From contig JBFMHE010000002.1 of assembly GCA_040752355.1 (NCBI GenBank), positions 1-64,000 of the forward strand: a stretch of 64,000 nt of DNA, written 5' to 3'. Positions 1-64,000 of this stretch are shown here, in pieces (the first letter of the stretch is position 1; each line of letters starts with the position of its first letter). The position numbers were made by a program, and so were the translations under genes. The notes under the pieces were generated by a model, which was not told where the DNA came from, ran no database searches, and was given only the letters and a program-made list of their open reading frames with translations. The DNA is from Nitrospirota bacterium. GTDB taxonomy: Bacteria > Nitrospirota > Thermodesulfovibrionia > Thermodesulfovibrionales > Dissulfurispiraceae.

Positions 1-50
1 TTTTATTTGTGCCCTTCTGAAAGTTCAACTAACAAGTAAGGAGGTACACA

Positions 51-251
51 ATGGCTAACGGAACAGTAAAGTGGTTCAACGATTCCAAAGGCTTCGGCTT
101 CATCACCAGTGAAGACGGCACCGATGTTTTCGTCCACCATACGTCCATCCAGGCTCAGGGATTCAAGTCCCTTGCCGAGGGTGACAGCGTTACGTTCGAT
201 ACCGAGAAAGGCCCTAAAGGTCCCAAGGCAGTCAACGTCGTAAGACAGTAA
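51..251 (+). CDS. cspA: CspA-family cold-shock protein
   Basis: 66-residue single cold-shock domain, the normal length for the family. RNP1-like KGFGFI lies at residues 13-18 and RNP2-like VFVHH at 26-30, the surface aromatic residues that bind single-stranded nucleic acid. Family members act as RNA chaperones in the cytoplasm. A strong ribosome binding site (aaggagg, about 40-46) sits 7 bases before the ATG. A Rho-independent terminator follows directly, so this is a single-gene transcript whose promoter and leader lie mostly off the left edge of the window. Confidence 0.97.
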
Positions 252-267
252 GGACCTGACGAAGAGC

Positions 268-296
268 GCCCCCTGCCCAGAGCAGGGGGCTTTTTG
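268..296 (+). terminator. Rho-independent terminator after the cold-shock gene
   Basis: Perfect 9-bp stem GCCCCCTGC / GCAGGGGGC (268-276 and 282-290) with a 5-base loop, followed by TTTTTG. Confidence 0.92.
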
Positions 297-317
297 TTCC
301 TTCAAGGAGGGCCTCCC

Positions 318-680
318 ATGATCAGTAAGCAGAAGAATGCTGAACGGCTCGAGAGAAGGCAGCAGAAACAAGATGCAGGGTTGCTATCCTCCCGGTACCC
401 CGGCGTCGCCTCCATTGTCATCTTCATGAATTACTACAGAAGAGAGAGCGGCCCTTCGTTCATGCAGCGCACGGTCAACTTCTTCCCCGGCAGCGCTGCC
501 TACTTTCTTTTGGAATGCATGGAGGATAAGTGTATTGACGGCGGTTTCAACCTGGAGCCTGTCATTTACACCATGGTGAAAGGCCACCAGGAATCAGCGA
601 ACGGGGAGCTTGCCTGTCCCGGAAATGATGCCTCGGGCCACCGCCGTATCGACTACAGGATAGCCATAAAGTATAGTTAA
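318..680 (+). CDS. Small conserved-looking hypothetical protein
   Basis: 120 residues; I do not recognise the family. The start at 318 is chosen because aaggagg lies 7 bases upstream; an in-frame TTG at 294 falls inside the preceding terminator. A basic, charged N-terminus (residues 1-20) is followed by a mixed hydrophobic domain with three cysteines (ECMEDKC, then ACPG). There is no signal peptide or clear membrane segment. Good ribosome binding site and codon use support a real gene. It stands alone between the csp terminator and argJ. Confidence 0.75.
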   Translation: MISKQKNAERLERRQQKQDAGLLSSRYPGVASIVIFMNYYRRESGPSFMQRTVNFFPGSAAYFLLECMEDKCIDGGFNLEPVIYTMVKGHQESANGELACPGNDASGHRRIDYRIAIKYS

Positions 681-886
681 CGCTCTAGTGCTGCTCTGCA
701 GCCCAATGCATGAGGACGATCAGGTGCGCTGTTCCGGGCGGGTGATCGTTCGTTCCTGCACCGCTGTCATGCAAAATGGACCCCCCCTGCGCCCCTCCCG
801 AGGAGGGGACGTGAGCGCACGAAAGGCATATCGGCACAAAATAGGTATAGGCCTTCTGTTTTTTGAGGGCAATAGGTATAAAACTG

Positions 887-915
887 TTGCAAAAAATTCA
901 GAGAGAAATTATTCT
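887..915 (+). promoter_or_regulatory. Possible argJ promoter close to the start codon
   Basis: TTGCAA at 887-892, 17-base spacer, TATTCT at 910-915, with the proposed ATG only 7 bases later at 922. If used, it would give a leaderless or nearly leaderless mRNA, which fits the lack of a good ribosome binding site there. A direct repeat AATAGGTATA occurs just upstream (about 840 and 871). Sequence match only. Confidence 0.35.
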
Positions 916-921
916 AATGAG

Positions 922-2115
922 ATGAAAACCACGAAGATAGCTGTTCCCAAAGGGTTTCTCTTCTCTACTGCCGAGGCGGCGATCAAAAGACCCGGGCGTA
1001 AAGACCTCGCCCTGATCTGCTCCGCGGAGGAGGCGGCTGTTGCGGGCATGTTCACCACCAACAATATCAAGGCAGCGCCGGTGAAGCTCGCTATGAAGCG
1101 GATCGCATCCGGGAGGGGACAGGCGATCATCGTCAACAGCGGCAATGCGAATGCCTGCTCGGGCGAGCAGGGGATGAAGGATGCTGTCGAGATGGCGGAG
1201 CTGACCGCGTTCGGGCTGAACCTGAAGCCCGAGAGCGTCTATGTCTGCTCGACCGGCGTCATCGGCACTCCCCTGCCGATGGAGAGGATCAGGCCGAAGA
1301 TCATCGAGCTTACGAATAATCTCGGCGCCGCGCCCCTGGCGGATGTGGCTTCCGCGATCATGACGACCGATACGTTTCCCAAGGTCCTCAGCAAGAGGAT
1401 AAAGATCGGCAACACGATGGTTACCCTGGCGGGAGTCTGCAAGGGAGCGGGGATGATCTGCCCCGCCATGGCGACGATGCTCTGCTTCATCATGACCGAT
1501 GCCGCTGTCGACAAATCCGCTCTCGGCCTGGCGCTGCAGGCCGCGGTGCGGAAGTCGTTCAACAGGATAACGATCGACGGCGACATGTCGACGAATGATA
1601 CGGTGCTCGCCATGGCGAACGGCTTTGCGGGGAATGCGGTGATAAAGAAGAGCTCGCCGTCGTTCGGCGCCTTTTCGGCTGCGCTCTCGGCGATCTGCTA
1701 CGAACTGGGCAAGCTGATCGTCCTCGACGGCGAGGGCGCGACGAAGTTTGTCGAGGTGGAGGTGAGGAACGCAAAGAGCGAAAAGGAGGCTGAACAAGGC
1801 GCATTCGCTATCGCGAACTCCATGCTGGTGAAGACCGCGCTGTACGGGAACGACGCGAACTGGGGCAGACTGATCGCCGCTCTCGGCTACTCGGGGATAT
1901 CGATCAGGGAAGAGAAGGTGGAGTGCTCTCTGAACGGCATCAGGATTGCGAGCAAGGGGCGTACGACCGGCAGGGACAAGGAAGCCAACGAACGGCTGAA
2001 GAGGAAGGAGATCAAAGTTGTCGTCGATCTCCATCTCGGCAAGGGGAGCGCGAAAGTGCTGACCTGCGATCTGACCGAGGATTACGTGAAGATCAATGCC
2101 GAATACAGGACGTAA
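922..2115 (+). CDS. argJ: ArgJ, glutamate N-acetyltransferase / amino-acid acetyltransferase
   Basis: 397 residues from ATG 922. The reading frame extends upstream to 688, but that part has no homology-like character, and MKTTKIAVPKGF is the usual ArgJ beginning. The precursor is self-cleaved into alpha and beta chains at the conserved ATML motif; here Thr185 in MATML is the nucleophile. Other family landmarks are VNSGNANACSG (71-81) and GNDANWGR near residue 310. It transfers acetyl from N-acetylornithine to glutamate (the cyclic arginine pathway) and may also use acetyl-CoA. Cytoplasmic. No other arg gene is adjacent. Confidence 0.96.
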   Translation: MKTTKIAVPKGFLFSTAEAAIKRPGRKDLALICSAEEAAVAGMFTTNNIKAAPVKLAMKRIASGRGQAIIVNSGNANACSGEQGMKDAVEMAELTAFGLNLKPESVYVCSTGVIGTPLPMERIRPKIIELTNNLGAAPLADVASAIMTTDTFPKVLSKRIKIGNTMVTLAGVCKGAGMICPAMATMLCFIMTDAAVDKSALGLALQAAVRKSFNRITIDGDMSTNDTVLAMANGFAGNAVIKKSSPSFGAFSAALSAICYELGKLIVLDGEGATKFVEVEVRNAKSEKEAEQGAFAIANSMLVKTALYGNDANWGRLIAALGYSGISIREEKVECSLNGIRIASKGRTTGRDKEANERLKRKEIKVVVDLHLGKGSAKVLTCDLTEDYVKINAEYRT

Positions 2116-2144
2116 CTGCCGTAATGCGTGATGCGTAACGAGTG

Positions 2145-2498
2145 ATGAGCGAAAAACAGTTGACTGCATTCGAGTTGAAAGGGAAGGCGCTGCTCTCGGA
2201 AAACGGCGAATGTATTCTCGGCGCCGAAGATACCGGCAGCCATGCCTGCTACATGATCTACGGGATATTAAGGCCGGGAGAGGGAGGCAGGCTGGTCAAG
2301 CCCGGGAAAGGGCATGAAGAGATGGTCCTTGCTGCCCGGGGGGACATCGAAGTGTCCGGCCGCTTTTCCGGTACGCTGAAAGAGGGCACGGCGTTTCATA
2401 TAATGGGCGACGACGAGTGTCTTCTCGAAAACAGGGGAGTTGCAGAGGCCTTCTATGTCGTCTCGGGCGGCCACTCCGAGAGCGGCCATCACCATTAA
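2145..2498 (+). CDS. Cupin-domain protein
   Basis: 117 residues (a GTG one codon upstream at 2142 is an alternative start). The central region (about 40-105) has cupin spacing: GYG-type turn, KPGKGHEEM with candidate metal ligands His and Glu, a hydrophobic LAARGDIEVSG strand, and a second His in GTAFHIMGDDE. A His-rich end (SESGHHH) could be an added metal-binding tail. Substrate unknown; small stand-alone cupins of this type usually bind a metal. It ends 21 bases from the convergent cytochrome gene. Confidence 0.75.
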   Translation: MSEKQLTAFELKGKALLSENGECILGAEDTGSHACYMIYGILRPGEGGRLVKPGKGHEEMVLAARGDIEVSGRFSGTLKEGTAFHIMGDDECLLENRGVAEAFYVVSGGHSESGHHH

Positions 2499-2519
2499 GC
2501 GCTACCCCGCCGCTGGGAG

Positions 2520-3632
2520 TTACTTCTTCTGCGTATGGCAGGTGAAGCACCCGCCGCTGCCGCCGCCCCCGGCATTCATCGTGCTGTAGTTCCACCTGAG
2601 CATGTCGGGATAATTGGTGGCATGTGCCGCATGGCAGGATAGGCACATAACCACATCGGAGCCCGGATTTACGACAGGGCTTGGTGCGCCAGGAACCGTT
2701 GTTCTGGCAATGGGCGCATCCACGCTGTAAGCGGTATATGCGGCGTATTCCCCGGCGTTAGGCAGTATAACATCGGTCGGGTGCCTTGTGAATGGCGAAC
2801 TGGCATTTCCGCCGATTCCGCTCAGGTTGTGGAAATTCGGATGACAGGTTGCACAGAATGCGCTCATCGAGCTCTGCGGCTTCAGTTTTAAGGCCCCGGG
2901 GCCGTGAGGACCGTTATGACAATCGGAGCATTGTGCGTCGTTCATCAGCGGCGCCGTTGCACCGAAATACTCATTGTGGTTGGCGGCGTCCTTGTTCTGC
3001 CACTTATAGGTTCCGTTATTCTCATATCCTTTTACTCCCCACAAAAAGCGATAGCTGTTCGCAACACTGTCGGCGATAGTGAGACTTCCGTCGTCAGTAT
3101 TGCTATGGTGCGCTCCTTTCAAGCCTGCCGGCGCAGTGCCGTATCGTATGCCGTGGCATCCGAAAGTGCCTGAACAGGAGAGGTTTGTATTGCTGAGGGA
3201 GTGTCCGGGATTGCGACCGGGAGGTATGGTCAGGATATCATCAATATTGCCGAGCTCGATTACATTATGCCCCTTTGCGTCGGAAGCGCCGCTCCCCTTA
3301 CCGCCGGTGATATAGGCGAAGTTCCCTCCTGCCAGATCGGCAGAGGCGTCGTTATGCCATACCTGCGGAATGTTGCTGCCGCCGATAGTGACGATCTTTG
3401 CCGTGCCGATTCCGTGGCACCCGAGACACGTCCCTCGGGTCAATCCCCCATAGGGGCCCACGCCTGTCCACGGCTGTCCTGAAGCGCCGTAGGTCGCCAT
3501 GGCAGCCCCGTTCTGGCTGTTGTGCATGGTGTGGCAGTTGGCGCAGGGGCCGGTGACTTTCGGGTATGAGGCGCTACTAAGAAAAGCCAATAATGAGGAA
3601 GCTGCAAAAATTACGAAAAACGCCTGTCTCAC
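2520..3632 (-). CDS. Multihaem c-type cytochrome, OmcS-like (copy 2)
   Basis: Exported cytochrome of about 370 residues: hydrophobic signal segment (about 3-23), then haem motifs CANCH, CLGCH, an unusual CX5CH (C-SGTFG-CH), CSDCH, CATCH, CLSCH and CFTCH at the C-terminus, so up to seven haems. Order and surrounding residues (CANCHTMHN first, a GHN motif, a distal [12 protein letters not shown] followed by DMLRWNY, last motif at the end) match the layout I know for Geobacter OmcS, which has six haems and polymerises into extracellular filaments. Role in extracellular electron transfer is inference. GTG 3632 is preferred over TTG 3635 because of aggggat upstream. It lies 19 bases after its paralogue, so probably one transcript. 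Confidence 0.88.
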
Positions 3633-3651
3633 CAATATCCCCTGTCTATTA

Positions 3652-4782
3652 TCATTTTTTGCTCGTATGGCAGGTGAAGCACCCGCCGCTGCCGCCGCCT
3701 CCGGCTACCATCTGATCATAATCCCATCGAAGCATGTCGGGATAGTTCGATGCATGGGCCATATGGCACGAGAGACACATGACGATATCGGTTCCCGGCG
3801 TAACAGTACTGCTGATGCTGTCGGGGACGGTGGTCCTTGCAACCGGCGACTGCACGCTGTATGCTGTATACGCTGAGTACTCGCCGCCGGCGGGCACGAC
3901 CACATCGGTCGGATGTCTTGTGAACGGCTTCCCGAAGACTATTCCTCTGAGCGGATCTACAGAAAATGTCGTAATTTCCTCCCACACATGGAAGTTTCCG
4001 TGGCATGTTGCGCAAAACGAGCTGATGGTCTTGATCTGCGGACGTATCGGGGAGCTGCTGCTTCCCCCTCCTTCATGACATTTTCCCGTACAGCCGCTCT
4101 TGAGAGGAGAGGTCGCTCCGAAATACTCATTGTGATTGGCAGCGTCGAAATTCTGCCACTTGTAAGTCCCGTTATTTTCCAATCCCTTTATGCCGTCCAG
4201 AAAGCGATAGCTGTTGTAGACCTGGTCGGCAACAGTGCATTTGCCGTCATCCGGGTTCCGGTGATGTGCACCCTTCAGCGCAGGAATACCCGATATCCCG
4301 CCGTAATTTACCCGCCTCCCATGACAGCTGTTCGCTCCCGCACAGGTGAAGGCGGCCACGGCGTTGGGGTCATCATCGAGATGGCGGTGCCCGGGCGGAT
4401 AGGTTAGAACGGAGTCCGCATTTCCGAGGTCGATGATGTTATGTCCCCTGCTGTCGCCGCCGGTTTCTATATATCTGAAATTTCCACCCGCAAGGTCGGT
4501 TGTGCCCGAATGATATACCTGGGGAGCGCCGGTAATAGGATCGATATGCGTGCTGAGCCCTTGTCCGTGGCAGCCGAGGCAGCTGCCGCGGGTCAGCGCC
4601 TGGCCCTGGCCGGAACCCTTCCACGGCTTGCCGTCGGCTCCGTAGGTCGCCATAGCCTCCCCACTCTGGCTGTTGTGCATTGTATGACAGTTAGCGCACG
4701 GACCGGTGACTTTGCCTTCAGGCAGGCTGTAAGCGGCAAGCAGCAGTAAGGCTGTCACCAACACTGCGGCAAGTCTCTTCAT
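3652..4782 (-). CDS. Multihaem c-type cytochrome, OmcS-like (copy 1)
   Basis: 376 residues, clear paralogue of the downstream gene. Signal segment about 3-20. Haem motifs in order: CANCH, CLGCH, CX5CH (C-AGANS-CH), CX3CH (C-TGK-CH), CATCH, CLSCH, CFTCH. The CX5CH spacing is kept in both copies; the fourth site is CX3CH here and CX2CH in copy 2. The regions around [37 protein letters not shown] and YPDMLRWDY are nearly identical between copies, which points to tandem duplication. ATG 4782 has ggagag upstream. First gene of the pair, behind a long regulatory-looking leader. Confidence 0.88.
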
Positions 4783-4785
4783 CAA

Positions 4786-5246
4786 TCACTCTCCCACAGA
4801 GTGGACTTCCCCAAAAAATGATTTTTGCAATTACTGTGCCACTGCATTTTGCAGGCTGCTACTGCCTTCGATTTCATTGATAAGCTGAGATATTTCATCT
4901 GTCTGATGATGAATAACGCACTATTTCAGCGGCTTGGCTGTGAATAGCCAGGGGGATTTTACCACTTGCGGGCAGTTCGTGTGAACAGTTCTGTTTTAAA
5001 CAGTCGTCTGTTTTTATTGCGGCGAGTGTGTGAAATTGCGCAGCAGCAGATAAAGATGTGTGAAATTAAACAGTTTGGCAGCTTCGGGTCGGGTTGATGA
5101 GCAGCTATGAGGCGGCAATAGGAGGGCTATCACGTAGTGATGCCGGAAGGCAATAAGGAACATGAAGTGCTCAGCAGCCAGAGAGAGGCACAGGGGCGCA
5201 CATTACGGTAAAAGATAAAAGATCGCAGGAACGTTGAGTAGAGAGA
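4786..5246. other. Intergenic region upstream of the cytochrome pair (461 bp)
   Basis: No convincing gene on either strand. It separates two minus-strand units, the end of tyrS and the start of the cytochromes, so it should hold the cytochrome promoter. AT-rich blocks near 4800-4900 and repeated AACAG/CTGTT half-sites (4984-5013 and AAACAG at 5068-5073) are visible. A direct repeat GTGTGAAATT occurs at 5028-5037 and 5058-5067, exactly 30 bases apart. Confidence 0.6.
4984..5013. repeat. Two adjacent AACAG/CTGTT inverted repeats
   Basis: AACAG-tt-CTGTT (4984-4995) is followed at once by AAACAG-tcgt-CTGTTT (4998-5013). Four copies of one half-site in 30 bases upstream of the cytochrome operon suggest operator sites for a dimeric regulator. 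The second could alternatively be a weak hairpin terminator for tyrS-distal transcription on the plus strand. Confidence 0.45.
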
Positions 5247-6458
<1,212 letters not shown>

Positions 6459-6564
6459 AGCAGATATAATAAAATGTGCGGGTGTCCGAGGTCAAATCAC
6501 CCCTTTGTCAAGCAGTTGGGGAAGGGGAGGGGCACTGCCGCCGCTGCCCGGGATATTCGTTTTC

Positions 6565-7344
6565 CTAAAACCGCCATGCAATGCCCGCAAGCATCGTGTA
6601 GTCGGTTTCAGCGTTATTCAATCCTCCTTTAATGCCGAGATTTACTGCAAAGGTGTCCGTTACCTCGTAGTTAAACCCTCCAAGTATAAATGCAGGGGAG
6701 GACCTTGACATTCTGCCGGTATTGGTTTGGATTCCCGTATTGGCAATGAATCTTAATTTTTTGGTGAGGGGCAATTCCCCGGAAAGTGAGGCGTACCAGA
6801 TATCTTTTCGCTCATCGACTTTATTTTCATTTCTCGTATAGGCGAGATTCAGATGAAACAACAAAGGATGGATTTCCTTTGTAGTAATAAAGAAAATGCC
6901 GTACGCTGCTCTTCCTGCGCCAAGTCCCTTTTCATCGTCACCCGTGGGAAGCGAAATGCCCGGTTTCACAGCGAGGCTCAGTCCGTCCTTTTCATAAAAT
7001 CTCCATTTCAGTTCCAGTGCCATGTCGGCAATGCCGTCTTCCTTCTGTATGGTGACACCGTCTTCCGTAACCTTGTTCCAGGCATAAGGCAATGTTAAGA
7101 TGACATCTATTTTTTCCGTCACTCCATAGGAAACTATCGATTGAAGCTCTGTCCCCGTCTCCTTCGTTGTCACGCCATCGGCTGTTTCCTTGTCAAGGGA
7201 GAGCTCACTGTTAACTTCGATAAGCAGGTGTCCTTTCCCCTGTGTCCCCGTATCATTGGTTATCAAGATGTCTTTTGCAGACGAGATTCCTGCTGTCGCA
7301 GCAACAATCAACACAACGAAAACCATCAGACCTTTTTTAAGCAT
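6565..7344 (-). CDS. Outer-membrane beta-barrel, MetA/transporter-like (efflux-side paralogue)
   Basis: 259 residues with a signal peptide (about 1-23, ending AGISSA) and then alternating amphipathic strands ending in an aromatic residue (GIAWRF), typical of an outer-membrane barrel. It resembles proteins annotated as transporter or phenol-degradation MetA-like. It is a clear paralogue of 14827-15594: shared features are TNDTGT-GKG near the mature N-terminus, ELKWRFYEKDGL, KPGI-LPTGD and NAETDY-MLAGI. It follows the metal efflux genes on the same strand after a terminator-like hairpin. Function not established. Confidence 0.78.
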   Translation of the reverse strand: MLKKGLMVFVVLIVAATAGISSAKDILITNDTGTQGKGHLLIEVNSELSLDKETADGVTTKETGTELQSIVSYGVTEKIDVILTLPYAWNKVTEDGVTIQKEDGIADMALELKWRFYEKDGLSLAVKPGISLPTGDDEKGLGAGRAAYGIFFITTKEIHPLLFHLNLAYTRNENKVDERKDIWYASLSGELPLTKKLRFIANTGIQTNTGRMSRSSPAFILGGFNYEVTDTFAVNLGIKGGLNNAETDYTMLAGIAWRF

Positions 7345-7582
7345 TTGTTTCAGTTCTCCTCATCTATTTCGCAAGAGGCAATGTCAGCAAAGTATCACCC
7401 TCCCTGAGCTGAATAACGGCAGGACTATGCTTATTTCTCTATACGCGCGACCTTCTTTCAAGCAAGTCGTACCATAGTTATCGGCGATTATTGCCCAACC
7501 ATTGATTTAATTTTCTGCTGCCCCGAAGTCCGACTCTGATCAGGTAAAGGCATTGAGGGGGGCGCACTGCGCTAAAAGATAT

Positions 7583-7625
7583 GAGGGACTCCGCCCTGCT
7601 TCGTTGGGAAGGGGCGGAGTCCCTC
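7583..7625 (-). terminator. Hairpin terminator after the efflux operon lipoprotein
   Basis: 13-bp perfect stem GAGGGACTCCGCC / GGCGGAGTCCCTC with a 17-base loop. On the minus strand it is followed by ATATCTTTT. It lies 10 bases after the lipoprotein stop codon. Confidence 0.75.
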
Positions 7626-7635
7626 AAGTGCGGGC

Positions 7636-8241
7636 TTACTCGATGATTTTTCCGTTCAAATAGATATCATACTCTGAAAGTCCGTGCGCAAAGTCACGGG
7701 TCCAGCCTGTTGCCCCCCTGTGAGATCTTTTATACACCGGCTTGAGCTCGAGCACATTCTGCGTACCGCCGCTCAACGAAATGACTTCCTCGACGGCATA
7801 ACGTTCCTCCGGGACTCCGAAATAGATGGTGTGTGACCCCGCAGGTACTCTCACTTTCTTTTCGATCGTGTACTTTATCCCCTCGCCGCCTTCAGGGACT
7901 CTTCTTCCCTTTTCATCATATGCGGGAACTATGTCGGTTTTCCCATCGACCCTCCAGACAGTGCCGTGACCATCGATATTCAGAACAAAGGGATAGGCGG
8001 ATACAATATCGGCTGGTCTCTTTGGATCGATCAAGAAATGATCCTTCGGATAGGTCTTGAGAGATGCTCTAATAGTCAGATCGGCGGATTCCGCAGGAGG
8101 CAGCCCCCCGTCCTTTGCCTCACGAAATACCTCGGCATCGGTGCTTTGTCCCCTGGCAATAATCCCCTCTTTTTTTACGGCACACGCCGCAACCGTCAAG
8201 ACCAGAATCATCACTATCACAAAACTTGTTGCTCTATTCAT
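7636..8241 (-). CDS. Exported lipoprotein of the metal efflux operon
   Basis: 201 residues. N-terminal hydrophobic segment with lipobox LTVAAC, so the mature protein would start at Cys20. The rest is soluble and hydrophilic: a PEGA-like surface pattern (VPAGSHTIYFGVP, then EEVISLSGGTQNVLELKPVYK) suggests a small beta-sandwich, and GYK-like turn residues follow. Its ATG overlaps the TGA of the upstream RND pump gene (ATGA), implying translational coupling. Not a known core subunit of RND pumps; an accessory periplasmic role is inferred from position only. Confidence 0.75.
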   Translation of the reverse strand: MNRATSFVIVMILVLTVAACAVKKEGIIARGQSTDAEVFREAKDGGLPPAESADLTIRASLKTYPKDHFLIDPKRPADIVSAYPFVLNIDGHGTVWRVDGKTDIVPAYDEKGRRVPEGGEGIKYTIEKKVRVPAGSHTIYFGVPEERYAVEEVISLSGGTQNVLELKPVYKRSHRGATGWTRDFAHGLSEYDIYLNGKIIE

Positions 8242-11200
8242 GATACTCTCTCCTTTCCGAACTTGATGTAAAGTGACGGTAGGACAATCATGTTGAGGAC
8301 TGTTGAGCTCAGCAGACCTCCTAAAATCACGATCGCCAGGGGCGACAGTATTTCGTTGCCGGGCTTGTCCGCGGCTATGGCAAACGGAATCAGCGCAAGG
8401 CCTGCGGCCAACGCAGTCATGACGACCGGCCGCAACCGCTCCATCGAACCTTGGAACACCGCCTCTCTGAGCGTCTTTCCCTCAACCTCCATCAGGTGCT
8501 GATAGTGGGAGACGAGCAGAATTCCGTTGCGCGTGGCGATGCCGAAGAGCGTAATGAACCCCACCATCGATGAGATATTGATGACGCCGCCGGTAATGAA
8601 CACCGCCACAATGCCGCCGATAAGGGCGAGCGGAAGATTGACCATGACCAGGGCTGCGCTCGTGAAAGATCTGAACTCCATATAAAGGATCAGGAAGATG
8701 AAGAGCAGCGAGATAATGCTCAGGAGCCCTATGGTCCTTGTTGCTTCGGCCTCGCTCTCGAACTGCCCGCCGTATTCGATGTGGTATCCTTGTGGCAGCT
8801 TTATATTCCGCTCGATGCCTGCCCTGACGTCCCTGTAGACGCTCTTCAGGTCTCTTCCCGCTACATTCGCCTGGACTACTATTTTCCTCTGGGCGTTCTC
8901 CCGGCTGATGCTGTTGGGACCTTTCGCCGAATAGACATTGGCTACGGCCGAGAGGGGCACCTTTACTCCCATAGGGGTATCGATGAGAATGCTCCTGATA
9001 CTCTCGATATCTTTCCGTGCGGCATCGTCGAACCTGACGACGATATCAAACCCACGGTCACCCTCGATGGTCCGCGAAAGCTCCTTTCCCGCGGTAGCGA
9101 CTTCGACCGCTTCCGCCACCGTGCTGACGGTCAGCCCGTACTTCGCCAGTTCTTCTCTATGGGGGATTATTCTGACCTGTGAGATATCGGCCTGCTGCTC
9201 TACCGAAAGGTCGGCGATGCCCTCGATAGCGCTCATCTCAGCCCTGACATTCTCGGCAATGGACCTAAGCCTGAAGAGCTCGGGGCCGTATATCTTCACG
9301 GCGATGTTCGCCATGGTTCCGGAGAGCATGTGGTCGATGCGGTGGCTGATGGGCTGGCTGAAGTTCACCACGGTGCCCGGCAATGCGGCGAGGCTCTTTC
9401 TGAGTTCGGCAAGAATGTCCTGAAGGTCTCTGTCCTTCGTATCCAGCTTCGCCTCGATCTCGGATGCGTTGGGATATTTGCCGTGCTCGTCAAGTTCTCC
9501 CCGTCCGGTCTTTCTCGCGGTCTTTACGATATTCGGATGGCTGTGCAGTATTTTTTCGGCAAGCGTTCCGATCTCGGCTGATTTTTCGAGAGAGGTCCCC
9601 GGGGCCGTAGCAAGCATGATGGTAAGGGACCCCTCATTGAAGGCGGGAAGGAACGATCTGCCGATGAAGAACAAGGGAATGAGCGACACTGCACAGAGGG
9701 CAACGGTTGCTGCAATCACCGCGGCGGGTTTTTCCATCGCCTTGTTCAGGGTGGGCTGATAGGTCGACTTGAGCCACCTGACGACGAAGCTCTCTTCGCC
9801 CTTTTCTATGAACTTCGCCCGGGGGAGCAGATAGGCGCAGAGCGCCGGTGTTACCGTGAGAGCGACAATGAGAGAAGCGCCGATGGAAACAATGTATGAG
9901 ACGCCGAGCGGCCTCAGGAGCCGACCCTCGATACCGCTCAGGAAAAAGAGCGGGACGAAGACGAGAATGATGATGAGCGTTGCGTTCACGATCGAGGAGC
10001 GTATCTCTTTGGAGGCATCGAAGATGACCTGTAATGCCGGGTGCCTTTCCTCCGCGGGCTTCTCGCTGTTCTCTTTCAGCCGTCTGAAGACGTTCTCCAC
10101 ATCGATGATGGCGTCGTCGACAATAACGCCGATCGCGATCGCCATGCCGCCCAACGTCATGGTGTTGATCGTGATGTCGAAGAGCCTCAGGACAAAGATC
10201 GCGAAGATGAGGGAGAGCGGCATTGCCGTAATCGAAATGATGGTCGTCCTGATATTGCCGAGAAAGAGGAAGAGGATAACGATGACCAGGAAGGCGCCTT
10301 CGACGACCACACGTTCGACATTATCGATTGCCCTTTCGATAAAGTCAGCCTGCTTGAACATATCGGTGTCGATCGCCATACCTTCAGGCAGGTTTTTCCT
10401 GACCTCATGAAGCGTGCGTTCAAGCCGTTTGGTGAGTTCGATCGTATTGGCTTCAGGGTGTTTCTGCACGGCGATAAGCACCGCAGGCTTCGTGTCTACT
10501 GAGGCATCGCCCACCTTGAAAGCGGCGTCCGTCTTCACCTGGGCGATATCCTTGATAAGGACCGGGACGCCGTCCCGTGAGGAGATGACGGTATTCTCGA
10601 TATCGGCAAGGGACCTCACCTTGCCAAGTCCCCGTATGAAGTAATCCTGTCCCCCGGTCTTCATGATTCCCGCAGAAAAGTTCTCGTTGGTGCCCTTTGT
10701 CGCTGCGATGATATCATTCACTGAGACACCGAAGGCGAAAAGCTTCTGCGGGTCTATGTTGATGCGGTACTGCTTCGTGTCCCCTCCGACCGTCACCACC
10801 TGTGAAACGCCGGGCACGGAAAGCAGCCGTTTCCTTACCACAAAGTCGGCAGCCTCCTTCACCTCCATCATGGTGTGCTTCGAGCTCTTGAGATCGATGT
10901 ACATGATCTCTCCCATAATGGAAGATATGGGGGCCATCATCGGCACGATACCCTGCGGCAGGCTTCCGGACACGAGCTGCAGCTTTTCATTCACCACCTG
11001 GCGCGCACGGTAGATGTCGGTGCCCCAGGTGAATTCAACCCATACCGTGGAAATGCCGAAGGTGGACGATGAACGGACTCGCCGCACCCCGGTTGCGCCG
11101 TTGAGGGCGCTCTCGATGGGATAGGTGACCAGGGTCTCGACCTCTTCGGGCGCCATCCCGTGCGACTCGGTCATGATGGTAACGGTAGGCGCGGTGAGGT

Positions 11201-11321
11201 CGGGGAATACGTCCACCGGGATCTTCGTCGCCACATACGCTCCGATAAGCAGCAGCAGAAGCGAAAGGGCGAGTACGATCAGTCTGTTTTCAAGGGCCAA
11301 GCGTATTATCTTGTCAAGCAT
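8238..11321 (-). CDS. Heavy-metal RND efflux pump, CusA/CzcA family
   Basis: 1027 residues, full length for an HME-RND inner-membrane pump. N-terminal TM1 (about 13-33) is followed by the conserved porter-domain beginning DVFPDLTAPTV and GMAPEEVETLVTYPIE. TM4 carries an acidic pair in IGVIVDDAIIDVEN, the proton-relay region. C-terminal GGLLSSTVLNMIVLPSLY is the family end. It exports divalent or monovalent metal ions from periplasm or cytoplasm through a tripartite complex with the adaptor and TolC-like channel encoded upstream. The metal (Cu/Ag versus Zn/Co/Ni) cannot be read with confidence. Confidence 0.94.
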   Translation of the reverse strand: MLDKIIRLALENRLIVLALSLLLLLIGAYVATKIPVDVFPDLTAPTVTIMTESHGMAPEEVETLVTYPIESALNGATGVRRVRSSSTFGISTVWVEFTWGTDIYRARQVVNEKLQLVSGSLPQGIVPMMAPISSIMGEIMYIDLKSSKHTMMEVKEAADFVVRKRLLSVPGVSQVVTVGGDTKQYRINIDPQKLFAFGVSVNDIIAATKGTNENFSAGIMKTGGQDYFIRGLGKVRSLADIENTVISSRDGVPVLIKDIAQVKTDAAFKVGDASVDTKPAVLIAVQKHPEANTIELTKRLERTLHEVRKNLPEGMAIDTDMFKQADFIERAIDNVERVVVEGAFLVIVILFLFLGNIRTTIISITAMPLSLIFAIFVLRLFDITINTMTLGGMAIAIGVIVDDAIIDVENVFRRLKENSEKPAEERHPALQVIFDASKEIRSSIVNATLIIILVFVPLFFLSGIEGRLLRPLGVSYIVSIGASLIVALTVTPALCAYLLPRAKFIEKGEESFVVRWLKSTYQPTLNKAMEKPAAVIAATVALCAVSLIPLFFIGRSFLPAFNEGSLTIMLATAPGTSLEKSAEIGTLAEKILHSHPNIVKTARKTGRGELDEHGKYPNASEIEAKLDTKDRDLQDILAELRKSLAALPGTVVNFSQPISHRIDHMLSGTMANIAVKIYGPELFRLRSIAENVRAEMSAIEGIADLSVEQQADISQVRIIPHREELAKYGLTVSTVAEAVEVATAGKELSRTIEGDRGFDIVVRFDDAARKDIESIRSILIDTPMGVKVPLSAVANVYSAKGPNSISRENAQRKIVVQANVAGRDLKSVYRDVRAGIERNIKLPQGYHIEYGGQFESEAEATRTIGLLSIISLLFIFLILYMEFRSFTSAALVMVNLPLALIGGIVAVFITGGVINISSMVGFITLFGIATRNGILLVSHYQHLMEVEGKTLREAVFQGSMERLRPVVMTALAAGLALIPFAIAADKPGNEILSPLAIVILGGLLSSTVLNMIVLPSLYIKFGKERVS

Positions 11322-11333
11322 GATCCTGCTCCT

Positions 11334-12842
11334 TTAGTGCTCATGGCCGTGGCCCTGTATCTGTGTTGACTGCGAGGCGAGCTTTACATAATAGCCGCCC
11401 TTGGTGACTACCCGTTCGCCTTTCTTGAGCCCATCGACGATCTGCATATATCCCTTGTCTCTTGCCCCGACTTTAACCTCTCTCCGCTCGAACGACTCGC
11501 CCCCGCTCTGGACAAAGGTGAAATACTTTCCCTCGTCCTCGAAAAGGGCCTCTTCGGGGAGCGCCATCGCATTGTCGACACGGCCTGTTTGTATCGTGAC
11601 GTTGGTGAACATGCCTGCTTTAAGCAGATTGCGAGGGTTGGCCACTTCAAAGATTACCGGCACCGTGCGGGTCCTGGGATCGACGAGGTCGTTCTCCGTA
11701 ACGAGACGTTTGGGCCGGAACTCTTCGTCAATGCCGGGTACGGAGAAGGCGGCTGTATCGAGCTGCTTGAGCCTACCGATGTCAGTTGCCGGGATATGCG
11801 CCTTCAGCCACAACGTCGAAGTGTTGATAATCCTCATCAGCGGCTGGCCGGCATCGATAAATTTCCCGTTCGAGGCTGACACTTCAACAACGGCGCCGCT
11901 TATGGGTGCGGTGACAACAAATTTGTTTCCCGAGGTGTTGCTTTTCAGGTTTGCCATTGCCTTCTCGATCGGACCCAGGGAGGCTTTTGCCGTGTTAAGA
12001 GCAATTTCGGCCTCTTCAAGCCGCTTCTTGGGCGCGGCCTTCGCCTCGTAAAGTCTTAGCGCCCTCTCGTACTCCTTCTGGGCAAGTATGACTCTGTTGT
12101 TTGCTTCGGCATACGAGGCTGACAGTTGCCCGACGCCGCCTTCCTGCTGAATAGGAGGCTCTATCAACGCAAGGACTTCGCCTTTGCTTACCCTCTTGCC
12201 GATGTAGGCGAGCGGCTTTGCCGCCGAGATGACACCGGCCACCGGGGATGATACGGTGCTTTCCGCATTAGAAACGGGGATAATCTCTCCCATCGCCGAG
12301 AAAGATGAGGCAAGATCACGGCGAGAGACAGGCTCTACCATGAAATCAACCGTCCACTGTTGCTCTTTGAGGAACGAAGTCTCAGGGCCACTGCCACCGT
12401 GCGCATGATCATCGGCAGGGGGGGCCGCTTTTTCGGCGACGAGTATTTCGGGGCCTGCTATCACATCGGAGAATGTTGCACCCCTAAGGGCGATGTTCAT
12501 TGCATACTTGCCGCTCCGGGGGAAGCTCGCTTCAGCCTTGTAGATTCCCGGCCGCGCAGGAGCATTAATGGTAACGGTGAGAGGGCTTCCTCCCTGCGGT
12601 GTAAAGGTCAAGGTCAGCGTTCCTTCGGTTACCGGTTTGAAATCGGCCAGCTTGGTTAAATGAATGAGAAAGCCCGCCTTTTTTCCGGGCAACGGCGCAT
12701 CGTGCTCCATAAAAAGCTCCGACTTTGCCGTCCATAGTGTCGTCGCGATTTTTTCCTCATGCGCCTCCTCTGCTTTATGTTCATGTGCACACCCGGTGAT
12801 AAAAACAGCCAAAAATGCGATAACTATACTTATACGCCTCAT
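11334..12842 (-). CDS. RND periplasmic adaptor with extra N-terminal domain
   Basis: 502 residues, longer than a usual adaptor. Lipobox FITGC near residue 18 makes it a lipoprotein. Residues about 35-140 form a YtkA/FixH-like beta domain (ELFMEHDAPLPGKKAGF, then GIYKAEASFPRSGKYAM). The membrane-fusion part follows: barrel-sandwich start VSSPVAGVIS, a coiled-coil hairpin rich in Ala/Glu (about 235-300), second lipoyl half VVTAPISGAVVEV, and a C-terminal membrane-proximal domain ending HGHEH. It bridges pump and outer-membrane channel. It overlaps the channel gene by ATGA and precedes the pump by 12 bases. Confidence 0.92.
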   Translation of the reverse strand: MRRISIVIAFLAVFITGCAHEHKAEEAHEEKIATTLWTAKSELFMEHDAPLPGKKAGFLIHLTKLADFKPVTEGTLTLTFTPQGGSPLTVTINAPARPGIYKAEASFPRSGKYAMNIALRGATFSDVIAGPEILVAEKAAPPADDHAHGGSGPETSFLKEQQWTVDFMVEPVSRRDLASSFSAMGEIIPVSNAESTVSSPVAGVISAAKPLAYIGKRVSKGEVLALIEPPIQQEGGVGQLSASYAEANNRVILAQKEYERALRLYEAKAAPKKRLEEAEIALNTAKASLGPIEKAMANLKSNTSGNKFVVTAPISGAVVEVSASNGKFIDAGQPLMRIINTSTLWLKAHIPATDIGRLKQLDTAAFSVPGIDEEFRPKRLVTENDLVDPRTRTVPVIFEVANPRNLLKAGMFTNVTIQTGRVDNAMALPEEALFEDEGKYFTFVQSGGESFERREVKVGARDKGYMQIVDGLKKGERVVTKGGYYVKLASQSTQIQGHGHEH

Positions 12843-14065
12843 TGTGCACCTCCGCTCTTCGTGAGTTTCATTCCTGTTGCTTTCTCTAGTTCAAATAATG
12901 TTGTCCAGTAGTCATACACCGCCTCATTGCGCTCCATCAGCAGTTCCCTTTCGGACCGTACCGCATCGAGCAGCTCAATGAGGCTGGCTTCACCCTCGTC
13001 GTAGGCGGCGCGGATGCTGTTGGTGATTTCGTTTGCGGTTGTAAGCTGCCCGGATAACTGCGCTACGCGGTCAGCATTGAATGCCGCCCGGTCAGCGCGC
13101 GTTGCGACCTCACTCGCCGCCTTTTTTTTCAGCTGCTCGAGATTGAGCCGCTCCGCTTCCAGTTCAGCCTTTGCAGCGGCGATGCCGCCCTGGTTCCTGT
13201 TGAAGAACGGAAGAGGGACGGATACACCAAAGGCAAATCCGTTAAAGCCCCCGGTGCGCCGTTTATAGCCTGCTGCAACTTCTACAGGACCTACCGCTTC
13301 CCTTTTCGAAAGGGTTAGGGCATTGCCTGCGGCATCGATCTGAGCGGAAGCAGCCCTGACGTCGCCTCTCTTTTCCATTGCTTTTGCAATCAGTTCGTCC
13401 CGTGAATAGCCGAGGGGGGCCGGTGCAAGAGAATCCTTTAACACGATATCGCCCATGCTGATGTTGAGCATGAGCGCCAGCTTGCCTGTTTCGGCGTTTA
13501 TTTCGGATGTGAGGCGTTCGAGCGCCCTCAGGAATCTCTTGCTCTCATTGGAGAGCCTCAAAAGCTCTACTTCGGCCACATCGCCAGCCTTGAGCCGCTC
13601 TTCTGTCTTTTGCCGGACATCTGAGAATGTATCGAGGATACCTTTGAGCGAGGTTTCGTTCTCTCTCAAATAGAGGATTCGGTAGTAGGTCTGCTTGAGT
13701 TCTGTGAGAGCGTTCAGCGTCTCCTGCTCAAAAAGGAGATGCCGGGCATCTCTCCTTTTCCGGGCGACATCCGTCCTCAGCCCTCTCTTTCGTACGATAT
13801 CGACAGGCTGACTTATGGAATAAACTTCTTCGGTCTCGCGATCGCCGTTTTCCACCGATTCGAGGCTGTAGTTGAAGGACGGATTAGGAAGAAGCCCCGC
13901 CTCGATTACTCCGGCGTCGTATTTCCCGAGCTCGGCCTTGTGGGCTTTGAGCTCGAGATTGTTTTCGAGAAACAGTTTTTCAGCGTCCTCCAGGCTCATC
14001 CCCTGAGCCGCAAAAGCAGCCGGCACTGAGAGAAGCATGAGGAATCCAATTATCAGATAGCGCAT
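12839..14065 (-). CDS. TolC/CusC-like outer-membrane efflux channel
   Basis: About 408 residues from ATG 14065, chosen because aaggag lies 9 bases upstream and it starts a good signal peptide (MRYLIIGFLMLL...AFAA). The open frame runs further up to 14134 without support. The sequence is Ala/Glu/Leu-rich helical with two related halves, as expected for the alpha-barrel of TolC-type proteins (motifs LPNPSFNYSLE, GLRTDVA, FNRNQGGIAAAKAELE). It is the outer-membrane component of the tripartite metal exporter. Its last bases overlap the adaptor start codon. Confidence 0.92.
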   Translation of the reverse strand: MRYLIIGFLMLLSVPAAFAAQGMSLEDAEKLFLENNLELKAHKAELGKYDAGVIEAGLLPNPSFNYSLESVENGDRETEEVYSISQPVDIVRKRGLRTDVARKRRDARHLLFEQETLNALTELKQTYYRILYLRENETSLKGILDTFSDVRQKTEERLKAGDVAEVELLRLSNESKRFLRALERLTSEINAETGKLALMLNISMGDIVLKDSLAPAPLGYSRDELIAKAMEKRGDVRAASAQIDAAGNALTLSKREAVGPVEVAAGYKRRTGGFNGFAFGVSVPLPFFNRNQGGIAAAKAELEAERLNLEQLKKKAASEVATRADRAAFNADRVAQLSGQLTTANEITNSIRAAYDEGEASLIELLDAVRSERELLMERNEAVYDYWTTLFELEKATGMKLTKSGGAQ

Positions 14066-14112
14066 ATACGTCGTCTCCTTTGGTCGAAAGGGTCGAAAAA
14101 TACTAGAGAGTA

Positions 14113-14131
14113 CGCATAGAGAGACTATGCG
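14113..14131. promoter_or_regulatory. Palindrome between the small His/Cys-rich gene and the channel gene
   Basis: CGCATAG-agaga-CTATGCG, a perfect 7-bp inverted repeat, in the 100-bp gap ahead of the efflux channel gene on the minus strand. It could be an operator for a metal-sensing regulator or an mRNA hairpin. No regulator gene is adjacent. Confidence 0.4.
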
Positions 14132-14165
14132 CATTCTCAGAAGCTGACGTTAGGTGGAGTGAACC

Positions 14166-14600
14166 TTAGACGACGGGAGGCGAAAGGCCGGAGAATGAGG
14201 TGCTGAAACCCTCGTGAGGCCGCTGAGACGGCTTCTGAATGGATGAAAAGAAAGATGACTGTATCGGCTGCGTGGAAGCAGTATCTACCGCTACGGCAAC
14301 CTGCAAAGGAAGCGGCGCAGGGGAAGCGCTGTTTGGCCTTATCGGAGCGTTCGAGTCGGAGACGAGGAAGTGAACATGGTGGTCGTCGCGGGAGTGGCTG
14401 TCGGCGCTGTGCAGCTCGCAGCAGCGGAGCTCTGCCTGCGGGAAGAAGAGGTGCTGCAGGGTGCACTCCGCCTGCTCGGGATGGACCACCGAGAGCCCCT
14501 CTCCGGCGTGGCAGTGGGAAAAGGGAAAGAGCGCGACGACGAGGAAGTAGAGTGTGAAGAGCAGAAGATGTCTTTCCTTATGGCGCGTGCCGGATCTCAT
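14166..14600 (-). CDS. Small exported His/Cys-rich protein leading the efflux operon
   Basis: 144 residues. N-terminal hydrophobic segment (about 12-28) acts as signal peptide or anchor. The next about 55 residues are dense in His and Cys: HCHAGEG, then AECTLQHLF, LRCCELHSADSHSRDDHHVHF. The C-terminal third is Ser/Pro-rich and low in complexity. I do not recognise a family. The position directly before the TolC-adaptor-pump genes and the potential metal ligands suggest a periplasmic metal-binding or sensing role; this is inference. Start ATG 14600. Confidence 0.65.
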   Translation of the reverse strand: MRSGTRHKERHLLLFTLYFLVVALFPFSHCHAGEGLSVVHPEQAECTLQHLFFPQAELRCCELHSADSHSRDDHHVHFLVSDSNAPIRPNSASPAPLPLQVAVAVDTASTQPIQSSFFSSIQKPSQRPHEGFSTSFSGLSPPVV

Positions 14601-14692
14601 GATACTTCTATCTTACCGGTAAAAGAGGGTGCGGCGCAATGGTCAAGTTATAACTTTAAGGAGAGCGCGTGCTCCGGTTAACTGCCGTTTTC

Positions 14693-14721
14693 TTGACAAA
14701 GGGAGCGCGGCAATGATAAGC
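14693..14721 (+). promoter_or_regulatory. Candidate sigma-70 promoter for the barrel and cobalt/nickel importer operon
   Basis: TTGACA at 14693-14698, with a -10 candidate GATAAG at 14715-14720 (16-base spacer) or TAAGCT at 14717-14722. It lies upstream of the paired hairpins and of the ATG at 14827, in the divergent region facing the efflux operon. Confidence 0.5.
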
Positions 14722-14731
14722 TCATCCGAGT

Positions 14732-14806
14732 ATGAAAAGCCACGAAGGCTTTTTTCTTGCGGCCAGCAGGCCAGCAGGTCAAAAAAAGAGCCTTCGTGGC
14801 TTTTCA
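14732..14806. repeat. Inverted pair of terminator-like hairpins in the operon leader
   Basis: Left arm 14732-14755 and right arm 14781-14806 are inverted copies: 19 bases pair perfectly, then T and A runs pair with a one-base bulge. Each arm is also a small hairpin by itself (AAAAGCC-acgaa-GGCTTTTTT on the left, its mirror on the right). The loop (about 14756-14780) holds a GGCC-AGCA-GGCC repeat. This allows either two short terminator hairpins or one long stem, an attenuator-like arrangement between promoter and ribosome binding site. A 26-codon frame starts at 14732 and ends before the site. Confidence 0.6.
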
Positions 14807-14826
14807 TTTTAAGGAGAACGACAGGT

Positions 14827-15594
14827 ATGAAGAAGGCCCTGCTTCCCCCGCTGCTTCTGTCTTCGATTATTGCTTTTTCTTCAGCTGCAGCATTTGCCGC
14901 CCATCCGCTCGTGACCGATGATACGGGAACGGTGGGAAAAGGGAGAGTGCAGGTCGAGCTCAATGGTGAGTACGGCCGGGAGGCCGGGGACGGGACTACG
15001 GAGTATACGACGGAGGTTGCGCCGATCATTACGTATGGTATAGTGGATACTATAGACGTCGTTGTGGGTACGCCTTATCAGTACATACGTACGGAGAATG
15101 GTGATGGCACCGTCGAGGAGGATGGCGCCGGCGATACCTCACTCGAAGTGAAGTGGCGCTTCTACGAGAAAGACGGATTGGGCCTCGCCCTTAAGCCCGG
15201 TATTACCCTTCCTGCAGGCGACCGGAAACGGGGCATCGGCTCGGGGAGGGTGGGCTACAGCCTCTTTTTGATCGGAACGCAGGAAGTTAAACCCTTCGCC
15301 TTTCATGCGAACCTCGGCTATGTCCAGAATGAGAACAGGAACGACGAGCGCCGGGATCTCTGGCATGCCTCGTTCGCTTCTGAGGTCGAAGTGGTGAGGC
15401 GGCTGAGCGTTGTCGCCAACATCGGCGTCGAAGCGAGTACCGACAGGGAAGAGAGTACGGCCCCCGCATTTGTCCTGGGAGGGATTATTTACGAGCTTTC
15501 CGAGAATCTCTATCTTGATGCAGGGTACAAGCACGGCCTGAACAAGCCGGAGACCGATTCGGCCATACTGGCCGGCGTAACCTTCACCTTCTAG
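14827..15594 (+). CDS. Outer-membrane beta-barrel, MetA/transporter-like (importer-side paralogue)
   Basis: 255 residues from ATG 14827 with aaggag at 14811-14816. Signal peptide ends near SSAAAFAA. The mature part begins HPLVTDDTGTVGKG and continues as alternating barrel strands (VEVKWRFYEKDGLGLALKP, NENRNDERRDLWHASF), ending in VTFTF with a terminal Phe. It is the paralogue of 6565-7344. Only 18 bases separate it from cbiM, so it probably belongs to the metal-import operon and may be the outer-membrane entry for that metal; this is inferred from context. Confidence 0.8.
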   Translation: MKKALLPPLLLSSIIAFSSAAAFAAHPLVTDDTGTVGKGRVQVELNGEYGREAGDGTTEYTTEVAPIITYGIVDTIDVVVGTPYQYIRTENGDGTVEEDGAGDTSLEVKWRFYEKDGLGLALKPGITLPAGDRKRGIGSGRVGYSLFLIGTQEVKPFAFHANLGYVQNENRNDERRDLWHASFASEVEVVRRLSVVANIGVEASTDREESTAPAFVLGGIIYELSENLYLDAGYKHGLNKPETDSAILAGVTFTF

Positions 15595-15612
15595 AAACAG
15601 CAGGAGAGAGCC

Positions 15613-16293
15613 ATGCATATACCCGACGGTTATCTGAGTCCGCAGACCTACGTTCCCCTCTACGGGGCCTCGGCGGTCTTCTTGAGCATCGCCCTGAAGA
15701 AGATGAAGAAGGAGCTTGCGGCAAAACAGGTGCCCTACCTCGCCATGGCAGCGGCCTTTTCCTTCCTCATACAGATGTTCAATATCCCTATCCCGGGCGG
15801 CACCACCGGCCATGCTGTCGGCGCCGGGGTCATCGCGATCCTCCTCGGCCCCTGGACCGCGGTCATCGCGGTCTCGCTGGTGCTGATCGTTCAAGCCCTC
15901 GTCTTCGGCGACGGCGGGATAACGGCGATCGGGGCGAACTGTTTCAATATGGCCGTGGTCATGCCCTTCGCCTCGTACGGGGTCTTCAAGGCGGCGCGGG
16001 GCAGGGCGGGGCAGGGGCGGAGAATAACGGTCGCCGCTTTTCTCGCAGGCTATGTCGGGCTGACCGTATCGGCAGCGGTGACCGCCGTCCAGTTCGGCAT
16101 CCAGCCGTTGATCGCAGCGGCGCCCGACGGTACGCCGCTGTATGCGCCCTATCCCCTCTCGGTAGCACTGCCGGTAATGACCCTGGAGCACCTTCTTCTT
16201 TTCGGCGTCGTCGAAGGGCTCGTCACCGCCCTGCTCCTGAAGTATTTCCTCAAGCACGAACGGACACTGGTGTATGTCCTGAGGGAGGCGTAG
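15613..16293 (+). CDS. cbiM: CbiM, substrate-binding (S) subunit of cobalt/nickel ECF transporter
   Basis: 226 residues, about six membrane helices. The N-terminus MHIPDGYL is the family hallmark: after Met removal its amino group and His2 bind Co2+ or Ni2+ directly. The conserved GGTTGHAVGAG loop (about 64-74) and LIVQALVFGDGGITAIGANCFNMAV core are present. It works in the inner membrane with the CbiN-like, CbiQ and CbiO partners encoded next. Cobalt versus nickel cannot be decided from the sequence. Confidence 0.96.
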   Translation: MHIPDGYLSPQTYVPLYGASAVFLSIALKKMKKELAAKQVPYLAMAAAFSFLIQMFNIPIPGGTTGHAVGAGVIAILLGPWTAVIAVSLVLIVQALVFGDGGITAIGANCFNMAVVMPFASYGVFKAARGRAGQGRRITVAAFLAGYVGLTVSAAVTAVQFGIQPLIAAAPDGTPLYAPYPLSVALPVMTLEHLLLFGVVEGLVTALLLKYFLKHERTLVYVLREA

Positions 16294-16294
16294 C

Positions 16295-16630
16295 ATGAAG
16301 CCCTTTCAGAAGAAGTTATGGATCGGGCTTCTCATCATGGCCCTGCTCTCGCCGCTCGGCATTCTCCTGCCGGAATGGTTCAATGCCGGAGATGCCTGGG
16401 GAGAGTGGGGCACCGATACGCTCGAAACGCTGCTGGGATATGTCCCCGAGGGGCTGAAGAAGTACGCCGACCTCTGGAAGGCGCCTGCTGCCGACTACAC
16501 CTTCGGCGGAGAGCAGGCGCCGCTTTCTGTCCAGATCCTTTCCTATATCGTTTCTGGTCTTATCGGCATTCTCCTGCTGAGCGGGGTCGTGTATTTAATT
16601 TCGAAGTTCCTGGTACGGCGTGATCGATAA
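16295..16630 (+). CDS. PDGLE-domain / CbiN-like small subunit of the metal importer
   Basis: 111 residues with membrane helices at about 9-27 and 82-104 and an extracytoplasmic loop between. The segment LLGYVPEGLKKYADLW is the PDGLE-like motif of NikN/CbiN-type auxiliary subunits, which pair with CbiM/NikM for metal loading. The start follows cbiM by a single base, and the end overlaps cbiQ by 11 bases. Confidence 0.85.
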   Translation: MKPFQKKLWIGLLIMALLSPLGILLPEWFNAGDAWGEWGTDTLETLLGYVPEGLKKYADLWKAPAADYTFGGEQAPLSVQILSYIVSGLIGILLLSGVVYLISKFLVRRDR

Positions 16631-17549
16631 TATCCCCTCTTTCTTATTGCAGCGGTCGGCTCAGCCTTCCTCCCTGCCGGGGGGGCGTGCAACGGTGAGG
16701 ACTTCGTTCATCGAGAAGGGGCTGCGGCATGCGGCCGGGGTCGTGAGCACGGGGTATGCCCAGTGGGAGCTCGCCTCCCGCGAGGGGCTGCTCCAGGGGG
16801 TCGATGCCCGGATCAAGCTGCTCTTCCTGCTCTTCTTCATCGTCATCGTGAGCCTGAAGAGGGAGATCGGGGCCGAGCTCGCCATAAGCGCATTCATCGG
16901 CATGCTCGTCCTCGCCGCGCGGCTGAAGGCCGGTACGTTTTACAAACGGGTGCTCTTCCTGGGCTTCTTCTTCGGTTTCCTGATCGCTCTTCCCTCATCC
17001 CTGAACATCATCACGCGGGGAGAAATCGCTGTACCGCTCATCACGCTTTCGCGTCCCTACGATTTCTGGATCTATCATATCCCCCAGACAATAGGCCTGA
17101 CAAGGGAGGGGCTCACGGGTGTCGCGCTCCTGACGCTCCGGGTCGTCAATTCGGTCTCGCTCTCGCTCCTGGTGCTGAACACCACCCCGTTCCCCGAGCT
17201 CGTCAGGGCGCTGAAGGTGATGCGGGTGCCGGATATCTTCTTGATGATGCTCTCCCTATCGTACAAGTACATCTTTCTCTTCGCCAGGACCGTCGAGGAC
17301 ATGTACCTGGCGAAACGGGGCAGGCTCGCCGGCGGCATAAGCGGCAGCAAGGGGAGGGAATGGATCGCCGGCCGCATGGCCTTCATTTTCAGGAAGACGC
17401 AGCTGCGCTGTGAAGAGGTCTTCAAGGCGATGACGGCGAGGGGCCTTTCCGATACCGTGAAGCTCTCCGGGTTCAGAAAGCTCCTGCTCAGGGATTGGCT
17501 CGCCGGCCTCTTCTTCCTCGCCGCCGGATGCGTGTTCCTGGCGCTGTGA
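16620..17549 (+). CDS. cbiQ: CbiQ, T component (EcfT) of the cobalt/nickel transporter
   Basis: 309 residues starting at GTG 16620 with MIDNIPSFLL, a usual CbiQ beginning. Several membrane helices lie between about 60 and 170 and one at the C-terminus. Two coupling motifs of EcfT type appear in the cytoplasmic region: FKAMTARGLS (Ala-Arg-Gly) near residue 275 and a related segment near LAKRGRLAGG (residue 235). It transmits ATP hydrolysis by CbiO to the S component. Confidence 0.92.
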   Translation: MIDNIPSFLLQRSAQPSSLPGGRATVRTSFIEKGLRHAAGVVSTGYAQWELASREGLLQGVDARIKLLFLLFFIVIVSLKREIGAELAISAFIGMLVLAARLKAGTFYKRVLFLGFFFGFLIALPSSLNIITRGEIAVPLITLSRPYDFWIYHIPQTIGLTREGLTGVALLTLRVVNSVSLSLLVLNTTPFPELVRALKVMRVPDIFLMMLSLSYKYIFLFARTVEDMYLAKRGRLAGGISGSKGREWIAGRMAFIFRKTQLRCEEVFKAMTARGLSDTVKLSGFRKLLLRDWLAGLFFLAAGCVFLAL

Positions 17550-18628
17550 GGCTGTCGGTGTCTGAGAGAGATAGAGATATCATAAGAGTCGAGGGCGTGA
17601 GCTACCGCTATTACGACAGGATACCCGCTCTTTCGGAGGTCACGGTCTCGGTGCAGGAGGGGGAGCGCTTCGCGGTCATCGGCTCGAACGGCAGCGGCAA
17701 ATCGACGCTTCTGCAGATCATGAGCGGACTGATCTATCCGTCGGGCGGCGCGGTCTTCTTCAGGGGCAGGGAGGTCTCGGAGAAGAGCCTGCGCGATAAA
17801 GACTTCCTGAAGCTCTTCCGCGGGCAGGCAGGCTACGTGTTTCAGGATTCCGATATCCAGCTCTTCTGTCCCACTGTGCTCGATGAGCTCATGTACGGGC
17901 CGCTTCAGCTCGACATCGGTGAAGAGGAGGCGCTCGACCGGGCCCACGAGGTGATGAAGATGCTCGGCATCGAAGACCTCGGAGACCGGCCGTCGTACAT
18001 GCTCTCGGGCGGTGAGAAGAAGCGGGTCGCCCTCGGCTCGGTGCTCACCATGAACCCGGAGGTGCTGCTGCTCGACGAGCCGACGAACGGCCTCGATCCG
18101 CGGACCCAGTGCTTTCTCATGGAGCTGCTCGTCGCCCTCAATGAAGCCGGCAAGACCATCGTGATCGCGACGCACGACCTCTCGCTCGTCGAAGAGCTGC
18201 ATGCAAGGGTCGCGGTGCTCTCGGAAGAGCACCGGGTCGAAGGCATCGGCAGCGCAGGGGATATCCTGAGGGACGAGGCGCTCCTGCTGAAAGTGAACCT
18301 GATCCACGAGCACCTCCATTTCCACGGGGAGACCGTCCACAAGCATCTGCACTCCCACTATCGCGCCCACCAGCACGACCACGGGGTGCATACCCATATC
18401 CATCACAAGAACACGGAGGTTACGGTAATGAACGATCTCGACAAATTGAAGCATCTGCTCCACCATTGGCGCGAGCACAATGACGAGCATGCGCAGACAT
18501 ACAAGGACTGGGCGGACAAGGCACTCGGCCTCGGCAACAAGGAGCTCTCGGAGGTGCTCGAGCGGCTCTACCAGGACACGAAGAGGATGAGCGCGCTCTT
18601 CGACCAGGCGACCAGGCTGATCAAGTAG
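17546..18628 (+). CDS. cbiO: CbiO ATPase with His-rich linker and extra C-terminal domain
   Basis: About 360 residues from GTG 17546, which overlaps the cbiQ stop codon (GTG 17558 is an alternative). ABC ATPase core: Walker A GSNGSGKST (about 46-54), Q-loop FQDSD, signature LSGGEKKR, Walker B LLLDEPTNGLD, switch ATHD. After the core, residues about 254-287 hold more than a dozen histidines (HEHLHFHGE, HLHSHYRAHQHDHG), then a 65-residue helical domain (NDLDKLKHLLHHW to the end). Ordinary CbiO is about 270-280 residues. The tail may bind or sense the imported metal. Confidence 0.92.
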   Translation: MRLSVSERDRDIIRVEGVSYRYYDRIPALSEVTVSVQEGERFAVIGSNGSGKSTLLQIMSGLIYPSGGAVFFRGREVSEKSLRDKDFLKLFRGQAGYVFQDSDIQLFCPTVLDELMYGPLQLDIGEEEALDRAHEVMKMLGIEDLGDRPSYMLSGGEKKRVALGSVLTMNPEVLLLDEPTNGLDPRTQCFLMELLVALNEAGKTIVIATHDLSLVEELHARVAVLSEEHRVEGIGSAGDILRDEALLLKVNLIHEHLHFHGETVHKHLHSHYRAHQHDHGVHTHIHHKNTEVTVMNDLDKLKHLLHHWREHNDEHAQTYKDWADKALGLGNKELSEVLERLYQDTKRMSALFDQATRLIK

Positions 18629-18681
18629 CTGCTCAGGCTTAGATTGATGAAGTATGGTATTATGCGTAATAAAGGGACGAT

Positions 18682-19617
18682 ATGATATCGAAGGGCGAGG
18701 GCATACGGCAGATCATCGACCACCTTTCACGCTACCTCCACGGGAAGGAGCAGGCCCTGAGGCTCGCCCTCATCACCTTTTTTGCACGGGGCCATCTGCT
18801 GATCGAGGACCTTCCGGGGCTCGGCAAGACGACGCTCGCCATCGGCATCGCCAAGGCGCTCGGCCTCAGCTTCGGCAGGATCCAGTGCACGAGCGACCTG
18901 CTCCCCACCGATATCACCGGCCTCTCGATCTACAACAAGCAGGCCGGCGAGTTCGAGTTCCATCCCGGTCCGCTCTTCAACAACATCGTGCTCATCGACG
19001 AGATCAACAGGGCGACGCCCAAGACCCAGAGCGCGCTGATCGAGGGCATGGGAGAGAAGCAGAGCACTATCGACCGCCAGACCTACAAGCTTCCCCAGCC
19101 CTTTTTCGTGGTCGCGACGCAGAACCCGGTGGAGCACTACGGCACCTTCCCGCTGCCCGAGTCCCAGCTCGACCGCTTCATGATGAAGATCAGCATCGGC
19201 TATCCTTCGAGGGACTCGGAAAAGGATATCCTGCGGGGCGGCAGCAGGAGAGGGGACCTCTATTCCATCGAGCCGGTCATGAGCAGGGACGAGGTCATCG
19301 CCATTCAGGAAGCGGTCAGGAAAGAGGTGTACCTGTCGGACAGGGTCCTCGATTATATCATGGCGATCGTCGAGGCTACCCGGAAGGACGGCGCGCTGTC
19401 GGCGGGCATATCCACGCGGGGGGCGCTGGCGCTGAACTATACGGCCCGGGCCAACGCCTACTTCCACGGCAGGGACTTCGTCATCCCCGAGGACGTGAAG
19501 GAGCTTATTCCCCATGTCGTCCCGCACCGGGTGCTCTTCAGGGAAGACCATACGCCGCATGACAAGAGGGAGATCATACTATCGATTGTCGAGCAGATAC
19601 CCGTCCCGGCGTCATAA
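18682..19617 (+). CDS. MoxR-family AAA+ ATPase
   Basis: 311 residues. Walker A GLGKTT at about 48-53, Walker B VLIDEINRA, sensor VATQNPVEHYGT and arginine-finger region LPESQLDRF are all intact. MoxR ATPases are chaperone-like and are usually encoded with a DUF58 protein and a transglutaminase or VWA protein, exactly as here. The ribosome binding site is aaaggga before ATG 18682. A possible promoter TTGATG-N17-TAATAA (18644-18672) lies just upstream. It overlaps the DUF58 frame at its stop codon. Confidence 0.94.
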   Translation: MISKGEGIRQIIDHLSRYLHGKEQALRLALITFFARGHLLIEDLPGLGKTTLAIGIAKALGLSFGRIQCTSDLLPTDITGLSIYNKQAGEFEFHPGPLFNNIVLIDEINRATPKTQSALIEGMGEKQSTIDRQTYKLPQPFFVVATQNPVEHYGTFPLPESQLDRFMMKISIGYPSRDSEKDILRGGSRRGDLYSIEPVMSRDEVIAIQEAVRKEVYLSDRVLDYIMAIVEATRKDGALSAGISTRGALALNYTARANAYFHGRDFVIPEDVKELIPHVVPHRVLFREDHTPHDKREIILSIVEQIPVPAS

Positions 19618-20483
19618 CCATCACCAGGGCGGGATGGATCTACATCGCGCTCACCCTCCTCCTCGGCATCGCCGCGGTCAATACGGGCAATAATCTCGTT
19701 TATCTCATCGTCGCCGCCCTGCTCGGCCTCATGACGGTCTCGGGGCTGCTCGGGAGGGGGAATCTCTCGCGGATCGATGTCCGTGTGGAAACGCCCGACG
19801 AGCTCTATGCGCAGTCGGCGGCGCCGCTCCGGATCACCCTGGTGAACACGCGGCTGCTGCTCCCGGCGTTTCTCGTAAAGGTGCGGGTTGACGACACGGA
19901 GGTGCTCTTCCCCTATGTGGATGCCGGCGCCGAGGAGACGAGGCGCGTGCATACGGTGTTCGCCCGCCGGGGCCGGGTCCTGATAGAGACGGTCTCTTTC
20001 TCTTCCGTCTTCCCGTTCAACTTTTTCGTGCGCTCGAAGAGGATCGGCAGGGTAACGGAGGCGACCGTTTTTCCCCGTCCCCGCGCCTGCGCTCTCGATA
20101 CGCACGCCGCCGGAGCGGAGCGGCGCAGAGGGGAGCGGCGGTCGAACCTGCTCGGCTACGAGGGCGAGATGGTCTCCCTGCGCACGTATGTCCACGGCGA
20201 TCCCTTGAAATACATACACTGGAAGGCGAGTGCGAAGACCGGCGTCTTCAAGACCAAGGAGCTTTCGGCCGGCGCCGAGGAGCCGGTCGTCATCGACTTC
20301 GATGCCATGGGACCGGCTGATCGGGAAGAGAAGCTCTCCTGCGCAGCGTACATGATCCTCTCCCTTCTCAAGAGAAATGTCCCGGCGGGACTGAAGATAG
20401 GCGGGAACGCATATGCCCCGGGCCTCTCGAACGCCCATAAGCGTCTCCTGCTCAAGGAGCTTGCCCTCTATGGAACGGAGTAG
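19614..20483 (+). CDS. DUF58-domain protein, start codon unusual
   Basis: About 289 residues. N-terminal hydrophobic pair (WIYIALTLLLGIAAV and NNLVYLIVAALLGLM) is normal for the family, then a soluble region with the DUF58 landmark LRTYVHGDPLKYIHWKASAK near residue 195. The first in-frame ATG is at 19731, but this would delete both membrane helices. No ATG, GTG or TTG exists between the in-frame stop at 19560 and 19731. ATA at 19614 overlaps the MoxR TAA (ATAA) and is the most likely start. Partner of the MoxR ATPase; the precise function of the family is unknown. Confidence 0.82.
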   Translation: MTITRAGWIYIALTLLLGIAAVNTGNNLVYLIVAALLGLMTVSGLLGRGNLSRIDVRVETPDELYAQSAAPLRITLVNTRLLLPAFLVKVRVDDTEVLFPYVDAGAEETRRVHTVFARRGRVLIETVSFSSVFPFNFFVRSKRIGRVTEATVFPRPRACALDTHAAGAERRRGERRSNLLGYEGEMVSLRTYVHGDPLKYIHWKASAKTGVFKTKELSAGAEEPVVIDFDAMGPADREEKLSCAAYMILSLLKRNVPAGLKIGGNAYAPGLSNAHKRLLLKELALYGTE

Positions 20484-22401
20484 CTCCCTCCTGCGCGTCG
20501 CCGACCTCGTGACGGCGCTCACCTATGCCGTGGCCTTGACCGGGTTCGTGGTGGTCCTCAGATATACGGGCGTGGGGTACTCGGCGCTGTTCCTGGCGCT
20601 CTATCTGTGGGCGCTCCAGAGCGATTACCGGAGGAGGACCGTCATCCCTCGATGGGCGATCAACAGCGCGGCGCTGCTGCTCGTCGCCTTCACCTTCTTC
20701 AGGGTGACGACGGACACCGTCGTCCCGGTGTCGCTCGAGGCGCTGCTGCTCCTCACCGCAATAAAACTGGTCGAGGAGAAGCGCTTCAGGGACCACCTGC
20801 AGGTCTACCTGCTCGCCGCCCTTCTCCTGGCCGGGTCGGCCCTGATGACGCTCGACATGATCTTCCTGGCTCACCTCATCGGCATGGTCTTTCTCGTGAC
20901 CCTGGCCATGATCTTTCTCACCTTCTCGTCGCAGGACGAGCGTATGGAGCTCCCTGTCGCCACGGTCCTGAAGATTGCGTCGAGGGCACTGGTCATTCCG
21001 CTGCTCGCCCTTCCGATAGCCGCGCTCCTCTTCATGGTCCTCCCCCGGACGAGCTATCCTCTCTTCAGCTTCTTCAACCGGGGCAGCGGCGCTCTCAGCG
21101 GGTTTTCCGATCATATCACCCTCGGCGAGATTACGGCGATCCAAGAGGATACGGCGGTCGCTTTCAGGGCCAGGGTGCGGCCGCTGGACGAGCGCCTGCT
21201 CTACTGGAGGGGGATCGTGCTCGATCAGTTCGACGGCATGTCATGGAGACCCTCACAGGACGGAGCAGATGAAGCGTCCGTCCCTGCGCCTGTTCCGGCT
21301 GGCGCCGTCGAGCAGACCGTATTTCTCGAGCCGCACGGCCAGCGCTATCTCTTCGCCCTGGACAAGCCGGTCTCCCTCTCGTTTCCGCGCTCACGCAGGT
21401 CGGCGGGCCTGGTCTACGAGGTCCCTTATCCGGTGGCCGTGAGAATAAAATACGATGCGGTCTCGGCGCTCTCGGCTATGCTGCCCGACAAGAGAGTGGA
21501 TAAAGAGGCGTACGTGCGGCTGCCGGTGAAGGGATTCGAGCGGACCAGGGAGCTGGTCGAAGAGATCACCCGGAACAGCTCCGGGGATGCGGAGAAGCTG
21601 AAGGCGCTCCTCGGATTTCTCCAGCGCGGAGGCTACCGGTACTCGCTCACCGGGCTGCCCGCCACCAGCACCGCCCTTGAGGATTTCCTCTTCACCCATA
21701 AGTACGGCAACTGCGAATATTTCGCCTCGGCGCTGGCGGTCATGCTCCGCTGCGCCGCGGTTCCCTCGAGAATTGTAGGCGGGTACCGGGGAGGCCACTA
21801 CAACGAGGTGGGAGGCTACTACGCGGTGCTCCAGAGCAGCGCCCATGTCTGGGTCGAAGCTTATATCGAAGGTTCGGGATGGGTCAGGGTCGATCCGACT
21901 CCCGCAGCGCTCCCGGGCCGGGCCCGGCCTGCGAGGAGCCTGCTGCTGGAGGTGCGGCTCCTCATGGACACGATCAGCTACTTCTGGAACGCCGCGGTCA
22001 TCAATTACAATTTCGATGTCCAGCGCTCGCTCGCCGTAAAGATGGGGGCGGGAATAGGGAAATCGTTCGCCTCCCTCGTAAAGGAGTGGAAAGGGGCCGT
22101 GAGGCATCTTGCCGTTGCAGCGCTCTTCTCCGGTGCTGCGGTGCTGCTCTACCGCTCCGTACGGAACAGGAGATCCCGGGAGGAGCGGCTGATGCATGCG
22201 TTCCTGAAGAGAATGCAGGGCTTCGGCTATGCGAAGGCGGCGTCGGAAGGGCTGGAAGAGTTCGCAGCGGCGATCCCGGATGCCGGCCTGAGGGAACGGA
22301 CCCTGCGGTTTGTAAAAGCCTACGAGGCATATTATTATAGAGATACGAAGCTCACCGCAGAAGCGCTGAAGCAGCTCAAGGCTCTCTTGCGCGAACTATG
22401 A
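20470..22401 (+). CDS. TgpA-like membrane transglutaminase
   Basis: 643 residues from ATG 20470 (aaggag 10 bases upstream), overlapping the DUF58 gene by 14 bases. Six or so membrane helices in residues 10-195 (DUF3488-type), then an extracytoplasmic transglutaminase-like domain: catalytic Cys415 in YGNCEYFAS, His in SSAHVWVEAY and Asp in RVDPTPA. A further membrane helix near 555 is followed by a cytoplasmic C-terminal tail (DUF4129-like). Related TgpA proteins are envelope transglutaminases; the substrate is unknown. The MoxR-DUF58-TgpA order is a known conserved unit. Confidence 0.92.
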   Translation: MERSSSLLRVADLVTALTYAVALTGFVVVLRYTGVGYSALFLALYLWALQSDYRRRTVIPRWAINSAALLLVAFTFFRVTTDTVVPVSLEALLLLTAIKLVEEKRFRDHLQVYLLAALLLAGSALMTLDMIFLAHLIGMVFLVTLAMIFLTFSSQDERMELPVATVLKIASRALVIPLLALPIAALLFMVLPRTSYPLFSFFNRGSGALSGFSDHITLGEITAIQEDTAVAFRARVRPLDERLLYWRGIVLDQFDGMSWRPSQDGADEASVPAPVPAGAVEQTVFLEPHGQRYLFALDKPVSLSFPRSRRSAGLVYEVPYPVAVRIKYDAVSALSAMLPDKRVDKEAYVRLPVKGFERTRELVEEITRNSSGDAEKLKALLGFLQRGGYRYSLTGLPATSTALEDFLFTHKYGNCEYFASALAVMLRCAAVPSRIVGGYRGGHYNEVGGYYAVLQSSAHVWVEAYIEGSGWVRVDPTPAALPGRARPARSLLLEVRLLMDTISYFWNAAVINYNFDVQRSLAVKMGAGIGKSFASLVKEWKGAVRHLAVAALFSGAAVLLYRSVRNRRSREERLMHAFLKRMQGFGYAKAASEGLEEFAAAIPDAGLRERTLRFVKAYEAYYYRDTKLTAEALKQLKALLREL

Positions 22402-22445
22402 ACCCCGCGATAGCCGTGCGACAGTATAAATAAGGAGATTCATTT

Positions 22446-23276
22446 TTGATCGAGGTAAAGGGCGTCACCAAGAATTACGGGGCGGTGCGGGCCGTCGACA
22501 ACGTATCGTTCAGGGTCGAGCGCGGCGAGGTCTTCGGGCTCCTCGGCCCCAACGGCGCGGGCAAGACCACCCTGATCAGGATGCTCACCGCATTGAGCGC
22601 TCCGGACGCGGGCGTCTGCAGCATCGACGGCTTCACCGCGGACCGGGACCCCTTCGAGGTGAAGCGGCGCATCGGCGTCGTCCCGCAGGAGAACAATCTC
22701 GACCGCGAATTGACGGCCTACGAGAACCTGCTCATCTACACCCTGCTCCACCGCGTAGCAGGGCGGGAGCAGCGCATCGGCGAGACATTGAAGATGGTAG
22801 GCCTCCGGGACCGGCGCGACTCGGTCGTCTCGGGTTTTTCGGGCGGGATGCAGCGGAGGCTGCTGCTTGCGAGGGCGATGCTCCCCGAGCCGCTCGTGCT
22901 CTTCCTCGACGAGCCTTCCATCGGCCTCGATCCCCGGATCAGGCACCAGCTCTGGGACGTGATCAGGAAGACGAGGATCGAGGGCCGGACGGTCTTCATT
23001 ACCACCCATTATATCGAGGAGGCGGAGGCGCTCTGCGACAGGGTGGGGATACTCTCCCGCGGCAGGCTGATCGCCCTCGACAGCCCCGCCCGCCTCAAGG
23101 AGACGATCGGAGAGTACGTGGTCGAGTTCATCGATGCCGAGGGACGGCTCATCAGCCATATCTGCAAGAACCGCGAGGAGGCCCACGAGCGGGCCCGGCA
23201 GGCCGATAATGCGGTCACGGTCAGGAAGTCGAACCTCGAAGATGTCTTCATGAGCCTTACCGGAGAACGGATGTGA
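22446..23276 (+). CDS. ABC transporter ATP-binding protein
   Basis: 276 residues; TTG start at 22446 with aaggag 7 bases upstream. Walker A GPNGAGKTT (about 37-45), Q-loop VPQENN, signature FSGGMQRR, Walker B LVLFLDEPSIGLD, H-loop ITTHY. The C-terminal extension with KSNLEDVFMSLTGE is typical of DrrA/CcmA/NodI-type exporters that pair with ABC-2 permeases. Its last bases overlap the permease start (GTGA). Substrate not readable. Confidence 0.93.
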   Translation: MIEVKGVTKNYGAVRAVDNVSFRVERGEVFGLLGPNGAGKTTLIRMLTALSAPDAGVCSIDGFTADRDPFEVKRRIGVVPQENNLDRELTAYENLLIYTLLHRVAGREQRIGETLKMVGLRDRRDSVVSGFSGGMQRRLLLARAMLPEPLVLFLDEPSIGLDPRIRHQLWDVIRKTRIEGRTVFITTHYIEEAEALCDRVGILSRGRLIALDSPARLKETIGEYVVEFIDAEGRLISHICKNREEAHERARQADNAVTVRKSNLEDVFMSLTGERM

Positions 23277-24034
23277 CGCCCTCTCGTGGATGGTCAGCCG
23301 GCTGGTACCCGGTCTTTTTGCGGGAGATGCTCCTCTTCAGGCGGAAGCTGCTCAGGGTGAGCTATCTCTTTTCCGCGATGGTGATCCCGCTCCTCTATCT
23401 CGTTGCCTTCGGCTTCGGCCTCGGCAGGAGCGTCACTCTGGGAGGAGGCGACTATCTGCACTTCCTCATACCCGGCCTCGTCGCCATGAGCTCAATGAAC
23501 AACTCCTACACCTGGGTGGCGAGCGCGCTCAACCTGAACCGGCTCTACTTCAAGACCTTCCAGGTGCTCATTCAGTCGCCCATTGCGCCGTCGTCTATCA
23601 TGGTGGGGGAGGTGCTCGCGGGCATGGCGAAAGGGCTCTTCGCCTCGCTGCTCATCATTCTGGTCGGCTTTGCGGCTTCGGCTTCGTTCGGCATCACCCC
23701 GCTCTTTATCCTGACGCTGCTCGTGAACTGCTTCCTCTTCGCCAGCCTCGGGGTGATCACCGGCATGCGCGCCCGGTCGCACGAGGATACCGCCACGTAC
23801 ACCAACTTTTTCATACTGCCGATGGCCTTCTTCAGCGGCACCTTCTTTCCGATCGACCGCATGCCGCTGCTGCTCAAGTCGCTCGTCTACCTCATGCCGC
23901 TCACCCATACCAATATCCTCATCCGCAAACCGGCGCTCGACAGCGAGGGAGCGCTCTCGCTCCTGGTGCTGGCGGCGTATGCGCTGGTATTCTTTGCCTA
24001 CGGGACGAGCACTATCAAGAGGTATAACGAATAA
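23273..24034 (+). CDS. ABC-2 type permease
   Basis: 253 residues, six predicted membrane helices; GTG start overlapping the ATPase stop. Conserved ABC-2 segments include FREM near residue 19, LYLVAFGFGLGR, the central PIAPSSIMVGEVLAGM and the FFSGTFFPIDRMP motif of NodJ/DrrB-type permeases. It forms a half-transporter pair with the preceding ATPase and probably exports a polysaccharide, drug or lipid; the substrate is not known. Confidence 0.92.
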   Translation: MTPSRGWSAGWYPVFLREMLLFRRKLLRVSYLFSAMVIPLLYLVAFGFGLGRSVTLGGGDYLHFLIPGLVAMSSMNNSYTWVASALNLNRLYFKTFQVLIQSPIAPSSIMVGEVLAGMAKGLFASLLIILVGFAASASFGITPLFILTLLVNCFLFASLGVITGMRARSHEDTATYTNFFILPMAFFSGTFFPIDRMPLLLKSLVYLMPLTHTNILIRKPALDSEGALSLLVLAAYALVFFAYGTSTIKRYNE

Positions 24035-24065
24035 CGGCGGGATACACGAGGGCGCTGCCCCGGCG

Positions 24066-24332
24066 CTATTCCTGGGGCACGCCTTCCAGGAGAGCGCCTT
24101 TGCTCTTCAGCGCCTCGATCTCTTCGTCGGTGAACCCGACCCTGTCCTTCAACTCCTGCCAGCTCCCGAAGCTGCCGCGGCTGTCCCTCTCGTCAATGAG
24201 CAGCTCCGCCTTCTGCGTGCCTATGACATCGACGGCCGCCAGCGTCCCGATATCGGCGAGGTTGATATTGATCCCTTCGAGCAGCGACTCCGGCATCCTC
24301 CCGTCCACTCCTTTCAGCTGCGATCCTTGCAT
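24066..24332 (-). CDS. Helix-hairpin-helix protein, ComEA-like
   Basis: 88 residues with gaggagg before the ATG. Residues about 24-82 form one helix-hairpin-helix repeat unit: ININLADIGTLAAVDVIG, then KAELLIDERDSRGSFGSWQEL and a closing helix. Such units bind DNA non-specifically through the hairpin (here DVIGTQKAE, slightly degenerate from G-IG). No signal peptide, unlike ComEA of competence systems, so probably cytoplasmic. Convergent with the ABC permease. Confidence 0.8.
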   Translation of the reverse strand: MQGSQLKGVDGRMPESLLEGININLADIGTLAAVDVIGTQKAELLIDERDSRGSFGSWQELKDRVGFTDEEIEALKSKGALLEGVPQE

Positions 24333-24422
24333 GGTGTCCTCCTCGCATGGTTACCGTGGTATGCAGTATGTCCTCTTCCCTCCAGTTTAACGGTAATCCT
24401 GCATGCCTTCAACACGCCCTGC

Positions 24423-25619
24423 TTACGTCGTCCCGGCATACCTGCTCTTCCTGCTGCCTTCATAGAGCTCGTATTCGAGAAGCCTGCACTCGATGCCGGC
24501 GTTGAAGAAGGGGACCCTGCGCTTTGCCCGCAGTCCCACCTTCTTTGCCAGAGCGGGGTTGCCGGTGAAGATATAGCCGGTGTAGCCCCTGCAGCGCTGC
24601 TTGAAGAAATCGCCGATCCCTTCATAGACGCTCTCGAGCTGCTTGAGCGCACCCATGCGCTCCCCGTACTCGGGATTGAGGATGACGATGCCCCCGCCCT
24701 CGGGAACGGTCGTCTTCGCGTAGTCGCATGCCGCGAACTCGATCAGGTGCTCCACGCCGGCGGCAGCGGCGTTCTTCCGGGCTGCGTCGACGGCCTCCCT
24801 CCTGATATCCGTGGCGACGATCCTGCCCTGCAGGTTCTGGCGCGCTCTTTTCTTCGCCTCCGACCGCAGGCCGTCCCAGACCTTCCGGTCGAATCCTTTG
24901 AGATGCATGAAGCCGAAATTGTCCCGGAGCAGCCCGGGCGCCCTGTCGAGCGCCATGAGGGCTGCCTCTATGGCGAGGGTGCCGCTGCCGCACATGGGAT
25001 TGATGAAGTGGCCGCTGCCCTTCCATTTCGTCGCCATGATGACCGCTGCTGCAAGGGTCTCCTGCATCGGAGCGTTCATGGGGATCGTGCGGTATCCCCG
25101 GCGGGAGAGGGGCTCTCCCGAGGTGTCGAAATAGAGAGAGCAGTTTTCGTCTTTCCAGTAGAGGTTGATTACGACCCCCTCCTGGCCGGGCCCCGAGTCG
25201 GGACGCCTCCCGCGCTTTTCCTTGATCCGGTCGACAATGGCATCCTTGCACTTCATGTTCGGAAACCGTGAATCGCGGATGGTCGGGTTGTCCACGCTCG
25301 AGGTGACGCTGATATAGCCGTCCTCGTCGATATAGTCTTCCCAGGGGATCGCGGATACGGCCTGGTAGAGCTCATCCGCATCCCGGGCGATGAACTTCTT
25401 TATCAGGAAGAGGACGCGATGGCCTGTGCGGAGCAGGAGATTGAGGCGGTAGGTATCCTCGAAGGCCCCTTCGGTGCCTACACCAGCGACGGCTTCGGAG
25501 AGGACCGGGAAGCCGAGCTGCTGGAGCTCTTCCGCCAGGAACGGCGTGACCCCTTTTGCGCAGGTGACCAGGATCCTGCTTTTCGACGAGCCCTTATCCC
25601 TTTTTGCTGTACGATGCAT
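24423..25619 (-). CDS. THUMP-domain class I RNA methyltransferase (RlmL/YcbY-like)
   Basis: About 398 residues from ATG 25619 (the frame is open to 25691). The N-terminal part (about 15-170) has the THUMP arrangement that binds RNA; LYFDTSGEPLSRRGYR is the usual junction. The methyltransferase domain has the SAM motif INPMCGSGTLAIEAAL and the catalytic motif NPEYGER, where most relatives have NPPYGER. Probable role: N2-methylation of a guanosine in 23S rRNA. It overlaps the preceding small gene by 26 bases. Confidence 0.88.
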   Translation of the reverse strand: MHRTAKRDKGSSKSRILVTCAKGVTPFLAEELQQLGFPVLSEAVAGVGTEGAFEDTYRLNLLLRTGHRVLFLIKKFIARDADELYQAVSAIPWEDYIDEDGYISVTSSVDNPTIRDSRFPNMKCKDAIVDRIKEKRGRRPDSGPGQEGVVINLYWKDENCSLYFDTSGEPLSRRGYRTIPMNAPMQETLAAAVIMATKWKGSGHFINPMCGSGTLAIEAALMALDRAPGLLRDNFGFMHLKGFDRKVWDGLRSEAKKRARQNLQGRIVATDIRREAVDAARKNAAAAGVEHLIEFAACDYAKTTVPEGGGIVILNPEYGERMGALKQLESVYEGIGDFFKQRCRGYTGYIFTGNPALAKKVGLRAKRRVPFFNAGIECRLLEYELYEGSRKSRYAGTT

Positions 25620-25797
25620 CTTTCCGGGCGGTGACGGTGATGACGAAGTTATCCGGCTTGAGGGAAGGGTCTTTCTCGAGCTCTTCGACAAAGATCTCGA
25701 TCGCCTTTTTCATGAAGTTCGCGAATTTCACTCCCTTCGGCAGCGCGAGAATCCTCTGCCGCAGATCTTCGTCGATCGGTGCGGTGTATTTTGCCAT
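25594..25797 (-). CDS. Small conserved-looking protein of unknown function
   Basis: 67 residues: MAKYTAPIDEDLRQRI, a helical middle (VKFANFMKKAIEIFVEELEKD) and a beta-like end (NFVITVTARKD). I do not recognise the family. It has no signal peptide or metal motif. It reads into the RNA methyltransferase gene on the same strand, so the two are probably cotranscribed. Ribosome binding site gaggagcagtc before ATG 25797. Confidence 0.6.
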   Translation of the reverse strand: MAKYTAPIDEDLRQRILALPKGVKFANFMKKAIEIFVEELEKDPSLKPDNFVITVTARKDASYSKKG

Positions 25798-25931
25798 GAC
25801 TGCTCCTCGATGAATGAATTAAAGCTAACTATGAACTGTACCATAAAAGGCAAACCCTGAGGTCCGGAAGAGTAAAAAAGTTCAACTGAAGAGCCCCGTC
25901 CCCTCTCCTCCGCTCCTCATTGTCATTTTTT

Positions 25932-27629
25932 TCATCTCCGGTGAGCGGTGGACACCACCCGTTCCTTTTGGCGCTCCTTTTTCTTCATATCCTTTTCGAC
26001 GAAGATGCGCTCGCCGGTGAAAGGGTCGGCGCCGGTGTAGTACATCAACGCCGACCAGGTGGAGGGGAGGGGCGTAAAGATCTGCACCTGTTCGGGGGTG
26101 ATCTTCAGCTCCCGGCTGGTGAAGGCCCTGAGCCTCTCCATGTCACGGGCATCGCATCCGGGATGGGCCGCGATCAAGTAGTAGGTGAGGAACTGCTTTT
26201 TTCCCAGCTTCCTGTTCAGTGTATCGAAGGCATCCTTGAAGGCGAGCAGATACTCCTTTCCCGGCTTGCCCATTTTCTTCAGGACCGCATCTTCCGTATG
26301 CTCGGGCGCTATCTTGAGCTGTCCCGAGACATGGTGCTCCACGAGATCGCGCAGATAGGCCGCGCCGCAGACGCTGTCCTCCATGATCATATCGTAGCGT
26401 ATGCCCGAGGCTATGAAGAGATGCTTTATCCCCGGAACAGCCCTGAGCTGCCGCAGGAGCTCTCGCTGCCGCGCATGGTTCACCTTCAGCTGTTTACACC
26501 GCGCGGGGAAAAGGCAGCGCCGGTTGCGGCAGCTCCCTTTGCTCAGCTTCTTCTCGCACTCGATAGCGTACATGTTGGCGGTAGGGCCGCCTGCATCCGT
26601 GACGGTTCCCTTGAACCCGGGGAGACGGGTCAGGGCCTTCGCCTCCCGCAGGATCGAAGCGCTGCTGCGGGAATGGATCGTCCTCCCCTGGTGCACGGCT
26701 ATGGCGCAGAAGTTGCACTCTCCGTAGCAGCCGCGGTGGGTCGTGATCGAGAACTGTATGGTATCCAGCGCCCGCACTACGCCCTGTTTCTTGTAATACG
26801 GATGCACATCCCGCTCGAAGGGCATGTCATGGATCGCATCCAGCTCCTCCTCGGTGGGGCCCCAGGCGGGCGGGTTCTGTACGAGATAGCGCGTATCCTG
26901 CTGCTGGCACAGCCCCTTTGCAGTGAGGGGATCGCTGTTTTCGTAGAAGAGGCGGAACATCTCGATGAATGCGGCCTTGTCCCGCTTCACCTCCTCGCAG
27001 GAGGGCAGAACGAGGTATCCCTCCTTCGGCTCCTTCGCGCTGTAGCATATCCCCCGTATGTCGCGGATACCTTCCTGCCGGTCGAGCTTCCGGGCGATTT
27101 CGAGGATCGCCTTTTCTCCCATGCCGTAGACGAGGATGTCCGCCTTTGCGTCGAAGAGTACGGACCTCCGCACGCCGTCGTCCCAGTAGTCGTAATGGGC
27201 GATCCTCCGGAGGCTCGCTTCGATGCCGCCGAGGACGAGCGGCCTGGTATGCTTGAAATAGCGGCGTATCAGGTTGGCATAGGCGATGGTGGCCCGGTCG
27301 GGCCTGCGGGTGTTTTTTCCTCCGGGGGTGAAGTCGTCGCTGTTCCGCCGCTTCTTCAGTGCCGTATAGTTCGCCACCATCGAGTCGACAGAGCCCGCAG
27401 TGATGCCCCAGAAGAGGCGCGGCTCTCCCAATCTCGCGATATCCGCGCCCCCGTTCACCTCCGGCTGTGCGATGACCCCTACGCGGTATCCCGCCCGGGC
27501 GAGGAGCGTGCCGATCACCGCAACGCCGATGTAAGGGCTGTCGATATAGGTATCCCCGGTCACCAGGATTATATCCAGGTCCTCCCATCCGCGCTGCTGC
27601 ATCTCTTCCTGTGTCGTCGGCAGGAACAT
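25932..27629 (-). CDS. YgiQ-family radical SAM protein (UPF0313)
   Basis: 565 residues from ATG 27629, chosen for the gaggag 6 bases upstream; the frame is open to 27716. N-terminal UPF0313 domain (IILVTGDTYIDSPYIGVAVIG), then a radical SAM core with the three iron-sulfur cysteines in CYGECNFCAI (CX3CX2C) near residue 305, and a C-terminal DUF3362-like region with VQIFTPLPSTWSALMYYTG. Radical SAM enzymes bind a 4Fe-4S cluster and start radical chemistry from SAM; the YgiQ reaction is unknown. Neighbour genes do not clarify it. Confidence 0.92.
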   Translation of the reverse strand: MFLPTTQEEMQQRGWEDLDIILVTGDTYIDSPYIGVAVIGTLLARAGYRVGVIAQPEVNGGADIARLGEPRLFWGITAGSVDSMVANYTALKKRRNSDDFTPGGKNTRRPDRATIAYANLIRRYFKHTRPLVLGGIEASLRRIAHYDYWDDGVRRSVLFDAKADILVYGMGEKAILEIARKLDRQEGIRDIRGICYSAKEPKEGYLVLPSCEEVKRDKAAFIEMFRLFYENSDPLTAKGLCQQQDTRYLVQNPPAWGPTEEELDAIHDMPFERDVHPYYKKQGVVRALDTIQFSITTHRGCYGECNFCAIAVHQGRTIHSRSSASILREAKALTRLPGFKGTVTDAGGPTANMYAIECEKKLSKGSCRNRRCLFPARCKQLKVNHARQRELLRQLRAVPGIKHLFIASGIRYDMIMEDSVCGAAYLRDLVEHHVSGQLKIAPEHTEDAVLKKMGKPGKEYLLAFKDAFDTLNRKLGKKQFLTYYLIAAHPGCDARDMERLRAFTSRELKITPEQVQIFTPLPSTWSALMYYTGADPFTGERIFVEKDMKKKERQKERVVSTAHRR

Positions 27630-27713
27630 ACGCTTCTCCTCATCTATTGTGATGCTCCCGGGGGCCATATTGCAAGAAGCCGGCGCAGCTTCTCTGCGGA
27701 GGAAGGCTAATCG

Positions 27714-27748
27714 CATAAAAGAGGGGTGGAGGGAAGCCCCTCCACCCC
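27714..27748 (-). terminator. Terminator of the cytochrome-Hydin gene
   Basis: On the minus strand GGGGTGGAGG-ggcttc-CCTCCACCCC is followed by TCTTTT. A 10-bp GC-rich stem 29 bases after the gene stop. Confidence 0.85.
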
Positions 27749-27776
27749 GGTCGGATACTGTGTGGTTCGTCTGTCT

Positions 27777-30080
27777 CTAGTCGTCTTTGTCCTTGCCGTC
27801 TTTCTCCTTCTTTTCTTTGCATACGACCCTGGTCGTCGCCATGGCTGCGTCCGCGTCCGGGTCGCCGTCATTGACGGTGACGGTCCAGACGATGGTACTG
27901 GCCTCGGTCGGCATGAAGCCGGGGAAGGTGAACCTCCTCTCCTCATCGGGCGGCAGGCATATCTCGATGGTCTGGCTATAGACCTCGACATCGTTCTGCA
28001 TGCCCGTTACGTTCGCCGAAGCGCATCCCCCGGTCTTTCCCTCGTTCTCGGCAACGAGCGAGGGCCTGATGGGATTAGGCTCTTTCGGCGGAGGACAGAT
28101 ATCGATCCTCGACTTCGCCTTGAACTCCTCGATATCGATATCGACCTGGGATGGGGAGGGAACGAACCCGGCGGCGGAGAGATCGAGATTCGCTGCCGGT
28201 TGCGCCGGATCGTTGCTCGAGACCGCAAGACATCCCGTGTCCGTACCGGCGTCAGCAGGCGTGTACGTCACGCTCAGGACGGTGTTCGTCCCCGGCGCTA
28301 CGGTGATCGCCGGAGGAACAGCGGGCGACCAGCTGAACTCAGGGCTCGTACTGCTGCAGAGCGCGATGAGGCTGATCTCGAGCGGGGCGTTGCCGGTGTT
28401 CCTGATCTGGGTCGTCAGTGTGGCGGAGCCGCCTACCGCTACGGTGCCGAGGTTGAGTGATGCCGGCGAGAGCTGGAGTGCCGGCGCCTGCGGCGGCGGT
28501 GTAATGCCGCTGCCCGAGAGGTCGACGGCAATCGACGGGTTCGCCGGATCGTTGCTCGCGACCGTCATGGTCGACGAGAAGTTGCCAGCTGAAAGGGGAG
28601 CGAACGTCACCGTGAGGACTACCGGCGCTCCTCCTGCCGGTATCGAAAACGACGCCGGGGTGACGCTGAACGGCGTCCCTGCGGGAATCGAGACGTTCCC
28701 GGTGAGGAGAGCATTCCCGGTGTTCGCTACGGTCACGCTCTGCGCAGCCGTCGCTCCGGTCTGGACACTGCCGAAATCGACGGCAGCAGGCGTCACGGTG
28801 ATGGCCGGCTGCTGCGGCGGAGGCGCTCCGAGACCATTGCCCGCAAGGGCCACATCCGCAGTGCCGCCGTTGCTCGCAACCGCCATGGTCGCAGAGAAAG
28901 CCCCAGCGGAAAGAGGCGCGAATGTCACCGTGAGGACCACCGGCGCTCCGCCTGCGGGGATCGAGAAGGAGGCGGGCGCCACGCTGAACGCCGCACCCGC
29001 GGGTATCGAGGCATTGCCGGTGAGCGTAGCGTTCCCGGTATTTGCTGCGGTCACCGTCTGCGTTGCTGTCATCCCCGCCTGGGTATCGGGGAAGGTGGTG
29101 CTCAGCGGCGATACGGAGAGGACCGGCTGAAGGACCTCGCCGGCGCCGGTCACATTCACATTCAGCGGCGATGCGGTAGTGGCGGCATTATGCGCCAGCG
29201 CTACACACCCTGCATCGGTCCCGGCGTCTGCAGGAGTATAGGTGACGGTAAGCGCCATGCTGCCGGCTGCGGGGACGGTAAACGCCGCAGCAGGCGAAGC
29301 GGTGTATTCGGTGCTCGTCCCTGCGCAGAGCGAGGGAGTAACGTTGAGCGGCGCGTTGCCCGCATTCGATATGGTGACATCCCGGGACGCATTGCTGCCG
29401 ACAGTGACCGTGCCGAAGCTCAGGGCTGTAGGCGCTGCGCTGATCTGCGGCGCAGCCGGGGGCGCGCAGTCGGGATCGCTGAGATCGTAGAGAAGGTCGC
29501 CGTCGTTATCGAGACCCAGTGCGCTGACATCAGCGAGCCGTCCCTCAAACCCCGCAGCAGCGGGACTGCAGGGGTCGTTGACCCGCGTTGTTCCGCTGGT
29601 TGTACCGAGGGCTGCCGTATATACCGGCGGAAGCGTATCCTCTCTTCCCTGGGCGTCGCTGTGGCAGTCCGAACAGACGGCCGCTCCCGAGCGCTCGTGG
29701 TGCAGCCTGAGGCCGGCGCCGTCATGGCAGCCTGTGCAGGACCGGTTGAACGGCGCAGCCGCTGCCGAGAAGCCCAGAGGAACAGGGGAGCGTGACGCTC
29801 CCGAGTGGCAGGCGTTGCAGTTGTTGTTGAGCATGCCGGGAGGAGTCGCTGTTGACCCGTTCCTGTGCACGTTGTGCAGGCTCCCGGGCCATGCGGGATT
29901 CGAGGCTTTGGCTGCCGCGAGCGAGCTGTAGGTCGCGGCGAGGAAGTTGCCGTGACAATCCGCGCAGTTGCCGGTAGTGCCGTCCGAGGAGTATTGTTCA
30001 AAGGCCCCTGCGGGCGCTGTCCATGAGACCATCACCGCAAAGGCGATAACGGCGAGATAAAGAAGCGTCATTCTTCGCAT
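27777..30080 (-). CDS. Exported tetrahaem protein with Hydin/ASH-like repeats
   Basis: 767 residues. Signal peptide about 1-26. The N-terminal domain has four CXXCH haem sites: CADCH (39-43), CNACH, CTGCH and CSDCH, all before residue 145. Then at least four immunoglobulin-like ASH/Hydin-type repeats of about 100 residues, each beginning like LSFGTVTVG or VDFGSVQTG and containing SNDPANP or similar. Repeats 2 and 3 share the stretch FSIPAGGAPVVLTVTFAPLS, suggesting recent duplication or gene conversion. The C-terminus is a distinct beta domain with a charged Lys/Asp tail. Probably surface exposed, haem domain on a long stalk; function inferred only. Confidence 0.85.
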   Translation of the reverse strand: MRRMTLLYLAVIAFAVMVSWTAPAGAFEQYSSDGTTGNCADCHGNFLAATYSSLAAAKASNPAWPGSLHNVHRNGSTATPPGMLNNNCNACHSGASRSPVPLGFSAAAAPFNRSCTGCHDGAGLRLHHERSGAAVCSDCHSDAQGREDTLPPVYTAALGTTSGTTRVNDPCSPAAAGFEGRLADVSALGLDNDGDLLYDLSDPDCAPPAAPQISAAPTALSFGTVTVGSNASRDVTISNAGNAPLNVTPSLCAGTSTEYTASPAAAFTVPAAGSMALTVTYTPADAGTDAGCVALAHNAATTASPLNVNVTGAGEVLQPVLSVSPLSTTFPDTQAGMTATQTVTAANTGNATLTGNASIPAGAAFSVAPASFSIPAGGAPVVLTVTFAPLSAGAFSATMAVASNGGTADVALAGNGLGAPPPQQPAITVTPAAVDFGSVQTGATAAQSVTVANTGNALLTGNVSIPAGTPFSVTPASFSIPAGGAPVVLTVTFAPLSAGNFSSTMTVASNDPANPSIAVDLSGSGITPPPQAPALQLSPASLNLGTVAVGGSATLTTQIRNTGNAPLEISLIALCSSTSPEFSWSPAVPPAITVAPGTNTVLSVTYTPADAGTDTGCLAVSSNDPAQPAANLDLSAAGFVPSPSQVDIDIEEFKAKSRIDICPPPKEPNPIRPSLVAENEGKTGGCASANVTGMQNDVEVYSQTIEICLPPDEERRFTFPGFMPTEASTIVWTVTVNDGDPDADAAMATTRVVCKEKKEKDGKDKDD

Positions 30081-30437
30081 GTGTCCCCCTTTGTTGAGAA
30101 GAGTTGTTGTACCCGCCCCCGGTCCGTCCTGCTCATCACCTCCTCCTTATCACCTTCTCTCTCCGGCGGAAGCCCCGGGAGCAGCGGCTTCCCGCCGGCG
30201 TGCTCACCCGGAGAGAGCGTTTTCCCGGCGGATCTGCACGCCTCTCTCTCGCGGGTACGAGGTATGATGCACGATGAAGATTAAAAGGCGATTAAACTGC
30301 GATTAGAATTTATTAATGGTGAACGAGCGTCGGAGCGGGCCCTCTGCTACTCTGGAAAGCTGTTATAATAGGGGAGTGTTCAGGGCGCCTGCATCGATAT
30401 CTCTCTCGAGCAGCTCCGGGGAAAAATACCGCACGCC
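30081..30437. other. Intergenic region between divergent genes (357 bp)
   Basis: Separates the minus-strand cytochrome-Hydin gene and the plus-strand marC-like gene. The left two thirds are GC-rich with CCGGCGG / CCGCCGG-type inverted segments; the right third turns AT-rich (gattaaactgcgattag around 30291-30306), where promoters would be expected. I see no convincing gene or defined site. Confidence 0.5.
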
Positions 30438-31073
30438 ATGATTGAACTGACCGGCTACATAAAGATATTCACCACCCTCCTGGCGATCGTGAACCCGCTC
30501 GGGACCATTCCGCTCTTCGTCAGCCTCACCAGCAGCATGACCGAACAGGAGCGCAACCGCATCGCGCGCACCACGAGCGTCGCCGTGGCGCTGATACTGA
30601 CGGTGGCTGCCCTGATCGGCAAGCCGCTTCTGAATTTCTTCGGCGTCAGCGTCGCTTCGTTCAGGGTCGGCGGCGGGATTCTCCTGCTGCTCATGGCGGT
30701 CGCCATGATGCAGGCGAAGCGGACGAGGAGCAAGCAGACCCCCGAGGAGGCGGTCGAGGCCGAGGAGAAAGAGAGTATCGCTGTCGTGCCGATCGCCATT
30801 CCCCTCCTGGCAGGACCCGGCGCGATATCGACCGTGATCATCTATGCGGATGCGTCATTCGAGCCGGTGCATATCAGCCTGATCATCCTGAGCAGCATGC
30901 TGGTGGCGCTGCTTACCTGGGGAGCGCTGAAGCTCGCCTGCCCTGCCAGCAGAATCATGAGCAAGACCGCGATCAACATCGCGACCCGCCTGATGGGCCT
31001 GCTCCTCGCCGCCATAGCGATCGAGTTCATTGCCGAAGGACTGCTCCAGTTGCTGCCGGGATTATCCGCATAG
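30438..31073 (+). CDS. MarC-family membrane protein (UPF0056)
   Basis: 211 residues, six predicted membrane helices. The family start FTTLLAIVNPLGTIPLFVSLT and the mid-protein PIAIPLLAGPGAISTVI are the two conserved Pro/Gly motifs of MarC proteins, which are inner-membrane proteins of unsettled function (not the antibiotic-resistance determinant once assumed). A charged loop EEAVEAEEKES lies between the halves. Stand-alone gene; no clear ribosome binding site beyond ggggaaa upstream. Confidence 0.93.
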   Translation: MIELTGYIKIFTTLLAIVNPLGTIPLFVSLTSSMTEQERNRIARTTSVAVALILTVAALIGKPLLNFFGVSVASFRVGGGILLLLMAVAMMQAKRTRSKQTPEEAVEAEEKESIAVVPIAIPLLAGPGAISTVIIYADASFEPVHISLIILSSMLVALLTWGALKLACPASRIMSKTAINIATRLMGLLLAAIAIEFIAEGLLQLLPGLSA

Positions 31074-31575
31074 GGGTAATAAGCAGATCCCTACCCGTAG
31101 CACAATTCAGAAGAAGTGCAGTCGTCTCCTTATTCCCTCTCACCTTTGGAGCAAGGCGGCGAGTGCGTGCTCTTTCCTGCAATAATCATAGGGAAGTGTT
31201 GCAGGTGTCGGAGATGTCCGCAAAGGCGCCATGCCATCTGCGGAGTATTCTTCCTAATAGACCGGAGAGGGGTGATGGTAGCATCGCGGACTTTTTCTGG
31301 AAGTCCGCAGATTCAAAGGGTCGTAAAAATTGAAGACGACTCACAGAAAGTCGCAGCACAGCGCATTTTGATGTGTCTGATAGTTTTAAACGGAAATCAA
31401 AACCAGTCGATTCTCGTTTGTACCTGCTACCGCACAATAGTGCATCCCTTATTGACTGCGGATTTCTAAAATCAGTCTCCTTGGCTTCAGGAATGTCACT
31501 GCCCTATTCCCCTATCTTTGTACCATGATTGGGTCGTCAGCACACCAGGGCCCTCAGCAAAAGATTGCTCAAAAC
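31074..31575. other. Gene-poor region before the toxin-antitoxin pair (about 500 bp)
   Basis: Open frames exist on both strands (for example 31116-31469 plus and 31186-31437 minus) but they have no ribosome binding site, odd composition and no recognisable domain. The base composition is lower in GC than the neighbours. It may be decayed sequence brought in with the toxin-antitoxin module; I see no specific remnant. Confidence 0.4.
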
Positions 31576-31613
31576 TTGACTTTAATTGTTCAAAACATAT
31601 AATAAAGTTTATT
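31576..31613 (+). promoter_or_regulatory. Toxin-antitoxin promoter with overlapping operator palindrome
   Basis: TTGACT (31576-31581), 16-base spacer, perfect TATAAT (31598-31603). A palindrome AATAAA-g-TTTATT (31601-31613) overlaps the -10 box, and a second inverted pair TTATT/AATAA spans 31609-31628. This is the expected layout for autorepression by an antitoxin or toxin-antitoxin complex. Confidence 0.8.
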
Positions 31614-31692
31614 GTAAAATTGTAATAAAGATCACAAGCTGGCACATCAACAATTTGGCTGACTCTTGCCCATCTGGGCGGAAGGAGGGGCT

Positions 31693-31929
31693 ATGCAAGC
31701 TACCAAGGAATTCAACGAGAATAAAGTTCTCGACGATTTCAAAAAGCTCTCGAAGGAGCGCAAGAAGGAGGTTGCCGACTTTGTGGCCTATCTGAAGGCC
31801 AAGGAGGAAGTGGAGGCCACCAAGGAAATTCTCAGCGACAAAGACTTTTTAAAAAGCATTATGAGGGGAGATGAGGATTTGAAGGCGGGCCGGGTTAAGA
31901 AATGGTCCGAGGTCAAGGAAAATGTATGA
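31693..31929 (+). CDS. Antitoxin of a RelE/ParE-type module
   Basis: 78 residues from ATG 31693, with gaaggagg upstream. Charged helical protein: N-terminal half (NENKVLDDFKKLSKERKKEV) may form the DNA-binding or dimer part. The C-terminal half (DFLKSIMRGDEDLKAGRVKKW) resembles the toxin-wrapping tail seen in many RelE antitoxins. It overlaps the toxin gene by 8 bases. It would neutralise the toxin and repress the promoter. Confidence 0.85.
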   Translation: MQATKEFNENKVLDDFKKLSKERKKEVADFVAYLKAKEEVEATKEILSDKDFLKSIMRGDEDLKAGRVKKWSEVKENV

Positions 31930-32185
31930 AATCCTGGTTTCTCATGAAGCGGACAAGCAGTACAAGAGACAGGACAAAGATACCAAACGCAGGCTAAATA
32001 AGTGCATCGATGAGCTCAGCAAAGACCCACTCTCCGGCTCCCATATCAAGAAACTCCACGGCGACCTGAAAGGGAAATACCGATACAGAATGGGAGACAT
32101 CAGAATCGTCTATGCAGTCAATGTCAAGAGCAAGACTGTCGAGATAGTATCGATCAAGAGCAGAGGAGACGTGTACAAAAGATAA
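31922..32185 (+). CDS. RelE/ParE-family toxin
   Basis: 87 residues. Core pattern of the fold: N-terminal strand YEILVSHEADKQYK, two helices, then LHGDLKGKYRYRMGDIRIVYAV and IVSIKSRGDVYKR. Basic residues in KYRYRMGDIRIVY and the C-terminal R-x-x-x-YKR correspond to the active region of RelE-type mRNA interferases that cut mRNA at the ribosome. Translation is coupled to the antitoxin by overlap. A terminator follows within 25 bases, closing the module. Confidence 0.92.
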   Translation: MYEILVSHEADKQYKRQDKDTKRRLNKCIDELSKDPLSGSHIKKLHGDLKGKYRYRMGDIRIVYAVNVKSKTVEIVSIKSRGDVYKR

Positions 32186-32209
32186 CTTGTCTTTCAGGCC
32201 TCTTGCTAT

Positions 32210-32239
32210 GCCAATCGCGATGGATTGGCTTTTTATTTT
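32210..32239 (+). terminator. Terminator of the toxin-antitoxin operon
   Basis: GCCAATC (32210-32216) and GATTGGC (32223-32229) with a 6-base loop, followed by TTTTTATTTT. Confidence 0.92.
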
Positions 32240-32380
32240 ATCCCGCCGCTATGCCTATCTGAACAGATCGGAATTTTCAATATTGAGAAATATTTAAAAG
32301 ATGTGGCAGGCAAACTTCACCGATGAAGCAAAACCGACCCTCTTTTTGTAATCCGCACCTTTTTGTAACCTAACCTCAGT

Positions 32381-32406
32381 AAAGAGCCGCAACGCTCTTT
32401 TCTATT
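32381..32406. terminator. Orphan terminator-like hairpin
   Basis: AAAGAGC-cgcaac-GCTCTTT followed by TCTATT; pairing also works on the minus strand. No gene ends here on the plus strand (the previous terminator is 140 bases upstream), so it might end a short untranslated RNA from the 32240-32380 AT-rich stretch. Otherwise the region 32240-32610 shows nothing. Confidence 0.45.
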
Positions 32407-32610
32407 AATCCATTTACTAAAAAGAGAAAGGATAAAAACGGTTGCTATCTCTAATAAAAATAAATCCCTGGAGAAAGGGCAATAAGCAAATGTTTGAGAG
32501 ACAGAAACTGAGGAAGCGGCTACAAAAAGCTGCAGCGTAAAAACCGGACATTTCTATTTTGGTAAAAATAGGACATTTCTAAATTGGCTCGACACGCAAA
32601 AGCAGCTGTG

Positions 32611-32639
32611 TTGACTTTTTCGGGATGCGGGAGTAAGGT
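32611..32639 (+). promoter_or_regulatory. Promoter of the riboswitch-kup transcript
   Basis: TTGACT (32611-32616), 17-base spacer, TAAGGT (32634-32639). It is placed so that transcription would start just before the riboswitch. Confidence 0.55.
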
Positions 32640-32644
32640 ATATT

Positions 32645-32790
32645 CACATAGCAGCCGAGATCCATTCAAGGAATGGATGCGGGGGACCCAACCGTAGGGG
32701 CGTATTCCTGATGCCTGATGAAGGATAGGGCACTTCCAAGCCCGAGCCCGACAGCTAACCTCGTAGGCGTGTGGAAGGGCATAGGTCAGA
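32645..32790 (+). ncRNA. c-di-AMP riboswitch, ydaO/yuaA type
   Basis: The region carries the characteristic blocks of this class in order: GGGGGACCCAACCG near 32690, GGGGCGTATTCC near 32700, GGATAGGGCACTTCC near 32724, then CCCGACAGCTAACCTCG near 32748 and GTAGGCGTGTGGAAGGG. The aptamer is followed at once by a terminator and then kup, a potassium importer, which is the textbook target: high c-di-AMP promotes termination and turns off K+ uptake. Boundaries are approximate. The call rests on motif recognition, not on a covariance model. Confidence 0.92.
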
Positions 32791-32795
32791 AACGT

Positions 32796-32823
32796 AACCG
32801 CAGCCATGCCTGCGGTTTTTTTG
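32796..32823 (+). terminator. Riboswitch-controlled terminator before kup
   Basis: AACCGCAG (32796-32803), loop ccatgc, CTGCGGTT (32810-32817), then a run of T. It lies between aptamer and the kup ribosome binding site (aaggagg at 32842-32848), so it acts as the expression platform. Confidence 0.92.
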
Positions 32824-32858
32824 TTCGTCTGCCTGCCCTCTAAGGAGGATGGCGGACT

Positions 32859-34673
32859 ATGCTTCAGCGAGAACTCGCATTCAAAGGCATCATCAGGTCT
32901 CTCGGACTTGTCTTCGGCGATATCGGAACCAGCCCCATTTATACCATTACCGTTGTCTTTCTGCTTCTGAAGCCCACGGAGGCCCATGTCATCGGCGTAC
33001 TTTCCCTCATCTTCTGGACCATGATAATACTGGTTACCCTGGAGTATGCCTGGCTTGCCATGAGCCTGGGGAAGAAAGGCGAAGGCGGTACCATAGTGCT
33101 CAAGGAAATACTGGTGCCGATGCTCAGATCGGGCAGAAAAATCGGCTTCGTCACGCTCCTTTCGTATATCGGAATATCGCTCCTCGTCGGCGATGGGGTG
33201 ATTACGCCTGCAATCAGCATTCTGAGTGCAGTAGAAGGCCTGCTTCTTATTCCCGGCTTGGAAAAGACAGGACAGGAAACGCTTATCGTAATAGCCGGTG
33301 TTATCGCGATAGCTCTCTTCTCCATTCAACGCAAAGGAACCGAGAAAGTTGCCGGAGCCTTCGGCCCCCTCATGATCCTGTGGTTTTCATCGTTATTCAT
33401 TTCGGGAATTGTATCGATAGTCCAGGTCCCTTCGGTGATCAAGGCAGTGAACCCCCATCATGCGGTCAACTTCCTTGCAGGAAACGGTGTCGCGGGATTC
33501 TTTGTGCTCTCCGAGGTTATCCTCTGTGCGACCGGTGGAGAGGCGCTCTATGCAGATATGGGGCATCTGGGGCGTACGCCTATTGTCAGGGCATGGTATT
33601 TCGTCTTTGTTGCGCTGGCGGTCAACTATTTCGGCCAGGGTGCGTTTCTCATCCAGCATCCCGGTGCGAAGAATGTTCTCTTCGAGATGATATTCCATGA
33701 GGCACAACTCCTCTATGTGCCTTTCCTCCTTCTCAGCATTACGGCTACGGTAATCGCCTCGCAGGCGATGATCAGCGGCATGTTTTCCATCTTTTACCAG
33801 GCGATTACCACGCATGTAATGCCCTTGTTCAAGGTGGACTACACCTCTACCGAACTGAGATCGCAGATCTACATAGGATCGGTAAACTGGTTCCTGCTCA
33901 TCTCGGTGCTGTTTGTCATGGTAGAGTTCCGGGAGTCCCACCGCCTTGCGGCGGCATACGGACTTGCGGTTACCGGCACGATGACCCTCACCGGTATTAT
34001 GATGACCTGGATATTCTCTTTGAGAAAAAATATCGCGAGAGCGGGCATTTCCCTGCTGGTGACCTTTGCGGATAGCGCCTATCTTGTCTCGAACCTGTAC
34101 AAGATCCCCCACGGTGGCTACTGGTCGCTTGTCATCGCGATCATTCCGTTCAGTATCATCATGGTCTATACCTTGGGACAAAAGCGTCTCTACAGGGCGC
34201 TCAAGCCCATGGCCCTTCCCGTCTTCCTGGAGGAGTATACCCGGCTTTACAAAGGTGCGAGCAAGATCAAGGGGACGGCGTTGTTTTTTGCCCGCGATAT
34301 TCAGAGGGTGCCTCCTTATATCGTTACTACCATGTTCACCAACGGTATCATGTACGAAGATAACATTGTCGTATCGATTGTCAGAAGGGACGATCCCTTC
34401 GGCGTTGCCGGCTACTTCAAAGCATGCTATGCCGAGGGACTGCGCGCCTTCGAGATACAGCTCGGCTATATGGAAGTGGTGGACATCGAGGAGATACTCA
34501 ATGATGCCGGTATCGATGAAAAGGCCGTTTTCTATGGTCTTGAAGATATCACGACGAGGAACGTTGCCTGGAAGATATTCTCGATTTTCAAGCGATTGAC
34601 TCCCGCTTATGTCCAGTTCTACAAACTTCCGTCGGACAAGCTGCACGGCGTCATCACAAGGGTCGGAATGTGA
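32859..34673 (+). CDS. kup: Kup-type potassium uptake protein
   Basis: 604 residues, twelve predicted membrane helices and a cytoplasmic C-terminal domain. Signature GLVFGDIGTSPIYTITVVF near residues 15-33 matches KUP/HAK/KT transporters, as do GDGVITPAISILSAVEGL and GGEALYADMGHLG. These proteins import K+ with protons. Slightly shorter than E. coli Kup (622). ATG 32859 has aaggagg 10 bases upstream; an out-of-frame ATG at 32849 is ignored. Expression should be controlled by the c-di-AMP riboswitch just upstream. Confidence 0.96.
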   Translation: MLQRELAFKGIIRSLGLVFGDIGTSPIYTITVVFLLLKPTEAHVIGVLSLIFWTMIILVTLEYAWLAMSLGKKGEGGTIVLKEILVPMLRSGRKIGFVTLLSYIGISLLVGDGVITPAISILSAVEGLLLIPGLEKTGQETLIVIAGVIAIALFSIQRKGTEKVAGAFGPLMILWFSSLFISGIVSIVQVPSVIKAVNPHHAVNFLAGNGVAGFFVLSEVILCATGGEALYADMGHLGRTPIVRAWYFVFVALAVNYFGQGAFLIQHPGAKNVLFEMIFHEAQLLYVPFLLLSITATVIASQAMISGMFSIFYQAITTHVMPLFKVDYTSTELRSQIYIGSVNWFLLISVLFVMVEFRESHRLAAAYGLAVTGTMTLTGIMMTWIFSLRKNIARAGISLLVTFADSAYLVSNLYKIPHGGYWSLVIAIIPFSIIMVYTLGQKRLYRALKPMALPVFLEEYTRLYKGASKIKGTALFFARDIQRVPPYIVTTMFTNGIMYEDNIVVSIVRRDDPFGVAGYFKACYAEGLRAFEIQLGYMEVVDIEEILNDAGIDEKAVFYGLEDITTRNVAWKIFSIFKRLTPAYVQFYKLPSDKLHGVITRVGM

Positions 34674-34740
34674 CAGGGCCGGCATTCCGGGAATGTGCAG
34701 GTGAAAAGGGATATGCGAGAACTGAAGCCTCTGCACATCT

Positions 34741-34766
34741 GCCCCGCTGGGTAAACGGAAGGGCCT
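34741..34766. repeat. 26-bp exact repeat, intergenic copy
   Basis: The 26 bases starting GCCCCGCTGGGTAAACGG are identical in sequence and orientation to 44952-44977, which lies inside the retropepsin-like gene. Flanking sequences do not match. The surrounding interval 34674-34930 has no other clear gene; a 53-codon frame from 34839 with a fair ribosome binding site is probably chance. Confidence 0.85.
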
Positions 34767-34930
34767 GCTCGCGGCGGAACAGCTCTCTGCTTGAACGTAT
34801 TCAGGATTAGCTTTATTCTTTACAGTAGAGGAGTCACTATGTGCTGTATTCTTTCGGGGAGTTTTAGGAGCGTGCGGGCCGGTGGAGCGGCGGCCTGCTG
34901 TATTGATCCTTTAAACGAAAGGAGGCGTTT

Positions 34931-35254
34931 ATGGCGACTGCTGAGAAGCTGGATATCAGGAGCTACTGCGACACGGTGTACAATGAGCTCACGGCCATGA
35001 GGTCGAAGCTGCAGGAGCTCATCGACAACACCGAGCAGGTAGAAGACATTCCCCAGGTCGAAAATGTGGTGAAGACCCACGCGGCCCATCTGCATGATAT
35101 CATGGGGATGATCGACTGGAAGATGCAGATCCTCACCAAGGCCTGTCCCGCGGACTGGACAAAGTACCCCGAAGGCGCCGAGAGAGAGGTGCATGTGAAA
35201 GAGCCCGATGCGTCCTTGAAAGAGCAGGTGGCCCTCGGCGAGGTGGGCGGGTAA
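34931..35254 (+). CDS. Small helical hypothetical protein
   Basis: 107 residues with a strong ribosome binding site (aaaggagg, 6 bases before ATG). Residues about 8-80 are helical and charged (LTAMRSKLQELIDNTE, VVKTHAAHLHDIMGMIDWKMQ), with a more acidic, flexible tail. It resembles short uncharacterised cytoplasmic proteins found near dodecins and stress genes; I cannot name a family. It stands 146 bases before the dodecin gene. Confidence 0.75.
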   Translation: MATAEKLDIRSYCDTVYNELTAMRSKLQELIDNTEQVEDIPQVENVVKTHAAHLHDIMGMIDWKMQILTKACPADWTKYPEGAEREVHVKEPDASLKEQVALGEVGG

Positions 35255-35400
35255 GTCCCGCGGCGGGCATGTTTCCCTTCTGCCGAGACGGCGCTCTTGC
35301 AGTGCGCGGTAAAGAGTGGTAGAGTCTATAAAGCTGCGTACCGTGCATGCACCAGGCGGCGTTGCCGCCGTCGTATGACAGGATACCGAAGGAGGACGGC

Positions 35401-35622
35401 ATGGCAGAGGGGAGTGTCTACAAGATCATCGAGCTCGTCGGGACGAGCACCGAATCCTGGGAAAAGGCGGCAGCCACCGCTGTCGAAACGGCTGCGAAGA
35501 CCCTGCAGGACCTTCGCATCGCCGAGGTGTCAGAGCTGGATATGCAGCTCGAGGGCGGCAAGGTTGTCGCATACCGGGCGAAAGTGAAGGTGTCGTTCAA
35601 GTACCATCATAAGGGCCAGTAG
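35401..35622 (+). CDS. Dodecin, flavin-binding storage protein
   Basis: 73 residues from ATG 35401 with aaggagg upstream. One beta-alpha-beta-beta unit: VYKIIELVGTSTESWEKA, helix with AAATAVETAAKTL, then IAEVSELDMQLEGGKVVAYR and the last strand KVKVSFKY. Dodecins form hollow 12-mers that bind FMN, riboflavin or CoA and buffer free flavin. The GTSTESWE segment is the family hallmark. Confidence 0.95.
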   Translation: MAEGSVYKIIELVGTSTESWEKAAATAVETAAKTLQDLRIAEVSELDMQLEGGKVVAYRAKVKVSFKYHHKGQ

Positions 35623-35651
35623 CGAGCCGGAGCATACCGCTGGCACGAGGA

Positions 35652-35690
35652 GGGGAGGGAGGTCTGATCAACGGGCCTCCCTCCCCTGTC
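35652..35690 (+). terminator. Hairpin after the dodecin gene
   Basis: GGGGAGGGAGG (35652-35662) pairs with CCTCCCTCCCC (35676-35686); followed only by TGTCTTG, so the T tail is weak. Confidence 0.6.
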
Positions 35691-35769
35691 TTGAAATACG
35701 GCGACCCGAGCCGGTAACATACCTCTGCCGATGTCTTTACAGGGATATCATACAGGTGCGCGATAGGCC

Positions 35770-36972
35770 ATGGACCGCTTTGTCTGCAGAGAGTGCGGCT
35801 ATACGGCTGCAGCGGCAGGTCCGTCAGGCGGCATAGCGCTCTGCCCGGAGTGCGGGAGCTCCTCCCTGCTGCACGCGCCTGGAACGGCCGACGCTCATTC
35901 CGGATCTCGATCCGAAGGGATCGCCGCCGGACGGCTGAACCTCCGGTTTACCGCCGCGGCAGGAGAGTACTTCAGGATCTGGATCGTCAATACCTTCCTG
36001 ACGATAATCACCCTCGGCATCTATGCGGCCTGGGCAAAGGTGCGCAACCGGCGGTACTTCTACAAGAGCACGCTTCTCGACGGGCACTCCTTCGACTATA
36101 CCGCAGACCCGAAGGCGATTCTCAAGGGCCACCTCCTCATCGCAGCGGGCGTGGGCCTCTACCATGCAAGCAATGCGTATAATCACCTCGTCAGTCTTGT
36201 CCTGGCTGGACTCTTTGCCCTGGTAGTGCCCCTGCTCGTTTACAAATCGCTCAGGTTTTTCACCCATAATTCTGCGTACCGGAACATCCGATTCCGCTTT
36301 TCGGGAACGCTCGGCGAGAGCTACATGACCTATATGCTCATCCCGCTGCTCATTCCCTTCACCGCGGGGCTGATCTTCCCCTACTGGGCGTTTCGCAGGA
36401 AGAGCTACTTCTTCGGCAACCTGGCGTATGGCGCTGCGAGCGCCTCGTTCCGGGGCAGGCCGGGACCGTTTTACAAAATGTATATCGCCTTCGCGCTCGC
36501 CGTCTTCGCACTGCTGGTGATGGGCGGCTTTGTGATGGTGAGCATCATGCCCCTCGTGAGCGATCTCCTCTCGTTCGACCGGCAGGGCATGCAGAACACC
36601 GCCGCTCTCATTCCCGTAATCATTATCCTTTCGACGATCGTCCTGGGCGTCTCCTTTCAGCAGGTCATCTATGCCTGGGCGACCAATTACTGCCTGGAGC
36701 ATACGCAGCTCGGCCCCCTGCGTTTCGAAGGAGCGCTGAAAGCGTCGCGGCTCCTCTGGATAACCCTTACCAATATCCTCGCCATCATGCTCTCGCTGGG
36801 ACTGCTCATCCCCTGGGCGAAAGTCCGGCGGCTGCGGTATATCCTCGAAAAGGTGACGGTTATCCCTGGGCCCGGCCCCGGGCTCGACGACTTCACGGCT
36901 GCGGCTGAAGCCGGCGAGACCGCCTACGGCGAGGCCGCGACCGATTTCTTCGACATCGAGATCGGGTTATGA
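35770..36972 (+). CDS. DUF898 (YjgN-like) membrane protein with zinc ribbon
   Basis: 400 residues. N-terminal zinc ribbon with CREC (8-11) and CPEC (28-31), then a DUF898-type domain: FRIWIVNTFLTIITLGIY, WAKVRNRRYFYKSTLLDG, repeated later as ILSLGLLIPWAKVRRLRYIL, with about seven membrane helices. The function of the family is unknown. The gene overlaps the M48 protease gene by ATGA; YjgN-like proteins and M48 peptidases commonly occur together, suggesting a membrane protein with its own processing or quality-control protease. Confidence 0.9.
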   Translation: MDRFVCRECGYTAAAAGPSGGIALCPECGSSSLLHAPGTADAHSGSRSEGIAAGRLNLRFTAAAGEYFRIWIVNTFLTIITLGIYAAWAKVRNRRYFYKSTLLDGHSFDYTADPKAILKGHLLIAAGVGLYHASNAYNHLVSLVLAGLFALVVPLLVYKSLRFFTHNSAYRNIRFRFSGTLGESYMTYMLIPLLIPFTAGLIFPYWAFRRKSYFFGNLAYGAASASFRGRPGPFYKMYIAFALAVFALLVMGGFVMVSIMPLVSDLLSFDRQGMQNTAALIPVIIILSTIVLGVSFQQVIYAWATNYCLEHTQLGPLRFEGALKASRLLWITLTNILAIMLSLGLLIPWAKVRRLRYILEKVTVIPGPGPGLDDFTAAAEAGETAYGEAATDFFDIEIGL

Positions 36973-38024
36973 TCACCTTTCACGCATCCTACTTCGACGG
37001 AAAGAGCTCCAAGGCGTCTCCGGCGACGGTCGCCTTCACCGGGACATCGCTCTATGTGCGGCTGGACCACTCGACCGTATCGTTTTCGGCGCCGGTCAGG
37101 GACTGCGTCATAATGCCTCCTCTCGGGAATACCTCCCGTACGATCACGCTCCCTGACGGTGCGCAGATCGAGACCGGCGACCTCGCGGCTGTGGCCGGCC
37201 TGGAGCGCTATGCCGGCAGGAACCTGGCGATGCGTCTCGTCAGCGCCCTCGAGACCCGCTGGAAAGCGGTTGCCGCTGCGCTCGCAGGGCTCGTCATCTT
37301 CCTCTGGGCGTTCTACAGCATCGGCATTCCTTTTCTCGCGAAGAAGATCGCCTACTCCGTTCCCTCCCCGATAGCCGAGACCGTCAGCCGGCAGACCGTA
37401 AAACTGCTCGATCAGCAGCTCATGCGGCCCACCGAGCTCCCGGAGAAGAAGCGCGACGAGCTCCACCGTATCTTCATCCGGCTGGCGAAGAGCAAGGACC
37501 AGGGTATAGATTACCGTCTCGAATTCCGGAAGAGCCCCCACCTGGGACCGAACGCGATCGCCCTGCCGTCGGGCATCATCGTGGTGACCGATGAGCTGGT
37601 GCAGCTCTCCGAGAACAGCCGGGAGCTGGAGGGAGTGCTGCTCCACGAGATGGCGCATGTGGAGCAGCGCCACGGCCTCCGGAGCGTCATCCAGAACGCC
37701 GGCGCCTTCGTCATCGTCTCGATCCTCGTCGGGGATGTAACCTCGATCACCTCCCTGGCCGCGTCGCTGCCGACGCTCCTGGCCCAGTCGGGCTACTCGA
37801 GGGAGTTCGAGCGCGCAGCCGATAAAAGCGCGGCGCTCTCCTTTATCCAAAAAGGCTGGAGCACCAAGCCTATGCAGGACATGCTCGTGCGCATTGCAGA
37901 AGACGCCCCCCGTTTCCCGGGGCAGTCGGTGCTCTCGACGCATCCCATGACCGAAGAGCGCGTACGCTATCTGCAGGAGATCGAGAAGGCCGCAGCGAAG
38001 GGGAGGAGCGATGGTCGATCATAG
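36969..38024 (+). CDS. M48-family membrane metallopeptidase
   Basis: 351 residues. The zinc site HEMAHVEQRHG starts at His226 (HEXXH), with the third ligand glutamate probably in SREFERAADKSA. An N-terminal non-catalytic domain (1-90) with SFSAPVRDCVIMPP precedes a membrane helix (about 99-117). Family members degrade misfolded envelope or membrane proteins. Translation is coupled to the DUF898 gene upstream; the potassium channel gene follows by 15 bases, so all three may share a transcript. Confidence 0.92.
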   Translation: MITFHASYFDGKSSKASPATVAFTGTSLYVRLDHSTVSFSAPVRDCVIMPPLGNTSRTITLPDGAQIETGDLAAVAGLERYAGRNLAMRLVSALETRWKAVAAALAGLVIFLWAFYSIGIPFLAKKIAYSVPSPIAETVSRQTVKLLDQQLMRPTELPEKKRDELHRIFIRLAKSKDQGIDYRLEFRKSPHLGPNAIALPSGIIVVTDELVQLSENSRELEGVLLHEMAHVEQRHGLRSVIQNAGAFVIVSILVGDVTSITSLAASLPTLLAQSGYSREFERAADKSAALSFIQKGWSTKPMQDMLVRIAEDAPRFPGQSVLSTHPMTEERVRYLQEIEKAAAKGRSDGRS

Positions 38025-38039
38025 CGGGGCGGCGGCCCT

Positions 38040-39752
38040 ATGAAGTATCTGCCGTCGCAGCTTCTTTACTTGTTCCAGAGCAGGACTGCCCAGAGGAACA
38101 TACGGCTGCTGGTACGGTTCCTCGCGCTCCTCGTGCTGCTCATTACGGTCTACAGCATACTGTTCCATATCATCATGGAGTACGAGGGCAGGAGCTACTC
38201 CTGGCTCACCGGCCTCTACTGGACGCTTACGGTCATGTCCACGCTCGGCTTCGGTGACATCACGTTTTCGAGCGACCTGGGGCGGCTCTTCTCTATCGTC
38301 GTTCTCGTTTCAGGGGTTGTGTACCTTCTGATCATGCTGCCCTTCACCTTCATCCAGTTCTTCTACGCACCCTGGCTCGAGGCCCAGTCGAGGGCGCGGG
38401 CCCCGCGGGAGCTGCCGCCGGACACCGCGGGGCATGTCATCCTCACGAACACCGATCCCATCTCGCTCAACCTCGCCAGAAAGCTGAGACAGTACCACTA
38501 CCGGTACGCGCTCCTCGTCCCGGACCTCCAGCGGGCGCTGGAGCTCTACGACCAGGACTACCGGGTCGTCGTCGGCTACCTCGACGTTGCGGAGACCTAC
38601 CGGCTGCTCCGTGCGGACCGTGCAGCCCTCGTGGTCGTGAACAACGACGACATGACGAGTACCAATATCATATTTACCATCAGGGAGCTCTCCGGCGATG
38701 TTCCGATCGTGACGAACGCGGACCATGACGACTCCCTCGACATCCTCCAGCTCGCAGGGGCCACCCATGTCTTCCAGTTCACGAAGATGCTCGGCGCCTC
38801 GCTGGCCCGGCGTGCGCTCGGGGTGAGCATGCGGGCGAATGTCATCGGCAGGTTCGGCAGGGTCCTCATTGTCGAGGCCCCGGCGATGAGGACTCCCTTC
38901 GAAGGAAAAACTATCGCCGAGAGCAGGCTCCGTGAACTGACTGGGATGACCGTCGTGGGTATATGGGAGCGGGGGAGGTTCGAGGCGCCGGCTCCCCCTG
39001 CCCGTATCAGCGCGACCTCGGTGCTCGTGCTCGCAGGGTCGGAAGAGCAGCTCGGCAGATATGACGAACTGCTGGAGGCCTCCCGGGGCCGCCGGCTCAC
39101 CGGCCTTGTCCTGATCCTCGGCGGAGGGAGGGTCGGAAAGGCTGCTGCTGCTGCGCTCGAAGAGAGGGGCGTCAGGTACCGCATCGTCGAGAGCAGCCCG
39201 GCCCTGGTCGAAGACAGCAGGCACTACGTGCTCGGCAGCGCCGCGGACATCAACACCCTCGCGAGGGCAGGCATCGACGAGGCCTCCTCCGTCTTCATCA
39301 CGACCCACGATGACGATATCAACATCTATCTCACCATCTATTGCAGGAAGCTGAGGCCCGATATCCAGATCATCAGCAGGGCTACCCTGGAACGGAACAT
39401 CAGCAAGCTCCATACCGCAGGGGCCGATCTCGTGATGTCCTATGCGTCGCTGGGCGCGAACACGATCATCAATATCCTGAGGCCGAACGAGGTCCTGATG
39501 CTCGCCGAGGGGCTCAACGTCTTCAGGGTGCCGGTTCCTCCCTCCCTGGCGGGCCTTCCTCTCCGCGAGACGGGGATCAGGGAAAAGACCGGCTGCAGCG
39601 TGGTGGCGATACATTCAGACGATGAGGACAGGCTCAACCCCGATCCCGCAACGCCGCTCGGGCAGAAGGACGAGCTGATCCTGATAGGCACGGTGGACGC
39701 GGAGATAGCCTTCATCGAGACCTTCCCGCAGAAAGAGCGGACGGCCCGGTAG
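38040..39752 (+). CDS. Two-TM potassium channel with two RCK (TrkA) units
   Basis: 570 residues. Two membrane helices (about 24-46 and 82-104) flank a pore loop with selectivity filter STLGFGDI near residue 71, giving a K+-like filter. The cytoplasmic part has two tandem RCK modules: first Rossmann-like domain (HVILTNTDPISLNLARK), its C-lobe, then a second (LVLILGGGRVGKAAAAALEE) and C-lobe ending near FPQKERTAR. The second glycine-rich loop is a good nucleotide motif; the first is degenerate. Ligand could be NAD, Ca2+ or c-di-AMP. It complements Kup in K+ balance. Confidence 0.94.
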   Translation: MKYLPSQLLYLFQSRTAQRNIRLLVRFLALLVLLITVYSILFHIIMEYEGRSYSWLTGLYWTLTVMSTLGFGDITFSSDLGRLFSIVVLVSGVVYLLIMLPFTFIQFFYAPWLEAQSRARAPRELPPDTAGHVILTNTDPISLNLARKLRQYHYRYALLVPDLQRALELYDQDYRVVVGYLDVAETYRLLRADRAALVVVNNDDMTSTNIIFTIRELSGDVPIVTNADHDDSLDILQLAGATHVFQFTKMLGASLARRALGVSMRANVIGRFGRVLIVEAPAMRTPFEGKTIAESRLRELTGMTVVGIWERGRFEAPAPPARISATSVLVLAGSEEQLGRYDELLEASRGRRLTGLVLILGGGRVGKAAAAALEERGVRYRIVESSPALVEDSRHYVLGSAADINTLARAGIDEASSVFITTHDDDINIYLTIYCRKLRPDIQIISRATLERNISKLHTAGADLVMSYASLGANTIINILRPNEVLMLAEGLNVFRVPVPPSLAGLPLRETGIREKTGCSVVAIHSDDEDRLNPDPATPLGQKDELILIGTVDAEIAFIETFPQKERTAR

Positions 39753-39901
39753 CTTCCGGCGTCCTGTAACGTATTTCAGTGATCCACGCTGCCGGGACAG
39801 CAGTCGAGGCGGAAATTCCGACCGCCCACTCCTCAGCTATAAGATATATTAATTTAAATTATAATATTGCCTATAAAAAATCTATTCGCCCGACGTGATC
39901 A

Positions 39902-39916
39902 GTTACTTTTTGTAAC
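39902..39916. promoter_or_regulatory. Palindrome upstream of the OFA-type transporter
   Basis: GTTAC-ttttt-GTAAC in an AT-rich stretch (39841-39950). TATACT at 39937-39942 is a possible -10 box. Candidate operator; otherwise the gap 39753-40044 holds nothing I can define. Confidence 0.4.
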
Positions 39917-40044
39917 ACTTTTTAGTATTTTTCATTTATACTTAGCAGTAAGGGGGGCTGATCGGGGGACCCCGGTATGGCTGGTAAGCAATGGTCGGAT
40001 CATATCGCGGACGATTAAACGTCCGCGTCAACGGGAGGATGAGT

Positions 40045-41358
40045 ATGAGTAAGAGAGGATGGATTGTCACCTTTGCCGGAATGGGACTGAACCTGGCTCT
40101 CGGTATCCTGTACGCCTGGAGCATGTTCAGCAAACAGCTCACCGAGGCAGTAGAGAAGGGCGGGTTCGGATGGACGAAGACAGAGGCCACGCTGCCCTAC
40201 ACGGTCTCTATCATCTGCTTCGCGCTCATGATGGTGCCCGCCGGCCGCCTTCAGGACCGCTTCGGCCCGCGCATCATCGCCACCATCGGCGCGCTCCTCT
40301 GCGGCGTCGGTCTCATCGTGGCGAGCTTCGGCAGCCCCGAGTCGATTATCCCCGCGATCATCGGCTTCGGCGTCCTGGCAGGCACCGGCATCGGCCTCGG
40401 CTATGCGTCGGCGACCCCTGCGGCGGTGAAGTGGTTCCCGCCCGAGAAGAAGGGATTGATCACCGGTATCGTCGTGGCGGGTTTCGGTCTCGCGCCGGTG
40501 TACATCGCTCCCCTCTCGAAGTACCTCCTCGCAACGCACGGCATCAACAGCTCGTTCAGGATACTCGGCATCGCGTTCCTCCTGGTGACGGTCATCGCAA
40601 CGCAGTTCATCAGGAATCCCAGGGAGCAGATCGGGCAGTACAAGGTGAGGGGCGCGCAGGCTCCTGCCCTTGCCGGCAATCTCACCTGGCGCGAGATGCT
40701 GAGGACGCCGGCATTCTATTCTCTCTACATCCAGTACGCCTGCGCCGCGACCGCGGGGCTCATGATCATCGGCCACCTCGCGAAGATCGTAGCCGTTCAG
40801 TCCGGCAACACGATCAGCATCGGCTTCCTCTTCGTCGCCCTGCTCGCCGTCTTCAACGCAGCGGGCCGCATCGTGGCGGGCATCGTCTCGGACTATATCG
40901 GCAGAATCGTGACGCTCGCCTTCGTCTTCATCATGCAGGCCCTGGTCATGGCCTTCTTCTCGCAGTTCAGCACCATCACCGGCTTCATGCTCGGCTCGGC
41001 GATGGTGGGCTTCAACTACGGCGCATGCCTCTCGCTCTTCCCGGCCACCACGGCGGACTACTGGGGCACCAAGAACCTCGGGCTGAACTACGGCATCCTC
41101 TTCACGTCCTGGGGAGTCGGCGGCGTCTTCGGCCCGATGCTGGCGGGCGCTATCGCCGATGCCACCGGCTCGTACGCAATGGCCACGTATATCGCGAGCG
41201 GGCTCCTGATCATTGCAGCGTTCATGGCGATGCTCAGCTATGTCACTATCTCCGTGAGCCTGCCGAAGAAGCAGATCGTCATCTCCTTCGGACAGAAGGA
41301 CGTGAAAGAGGCGGTCGAAAAGAGGGTCGCCGCAGTGGAGCTTTCTCCCGCAAAATAA
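40045..41358 (+). CDS. MFS transporter, oxalate/formate antiporter (OFA) type
   Basis: 437 residues from ATG 40045; gggagg is 6 bases upstream (ATG 40039 in the same frame is too close). Twelve membrane helices. The OFA-family start LNLALGILYAWSMFSKQL, the signature GRLQDRFGPR between TM2 and TM3, and GTGIGLGYASATPAAVKWF in TM4-5 are present. Family members exchange small carboxylates (oxalate, formate, lactate, pyruvate); the actual substrate is unknown. A strong terminator follows, so it is monocistronic. Confidence 0.92.
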   Translation: MSKRGWIVTFAGMGLNLALGILYAWSMFSKQLTEAVEKGGFGWTKTEATLPYTVSIICFALMMVPAGRLQDRFGPRIIATIGALLCGVGLIVASFGSPESIIPAIIGFGVLAGTGIGLGYASATPAAVKWFPPEKKGLITGIVVAGFGLAPVYIAPLSKYLLATHGINSSFRILGIAFLLVTVIATQFIRNPREQIGQYKVRGAQAPALAGNLTWREMLRTPAFYSLYIQYACAATAGLMIIGHLAKIVAVQSGNTISIGFLFVALLAVFNAAGRIVAGIVSDYIGRIVTLAFVFIMQALVMAFFSQFSTITGFMLGSAMVGFNYGACLSLFPATTADYWGTKNLGLNYGILFTSWGVGGVFGPMLAGAIADATGSYAMATYIASGLLIIAAFMAMLSYVTISVSLPKKQIVISFGQKDVKEAVEKRVAAVELSPAK

Positions 41359-41384
41359 ATCAAAGAATAACGGCGACGGTCAGG

Positions 41385-41421
41385 AAAGGGGACGGTTCAG
41401 CGTGGACCGTCCCCTTTTTTC
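41385..41421 (+). terminator. Terminator after the OFA-type transporter
   Basis: AAAGGGGACGGT (41385-41396) pairs with ACCGTCCCCTTT (41406-41417), followed by further T residues. Confidence 0.95.
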
Positions 41422-41498
41422 TTCACGCATCCGGGTTGCGCAGAGGCCGCCGATGGGGCACAATGTAAGTAAGAGACGATTCCCAGAGGAGGTCTGTC

Positions 41499-42119
41499 AT
41501 GAAAGTAATCATCATCGGAGCGACCGGGACCATAGGCCGGGCAGTCACCGAGGCCCTCGCGGACCATCACATCGTGGTGCGCGTGGCGCACACGAGGGGC
41601 GAGTACCAGGTCGATCTCGCCTCCCCCGCCTCGATACAGCGGCTCTACGAGGAGGTCGCCCCCTTCGACGCGGTCGTCTGCGCCGCGGGCCGGGCGAGGC
41701 TCGCCCCGCTGGATATGCTCACGGACGAGGACTTCCGGTTCTCGCTCTCGAACAAGCTGATGGGCCAGGTCAATCTGGTGCGCCTGGGGGTGCGCTATAT
41801 CAGCGATAACGGCTCCTTCACGCTCACCAGCGGCGTGCTCGCCCGGGAGCCCATGCCGGGCAGCAGCGCTATCAGCCTGGTCAATGCGGGCCTGGAGGGT
41901 TTCGTCCGCGCCGCCGCGCTCGAGATGCCGCGCGGCATCCGCATAAACGCGGTAAGCCCCCCGTGGGTGAGGGAGACGCTCGAGGCTATGGGAAAAGACG
42001 CTGCGAACGGAATGCCGGCGGTCATGGTAGCCGAGTCATACATAGCGAGCGTCGAGGGCAGGCGCAACGGCGAGGTCGTCGACCCGAGGGCCCTCAGCTT
42101 CCAGAAAGCGGGAGCGTGA
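41499..42119 (+). CDS. Short SDR-family protein lacking the usual catalytic Tyr
   Basis: 206 residues, shorter than most SDRs (about 250). Nucleotide loop GATGTIG at 8-14 and the AAGRA strand are intact. The usual YxxxK is replaced: the region reads SSAISLVNAGLEGFVRAA, where Val-Asn and Glu stand in. This substitution is typical of a small bacterial SDR branch with unproven activity. The C-terminal part NAVSPPWVRETLEAMG is normal. Ribosome binding site gaggagg. Ends at a strong bidirectional terminator. Confidence 0.88.
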   Translation: MKVIIIGATGTIGRAVTEALADHHIVVRVAHTRGEYQVDLASPASIQRLYEEVAPFDAVVCAAGRARLAPLDMLTDEDFRFSLSNKLMGQVNLVRLGVRYISDNGSFTLTSGVLAREPMPGSSAISLVNAGLEGFVRAAALEMPRGIRINAVSPPWVRETLEAMGKDAANGMPAVMVAESYIASVEGRRNGEVVDPRALSFQKAGA

Positions 42120-42142
42120 CGGTTCAGCACAGAGGCCTGAAA

Positions 42143-42180
42143 GAGAAAAGCCTGTCCGCATAAGGACAGGCTTTTCTCTT
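42143..42180. terminator. Bidirectional terminator between SDR gene and minus-strand RNA
   Basis: Perfect 15-bp stem GAGAAAAGCCTGTCC (42143-42157) with GGACAGGCTTTTCTC (42164-42178), loop of 6. A T-rich side exists in both directions, so it can end both the SDR mRNA (plus) and the minus-strand RNA. A sequence-related terminator lies at 47849-47876. Confidence 0.93.
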
Positions 42181-42295
42181 TATTGAGGCTGCCACTCCAG
42201 CAACCCCTCTTTCCTGTGGTTGGCAGGACAGGTGGCTTTGTGCCATACGGTTGCCCGTACTTTACCTTGGTTCGGAGTGGCAGTTCGTATGCTTT
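42143..42295 (-). ncRNA. Candidate structured small RNA, unidentified
   Basis: Minus-strand unit of about 150 nt with promoter (42302-42330) and terminator (42143-42178). Helices: outer CTGCCACTCC/GGAGTGGCAG (42274-42283 with 42189-42198, 10 bp); inside it GTACGG-GCAA-CCGTAT, a 6-bp stem capped by a GNRA tetraloop; GGC-acaaa-GCC; and CCTGT/ACAGG (42213-42217 with 42228-42232). GCAACC (minus, 42249-42254) can alternatively pair with GGTTGC (42200-42205). No good open frame. It resembles no class I can name with confidence; some blocks recall the c-di-GMP-I aptamer but do not fit it. Confidence 0.6.
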
Positions 42296-42301
42296 GATTA
42301 A

Positions 42302-42330
42302 AACTTATCACGAGAGCTCTATGCTGTCAA
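42302..42330 (-). promoter_or_regulatory. Promoter for the minus-strand structured RNA
   Basis: Read on the minus strand: perfect TTGACA (42330-42325), 17-base spacer, TAAGTT (42307-42302). The start of transcription would be near 42295, just before the outer helix of the structured RNA. Confidence 0.6.
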
Positions 42331-42464
42331 CATATTTTTTCTCGTATAATCTCTCCATCGATTCATAAGTCGAAACAGCTTGAAATCTAATCGATACGAA
42401 CAAAGACTGAGGGACAGCGCCTGCTATTTATATCTGCATTCACCTTGCGGGAAGAAGGGTGCCT

Positions 42465-43379
42465 CTAATCGTCAAGAGCCGCAGCCGTCGCCTGGTCGCG
42501 GAGGGGCTCCCAGGGGAGCGGGGAGCCTCCCTTGGGCGTAACAGTGCCGCTGATCCTGTTTCCTTCGACCTTGCCGCTGAAGCGGGCAGGCGTCTTCAAG
42601 CCGCGCAGCCGGTCCTTGACCGTGAAGCTCAGCTCGTCTCCTTTCAGCTGGACATCATGGACCGCTATCCTCTCCGCTCCCGCAGCGAGGGCGCCGGTAA
42701 CGTTCTGAAACTTCTGCTTCAGCGTGAGCGTATAGGCATCCTTTCCCGTTCCCCACTGCCACGTGCCCCCCACATTCGCCGGGATTACCCAGTAATAGAC
42801 ATTGTGGCCCTCGACCGTTACCTTCCGGTCCGGCTTCCAGTCGTCCATGTCGTGCTCGTGGGAGACGACGCGGGTGCCGGGTTTCAGGTCTCTCAGGAGC
42901 TTGGGCCTCAACCTGATGTTTACGTCATCATACAGGAAGAGGGTGACGACGGTGGCACTGCTTATGTCCACATTGAAGAGATCGCCTCGGATGAACGCCA
43001 CTCTATCCTGCACACCGGCCTTCCGCGCATTCTCCCTGCTTTCCTCGATGCGTTGGGGATCGAGATCGATGCCGGTACTGCGCACGCCGTATTTCTTTGC
43101 AGCGGTAATGACGATGCGGCCGTCGCCCGAGCCGAGGTCGAAGAGCGTATCGGTCTTCGTCACGCCGCCGAGGGAGAGCATCGTTTTGACTACCGCAGGG
43201 GGTGACGGATCGTAGCGCACGTCGAGTCGGGGGCTGTCGTCGACCTTTGCAGGTGAGGAGCCCAGGGCAAGGGTGAGCGGCGGGGGCTGCGCGGCGAGAG
43301 ATTCGCCGGCGCCCTGGGCTGTTCCCCCTGCCGTGACGAAAGCGATAATCAGTGACAAGACGGCGCCATACCGGTTCAT
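42465..43379 (-). CDS. Exported class I SAM-dependent methyltransferase
   Basis: 304 residues. A signal peptide (about 1-23, AGGTAQGAG) precedes a proline-rich linker, then a Rossmann methyltransferase domain with motif I LFDLGSGDGRIVI (about 79-91), acidic GIDLDPQRIEES and motif IV-like FIRGDLFNVD. A C-terminal beta-rich region (about 195-300, WQWGTGKDAY and later strands) is extra. The same family in other bacteria often has this signal peptide, which is puzzling because SAM is cytosolic. Substrate unknown. Convergent with the SDR gene across the small RNA. Confidence 0.85.
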   Translation of the reverse strand: MNRYGAVLSLIIAFVTAGGTAQGAGESLAAQPPPLTLALGSSPAKVDDSPRLDVRYDPSPPAVVKTMLSLGGVTKTDTLFDLGSGDGRIVITAAKKYGVRSTGIDLDPQRIEESRENARKAGVQDRVAFIRGDLFNVDISSATVVTLFLYDDVNIRLRPKLLRDLKPGTRVVSHEHDMDDWKPDRKVTVEGHNVYYWVIPANVGGTWQWGTGKDAYTLTLKQKFQNVTGALAAGAERIAVHDVQLKGDELSFTVKDRLRGLKTPARFSGKVEGNRISGTVTPKGGSPLPWEPLRDQATAAALDD

Positions 43380-43542
43380 TATAAAATTCTATAGCATATT
43401 CGCTCCGCAGGCAATCACTCCATAGTGCGGGCAGGAAGGGCTGGTATGGTATAATTACCCATTGTCGTGAAGCAGCGGCGCTGTTCTGCGGGCAGCGCGG
43501 CAGAGGGTAAAAACGCGGTAAAGATGTCAGAAGTGAGTTTCT

Positions 43543-44454
43543 ATGCATGTTTTTTTACGCACCTGTTTCTTTCTTGTCGCTGTCCATTCGGTTTTCCTGT
43601 TCGCTCCCCCTCACACCCCTGCATCGTCACCTGACGGGAGCGCATCGCTCCTCGACACCTATCGTGCTGTCGAGGCAAAGCTGATCCAGAACCATTTCGG
43701 CATCCCCCTTCACCTCGAGTCTTCCGAGGGCAAGGGCCTTCTGCATGTCGAGGTCTACAGCGTCATCGACCATCCCTTCGAGGCGGTACAGTCGGCGCTC
43801 GAGGCGCCTGCCAACTGGTGCGATATCGTGCCGCTCCATACGAGTATCGGCATCTGCACCTACGCGAAGGCGGACGGCGCTTCGCTGCTGACGTTTTACG
43901 GCGGGAAAAAGGCGGTCAGCCGTCCTGAAGAGGCGTATCAATTGAGGTACCGGTATCGCGTGCGTGCAGCCCGGCCCGGCCACTTCGCTGCGCTCCTCGC
44001 TGCGGACGAAGGGCCGCTGAACACGAGAGACCACCGGCTGGAGATCGAGGCTGCTCCCTTGCAGGAGGGGAAGACCTTTGTGCGTTTCAGCTGCAGCTAC
44101 CGGTATGGGAGGCTCGCGCAGGTGGCGATGAAAGGCTATTTCGCGACGGTCGGGAGGCACAAGATCGGGTTCAGTGCCGCCGGCGCCGACCGGCAGGGAA
44201 ACCCTGTCTACGTGAACGGCATGAAAGGGGCGATCGAGCGCAATGCGATGCGCTCGTATCTTGCGATACTGGCGTACATGGACACGCTCCGGTTCTCCGC
44301 AGAGCAGCGGCTGGACCAGCGGCTCAACCGCTGGTACGACCTGAGCGAACGCTACCGGGAACAGCTCCATGAGGTCGAGAGGGGCGAGTATATCACGAAC
44401 AAGAAAAAGGGGTATAAGGCCCAGTCGGCGCTTCAGGGAGGGCTGCCTCACTGA
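43543..44454 (+). CDS. Exported hypothetical protein, possibly START/SRPBCC-like
   Basis: 303 residues with a signal peptide (about 1-26). The mature part has a beta-rich pattern (LLHVEVYSVIDHPFEAVQSAL, then YQLRYRYRVRAARP and FVRFSCSYRYGRLA), which suggests a lipid- or ligand-binding helix-grip fold, but this is a guess. Conserved-looking NGMKGAIERNAMRSYLAI follows, and a basic C-terminus. Its last 7 bases overlap the convergent retropepsin gene. Confidence 0.65.
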   Translation: MHVFLRTCFFLVAVHSVFLFAPPHTPASSPDGSASLLDTYRAVEAKLIQNHFGIPLHLESSEGKGLLHVEVYSVIDHPFEAVQSALEAPANWCDIVPLHTSIGICTYAKADGASLLTFYGGKKAVSRPEEAYQLRYRYRVRAARPGHFAALLAADEGPLNTRDHRLEIEAAPLQEGKTFVRFSCSYRYGRLAQVAMKGYFATVGRHKIGFSAAGADRQGNPVYVNGMKGAIERNAMRSYLAILAYMDTLRFSAEQRLDQRLNRWYDLSERYREQLHEVERGEYITNKKKGYKAQSALQGGLPH

Positions 44455-45065
44455 GAGGCGTGCTGTTCTCTCTCGGGGGCGTCCTGGCCCTCGGGCTTCT
44501 GCCACTCCTCCCCGTACACATACCTCTCGCCGTCGATCTCTACCTCGATGCGTCCGGAACCGGTCCGGGGACGATCGGCAACAGGCTTGTCGGGGCTCTC
44601 GAAGATGAAGCTGCCCTTCGGAATCAGCCGTATCACCCGGTAGTCCTCGTCTATGAAGTAGCTGAAGTCCGTGAAGAAGGAGGCCCCCAGGAGGTTCTCG
44701 GTGGACGAGGGGATGTAGGCGACATCGTATTTCCACTTCTTGATGGTTCCGGCCTGAATGGAGTTGAGCGTGATCAGGTAGCCCTCGACGATACCGCCTG
44801 CGGTGTGCGACTGGAGCTTCCGGTTGGTGTTGATCCCGGTAATGCCGAGGCGCTGCAAGGCCTCGCTGTTGAGCACGACGCTGTTGGCTCCGGTATCGAA
44901 GACGAGCTCGATAGGTATTTCGTTTATCCGCACGGTGACATATTTGAGACCGCCCCGCTGGGTAAACGGAAGGGCCTCGTCAGCCGGTGCGCTCGCCGGG
45001 ACGATCAGGGCGGCAAGGGATACGGCAAGAAAGATGACGGCGGTCACGGAGAGCCTGGCGATCAT
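44448..45065 (-). CDS. Exported retropepsin-like aspartic protease (clan AA)
   Basis: 205 residues with signal peptide (about 1-28). The single-lobe aspartic protease motif VFDTGANSVVLN (D-T-G-A) near residue 58 and a later LLGASFF give the usual clan AA pattern; the active form would be a dimer. The C-terminal part (EVEIDGERYVYGEEW) is a small charged extension. Related bacterial proteins are TIGR02281-type exported proteases of unclear target. The 3' end overlaps the convergent hypothetical gene. Confidence 0.88.
   Translation of the reverse strand: MIARLSVTAVIFLAVSLAALIVPASAPADEALPFTQRGGLKYVTVRINEIPIELVFDTGANSVVLNSEALQRLGITGINTNRKLQSHTAGGIVEGYLITLNSIQAGTIKKWKYDVAYIPSSTENLLGASFFTDFSYFIDEDYRVIRLIPKGSFIFESPDKPVADRPRTGSGRIEVEIDGERYVYGEEWQKPEGQDAPEREQHASQ
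44952..44977. repeat. 26-bp exact repeat, coding copy
   Basis: Identical to 34741-34766. Here it encodes ALPFTQRG on the minus strand, just after the signal peptide of the retropepsin-like protein. Confidence 0.85.
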
Positions 45066-45187
45066 AACGTCCCCCTGATGAGGTCGAATGGTATATGCAT
45101 TTTACCATGCTGCGGGAAGCAATGAAAAGCGGCGGCGTCCCTGATCAACCCCCGCGTGGACAGGGGGACTTCCGAGGGCCTGTCCCT

Positions 45188-45778
45188 CTAAGGGGCACAG
45201 TGGAATATCTGGGCGGGGAGGAGATTCAGGGGCTCGAAGCTGCGCGTCACGTTCGAGAATATCCGCCGCAGGTCGGGCAGCGCCTTGGAGGAGAATTGGT
45301 AGAGCAGCAGCGCGCCCTCGGGATGGAGCGCCCGGTGCGTGCTGCAGAGGATTTCCTCGCGCTCGCGGTCCCGGATCGTACTGAGGGGAATGCCCGAGAT
45401 TACGTAGTCCGCACTGAGGAGCCCCCGGGAAGCGAGCACCTTTTCGACCTCGGCGGCCGAGTCGTGGACTACGTTCAGCCGGGCATCGCCGAAGGTGCAG
45501 CGCAGGAACGTGACGAACTCCGGATTCGTCTCCAGGGCTATCAGGAGCGCATCCCGCCGCATGAGGCGCAGTATCTCGCCGGTGAAGGTCCCGACGCCGG
45601 GGCCGTATTCCACGATCACCCGCGCCTGGTCCCAGTTGATTTCCCGGAGAAGGCGCTCGACGAGAAAGCGCGAGCTCGGTATGAGAGAGCCGAGCATCCT
45701 GGGATGGCGGAAAAAGTTTTTGGCGAACAGAGCCCATTGTTCGCGACGGCATGAAGGGCGAGAAGATTCTTCTGACAT
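45188..45778 (-). CDS. PmtA-like phospholipid N-methyltransferase or related SAM methyltransferase
   Basis: 196 residues. The beginning FAKNFFRHPRMLGSLIPSS and motif I VIVEYGPGVGTFT (about 55-67) are characteristic of proteins annotated as phosphatidylethanolamine N-methyltransferase or rRNA-dimethylase-like. Conserved YVISGIPLSTI replaces the usual catalytic NxPY. PmtA proteins methylate membrane lipids to phosphatidylcholine; whether this one does is uncertain. A short inverted repeat GGACAGG/CCTGTCC follows the stop. Confidence 0.82.
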   Translation of the reverse strand: MSEESSRPSCRREQWALFAKNFFRHPRMLGSLIPSSRFLVERLLREINWDQARVIVEYGPGVGTFTGEILRLMRRDALLIALETNPEFVTFLRCTFGDARLNVVHDSAAEVEKVLASRGLLSADYVISGIPLSTIRDREREEILCSTHRALHPEGALLLYQFSSKALPDLRRIFSNVTRSFEPLNLLPAQIFHCAP

Positions 45779-45955
45779 GGCATTTTCCCTGCTGACGTTT
45801 CGGATTTGGTGATATCGGGAATGCTGTGCAGCCGGTTTGCAATAAGCGTTACCGCCGCTGCCGTTACCGTGGAGCGGCTATCGGTATACTACTTCAAGGA
45901 TACCAAATTTTTCGGCGAGGCGAAACAGGCGCGGGGACCTGGAAGAACCCCTGCT

Positions 45956-47812
<1,857 letters not shown>

Positions 47813-47848
47813 GCTCCCTTATTCTACCACAGAGGGGGAGGCGGGCAG

Positions 47849-47876
47849 AAAAAAGCCTGTCCGGCAATGGACAGGC
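47849..47876 (-). terminator. Terminator of the DUF2267-small protein cluster
   Basis: Minus strand GCCTGTCC-attgcc-GGACAGGC followed by TTTTTTCT; also T-rich on the plus side. Sequence-related to 42143-42178. Confidence 0.92.
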
Positions 47877-47899
47877 CTTTCTTTTGTCAGGCTGCCTGG

Positions 47900-48142
47900 T
47901 TATCGCGCGGCAGCGGCGGCGGCGATCTTTCCTTCACGTACCGCCTTGTCGAACAAGAACTGGGCGCTCTCTTTCGAGAGGTCGAACTGCTGCGCGATCT
48001 CCTCGTAGCTCGCACCGGGATATTTCCCGACAAACTCTGCTACCGAGAGCTCCATAGTATTGAGCCACTCCTCGAAGAGCCCGCGGAGCTCGGGCGTTCC
48101 ATACGGTTCCTGCTTACGGGACTCGGCCAGTCCCGCCATCAT
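47900..48142 (-). CDS. Small helical protein, possibly winged-helix-like
   Basis: 80 residues. Helical throughout: ELRGLFEEWLNTMELSVAEFV, then SYEEIAQQFDLSKESAQFLFDKAVREG, a pattern like a short helix-turn-helix (AQQFDLSKESAQ), ending in an alanine run. No family name. It is the last gene of a three-gene minus-strand cluster and starts 7 bases after the 43-residue gene. Confidence 0.7.
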   Translation of the reverse strand: MMAGLAESRKQEPYGTPELRGLFEEWLNTMELSVAEFVGKYPGASYEEIAQQFDLSKESAQFLFDKAVREGKIAAAAAAR

Positions 48143-48148
48143 CTTCCG

Positions 48149-48280
48149 TCACCGTTCCATCTGGTCGCTGCCGAGCATCTTCCCCTTCATCGTGTCCATT
48201 GCGGAGGGAAGGCGCTTTCGTGCTGCCGAGAGCAGGGCGCCGCCGATGGCGAGCGCTGCCGCCGATTTGAGTCTGCCCAT
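48149..48280 (-). CDS. 43-residue small protein
   Basis: A short frame with a near-perfect ribosome binding site (aggaggtcacc before ATG 48280). The product starts MGRLKSAAALAIGGALL and contains KRLPSAMDTMKGKMLGSDQ; the alanine/glycine-rich start may be a membrane-associating helix. It lies between the DUF2267 gene and the 80-residue gene with tight spacing, so it is probably translated as part of that operon. Unknown function. Confidence 0.65.
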   Translation of the reverse strand: MGRLKSAAALAIGGALLSAARKRLPSAMDTMKGKMLGSDQMER

Positions 48281-48339
48281 GGTGACCTCCTGTCGGTTGG
48301 TGTGGGTCCATAATGAGGTGATTCCTATCCTGCCGCCGG

Positions 48340-48744
48340 TTACGGGCCCTTCGCGGAGGCTGCCGCCTTCCTTTCAGGACCGAGGAGGGCGCGCAGCTCA
48401 CCGGGAAGCTGCCCGGCCACTCCCTGCAGCGTCTCGGGCGAGACGAGCTCCGGGAGCACGGAGAGCACCGTGCGGACATGGTTCTCCGCCTCGGGGAACG
48501 TAATCTCTTCCCTGTCGACCACGCGCTGAATGAACTCCGTGAGGTCGAAGGACTGGGCGGTGTTGTTCTGCATTACCGCATCCCTGATATGTGTCGGCAG
48601 CTCCCGCGCAAGGCCGATGGCCCGGGCCTCGGTCAGATGCTCTCCGAGCACCTCGAGCACCGCGCTCGCCGCGCGCTCGGCAACGCCGAAGCGGTCGATC
48701 TGCCCGGACTCCTGAATGAGCTTTATGAACGCATCGTATTCCAC
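48340..48744 (-). CDS. DUF2267-domain protein
   Basis: 134 residues from GTG 48744; gggagg is 7 bases upstream, while the open frame begins at 48792. Two copies of a helical half (VEYDAFIKLIQESG to LARELPTHIRDAV, then EFIQRVVDREEITFPEAENHVRT to AGQLPGELRALLG) match DUF2267, in which each half carries a LP-x-E/H-IRD-like end. Such proteins are frequent in stress clusters; role unknown. First gene of a three-gene unit ending at a terminator. Confidence 0.88.
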   Translation of the reverse strand: MEYDAFIKLIQESGQIDRFGVAERAASAVLEVLGEHLTEARAIGLARELPTHIRDAVMQNNTAQSFDLTEFIQRVVDREEITFPEAENHVRTVLSVLPELVSPETLQGVAGQLPGELRALLGPERKAAASAKGP

Positions 48745-48908
48745 AGGACTCCTCCCTTCGCGCGTTATGCCGGATCCTTCCGGCGTATGCACTGCCTCCC
48801 GTATACTTCCAGTTTAAAGCCAATCCCATGTACCCTCAAGCCTCGACAGCGATCGTACTCCGGGTCCTCTTTCATCTCCGGTGAGGTAGAATAGGGGAGG
48901 AGGACGAT

Positions 48909-49112
48909 ATGACAGAGCGAAACCGTTCCGGAGATACCGGCGAAGAGAGAGCAGATAAAGAGAGGCCCGGGGAGAACGATAAGGAAGAAGGCGGGGCGGG
49001 GCAGGGCGACGCGTGCCGGTGCAAGGAGGTCGCGGAGATGTCCCCCTTCGAGATGCTCAAGCTTATGCTGCGAGACCTCGCCTTCTGGAAGAAGGATAAG
49101 AGACCGAAGTAG
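48909..49112 (+). CDS. Small charged hypothetical protein
   Basis: 67 residues with a strong ribosome binding site (ggggaggagg, 6 bases before ATG). N-terminal 35 residues are Glu/Asp/Arg/Lys-rich and probably disordered; then CRCKEVAEMSPFEMLKLML, a short amphipathic helix, and a basic end. No family recognised. Convergent with the HNH gene. Confidence 0.6.
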   Translation: MTERNRSGDTGEERADKERPGENDKEEGGAGQGDACRCKEVAEMSPFEMLKLMLRDLAFWKKDKRPK

Positions 49113-49145
49113 GCGTTGCGTCCGGCATGCAGTACACGCCGGTCC

Positions 49146-49484
49146 TCACCCTTTTCCCGTGAGATAGTCGCCGAGCAGTCCCCTGCTGTGCTCGTCGTCG
49201 TGGCAGTAGATGCAGAGGTTCTCCCAGTTGGAGCCGTCGGGAGGGTTGTTCCGGTGGTTGCCGTCTTTGTGATGCACGGTGAGGAGATGCCGGCTCTTGG
49301 CATCGAACTCCCTGCCGCACTTCGCGCAGATGAGACCGTGGATCCTGAGGGACTGCTCGCGGTAGCCGCAAGAGCCGGCTGCGGCGTCCTCCTTTAATTC
49401 CCTGACGATCTCGGCAGCCGACTTCTCCGATACGGGGCCTCTCGGCTGCGGCCTCCTTAACGGTGTACGGCGTCTGCTTGCCAA
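49146..49484 (-). CDS. YajD-family HNH nuclease
   Basis: 112 residues from TTG 49484 (gggagg 8 bases upstream; GTG 49493 is the alternative but touches that site). HNH fold: CAKCGREF (first zinc knuckle), LLTVHHKDGNHRNNPPDGSNWENLC with the catalytic HH and Asn, and CHDDEHSRG. YREQSLRIHG before it is typical for YajD. Family role is presumed nuclease; target unknown. No phage or restriction genes nearby. Confidence 0.9.
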   Translation of the reverse strand: MASRRRTPLRRPQPRGPVSEKSAAEIVRELKEDAAAGSCGYREQSLRIHGLICAKCGREFDAKSRHLLTVHHKDGNHRNNPPDGSNWENLCIYCHDDEHSRGLLGDYLTGKG

Positions 49485-49662
49485 ATGGATCACCTCCCTG
49501 ATCGTATGCCCCCTCCGCTGCCATCACAGCAACAAGGGAGCGTATATGCCTATTATAAACACTTTCAGTGCCGCCCGCAGAGCAGCGTGCTATAATTTAA
49601 TTGAAAAGCCGCTCGTCCCTGCACCCCTGCAACCCTTTCAGTAAGCGCCAAGGAGAGGATCT

Positions 49663-49917
49663 ATGAATCAGAAATCAAGCACTGCCGCCACCATTGCGAT
49701 CATCGCTGCCGTTCTCAGCTATCTCCTGACCTTCACCGGGCATCCGATCTGGGGGATGCTCTCCGCGCTCGTCTCCATTCCCCTGGGTATCTTCGGCCTG
49801 GTCATGGCGGCTTCGCCGCGCGTGGGAGGCGGCATGCTGAGCATCATGGCTATCATCCTGGGAGTGCTCGCGATCGGGGTCGCGATCCTCGGGCTGATCG
49901 GCGTCATCCTCTTCTGA
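49663..49917 (+). CDS. Small two- or three-helix membrane protein
   Basis: 84 residues, aaggagagg before ATG. Nearly all hydrophobic: helices about 8-22, 28-48 and 57-84, joined by short Gly/Pro turns (GHPIWG, SPRVGGG). DUF4190-like pattern of small bacterial membrane proteins; function unknown. Stands alone. Confidence 0.75.
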   Translation: MNQKSSTAATIAIIAAVLSYLLTFTGHPIWGMLSALVSIPLGIFGLVMAASPRVGGGMLSIMAIILGVLAIGVAILGLIGVILF

Positions 49918-50096
49918 GGAGCCCCGCGTCTCCCCCCGCTCTTATTACGGGTCGCCGCACTCGTGTGAGCCTGCGAGCCGTACTTTTTGTGGTAGACTAT
50001 GGGCAGTCAGGATGCGCGCACGCTCCTTAAGAGAAGAACGATAAGAAAGGAGGAGCAGAGACGCGAGAAACGGATTCAGGTCTCTGTTACTGAGCA

Positions 50097-50444
50097 ATGA
50101 GGACAAAGGAAATCCCGGAGAACAAGATTGTTTTCATAACGGGCAGCACGCGGTTCAAGACCTTCTACCAGACCCATGCCCTGAATTTCACGCTCAAGGG
50201 ATGGATTGTGCTGATCCCGTCCGTATACCAGCATGCCGAAGGTCTCGTCTTCGACAAGGACACCAAGAAGCGTCTCAAGGATATGGACAAACCGAAGATC
50301 CTCCTCGCGGACGAGGTCTTCGTCATCAATCCCGACGGCTATATAGGCCACAGCACGTCCGAGGATATCCAGTTCGCCCAATCCCAGGGCAAGACGATCA
50401 CCTATATGGAGCCGGCGAGCGTCAGCGCATCCGATCAGCGCTAA
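50097..50444 (+). CDS. Hypothetical protein, nucleoside deoxyribosyltransferase-like fold
   Basis: 115 residues. Pattern IVFITGSTRFKTFYQ at the start, WIVLIPSVYQ, then ILLADEVFVINPDGYIGHSTSEDIQFA, KGKTITYME. The order of a first strand with G-S-T-R, an acidic ADEVFVIN strand and a Ser/Glu motif resembles DUF4406 and nucleoside 2-deoxyribosyltransferase-like proteins. I cannot assign the substrate. No strong ribosome binding site before ATG 50097; an in-frame stop lies just upstream. Confidence 0.7.
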   Translation: MRTKEIPENKIVFITGSTRFKTFYQTHALNFTLKGWIVLIPSVYQHAEGLVFDKDTKKRLKDMDKPKILLADEVFVINPDGYIGHSTSEDIQFAQSQGKTITYMEPASVSASDQR

Positions 50445-50486
50445 TGCGGGAATGGCAGTCGCCGGCGGGCCCGTCCGCTGACGGGC

Positions 50487-52097
50487 TCAGGAGCGGCTGC
50501 TCCCGGGAGTGCCGGTGTTGATCTCTGAGCTGAAATGGAACTCGATATCCGGGTACTCCTCCTGCATGCGCCGGAGGGTCCAGTCGGATTCCGAAAAATA
50601 GACGAGATTGCCGTCTTTATCCAGACCCAGCCGGTCTGAACGGTAGCGGGAGAACTCTTCCATCTTCTTTTTATCGGTTGCGGTTATCCAGCACGCCTTG
50701 TTGTAATTGAGCGGCGTAAAGCGGCATGACGCTCCGTACTCATGGAGCAGCCGGTGCTGTATGACGTCGAACTGCAGCTCCCCGACCGTGCCGACGATCT
50801 TCTTCTTGCCCTGCTGCTGCGTGAAGAGCTGCGCCACTCCTTCGTCGGTGAGCTGCTGCAGCCCCTTTTCGAGCTGCTTCGAGCGGAGGGGATCGGTGTT
50901 GACCACCTCCTTGAAGACCTCGGGAGAAAAGCTCGGAATGCCCTGGAACATGATCTTTTCGCCCTCGGTAAGCGTATCGCCGATCTTGAAGTTGCCGGTA
51001 TCGTAGAGGCCGATGACATCGCCGGGGTAGGCTTCCTCGATAATGCTCTTCTCCTGCGCCATGAAGCTCGCAGGGCTCCTGAACCTGAGGTCCTTTCCGA
51101 GCCGTACATGGTGAAAGAACTTGTTCCGCTCGAACCTGCCCGAGCAGATGCGCACGAAGGCGATCCGGTCGCGGTGGCGGGGATCGATGTTGGCGTGTAT
51201 CTTGAAGACGAACCCGCTGAAGCGCTCCTCATGCGGTTGAACGGCGCGGAGATCGGCGACCCTGCCCCGGGGCGGCGGCGCAATGGTCGTGAAGGTGGCG
51301 AGCAGCTCCTTCACCCCGAAGTTATTGATGGCGCTGCCGAAGAAGACCGGCGCGAGGTCTCCCGCGAGGTACCGCTCCCGCTCGAAGGGATCGTAGACGC
51401 CTTCGACAAGGGCCGCCTCCTCACGCAGCTGCGCCGCGTGCTCCTCGCCCAGCTGTCTATCGAGCGTGGCGTCGGCGAGGTCGTTGATGGCGAGCACGTC
51501 CCCGGCAACGGTCTCGCCGCCGGGGTGAAAGAGGCAGAGGCTCTTATCGTAGAGGTTGTACACGCCTTTGAACGAAAAGCCCATGCCGACGGGCCAGCTC
51601 AGCGGCCGGACCCTGATGCGGAGCTTCTCCTCGATCTCGTCGAGCAGGTCGAAGGGACGTTTGCCCTCGCGATCGAGCTTGTTGATGAAGACGATGACCG
51701 GGGTCTTCCTCATGCGGCAGACCTCCATGAGCTTCTCGGTCTGCTCCTCCACCCCTTTGACGCAATCGACGACGATAATGACGCTGTCCACGGCGGTCAG
51801 GGTGCGGTAAACGTCTTCGGCGAAGTCTTTATGGCCGGGCGTGTCGAGGAGGTTGATCTTGAGCCCGTTGTAGGTGAAGTTCATCACCGAGGTCGCGACA
51901 GAGATGCCGCGCTGCCGCTCGATCTCCATGAAGTCGGAGGCGGTGCTCTTCTTGATCTTGTTCGATTTCACCGCGCCGGCGGTCTGGATCGCCCCGCCGA
52001 AGAGCAGGAGCTTCTCGGTGAGGGTCGTCTTCCCTGCGTCGGGATGGCTGACGATGGCGAAGGTCCTTCTTTTGTTTATCTCATCTGCATACATCAT
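50487..52097 (-). CDS. prfC: Peptide chain release factor 3
   Basis: 536 residues from ATG 52097 (frame open to 52112). G domain with [18 protein letters not shown] and NKLD motifs, and switch I region [12 protein letters not shown]; domain II and the RF3-specific C-terminal domain follow to the end. RF3 is a GTPase that removes RF1/RF2 from the ribosome after peptide release. A -10 like TATACT lies about 40 bases upstream on the minus strand. Confidence 0.96.
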
Positions 52098-52174
52098 ATC
52101 CGTGCTCCGCAAAGCAAACTGATAGTATACCCAAAAAGACGCGGAAGGCGCAAACCGTAAAAACAGACACGACG

Positions 52175-52381
52175 GAACCGGAAGGGGGCTCTCCGAGGCG
52201 GGGCAGCTCGGAATCGAGTCGTACCGACCCGCTCCGGAATTCCCGAAAAGTCTACGACTTTCCGGGAGCCCTCTGCATTTCGATGGGGTCCCCGAAAAGA
52301 CAACGTCTTTTGGGGGCGGGGCTTACGCTTGGGCTGCCCGTGCCGCTCCAAATGCCCCGCCTCGGAGCCCCCTTCCGGTTC
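52175..52381. repeat. 207-bp structured inverted-repeat element, unidentified
   Basis: Terminal arms 52175-52205 and 52353-52381 are inverted copies: 29 bases match, with a 2-base insertion in the left arm. Inside are CTCG-gaat-CGAG (52207-52218), a hairpin TCCCG-a-AAAGTC-tac-GACTTT-c-CGGGA (52241-52266), and CCCC-g-AAAAGAC-aac-GTCTTTT-GGGG (52290-52315). The last two are similar, with a T-A pair swapped to A-T at the same stem position. It sits in the 364-bp divergent gap between prfC and the acyltransferase gene. No open frame of note. It could be a structured RNA or a small non-autonomous mobile element; no target-site duplication is clear. Confidence 0.75.
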
Positions 52382-52461
52382 AAAGTCTGCTATAATTTTT
52401 TATATATTCTATTTCTATAGGGCCTCTCACCGCCGGTCTTATCGCACGATGGTAATCGGAG

Positions 52462-53532
52462 ATGGAAGAAAAAGAGTACCTGCTCTGGCCCGACCTGCTC
52501 AAAATCGTCTCGATCTACGCCGTTATCCTGGTCCATAGCGCCGCCCCCCTGCTGGTCCGGTATCACGAGCTCGGCGCGCTGCAGTGGTGGATCGGCAACC
52601 TGTACGACGCCTCTGTGCGCTGGTGCATTCCGCTCTTCGTCATGGTGAGCGGCACCTTCGTGCTCGGCAACTCCGACGGCAATGCCGCAGGTCTTTTTTC
52701 CCAGAAACGGGTCATGAGGGTTTTCGTGCCGTTTCTCGTCTGGAGCTTTATCTATTTTCTCTGGAGGATCTACGGCAACGGGGAGGAGCTCTCCTTCTCC
52801 TCTTTCTTTCCCCTCATCTTCGTGGAACCGGTCTACTATCATCTATGGTACCTCTACATCATTATCGGGCTCTACCTGATTGCTCCGGTCCTCAGTGTCT
52901 ATCTGAAAAACGCCGGGAGCAGGAATGTGCTCTATTTTCTGGTCCTCTGGTCCATCACCGCCTCGCTGCTCCCAATGGCCGAGTCCCTTTTCGACATCAG
53001 GATATATCTCTCGACAGGGGCTTCCAACTCGGTCTTCACGTTCCTCGGATATTTTGCTCTCGGCTACGCACTTCGCGATCTGCATCTGCGGCCCCGGCAG
53101 GTCCCTCTCTTCCTGCTCCTCTTCTGCCTGGGCTTTTTCGTTACGGCCTACGGGACGTACTATGTCACCGTCCTGAAGAACGGCGGTATCTTCGACGGGA
53201 TGTTCTATGAATATTTCAGCGTCAATGTCCTGGTAATGTCGCTCTGTGTCTATGCAGTCGGAAAGAGCATCGCCTTTCCCGCCGCCCTGCTGCAGTGCGA
53301 GAAGCGTTTCAGGATAGTGCGCACCGTAGCGGCCTGCGTACCCGGGATCTATCTCGTCCATGCCATGCTGATCGAGATAGCGAAGGACGGACTGCTCGGC
53401 GTTGCCTTCAGCCAGACCACGTTCGCTCCTGCCCTGGGAGTGCCGGTATTCGCGCTCGCTATTTTCCTTGCGTCGCTTATTGTCGTGTTCATCGTGAAGC
53501 TGCTGCCGGGGACACGGTACATAGTGCCCTGA
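52462..53532 (+). CDS. Acyltransferase family 3 membrane protein
   Basis: 356 residues, about ten membrane helices. It fits acyltransferase-3/WecH-OatA-type proteins: the first helix has LLKIVSIYAVILVHSA with the conserved His, then WCIPLFVMVSGTFVLG and later HLWYLYIIIGLYLIAPVL. Family members O-acetylate cell-surface sugars. No SGNH domain is attached. Start ATG 52462. TATAAT at 52391-52396 is a possible -10 box. Close to the hydrolase gene (21 bases). Confidence 0.9.
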   Translation: MEEKEYLLWPDLLKIVSIYAVILVHSAAPLLVRYHELGALQWWIGNLYDASVRWCIPLFVMVSGTFVLGNSDGNAAGLFSQKRVMRVFVPFLVWSFIYFLWRIYGNGEELSFSSFFPLIFVEPVYYHLWYLYIIIGLYLIAPVLSVYLKNAGSRNVLYFLVLWSITASLLPMAESLFDIRIYLSTGASNSVFTFLGYFALGYALRDLHLRPRQVPLFLLLFCLGFFVTAYGTYYVTVLKNGGIFDGMFYEYFSVNVLVMSLCVYAVGKSIAFPAALLQCEKRFRIVRTVAACVPGIYLVHAMLIEIAKDGLLGVAFSQTTFAPALGVPVFALAIFLASLIVVFIVKLLPGTRYIVP

Positions 53533-53553
53533 GCGCATGAAAGGCAGGCGGCA

Positions 53554-54645
53554 ATGAAGAGAGTATACCTCCTTATGGCCGTGACGGTCGTGCCCATCGT
53601 CCTTGCGCTCATGATCGGCCTTTCCGGGAAGGAGCATCCCGGGGTCACGCTCATCAAGGAGCCCGTGTACAAAAGGTTCTCCGCTGTTGCCGCATCCCCC
53701 CTGATGAAAATGCCGAAGCGGGCGGCATGGAAGAAGGCGGCACCGCAGGTCAAGGCAATTACCATCATGTCGTCCGCTGACCGGACCCCCCAGCCCGCCC
53801 TGTTCTACGATTCGGGCTCGGCGCGGAAGAAGCCGCTGCTCCTGGTGCTCCACAGCTGGAGCGCCGATTACCAGCAGCAGTTCAGCATCCCCTACGGCAT
53901 CTGGGCGGTGCAGAACGACTGGGTCTTCATTCACCCCGACTACCGCGGCGCCTTTACCAATCCCGGGGCGACCGCCTCCGAAGCGGCAGTGCAGGACGTC
54001 CTTGATGCCGTGGCGTATGCCAAGGAGCATGCGCGTATCGACGAATCCCGGATCTATATCGCGGGATTCTCCGGGGGGGCGATGATGACGCTCATCATGG
54101 TCGGCAGGTACCCGGAGCTCTGGGCGGGAGCGGTCGCCTGGGTTCCGGTCTACGATCTGGCCGAATGGTACAGGACCACCAGGAACGCCACCCACGACTA
54201 TTCACGCCACATTGCGAACTCCTGCGGCGGTCCCCCGACAGCCGGTACCAAGGCGGCAGAGGAGTGCGCAAAGCGAAGCCCCGCTGCCTATCTGAAGAAT
54301 GCCCGCGGAAGAGGCGTGCCGGTGTATATCGCGACCGGCATCGACGATACCTTTGTCCCTCCGAGCCACTCGCTCCGGGCCTTCAACGACCTTGCCGCCG
54401 AGGAAGACCACATCCGGCCGTCCGACATCGCCTTCATAACCCGGCGGCACAAGATCCCCCCCCATCTGCCGGCCGCCCCTCCCGACAGACTCTACGCCGA
54501 TGCCGGGGTGAGACTCCTCTTCGAGAGGGAGTCGAACGGAGCGGTCCTGAAGATATTCAAGGGAGGGCACGATGTCATCTACAATGCGGGACTCTCCTGG
54601 CTGAGCGGGCTGCGGAAAGGGGCCTCCTCCCCTGATCCTTTGTAG
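53554..54645 (+). CDS. Exported alpha/beta hydrolase, peptidase S9-like
   Basis: 363 residues with an N-terminal signal or anchor (about 4-24). Alpha/beta-hydrolase domain: oxyanion segment LLLVLHSWSADYQQQF, acid region HPDYRGAFTNPG, nucleophile elbow GFSGGAM (Ser near residue 174), a late Asp in GIDDTFVPPSH and His in FKGGHDVI. The fold and YIAGFSGGAMMT style resemble prolyl-oligopeptidase or PHB-depolymerase-like hydrolases. Substrate unknown. Follows the acyltransferase closely and precedes a peptidoglycan dipeptidase. Confidence 0.85.
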   Translation: MKRVYLLMAVTVVPIVLALMIGLSGKEHPGVTLIKEPVYKRFSAVAASPLMKMPKRAAWKKAAPQVKAITIMSSADRTPQPALFYDSGSARKKPLLLVLHSWSADYQQQFSIPYGIWAVQNDWVFIHPDYRGAFTNPGATASEAAVQDVLDAVAYAKEHARIDESRIYIAGFSGGAMMTLIMVGRYPELWAGAVAWVPVYDLAEWYRTTRNATHDYSRHIANSCGGPPTAGTKAAEECAKRSPAAYLKNARGRGVPVYIATGIDDTFVPPSHSLRAFNDLAAEEDHIRPSDIAFITRRHKIPPHLPAAPPDRLYADAGVRLLFERESNGAVLKIFKGGHDVIYNAGLSWLSGLRKGASSPDPL

Positions 54646-54717
54646 AACAAAGTGCGGGCGCTCTGCTTTAATAGAGGTGGTTATCTGAATTCATGGTCTG
54701 CAGAAAGGACCCGTCCA

Positions 54718-55443
54718 TTGAAGCATCTTTATTGTTCTCTCGTTCTGGTCATGGCTTTTTTAAGTGGTTTCGGTCCTGCTCACGGCAGGGAGGCCGCGCC
54801 GGGCGGAACGCATCCCGGCGGCTCTGCCGGGAAGACACTCACCGCATTCGAACAGCAAATAGTCGCTGCGGGGTTCGTTGATGTGCAGGAGATCGATCCC
54901 ACTCTCAAGGTAGAGCTGAAGTACGCCTCCGCGGACAACTTCATGGGCGTCAATGTGTACGGCGACTTCAGGAGGGCGTATCTGCGGCGTGAGGCTGCGG
55001 AGAAGCTGGCGAGAGCGAACCGCATCCTTAAGGCGCTCGACCCGGCGCTGAGCCTGCTCGTCGTGGATGCGCTCAGGCCGCGGCACGTTCAGCGGAAGAT
55101 GCGTACGCTCCTCGAAGGGACCCCCATGCGGAACTATGTGGCCGATCCCCGCTCCGGCTCCATGCATAACTACGGGTGCGCCGTCGATATCACCATCGTC
55201 GATGGGCAAGGAGAGCGCCTCGACATGGGGACGCCGATGGACCACTTCGGCATTCTCGCGCAGCCCCGGCACGAGGCCCGCTTTCTGAAGGAGGGCAGGC
55301 TCACCTCCCGGCAGATCGCCAACCGCCGCCTTCTCCGAAGAGTCATGACCGAAGCGGGCTTTCGTCCCCTTCCCATCGAGTGGTGGCATTTCGAGGCCTT
55401 TGACAAGAAGGTCATTCGCGCCACTTATACCATCATCGAATAA
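54718..55443 (+). CDS. D-alanyl-D-alanine dipeptidase, VanX/DdpX family (M15)
   Basis: About 241 residues from TTG 54718, which has aaagga 8 bases upstream and starts the signal peptide (KHLYCSLVLVMAFL). The open frame to 54652 has no site. Zinc motif SMHNYGCAVDITIVD (SxHxxGxAxD) and EWWHFE carry the His/Asp/His ligands and Glu base; LLVVDALRPRHVQ holds the conserved Arg. Members cut D-Ala-D-Ala. With a signal peptide it is probably used for peptidoglycan turnover rather than vancomycin resistance; no vanH or vanA neighbour. Confidence 0.93.
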   Translation: MKHLYCSLVLVMAFLSGFGPAHGREAAPGGTHPGGSAGKTLTAFEQQIVAAGFVDVQEIDPTLKVELKYASADNFMGVNVYGDFRRAYLRREAAEKLARANRILKALDPALSLLVVDALRPRHVQRKMRTLLEGTPMRNYVADPRSGSMHNYGCAVDITIVDGQGERLDMGTPMDHFGILAQPRHEARFLKEGRLTSRQIANRRLLRRVMTEAGFRPLPIEWWHFEAFDKKVIRATYTIIE

Positions 55444-55620
55444 TCCCTGCAGCTCGTCCAGGCGCCATGCGGTGGCCGCTCCGCCTACTTGCACGTATAT
55501 GCAATCCACTATAGACTCTTAAATAAGCAGCGGCAAGCTCTTGCCGATCAAGAGAACATACGATCCCATGTAGCGCCTGCGCATGCCCCGGGCCGGACCC
55601 GAGCCGAAAAGGAGGGGAAC

Positions 55621-56079
55621 GTGGATAAAAAAAGACATCAGAAGACAGCCGCTCCTGTTTCCGGAGAGAAGAAGATCGTCCCGGTGCTGGAGGAAGAGGT
55701 GGAGGTGCGGAAACGCGCCATAGAGACCGGGGTCACCCGGGTCACCAAGAAAGTGCATGAAAAGGAAAAAGTGATCGATGAGCTGCTCCTGCAGGAAGAG
55801 GTCGAGGTGGAGCGGGTGCCGGTTAACCGGTTTGTAGAGCAGCCGCTTCCGGTGCGGCAGGAGGACGGCGTCACCATCGTGCCTCTCCTGGAGGAGGTGG
55901 CGGTCGTCGAGAAACGGCTGCTGCTGAAGGAAGAGCTGCATATCCGGAAAAAGCCGGGGACGGTGCGCAAGCCGCAGACCGTCGTGCTTCGCAGCGAGGA
56001 GGCTGTCGTCGAGCACAGCGATCTCCGCGGACAGGGAGAGGATGAGGCGCAGTACAGCAAAGAAAGGAGGAGACCATGA
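55621..56079 (+). CDS. DUF2382-domain protein (YsnF/AvaK type)
   Basis: 152 residues from GTG 55621 (aaaaggagg 6 bases upstream). One DUF2382 unit: IVPVLEEEVEVRKRAIETG, VTRVTKKVHEKEKVIDE, LLLQEEVEVERVPVNRFV, then a second half repeating IVPLLEEVAVVEKRLLLKEE. Charged, beta-repeat rich, cytoplasmic. DUF2382 proteins are induced in stress in several bacteria. The stop overlaps the next gene (ATGA), and both share the domain. Confidence 0.9.
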   Translation: MDKKRHQKTAAPVSGEKKIVPVLEEEVEVRKRAIETGVTRVTKKVHEKEKVIDELLLQEEVEVERVPVNRFVEQPLPVRQEDGVTIVPLLEEVAVVEKRLLLKEELHIRKKPGTVRKPQTVVLRSEEAVVEHSDLRGQGEDEAQYSKERRRP

Positions 56080-57254
56080 AAACAATTGTCGGGTTGTTCA
56101 ACACGTCTCGAGAGGCTGAGGACGCGATAAATGATCTCATCAGATCAGGGTTCAAGCGCGAAGATATCAGTATGATGGCGAGCAGCGAGGAAGAAGGTAA
56201 AGGAGGAAAGAAAGGCGGCGACGGGGGCGGGACAGCGAAAGGAGCGGCGAAGGGAGCAGGAACAGGCGCCGCTGTCGGAGGTGTCGCCGGCCTTCTGGTG
56301 GGCCTTACCGGGCTCACCATCCCGGGCCTCGGGCCGATTATTGCCGCAGGTCCGCTGGCAGCAACCCTTTCGGGCATCGGCGCCGGAGCGGTTGCGGGAG
56401 GGGTCGTTGGCGGCCTCACCAAGATGGGCGTCCCGAAGGAGCATGCAGAGCATTACGCCGAAGGAGTGCGCCGCGGCGGCACGCTGGTTACCGTGCACAC
56501 GAGTGACGACGAGGCGGAACGCGCCGCCGATATCATGAACCGGCATGGCGCAGTTGATATCGACCGCCGCACCGAACAGTGGAAAGCGGGCGGATGGGCC
56601 CGCTTCGACGAGAAGGCCGCTCCCTTCACTGCCGAGGAGCGGGCCCGGGAGCGGGCTGTCCTGCCTGTTGTGGAGGAAGAGGTCAAGGTGGGCAAGAGAG
56701 AGGTCTCGAAAGGCGGCGTGCGCGTCTACAGCCGCGTAGTCGAGGCGCCGGTGGAGGAGAAGGTGACGCTTCGCGAAGAGCATGCCACGGTCGAGCGTCG
56801 GCCTACTGACCGTCCTGCCACGGCTGCTGAAAAGGAGGCGTTCAAGGAGACCTCCTTCGAGATACGGGAGACCGCGGAAGAGCCGGTCGTCTCCAAGGAG
56901 GCGCGCGTGAAAGAGGAGGTGGTGGTCGGAAAAGAGGCGACGGAACGCACCGAGACGATACGCGAGACCGCCCGCCGCACCGAGGTGGATGTGGAGGAGG
57001 AGGACTTCCAGAGCCATTTCCGCTCCTCCGCAGCAGGGAAGGGCGAGAGCTACGAGAGCTACCGGTCCGCTTACCGTTATGCGGACACGCTCTCGCAGGA
57101 CCCGCGCTACCGAGGAAAAGAGTGGTCGGAGATAGAAGGCGACGTGCGCAGGGACTGGGAGAGCCGCAATCCCGGGACCTGGTCCAAATACAAGGACGCC
57201 ATCCGCTACGGATGGGACAGGATGCACCGCCCCGTCGGCGCCGGCAGACGGTAG
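56076..57254 (+). CDS. YsnF-type stress protein with glycine-zipper and DUF2382
   Basis: 392 residues. N-terminal unit IVGLFNTSREAEDAINDLI (1-35) is the general-stress 17M-like module, then a Gly-rich zipper (about 65-125, GTAKGAAKGAGTGAAVGG), suggesting membrane association, a second alpha/beta piece (TLVTVHTSDDEAERAADIM), and a DUF2382 domain (about 185-300: LPVVEEEVKVGKREVSKGG, APVEEKVTLREEHATVERR). The C-terminal 80 residues are charged and low in complexity. Probably stress induced together with the preceding gene. Confidence 0.9.
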   Translation: MKTIVGLFNTSREAEDAINDLIRSGFKREDISMMASSEEEGKGGKKGGDGGGTAKGAAKGAGTGAAVGGVAGLLVGLTGLTIPGLGPIIAAGPLAATLSGIGAGAVAGGVVGGLTKMGVPKEHAEHYAEGVRRGGTLVTVHTSDDEAERAADIMNRHGAVDIDRRTEQWKAGGWARFDEKAAPFTAEERARERAVLPVVEEEVKVGKREVSKGGVRVYSRVVEAPVEEKVTLREEHATVERRPTDRPATAAEKEAFKETSFEIRETAEEPVVSKEARVKEEVVVGKEATERTETIRETARRTEVDVEEEDFQSHFRSSAAGKGESYESYRSAYRYADTLSQDPRYRGKEWSEIEGDVRRDWESRNPGTWSKYKDAIRYGWDRMHRPVGAGRR

Positions 57255-57257
57255 CGA

Positions 57258-57294
57258 TTCATGAAGGGCGCGGTACAGCCGCGCCCTTCATGAA
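57258..57294. terminator. Bidirectional hairpin between convergent genes
   Basis: Perfect 16-bp stem TTCATGAAGGGCGCGG / CCGCGCCCTTCATGAA with a 5-base loop. Little T-tail, but it lies exactly between the DUF2382 gene and the convergent methionine sulfoxide reductase gene. Confidence 0.8.
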
Positions 57295-57300
57295 CAGAGG

Positions 57301-58404
57301 TCATTTCTTGAAGAGCTTGAGGTACTCTCCGTAGCCCTTTTTCCCGAGGTCTTCTTTCGGAATGAAACGGAGGGCTGCCGAATTCATGCAGTACCGGAGG
57401 CCGGTGGGCTGCGGCCCGTCGTTAAAGACATGGCCGAGATGCGAGTCTCCCTGCCTGCTCCGCACCTCGGTCCTCTTCACGAAGAGCTTCCGGTCCTCTT
57501 TCTCGACCACGGCGCCGGGATCGAGCGGCTTCGTAAAGCTCGGCCAGCCTGTTCCGGAGTCATACTTGTCGAGAGAGCTGAAGAGCGGCCCGCCCGAGAC
57601 CACGTCGACGTAGATCCCCTCTCTCTTGTTATCCCAGTACTCGTTCTTGAAGGCCGGTTCCGTGCCCTCCTCCTGGGTCACCTTATACTGCAGAGGCGTC
57701 AGCCTCTTTTTGAGCTCTTCCTTTGACGGTTTCACGAAGGTCCTCCCTTCCTCTCCCGGATTCTTCCCGGCAACGGCGGCTACCGGTCCGGTCGAATCCT
57801 TTTCCGCGCCCCAGACTTTTTTCAGGAACTGGTCCCGGCCGGAGTTGAAACGATAGAATTTGTACTTGATCGAATGTTCCTTATAATAATTTTGATGATA
57901 CTCTTCTGCAGGAAAGAACTTCCCGGCAGGGAGTATCCCGGTGACGATCGGTTTCTTGAAGCGGCCCGACTGCTGCAGCGCTTTCTTCGATCTCTCGGCG
58001 AGCGCCTTCTGTTCCGGCGTATGATAGAAGATCGCGGACCGGTACTGTTTTCCCCGGTCCACGAATTGCCCGTCCGGATCGGTGGGATCGATCTGCCGCC
58101 AGAAGACATTCAGGAGCGTCTCGTACGAGATCACCGCGGGATCGTACCGCACCTGCACTGCTTCGACATGGCCGGTCTTCCCTGCGGAGACCTCTTCGTA
58201 GGTCGGGTTCTCCTCTTTGCCGCCCGTGTATCCCGAAACCACCTCCTTCACCCCTTCGAGCTTTTCGAAGGGAGGCTCCATGCACCAGAAGCAGCCGCCG
58301 GCAAAGGTCGCCGTAGCGGGCTGTGCGGCGTTCGGGACCGCAGCGAGGATCAGAATCATTCCCGCGAGGCCCAGCAGGATTATCACTCTCGAGCGCGATA
58401 TCAT
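57301..58404 (-). CDS. msrAB: Exported MsrA-MsrB fusion, methionine sulfoxide reductase
   Basis: 367 residues. Signal peptide or anchor about 6-30. MsrA domain first, with the catalytic motif GCFWC (Cys38 or so), [15 protein letters not shown] and [11 protein letters not shown]-like [12 protein letters not shown]. Then MsrB from about 210: [34 protein letters not shown] and catalytic Cys in [12 protein letters not shown]. The zinc CxxC pairs of many MsrB are missing, so it is the zinc-free form. It repairs both S- and R-methionine sulfoxide, here probably in the envelope. Confidence 0.95.
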
Positions 58405-58591
58405 GGGCTCCTCCTCTCTTCATTGGCTATAGTTTTATCATACCGCAAAATCGCAGGTGCTGCCGGAAGCCTTCTTGACAACCCGCTCGTGCGGTGCTAG
58501 AAAGAGGGTAGGGAGGCCTCGCCGTTTATCGATACCGCGGGGGCGAGCGCAATCCTCAGTACCGCAGCACGCGTACTACAGGAGGTAGAGC

Positions 58592-59470
58592 ATGAATACC
58601 CTGGTCATCGGCTGCACCGGGACGGTCGGCAGCAGTGTTACGAGAAAGCTTCTCGAAGCGGGCGAGGAGGTGCGATGCTTTTCCCGCTCGCCGGCGCATC
58701 TGGGCAGTCTCCCGCCGGAGGTCGACGGGTATCTCGGAGACCTCAACGAACCCTCGACGCTCCCTTACGCGTTCGACGACATGGAGGCGCTGTTCCTGCT
58801 GCTCCCCGTCGGCCCGCACGAGACCGCGCAAGGCCTTGCGGCGGTGAACGAAGCCAGGAATGCGGATATAGGGAAGATCGTCTACATGTCGGTCCATATG
58901 CCCCCCGGTTCGACCCACATCCCTCACTTCAAAAGCAAGCTGCCTGTCGAAGAGGCGGTGAAGAGCTCGGGAATCCCTTATACCATCCTGCGGCCCAACA
59001 ACTTTTTCCAGAACGACCTGGCTTTCAAGGACGCGATTTTGAGGAACCGCGTCTACCCGCAGCCCATCGGTTCGGTCGGCGTCAGCAGGGTGGATGTGCG
59101 GGACATAGCGACTGCTGCGGTCAATGCCCTCCTTCTGCCGGGGCACGACGGCATGGAATACCCGCTGCACGGTCCCGATGCGCTCACCGGGGAGGAGGTG
59201 GCGCGGAGCTATAGCCGCCACCTGGAACAGGAGATCCGTTACGACGGCGACCTCGACCTCTGGGCCGATACCGCGCGCCGGATGCTTCCGGCGTGGATGG
59301 TGGACGATCTCGTCATTATGTACCGGTATTTCCAGGAGCACGGCTTCGCTGCCTCTCCGGACGAGCTCGTCTTCGAACGGAAGATACTACGCGATGCGCC
59401 CCGCTCCTTCGACCGCTTTGTCGAAGAGGTGACGGCGTCGTGGAAGCGTGAGATGGCGGTCAGCCTTTAG
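58592..59470 (+). CDS. NmrA-like NAD(P)-binding protein
   Basis: 292 residues, aggagg before ATG. Nucleotide loop GCTGTVGSSV (8-17) and basic CFSRSP after strand 2, favouring NADP. Atypical SDR pattern LFLLLPVGPHETAQG, IVYMSVHMPP, and YTILRPNNFFQN. NmrA-like proteins are redox sensors or quinone/nitroreductase relatives; exact role unknown. No operon partner on the plus strand. Confidence 0.88.
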   Translation: MNTLVIGCTGTVGSSVTRKLLEAGEEVRCFSRSPAHLGSLPPEVDGYLGDLNEPSTLPYAFDDMEALFLLLPVGPHETAQGLAAVNEARNADIGKIVYMSVHMPPGSTHIPHFKSKLPVEEAVKSSGIPYTILRPNNFFQNDLAFKDAILRNRVYPQPIGSVGVSRVDVRDIATAAVNALLLPGHDGMEYPLHGPDALTGEEVARSYSRHLEQEIRYDGDLDLWADTARRMLPAWMVDDLVIMYRYFQEHGFAASPDELVFERKILRDAPRSFDRFVEEVTASWKREMAVSL

Positions 59471-59478
59471 AACTTCTC

Positions 59479-61920
59479 TTATCGCTCCTCCTCTGCCAGG
59501 GCTTCCTCCCTGCATCCGCCTGCGATTTCTTCCATCGAGAGGACATCGTCCGCCAGGGCGACCACCTCGGGCGTATGGGAGATGAAGAATTCCCGCTCGT
59601 AGCCGCCGAGCTCGAGCACCCTCCTTTTTATGCGGATGAAGTCCTTCTTTTTCTCCGCATCGAGGCCGCCGTCTTCCTCATCGGTGAAGAGCGTACCGTA
59701 GGGGATGCCGCTCCTCCGCGCGTTGAAGATGCAGAGGGCGTTCTTCACCGCCGACTCGATCAGGATCTTCTCTCCCCCGGACATGGACTTGAGCGATTTC
59801 TGCTCGTTCCGTTCCGCATCGAAGACGACGATGTCGAAGATCTCCTTGGTCCCCGCGCCTTTCGCTCTTTCTCCCTGCGTATCGATTCTTACCGAGAACC
59901 GGCCCCCGAAGCAGGTATGGATGAGGTCGTTCGTAATGCCGGCGACGCTGGGGCCCGCATCGTCGATCTCGAGCGCGATCAGCCCGTCGTTGCCGAGAGC
60001 CTTCTCCAGGAAGGCCCATTCTGCGCTCTCGCTGCTCACGGTCTCGATCTCGGTATCGATCGCGGCGAGGCGCTCCGCAGCCGCAGCAGCCTTCCTGAGC
60101 TCTTCTTTGACTTTGCCCTTCTTCTCGAAGAGCTGCATCTGCTCCCGCCGGAGATCGGCAAGCGCCTTGGCGGCAGCGGCGCTCCGGCGCTGCGCCTCTT
60201 TCAGCGTCTCGTCGAGGCCCTGCGCCCCGCCCAGAGAGGCGAGCGCCTTTTTCAGCGACTCCCGCTCCCGCTCGACGAGGGCGATCTCCCTATGAAGATC
60301 TCTCAGGGTCCTGTTGCCCTCCTCGATGAGCTCCTCCCGGTCTTGTTCGAGCAGCGGAAGCGCTCTCTCTGCCGCCGCTGCCTCGGGGAGATCCTTCGCC
60401 CTCTCCCTGAGGAACTTCAGGGTATCCTCGAGCGTCGCCAGGGCGGCCTTCGTCTCCTCTCTTCCCGAGCGGCACCGCCGCGCCTCTGCCTCGATCTCCT
60501 CTTTCCGGGCGATCCTCTCTTCCAGAGCTCTTAGCTGCTCTTCCAGTGCCGATTCCCCAGCATCCTTCTCCTCGAGCTCTTTGAGGCGGCTGTGGAGCGA
60601 CGGCAGCCTTCTGCTCTCCTCTGCCGCGGTTTTTGCCAGCGGACAGACGAGCACGAGTCTTCCTTCCGGCGATGCTATCCGGCCGGGATCAGGTTCGGCA
60701 TTCCGGCAGGGAGCTGCCTTGAGCTGCTCTGCCGACTTCTCGGCATGGGCTATCTGCTGCAGCACTACCTCCCTTGCATGAGTGCGTTTGAGGCGACGGC
60801 CGTCGAGCTTCCTGGCGAGCTCGTTCATTCTCGTTTCGGTACGCGCTCGTTCGGTCATTTGTGCTGTGCAGGCGAGATAGCGTGCATCGAAGTCTTCTCC
60901 TTCGGCCTTGAGCGCCTCGATGGCCGTAAGCGTGGAGGCTTCTTTCTCCGCGGCATCACGAAGCGACGGGGCCGTTGCCGCGAGCCTTCGTGCCGTTTTG
61001 AGCTGTTCCGCCAACGCCCGGTGTTTGGCATGGTAGAACTGCCGTTTTCCCTGCAGCTGTCCGGCGAGCTCTCCGGCACGCTCGTCCTCTTCGGCGAGAT
61101 TCTTCTCGAGCCGCCCCTTGTTCTTTTCGTGATCGCGCTGCAGGAGTATCTTGACCTCCGCATCCCTGATCTTCTCCTGGATTGCGGCATACTCTTCTTC
61201 AGCGGCACTGAGGGACCGCGCGATGCCGGCGAGCTTCTCTTCGATCTCGAGCCGGAGGGCCCTCTTGCGGACTGCTGCGGCTCCCTCCTCTTCGAGCCTC
61301 CGGCGCTCCTGCCGGAGCTGTTTCAGGGCCTCGACGAGCTCGTCCTTGTGCTTCCGCGCGCGCTCCGCCTTTTTCTTGAGGTCCTCCACGTCGAGCAGCT
61401 CGGAGAATATCTCCTTCATCTCTCCCTTGGTATAGCCGCTCAACTCCCGGGCCCGCTGCCGCCGGAAGACGTAGGTGAAGAAGCCCCGGGGAGTGCCGAG
61501 GAGCTCGTGGACCGCGTGGTCGTAGTCGTCGAGCCTGCCGTCGTGCGTATTCCCGTGGACGACCCATTCGTCCCCCTCCGCGCGATACAGGTAAGCCTGC
61601 TGCGTTCTCCTCTCCGCATCGATATGCACCAGGCTCCTGAAGGTATGCTCAGCGACGGTGAACTCCAGCTCCTTGCAGGCGTCGCGGCCGTAGGTCTCGG
61701 CATAGAAGCTGAAGGACCCCTCGGAGTACTCTCCTGCCCGGTAGGGCATGATCCGGTAGGGATGAAGATTGTCGAGGAGCGTCGTCTTTCCGCTCCCGAT
61801 AGGGCCGGTGATCGCTACCAGCCCTCCCGGCAGGCGTGAGAGGTCGATCGTCACCTCGTCCGCTCCCCACGCCGACCGTATTCCTTTGAATTTCTTGAGG
61901 CGCAGCTTCAACGGTATCAT
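59479..61920 (-). CDS. SbcC/Rad50-like ATPase, shortened coiled coil
   Basis: 813 residues, shorter than SbcC (about 1050). N-terminal Walker A GPIGSGKTT (39-47) with LKKFKGI before it, then long coiled coils (about 180-370 and 430-640). Signature KSMSGGEK near residue 715 and Walker B GTLFTDEEDGGLD. The zinc hook CPxC is not canonical: at the coil apex I see APCRNAEPD and, 25 residues on, LVCPLAKTA, i.e. two single Cys. The partner nuclease gene is directly upstream (12 bases between). Together they form an Mre11-Rad50-like DNA end-processing complex. Confidence 0.88.
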   Translation of the reverse strand: MIPLKLRLKKFKGIRSAWGADEVTIDLSRLPGGLVAITGPIGSGKTTLLDNLHPYRIMPYRAGEYSEGSFSFYAETYGRDACKELEFTVAEHTFRSLVHIDAERRTQQAYLYRAEGDEWVVHGNTHDGRLDDYDHAVHELLGTPRGFFTYVFRRQRARELSGYTKGEMKEIFSELLDVEDLKKKAERARKHKDELVEALKQLRQERRRLEEEGAAAVRKRALRLEIEEKLAGIARSLSAAEEEYAAIQEKIRDAEVKILLQRDHEKNKGRLEKNLAEEDERAGELAGQLQGKRQFYHAKHRALAEQLKTARRLAATAPSLRDAAEKEASTLTAIEALKAEGEDFDARYLACTAQMTERARTETRMNELARKLDGRRLKRTHAREVVLQQIAHAEKSAEQLKAAPCRNAEPDPGRIASPEGRLVLVCPLAKTAAEESRRLPSLHSRLKELEEKDAGESALEEQLRALEERIARKEEIEAEARRCRSGREETKAALATLEDTLKFLRERAKDLPEAAAAERALPLLEQDREELIEEGNRTLRDLHREIALVERERESLKKALASLGGAQGLDETLKEAQRRSAAAAKALADLRREQMQLFEKKGKVKEELRKAAAAAERLAAIDTEIETVSSESAEWAFLEKALGNDGLIALEIDDAGPSVAGITNDLIHTCFGGRFSVRIDTQGERAKGAGTKEIFDIVVFDAERNEQKSLKSMSGGEKILIESAVKNALCIFNARRSGIPYGTLFTDEEDGGLDAEKKKDFIRIKRRVLELGGYEREFFISHTPEVVALADDVLSMEEIAGGCREEALAEEER

Positions 61921-61932
61921 TTCTTTTCCCTT

Positions 61933-63777
61933 CTATGAGACATCCGTTCGCCTGCCCTGCGGCGATGCAGCGGCAAGCGGCTCATCACGTTCATTACAGG
62001 TCCTTGGGGCTGTCTGTGCCGCCCGGTCGGGCTCGACAAGGTCGGCGGCAGCTTCTCTCCCATCGTGGTCCAGCGCCGCCAGCTTCGAGAGTATCCCCTC
62101 GGTGAGAGCGAGACCGTTCAGCTCGGCGTACTTCACCAGCTTCTCTTCGATGGTGCGCGCCTGCGATATGCCCGCGGCGCGGACGCGCTGCTGGGGGATG
62201 ACGGTCCTCTCGAACTTCACCTCGGCGGCTCCTCTTCTCTTGAGCGCCTGCTCGATCGCCTGCTCGTCGACAGAAGCGAGCTCCTCCTGCCGCACCCGGT
62301 ACGTGATGCGCACGAGGCCGCCCGGCGGAATATCGGGAATCCCCTGGAGGAGCGAGAGATCGGGACTCTCATCGAAGGAGAAGGTCAGACGGGGTCTCGT
62401 CGGGATCACGACGAACCGCGAGACGAGGCCGTCGGGAGAGAACTCGTGCATCCAGAAGCCCTTCTCCTCCTCCTCGCCGTAGTCGAGCCGGGATATCGAT
62501 CCCGAATAGAAGAGGTTGTCCCGGAACTGCATCTTATGAACGTGGCCGAGGAGCATGAGATCTGCGCCGGTGCGCTGGAGGTCCTCGATGCCGAGCTCGA
62601 TGGTCCTGCCGGTCAGCTGCTGTCCCGAGCTCAGCACCGAGCCCCTCACCATCAGGTGCCCTGCAAGCAGAACCGGTATCCCTGCGGTCCGCGCCGCTGA
62701 CGAGAGGTCGCCCCACAGGGCGAAGATGTCCTTCAGGAGATCGACGGTATTCGCTCTGCCCTGCTTTCCGCTCTCTGCTCCGCTTCCGGATCGGGCGCCG
62801 GAGAAGAGGTCGGCCTTGCCGACCGGGGGAATGGCGTAAATGAGCGCATCGAGCGTCTCGATCTCTTCTATGCCGGTGAAGCTCCCTGCGCGGAACCCGA
62901 CATAACCGACGCGGTCCATAGCGCATATGGGATGGCGCGCCCCGATATGGGAGAGGACCTCGATCGTATACCCGTCGTGGGCGACGGTGCCCTGGAGGAC
63001 CAGGACCGGCGCTATATCGGCAAGGGCCTTCACGAAGGAGACCGCTTTGCGGAAGGCGCGGGTATCGTAGAACTGCCGTTCGTCGAGAAGATCGCCGGCA
63101 GAGATGATAAGGTGCGGTCTCAGGTGGCGGGACGTCTTGACGATGAAGGACGCGCTCTTTCTGATATCCTCGAGGTCTTTGTCCCGGAAGTGTTGGTCGG
63201 CTACATGGAGCACCCTGAGCTTTCGCGCGCCTCCCTTGTAGGCGAGGGAGGGGACCACGTGTCCCCTGGCGACCAACCCCCCGGCCTCGGGGGAAGGGCA
63301 GGCGTTGATGCTGTATCCCATCGAGATGATGAGCCCCTCTGCCTGCGGCTTTATCTCTTCGGGCAGGTCATGGTAATACTCGATCAGGGTGTCTACCTTG
63401 TCGTGGGTGTTCTCTATATCTTTCATGAACGCCGACCAGAAGGATACCGATTCCCTGGTATTCCCTGCCGGAGGCCGGGAGAATTCCTTGACGAGCCCGG
63501 ACCACGAGAGCCGCTGCCGGCGGGCCTTGAGCCGTTCGAACCCCGCCTCTCCTCCCACGGCCTCGTAGACCCTGTAGACCTGCGAGAGGAAGTCGGGGGG
63601 GACGGGACATCCCTTCTTGGCGAGTGCTATGGCGATACCGGGGAGCTTCTCCTCTCCTCCGCCCTGGTAGCGCGCATGGAGAATCCTGCCCAGCCGGATA
63701 TTCAGCTGGGCCACTTCCGTAATGCCTTCGGACCGCTCCTTCAGGAGCTTTGCGAGGCTGTCGAGAAAGTCGGACAT
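61933..63777 (-). CDS. SbcD/Mre11-like phosphoesterase with extra N-terminal domain
   Basis: 614 residues, against about 400 for SbcD. Residues 1-185 form an unassigned mostly helical domain (EVAQLNIRLGRILHARYQGG, PVPPDFLSQVYRVYEAVGG) that resembles DUF1016/DUF3102-like leaders only loosely. The nuclease core starts at 186: VADQH (Asp194, His196), GDLLD (228-232), where GNHD should be reads GTVAHD (263-268), then LAGHLM and LLGHVHK. The metal-binding set is complete apart from the altered GNHD. The C-terminal 90 residues are a linker-like tail. First visible gene of the SbcC unit. Confidence 0.88.
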   Translation of the reverse strand: MSDFLDSLAKLLKERSEGITEVAQLNIRLGRILHARYQGGGEEKLPGIAIALAKKGCPVPPDFLSQVYRVYEAVGGEAGFERLKARRQRLSWSGLVKEFSRPPAGNTRESVSFWSAFMKDIENTHDKVDTLIEYYHDLPEEIKPQAEGLIISMGYSINACPSPEAGGLVARGHVVPSLAYKGGARKLRVLHVADQHFRDKDLEDIRKSASFIVKTSRHLRPHLIISAGDLLDERQFYDTRAFRKAVSFVKALADIAPVLVLQGTVAHDGYTIEVLSHIGARHPICAMDRVGYVGFRAGSFTGIEEIETLDALIYAIPPVGKADLFSGARSGSGAESGKQGRANTVDLLKDIFALWGDLSSAARTAGIPVLLAGHLMVRGSVLSSGQQLTGRTIELGIEDLQRTGADLMLLGHVHKMQFRDNLFYSGSISRLDYGEEEEKGFWMHEFSPDGLVSRFVVIPTRPRLTFSFDESPDLSLLQGIPDIPPGGLVRITYRVRQEELASVDEQAIEQALKRRGAAEVKFERTVIPQQRVRAAGISQARTIEEKLVKYAELNGLALTEGILSKLAALDHDGREAAADLVEPDRAAQTAPRTCNERDEPLAAASPQGRRTDVS

Positions 63778-63887
63778 ACTGTCTCCTCTCTGCGTTCGGC
63801 ATGGTTATCGCATCGGGCGGACGGCATTACACCGTCCGCCCGATGCGCAACGTCCACTCGGGATCTATGCAGCGCTCCGCCGACCGC

Positions 63888-64000
63888 TTACCGCTGATGC
63901 TGCTTCTGGAGGTGGTCGATGAAGGCGCTCGCCTGTCCCTTGGTCATATCCCTGACTGCTTCGAGGGGAACGAAGGTGAGGTCGAGGTCGGCGTTGAGAA
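63888..64000 (-). CDS. C-terminal end of a gene cut by the window edge
   Basis: About 37 codons ending at TAA (63888-63890). The visible end reads LDLTFVPLEAVRDMTKG, then QASAFIDHLQKQHQR. The short end resembles C-termini of phage- or repair-type proteins with a QASAFIDxL-like motif, but the family cannot be fixed from this fragment. It lies upstream of the SbcD/SbcC-like pair on the same strand, 110 bases away. Confidence 0.6.
   Translation of the reverse strand, partial: LNADLDLTFVPLEAVRDMTKGQASAFIDHLQKQHQR

Follow-up and report, generated by a model that had tools for sequence, protein, structure and literature searches.

The element at positions 52,175–52,381 of the window (the 64,000-nucleotide stretch analysed, from Nitrospirota contig JBFMHE010000002.1) is likely to be a composite and degenerate copy of a non-autonomous repeat that is dispersed between genes and whose folded strand would be recognised in trans. 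The repeat itself is a new, previously unnamed family of structured dispersed intergenic repeats. It was first noticed as an inverted-repeat element with internal hairpins, in a preliminary description made from the sequence of the window.

The copy in the window and its family

The preliminary description had proposed BLAST against the genome, and the element proved to be multi-copy: 64 matches were found in its own genome (3.57 Mb), and a covariance model built on 77 copies gave 50 matches there at E ≤ 0.01, the best at 8.6e-38. It is therefore no lone copy unconserved in relatives, since there are many copies here and relatives have matches. A search with the core pattern found 18 copies in its strict version and 127 in its relaxed version.

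Read in orientation, a copy runs P1 - CGCTCATTCTCG - hairpin 1 (..GGCATCCNGCC..) - TCCGAGG - P2 - hairpin 2 (..ATCCAT..) - P2' - CCGCTC - P1', and an intact one spans ~110–200 bp, with a copy-specific outer stem, P1, around the junction of two hairpin arms. Hairpin 1 has a variable stem, a GGAU loop and a three-nucleotide GGA bulge at its base, the second arm (P2-H2) has a variable stem and a GGA loop, and CGAGAAUGAGCG and GCGG are conserved single-stranded linkers. Across the aligned core copies the loops, the GGA bulge and the linkers are near-invariant while the stems vary. Terminal repeats are particular to subfamilies (TTAGAG..TCTAAC..AATGA in the window genome, TTATTCATAAA in others). 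In the subfamily of L164, L178, L179, L181, L203, L211, L223 and L228 (FK1.bin72), the stretch from the end of hairpin 1 to hairpin 2 is swapped for another long palindrome (GACAGGTTAAGGCTAAGGTTGAGGC..CAACCTTAACCTG).

Matches to the covariance model occur in 25 of 148 Nitrospirota genomes, and in 24 of 110 among the good ones; per-genome copy counts across Nitrospirota are lower bounds, at least 23 for the element-rich genomes. Hosts in the pattern scan were Thermodesulfovibrionales and other Nitrospirota MAGs, Desulfurivibrio sp. AMeS2 and Desulfobulbaceae, together with scattered, chance-like single matches. The Desulfobulbales copies (Desulfurivibrio, Desulfobulbaceae), aligned by fitting to the structure, match the covariance model with E from 6e-18 to 2e-11. 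A search of plasmid, phage and viral contigs gave no match to the element, and Rfam 15 has no family above its gathering threshold for it. The family is undescribed in the literature covered, which includes the REP surveys PMC12306157 and PMC3733652 and lies largely outside subscription journals.

The window copy departs from this layout. As first described, inverted 29-bp ends enclose three hairpins; the two arms (Table 1) are exact complements apart from a single bulge of 2 nt (TC) on the left side. The whole element was also said to fold, and it does so strongly, with z = −8.7 as DNA and −7.5 and −7.6 as RNA on either strand relative to dinucleotide shuffles, 0 of 200 of which folded as well. 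The third hairpin contains GTCGTACCGAC. The outer stem runs straight into TCCGAGGCGGGGCAGC, and a region is missing that is present in L002–L005, four near-full relatives which are 91–95% identical over 158–183 bp. As this alignment shows, a deletion has fused the outer to the inner stem and removed hairpin 1, and the original ends were different from the present 29-bp ones; these look clean because P1 resembles P2 in this subfamily, so that the fused arm still pairs. Lacking hairpin 1 and carrying two small palindromes, the window copy is probably a relic rather than an active copy.

Table 1. Parts of the window copy and its neighbouring genes (window positions).
Feature	Position	Strand	Remarks
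Left arm	52175..52205		P1 outer stem (52175-52191) joined to inner stem strand TCCGAGGCGGGGCA; segment with CGCTCATTCTCG and hairpin 1 gone; from alignment with L002-L005
Third hairpin, TCGAGTCG-TAC-CGACCCG	within ~52209..52236		Extra in some copies of the genome, e.g. L006-L012, L020-L026
Small palindrome A, CCCGAAAAGTC-tac-GACTTTCCGGG	52242..52266		Second repeat family
Small palindrome B, CCCGAAAAGAC-aac-GTCTTTTGGGG	52291..52315		Second repeat family; 3 mismatches to consensus, scored at 52288-52316
3' half of conserved core	52316..52352	-	Hairpin 2 remains, P2' GGGCTGCCC, junction CCGCTC; minus is the wobble-tolerating strand
Right arm of outer stem P1	52353..52381		From complementarity to left arm
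Neighbour gene prfC	50487..52112	-	ORF, context; name from the preliminary description
Neighbour gene, acyltransferase-like	52462..53532	+	ORF, context; name from the preliminary description

Elsewhere in the window, two riboswitches score above their Rfam gathering scores: c-di-AMP at 32643-32784 (plus strand, 82.9 bits) and c-di-GMP-I at 42196-42276 (minus strand, 50.4 bits).

Gain and loss of copies

Orthologous intergenic regions were found with and without the element (L244/L249, L185/L226, L243/L241). The L170 copy is absent in G139, G004, G012 and G022, the L201 and L250 copies in G004, and the L249 copy in G012; the copy at L216/L237 is absent in G139 and G004 and is reduced to a shortened remnant in G022. 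In this remnant (L321, L317) the two P1 arms are joined by AAGCGG only, and internal deletion is therefore one route of loss. At L201/L222/L316 the element is common to two genera at one locus, so its activity is low or old; at some loci it occurs in two genera and is missing in a nearer relative, and losses therefore also occur.

At sites orthologous to L170 and L239 (L302, L308, L325), the empty sites contain a small hairpin similar in its outer bases to the element's P1; there the element may have entered a hairpin loop, or have been lost with the stem left behind. As a general rule, the idea that the element inserts into loops of terminator hairpins already in place was discarded, being suggested by L170 and L239 but not by L201, L249 or L250.

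Palindromic repeats of bacteria are mostly interpreted as what remains of DNA transposons. For a MITE-type transposon, a DDE transposase would recognise the terminal inverted repeats and the core would be a passenger, and subfamilies of the element do have common terminal repeats. However, the ends and P1 are wholly different between subfamilies and it is the core that is conserved, which is the reverse of a MITE. Nor was a clean target-site duplication seen at the compared empty sites, whose flanks have diverged, and searches with Y1_Tnp and one terminal motif found no transposase gene with the element's ends. We consider a MITE unlikely; what stands of the original MITE-like label is a multi-copy, dispersed element, but not one with conserved family ends.

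Paired changes, strand asymmetry and position

The structure of the element is under selection. In the A1 alignment (77 copies, 34 pairs), whose copies share ancestry, so that neither covarying changes nor mismatches count as independent, 92.9% of cells are paired vs. 78.7% in shuffles, 29 of the 34 pairs have changes on both sides, and double-change cells number 393 vs. 103 ± 15 in shuffles. The pairing signal collapses when the partner is slid by one base. The window genome's copies alone, in a structure-fitted alignment, have 231 double-change cells vs. 71 when shuffled. Between orthologous copies, again aligned by fitting to the structure and with some pairwise comparisons overlapping among three genomes, 47 double changes from one Watson-Crick pair to another were counted vs. 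38 single changes; L216 and L237 are separated by three double changes, with no single changes.

Covariation had originally been claimed from the two related hairpins inside the window copy. These are indeed 80% identical, with T-A swapped for A-T at the same stem position and one mismatch per stem. Selection on structure is borne out, but a single swap is weak on its own, and the real covariation lies between copies of the larger element, while the twins are two members of a separate family of small palindromes.

Mismatches in P1 are strongly asymmetric. On the CATTCTCG strand there are 97 A.C and 7 G.T (25:1 in the window genome, 72:6 elsewhere), with the A.C excess in the same direction in 13 of 13 columns; per element, alignments fitted to the model of the structure give 57:6 and 29:1. 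On the complement of that strand these mismatches are G.U-type wobbles and make up ~10% of P1 pairs. Hairpin 1 and P2 lean weakly in the same direction on A1; in the model-fitted alignments, themselves partly misaligned, the P2/H2 columns lack the asymmetry. Since A.C exceeds G.T, the complement of the CATTCTCG strand must be the one that folds, as RNA or as single-stranded DNA, and we read the mismatches as pointing to selection on a folded single strand. Covariation together with one-strand G.U tolerance, the general marks of a structured RNA, are both present. The structured-RNA candidate of the preliminary description is thus upheld as to selection on one-strand structure, but single-stranded DNA of the same strand would also fit.

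The asymmetry also bears on a pure DNA palindrome effect, in which hairpin-templated (quasi-palindrome) replication correction copies one arm to the other and there is no functional folded molecule. Any strong palindrome can drift in this way, and the excess of double over single changes between close orthologues looks as if both arms change in one event. Yet templated correction has no strand preference and should yield A.C and G.T intermediates in equal numbers, which is far from the P1 ratio, and the loops, GGA bulge and linkers stay near-invariant while the stems vary. Such an effect is distinctly improbable. The strand bias of compensatory intermediates serves as a simple test of folded-strand recognition against DNA palindrome correction, and the same test is applicable to ERIC, REP and MITE families.

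Strand-specific hairpins are the substrate of the Y1 HUH transposase class, and the window genome has six Y1_Tnp genes, so that a REP/BIME-type element moved by a RAYT (a Y1 HUH transposase) on its folded single strand has to be weighed. However, none of the six Y1_Tnp genes is flanked by the element when their flanks are read, G022 lacks any Y1_Tnp match although it has 23 or more copies, and G024, G013, G031, G131 and G149 also have elements without Y1. There is no conserved GTAG or CGTC tag, and the element is larger than a 20–40 bp hairpin, all of which makes a RAYT very unlikely as its mover. The Y1_Tnp genes at L084, L086 and L087 have their own short flanking repeats (ggacacatcccctatttatt; gggtcagacttaatacttga), which bear no relation to the element.

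None of the 47 copies mapped in the window genome lies inside an ORF, genes being taken from a simple codon-usage script. Twenty copies stand between tandem genes with the wobble strand antisense to both and nine with it sense, while nine have convergent and nine divergent neighbours; the divergent promoter site first described is thus correct for the window copy but incidental. Relative to the surrounding 14–20 kb, the wobble strand coincides with the G-poor strand for 32 of 45 copies (two ties; p ~0.02), and the intergenic skew for the 47 copies is 34 to 13. This position is unlike that of a 5'-UTR or 3'-UTR RNA and fits a repeat tolerated between genes. The orientation bias of the copies may be replicative, and a strand bias of this kind, seen with respect to both genes and GC skew, might favour DNA over RNA.

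An ordinary intrinsic terminator or 3'-UTR stabiliser might be suspected, as copies often lie tens of bases from a stop codon, but at least 8 T in the following 12 nt were found after only 3 of 330 P1 bases (165 elements, both strands), orientation to upstream genes is mixed, and in tandem contexts antisense placement of the wobble strand prevails (20:9); we regard this reading as highly improbable. A regulatory RNA sequestering CsrA/RsmE is barely credible. GGA is near-invariant in both loops and the bulge, csrA is present in the window genome and hairpin 2 resembles the CsrA SELEX site, but no CsrA match was found in G009 and G156, which have at least 23 copies each, or in G147, G036 and G162, which refutes CsrA binding as a general function and leaves an incidental role that it could have in some hosts.

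In the explanation that we favour, the element would be recognised as a folded single strand by a trans-acting factor, with RNA a little likelier than single-stranded DNA. The putative factor would read the loops and the junction, not the sequence of the stems, and recognition would drive, or once have driven, the spread of the element as a selfish or semi-selfish repeat. The GGAU loops, the GGA bulge and CGAGAAUGAGCG offer a concrete motif with which to seek a binding protein. More speculatively, and with considerable doubt on our part, the family might represent a new class of dispersed repeat that spreads as or through a folded RNA: SINE-like, with near-invariant GGAU loops, present in Nitrospirota and Desulfobulbales, its stems free in sequence but pairing kept on the transcribed strand.

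Small palindromes and likeness to known systems

The small palindromes of the window copy belong to a second repeat family with the consensus GTCCCCGAAAAGTC-NNN-GACTTTTCGGGG. Among 149 genomes of the order, 22 carry them, one genome having as many as ~30 palindromes; the pattern is nearly self-complementary, so that listed counts can be double. In relatives the palindrome is read through in long ORFs, for example in look-alikes of secretin, an NtrC-type regulator, SMC, CbiD, HisC, RecD2 and 5'-nucleotidase. The names secretin, NtrC-type, SMC and RecD2 come from reading the sequence; Pfam confirms CbiD, an aminotransferase and a 5'-nucleotidase among the palindrome-bearing proteins, and HisC and a CCA-adding enzyme are confirmed by PDB matches. 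Compared with 3euc, the palindrome lengthens HisC by only ~4 residues.

In-frame palindromes of 29–35 bp were seen inside ORFs of known proteins in several Thermodesulfovibrionales (L031 1499, L034 341 and 383 in tandem, L042 1375, L046 1499, L198 5572, L386 1502, L387 1502, L388 1500, L390 1502, L393 1502, L395 1500, L396 1163). They are translated in several frames, as GVPxKSxTFRG, TPKSLRLFGD and PRKVxDFSGx.

How does the larger element compare with known repeats? Like REP, REPIN and BIME sequences, it is a dispersed intergenic hairpin repeat and probably non-autonomous, but it is larger, with a three-way junction and an outer stem of variable sequence, it is without the GTAG/CGTC tag, and it occurs in a genome without a Y1 transposase. 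With MITEs (ERIC, Correia and RU-type repeats) it has in common a length of 100–200 bp, palindromic ends, intergenic location and a patchy distribution, whereas its core is conserved, its ends are variable and its wobble tolerance is strand-specific. Stand-alone copies of mobile structured RNAs such as HEARO (IscB omega RNA) are likewise numerous, dispersed, structured-RNA-like and without an ORF; the element differs in having no Rfam match, and because its ends pair with each other it has no free guide end.

Rickettsia palindromic elements (RPE) resemble the small inner palindromes only, as both are short in-frame palindromes inside protein genes. In-frame presence in ORFs of known proteins was found in relatives, where four cases were compared with known homologues, and not in the window copy. 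The small palindromes differ from RPE in phylum and sequence, and they occur also between genes and inside other repeats.
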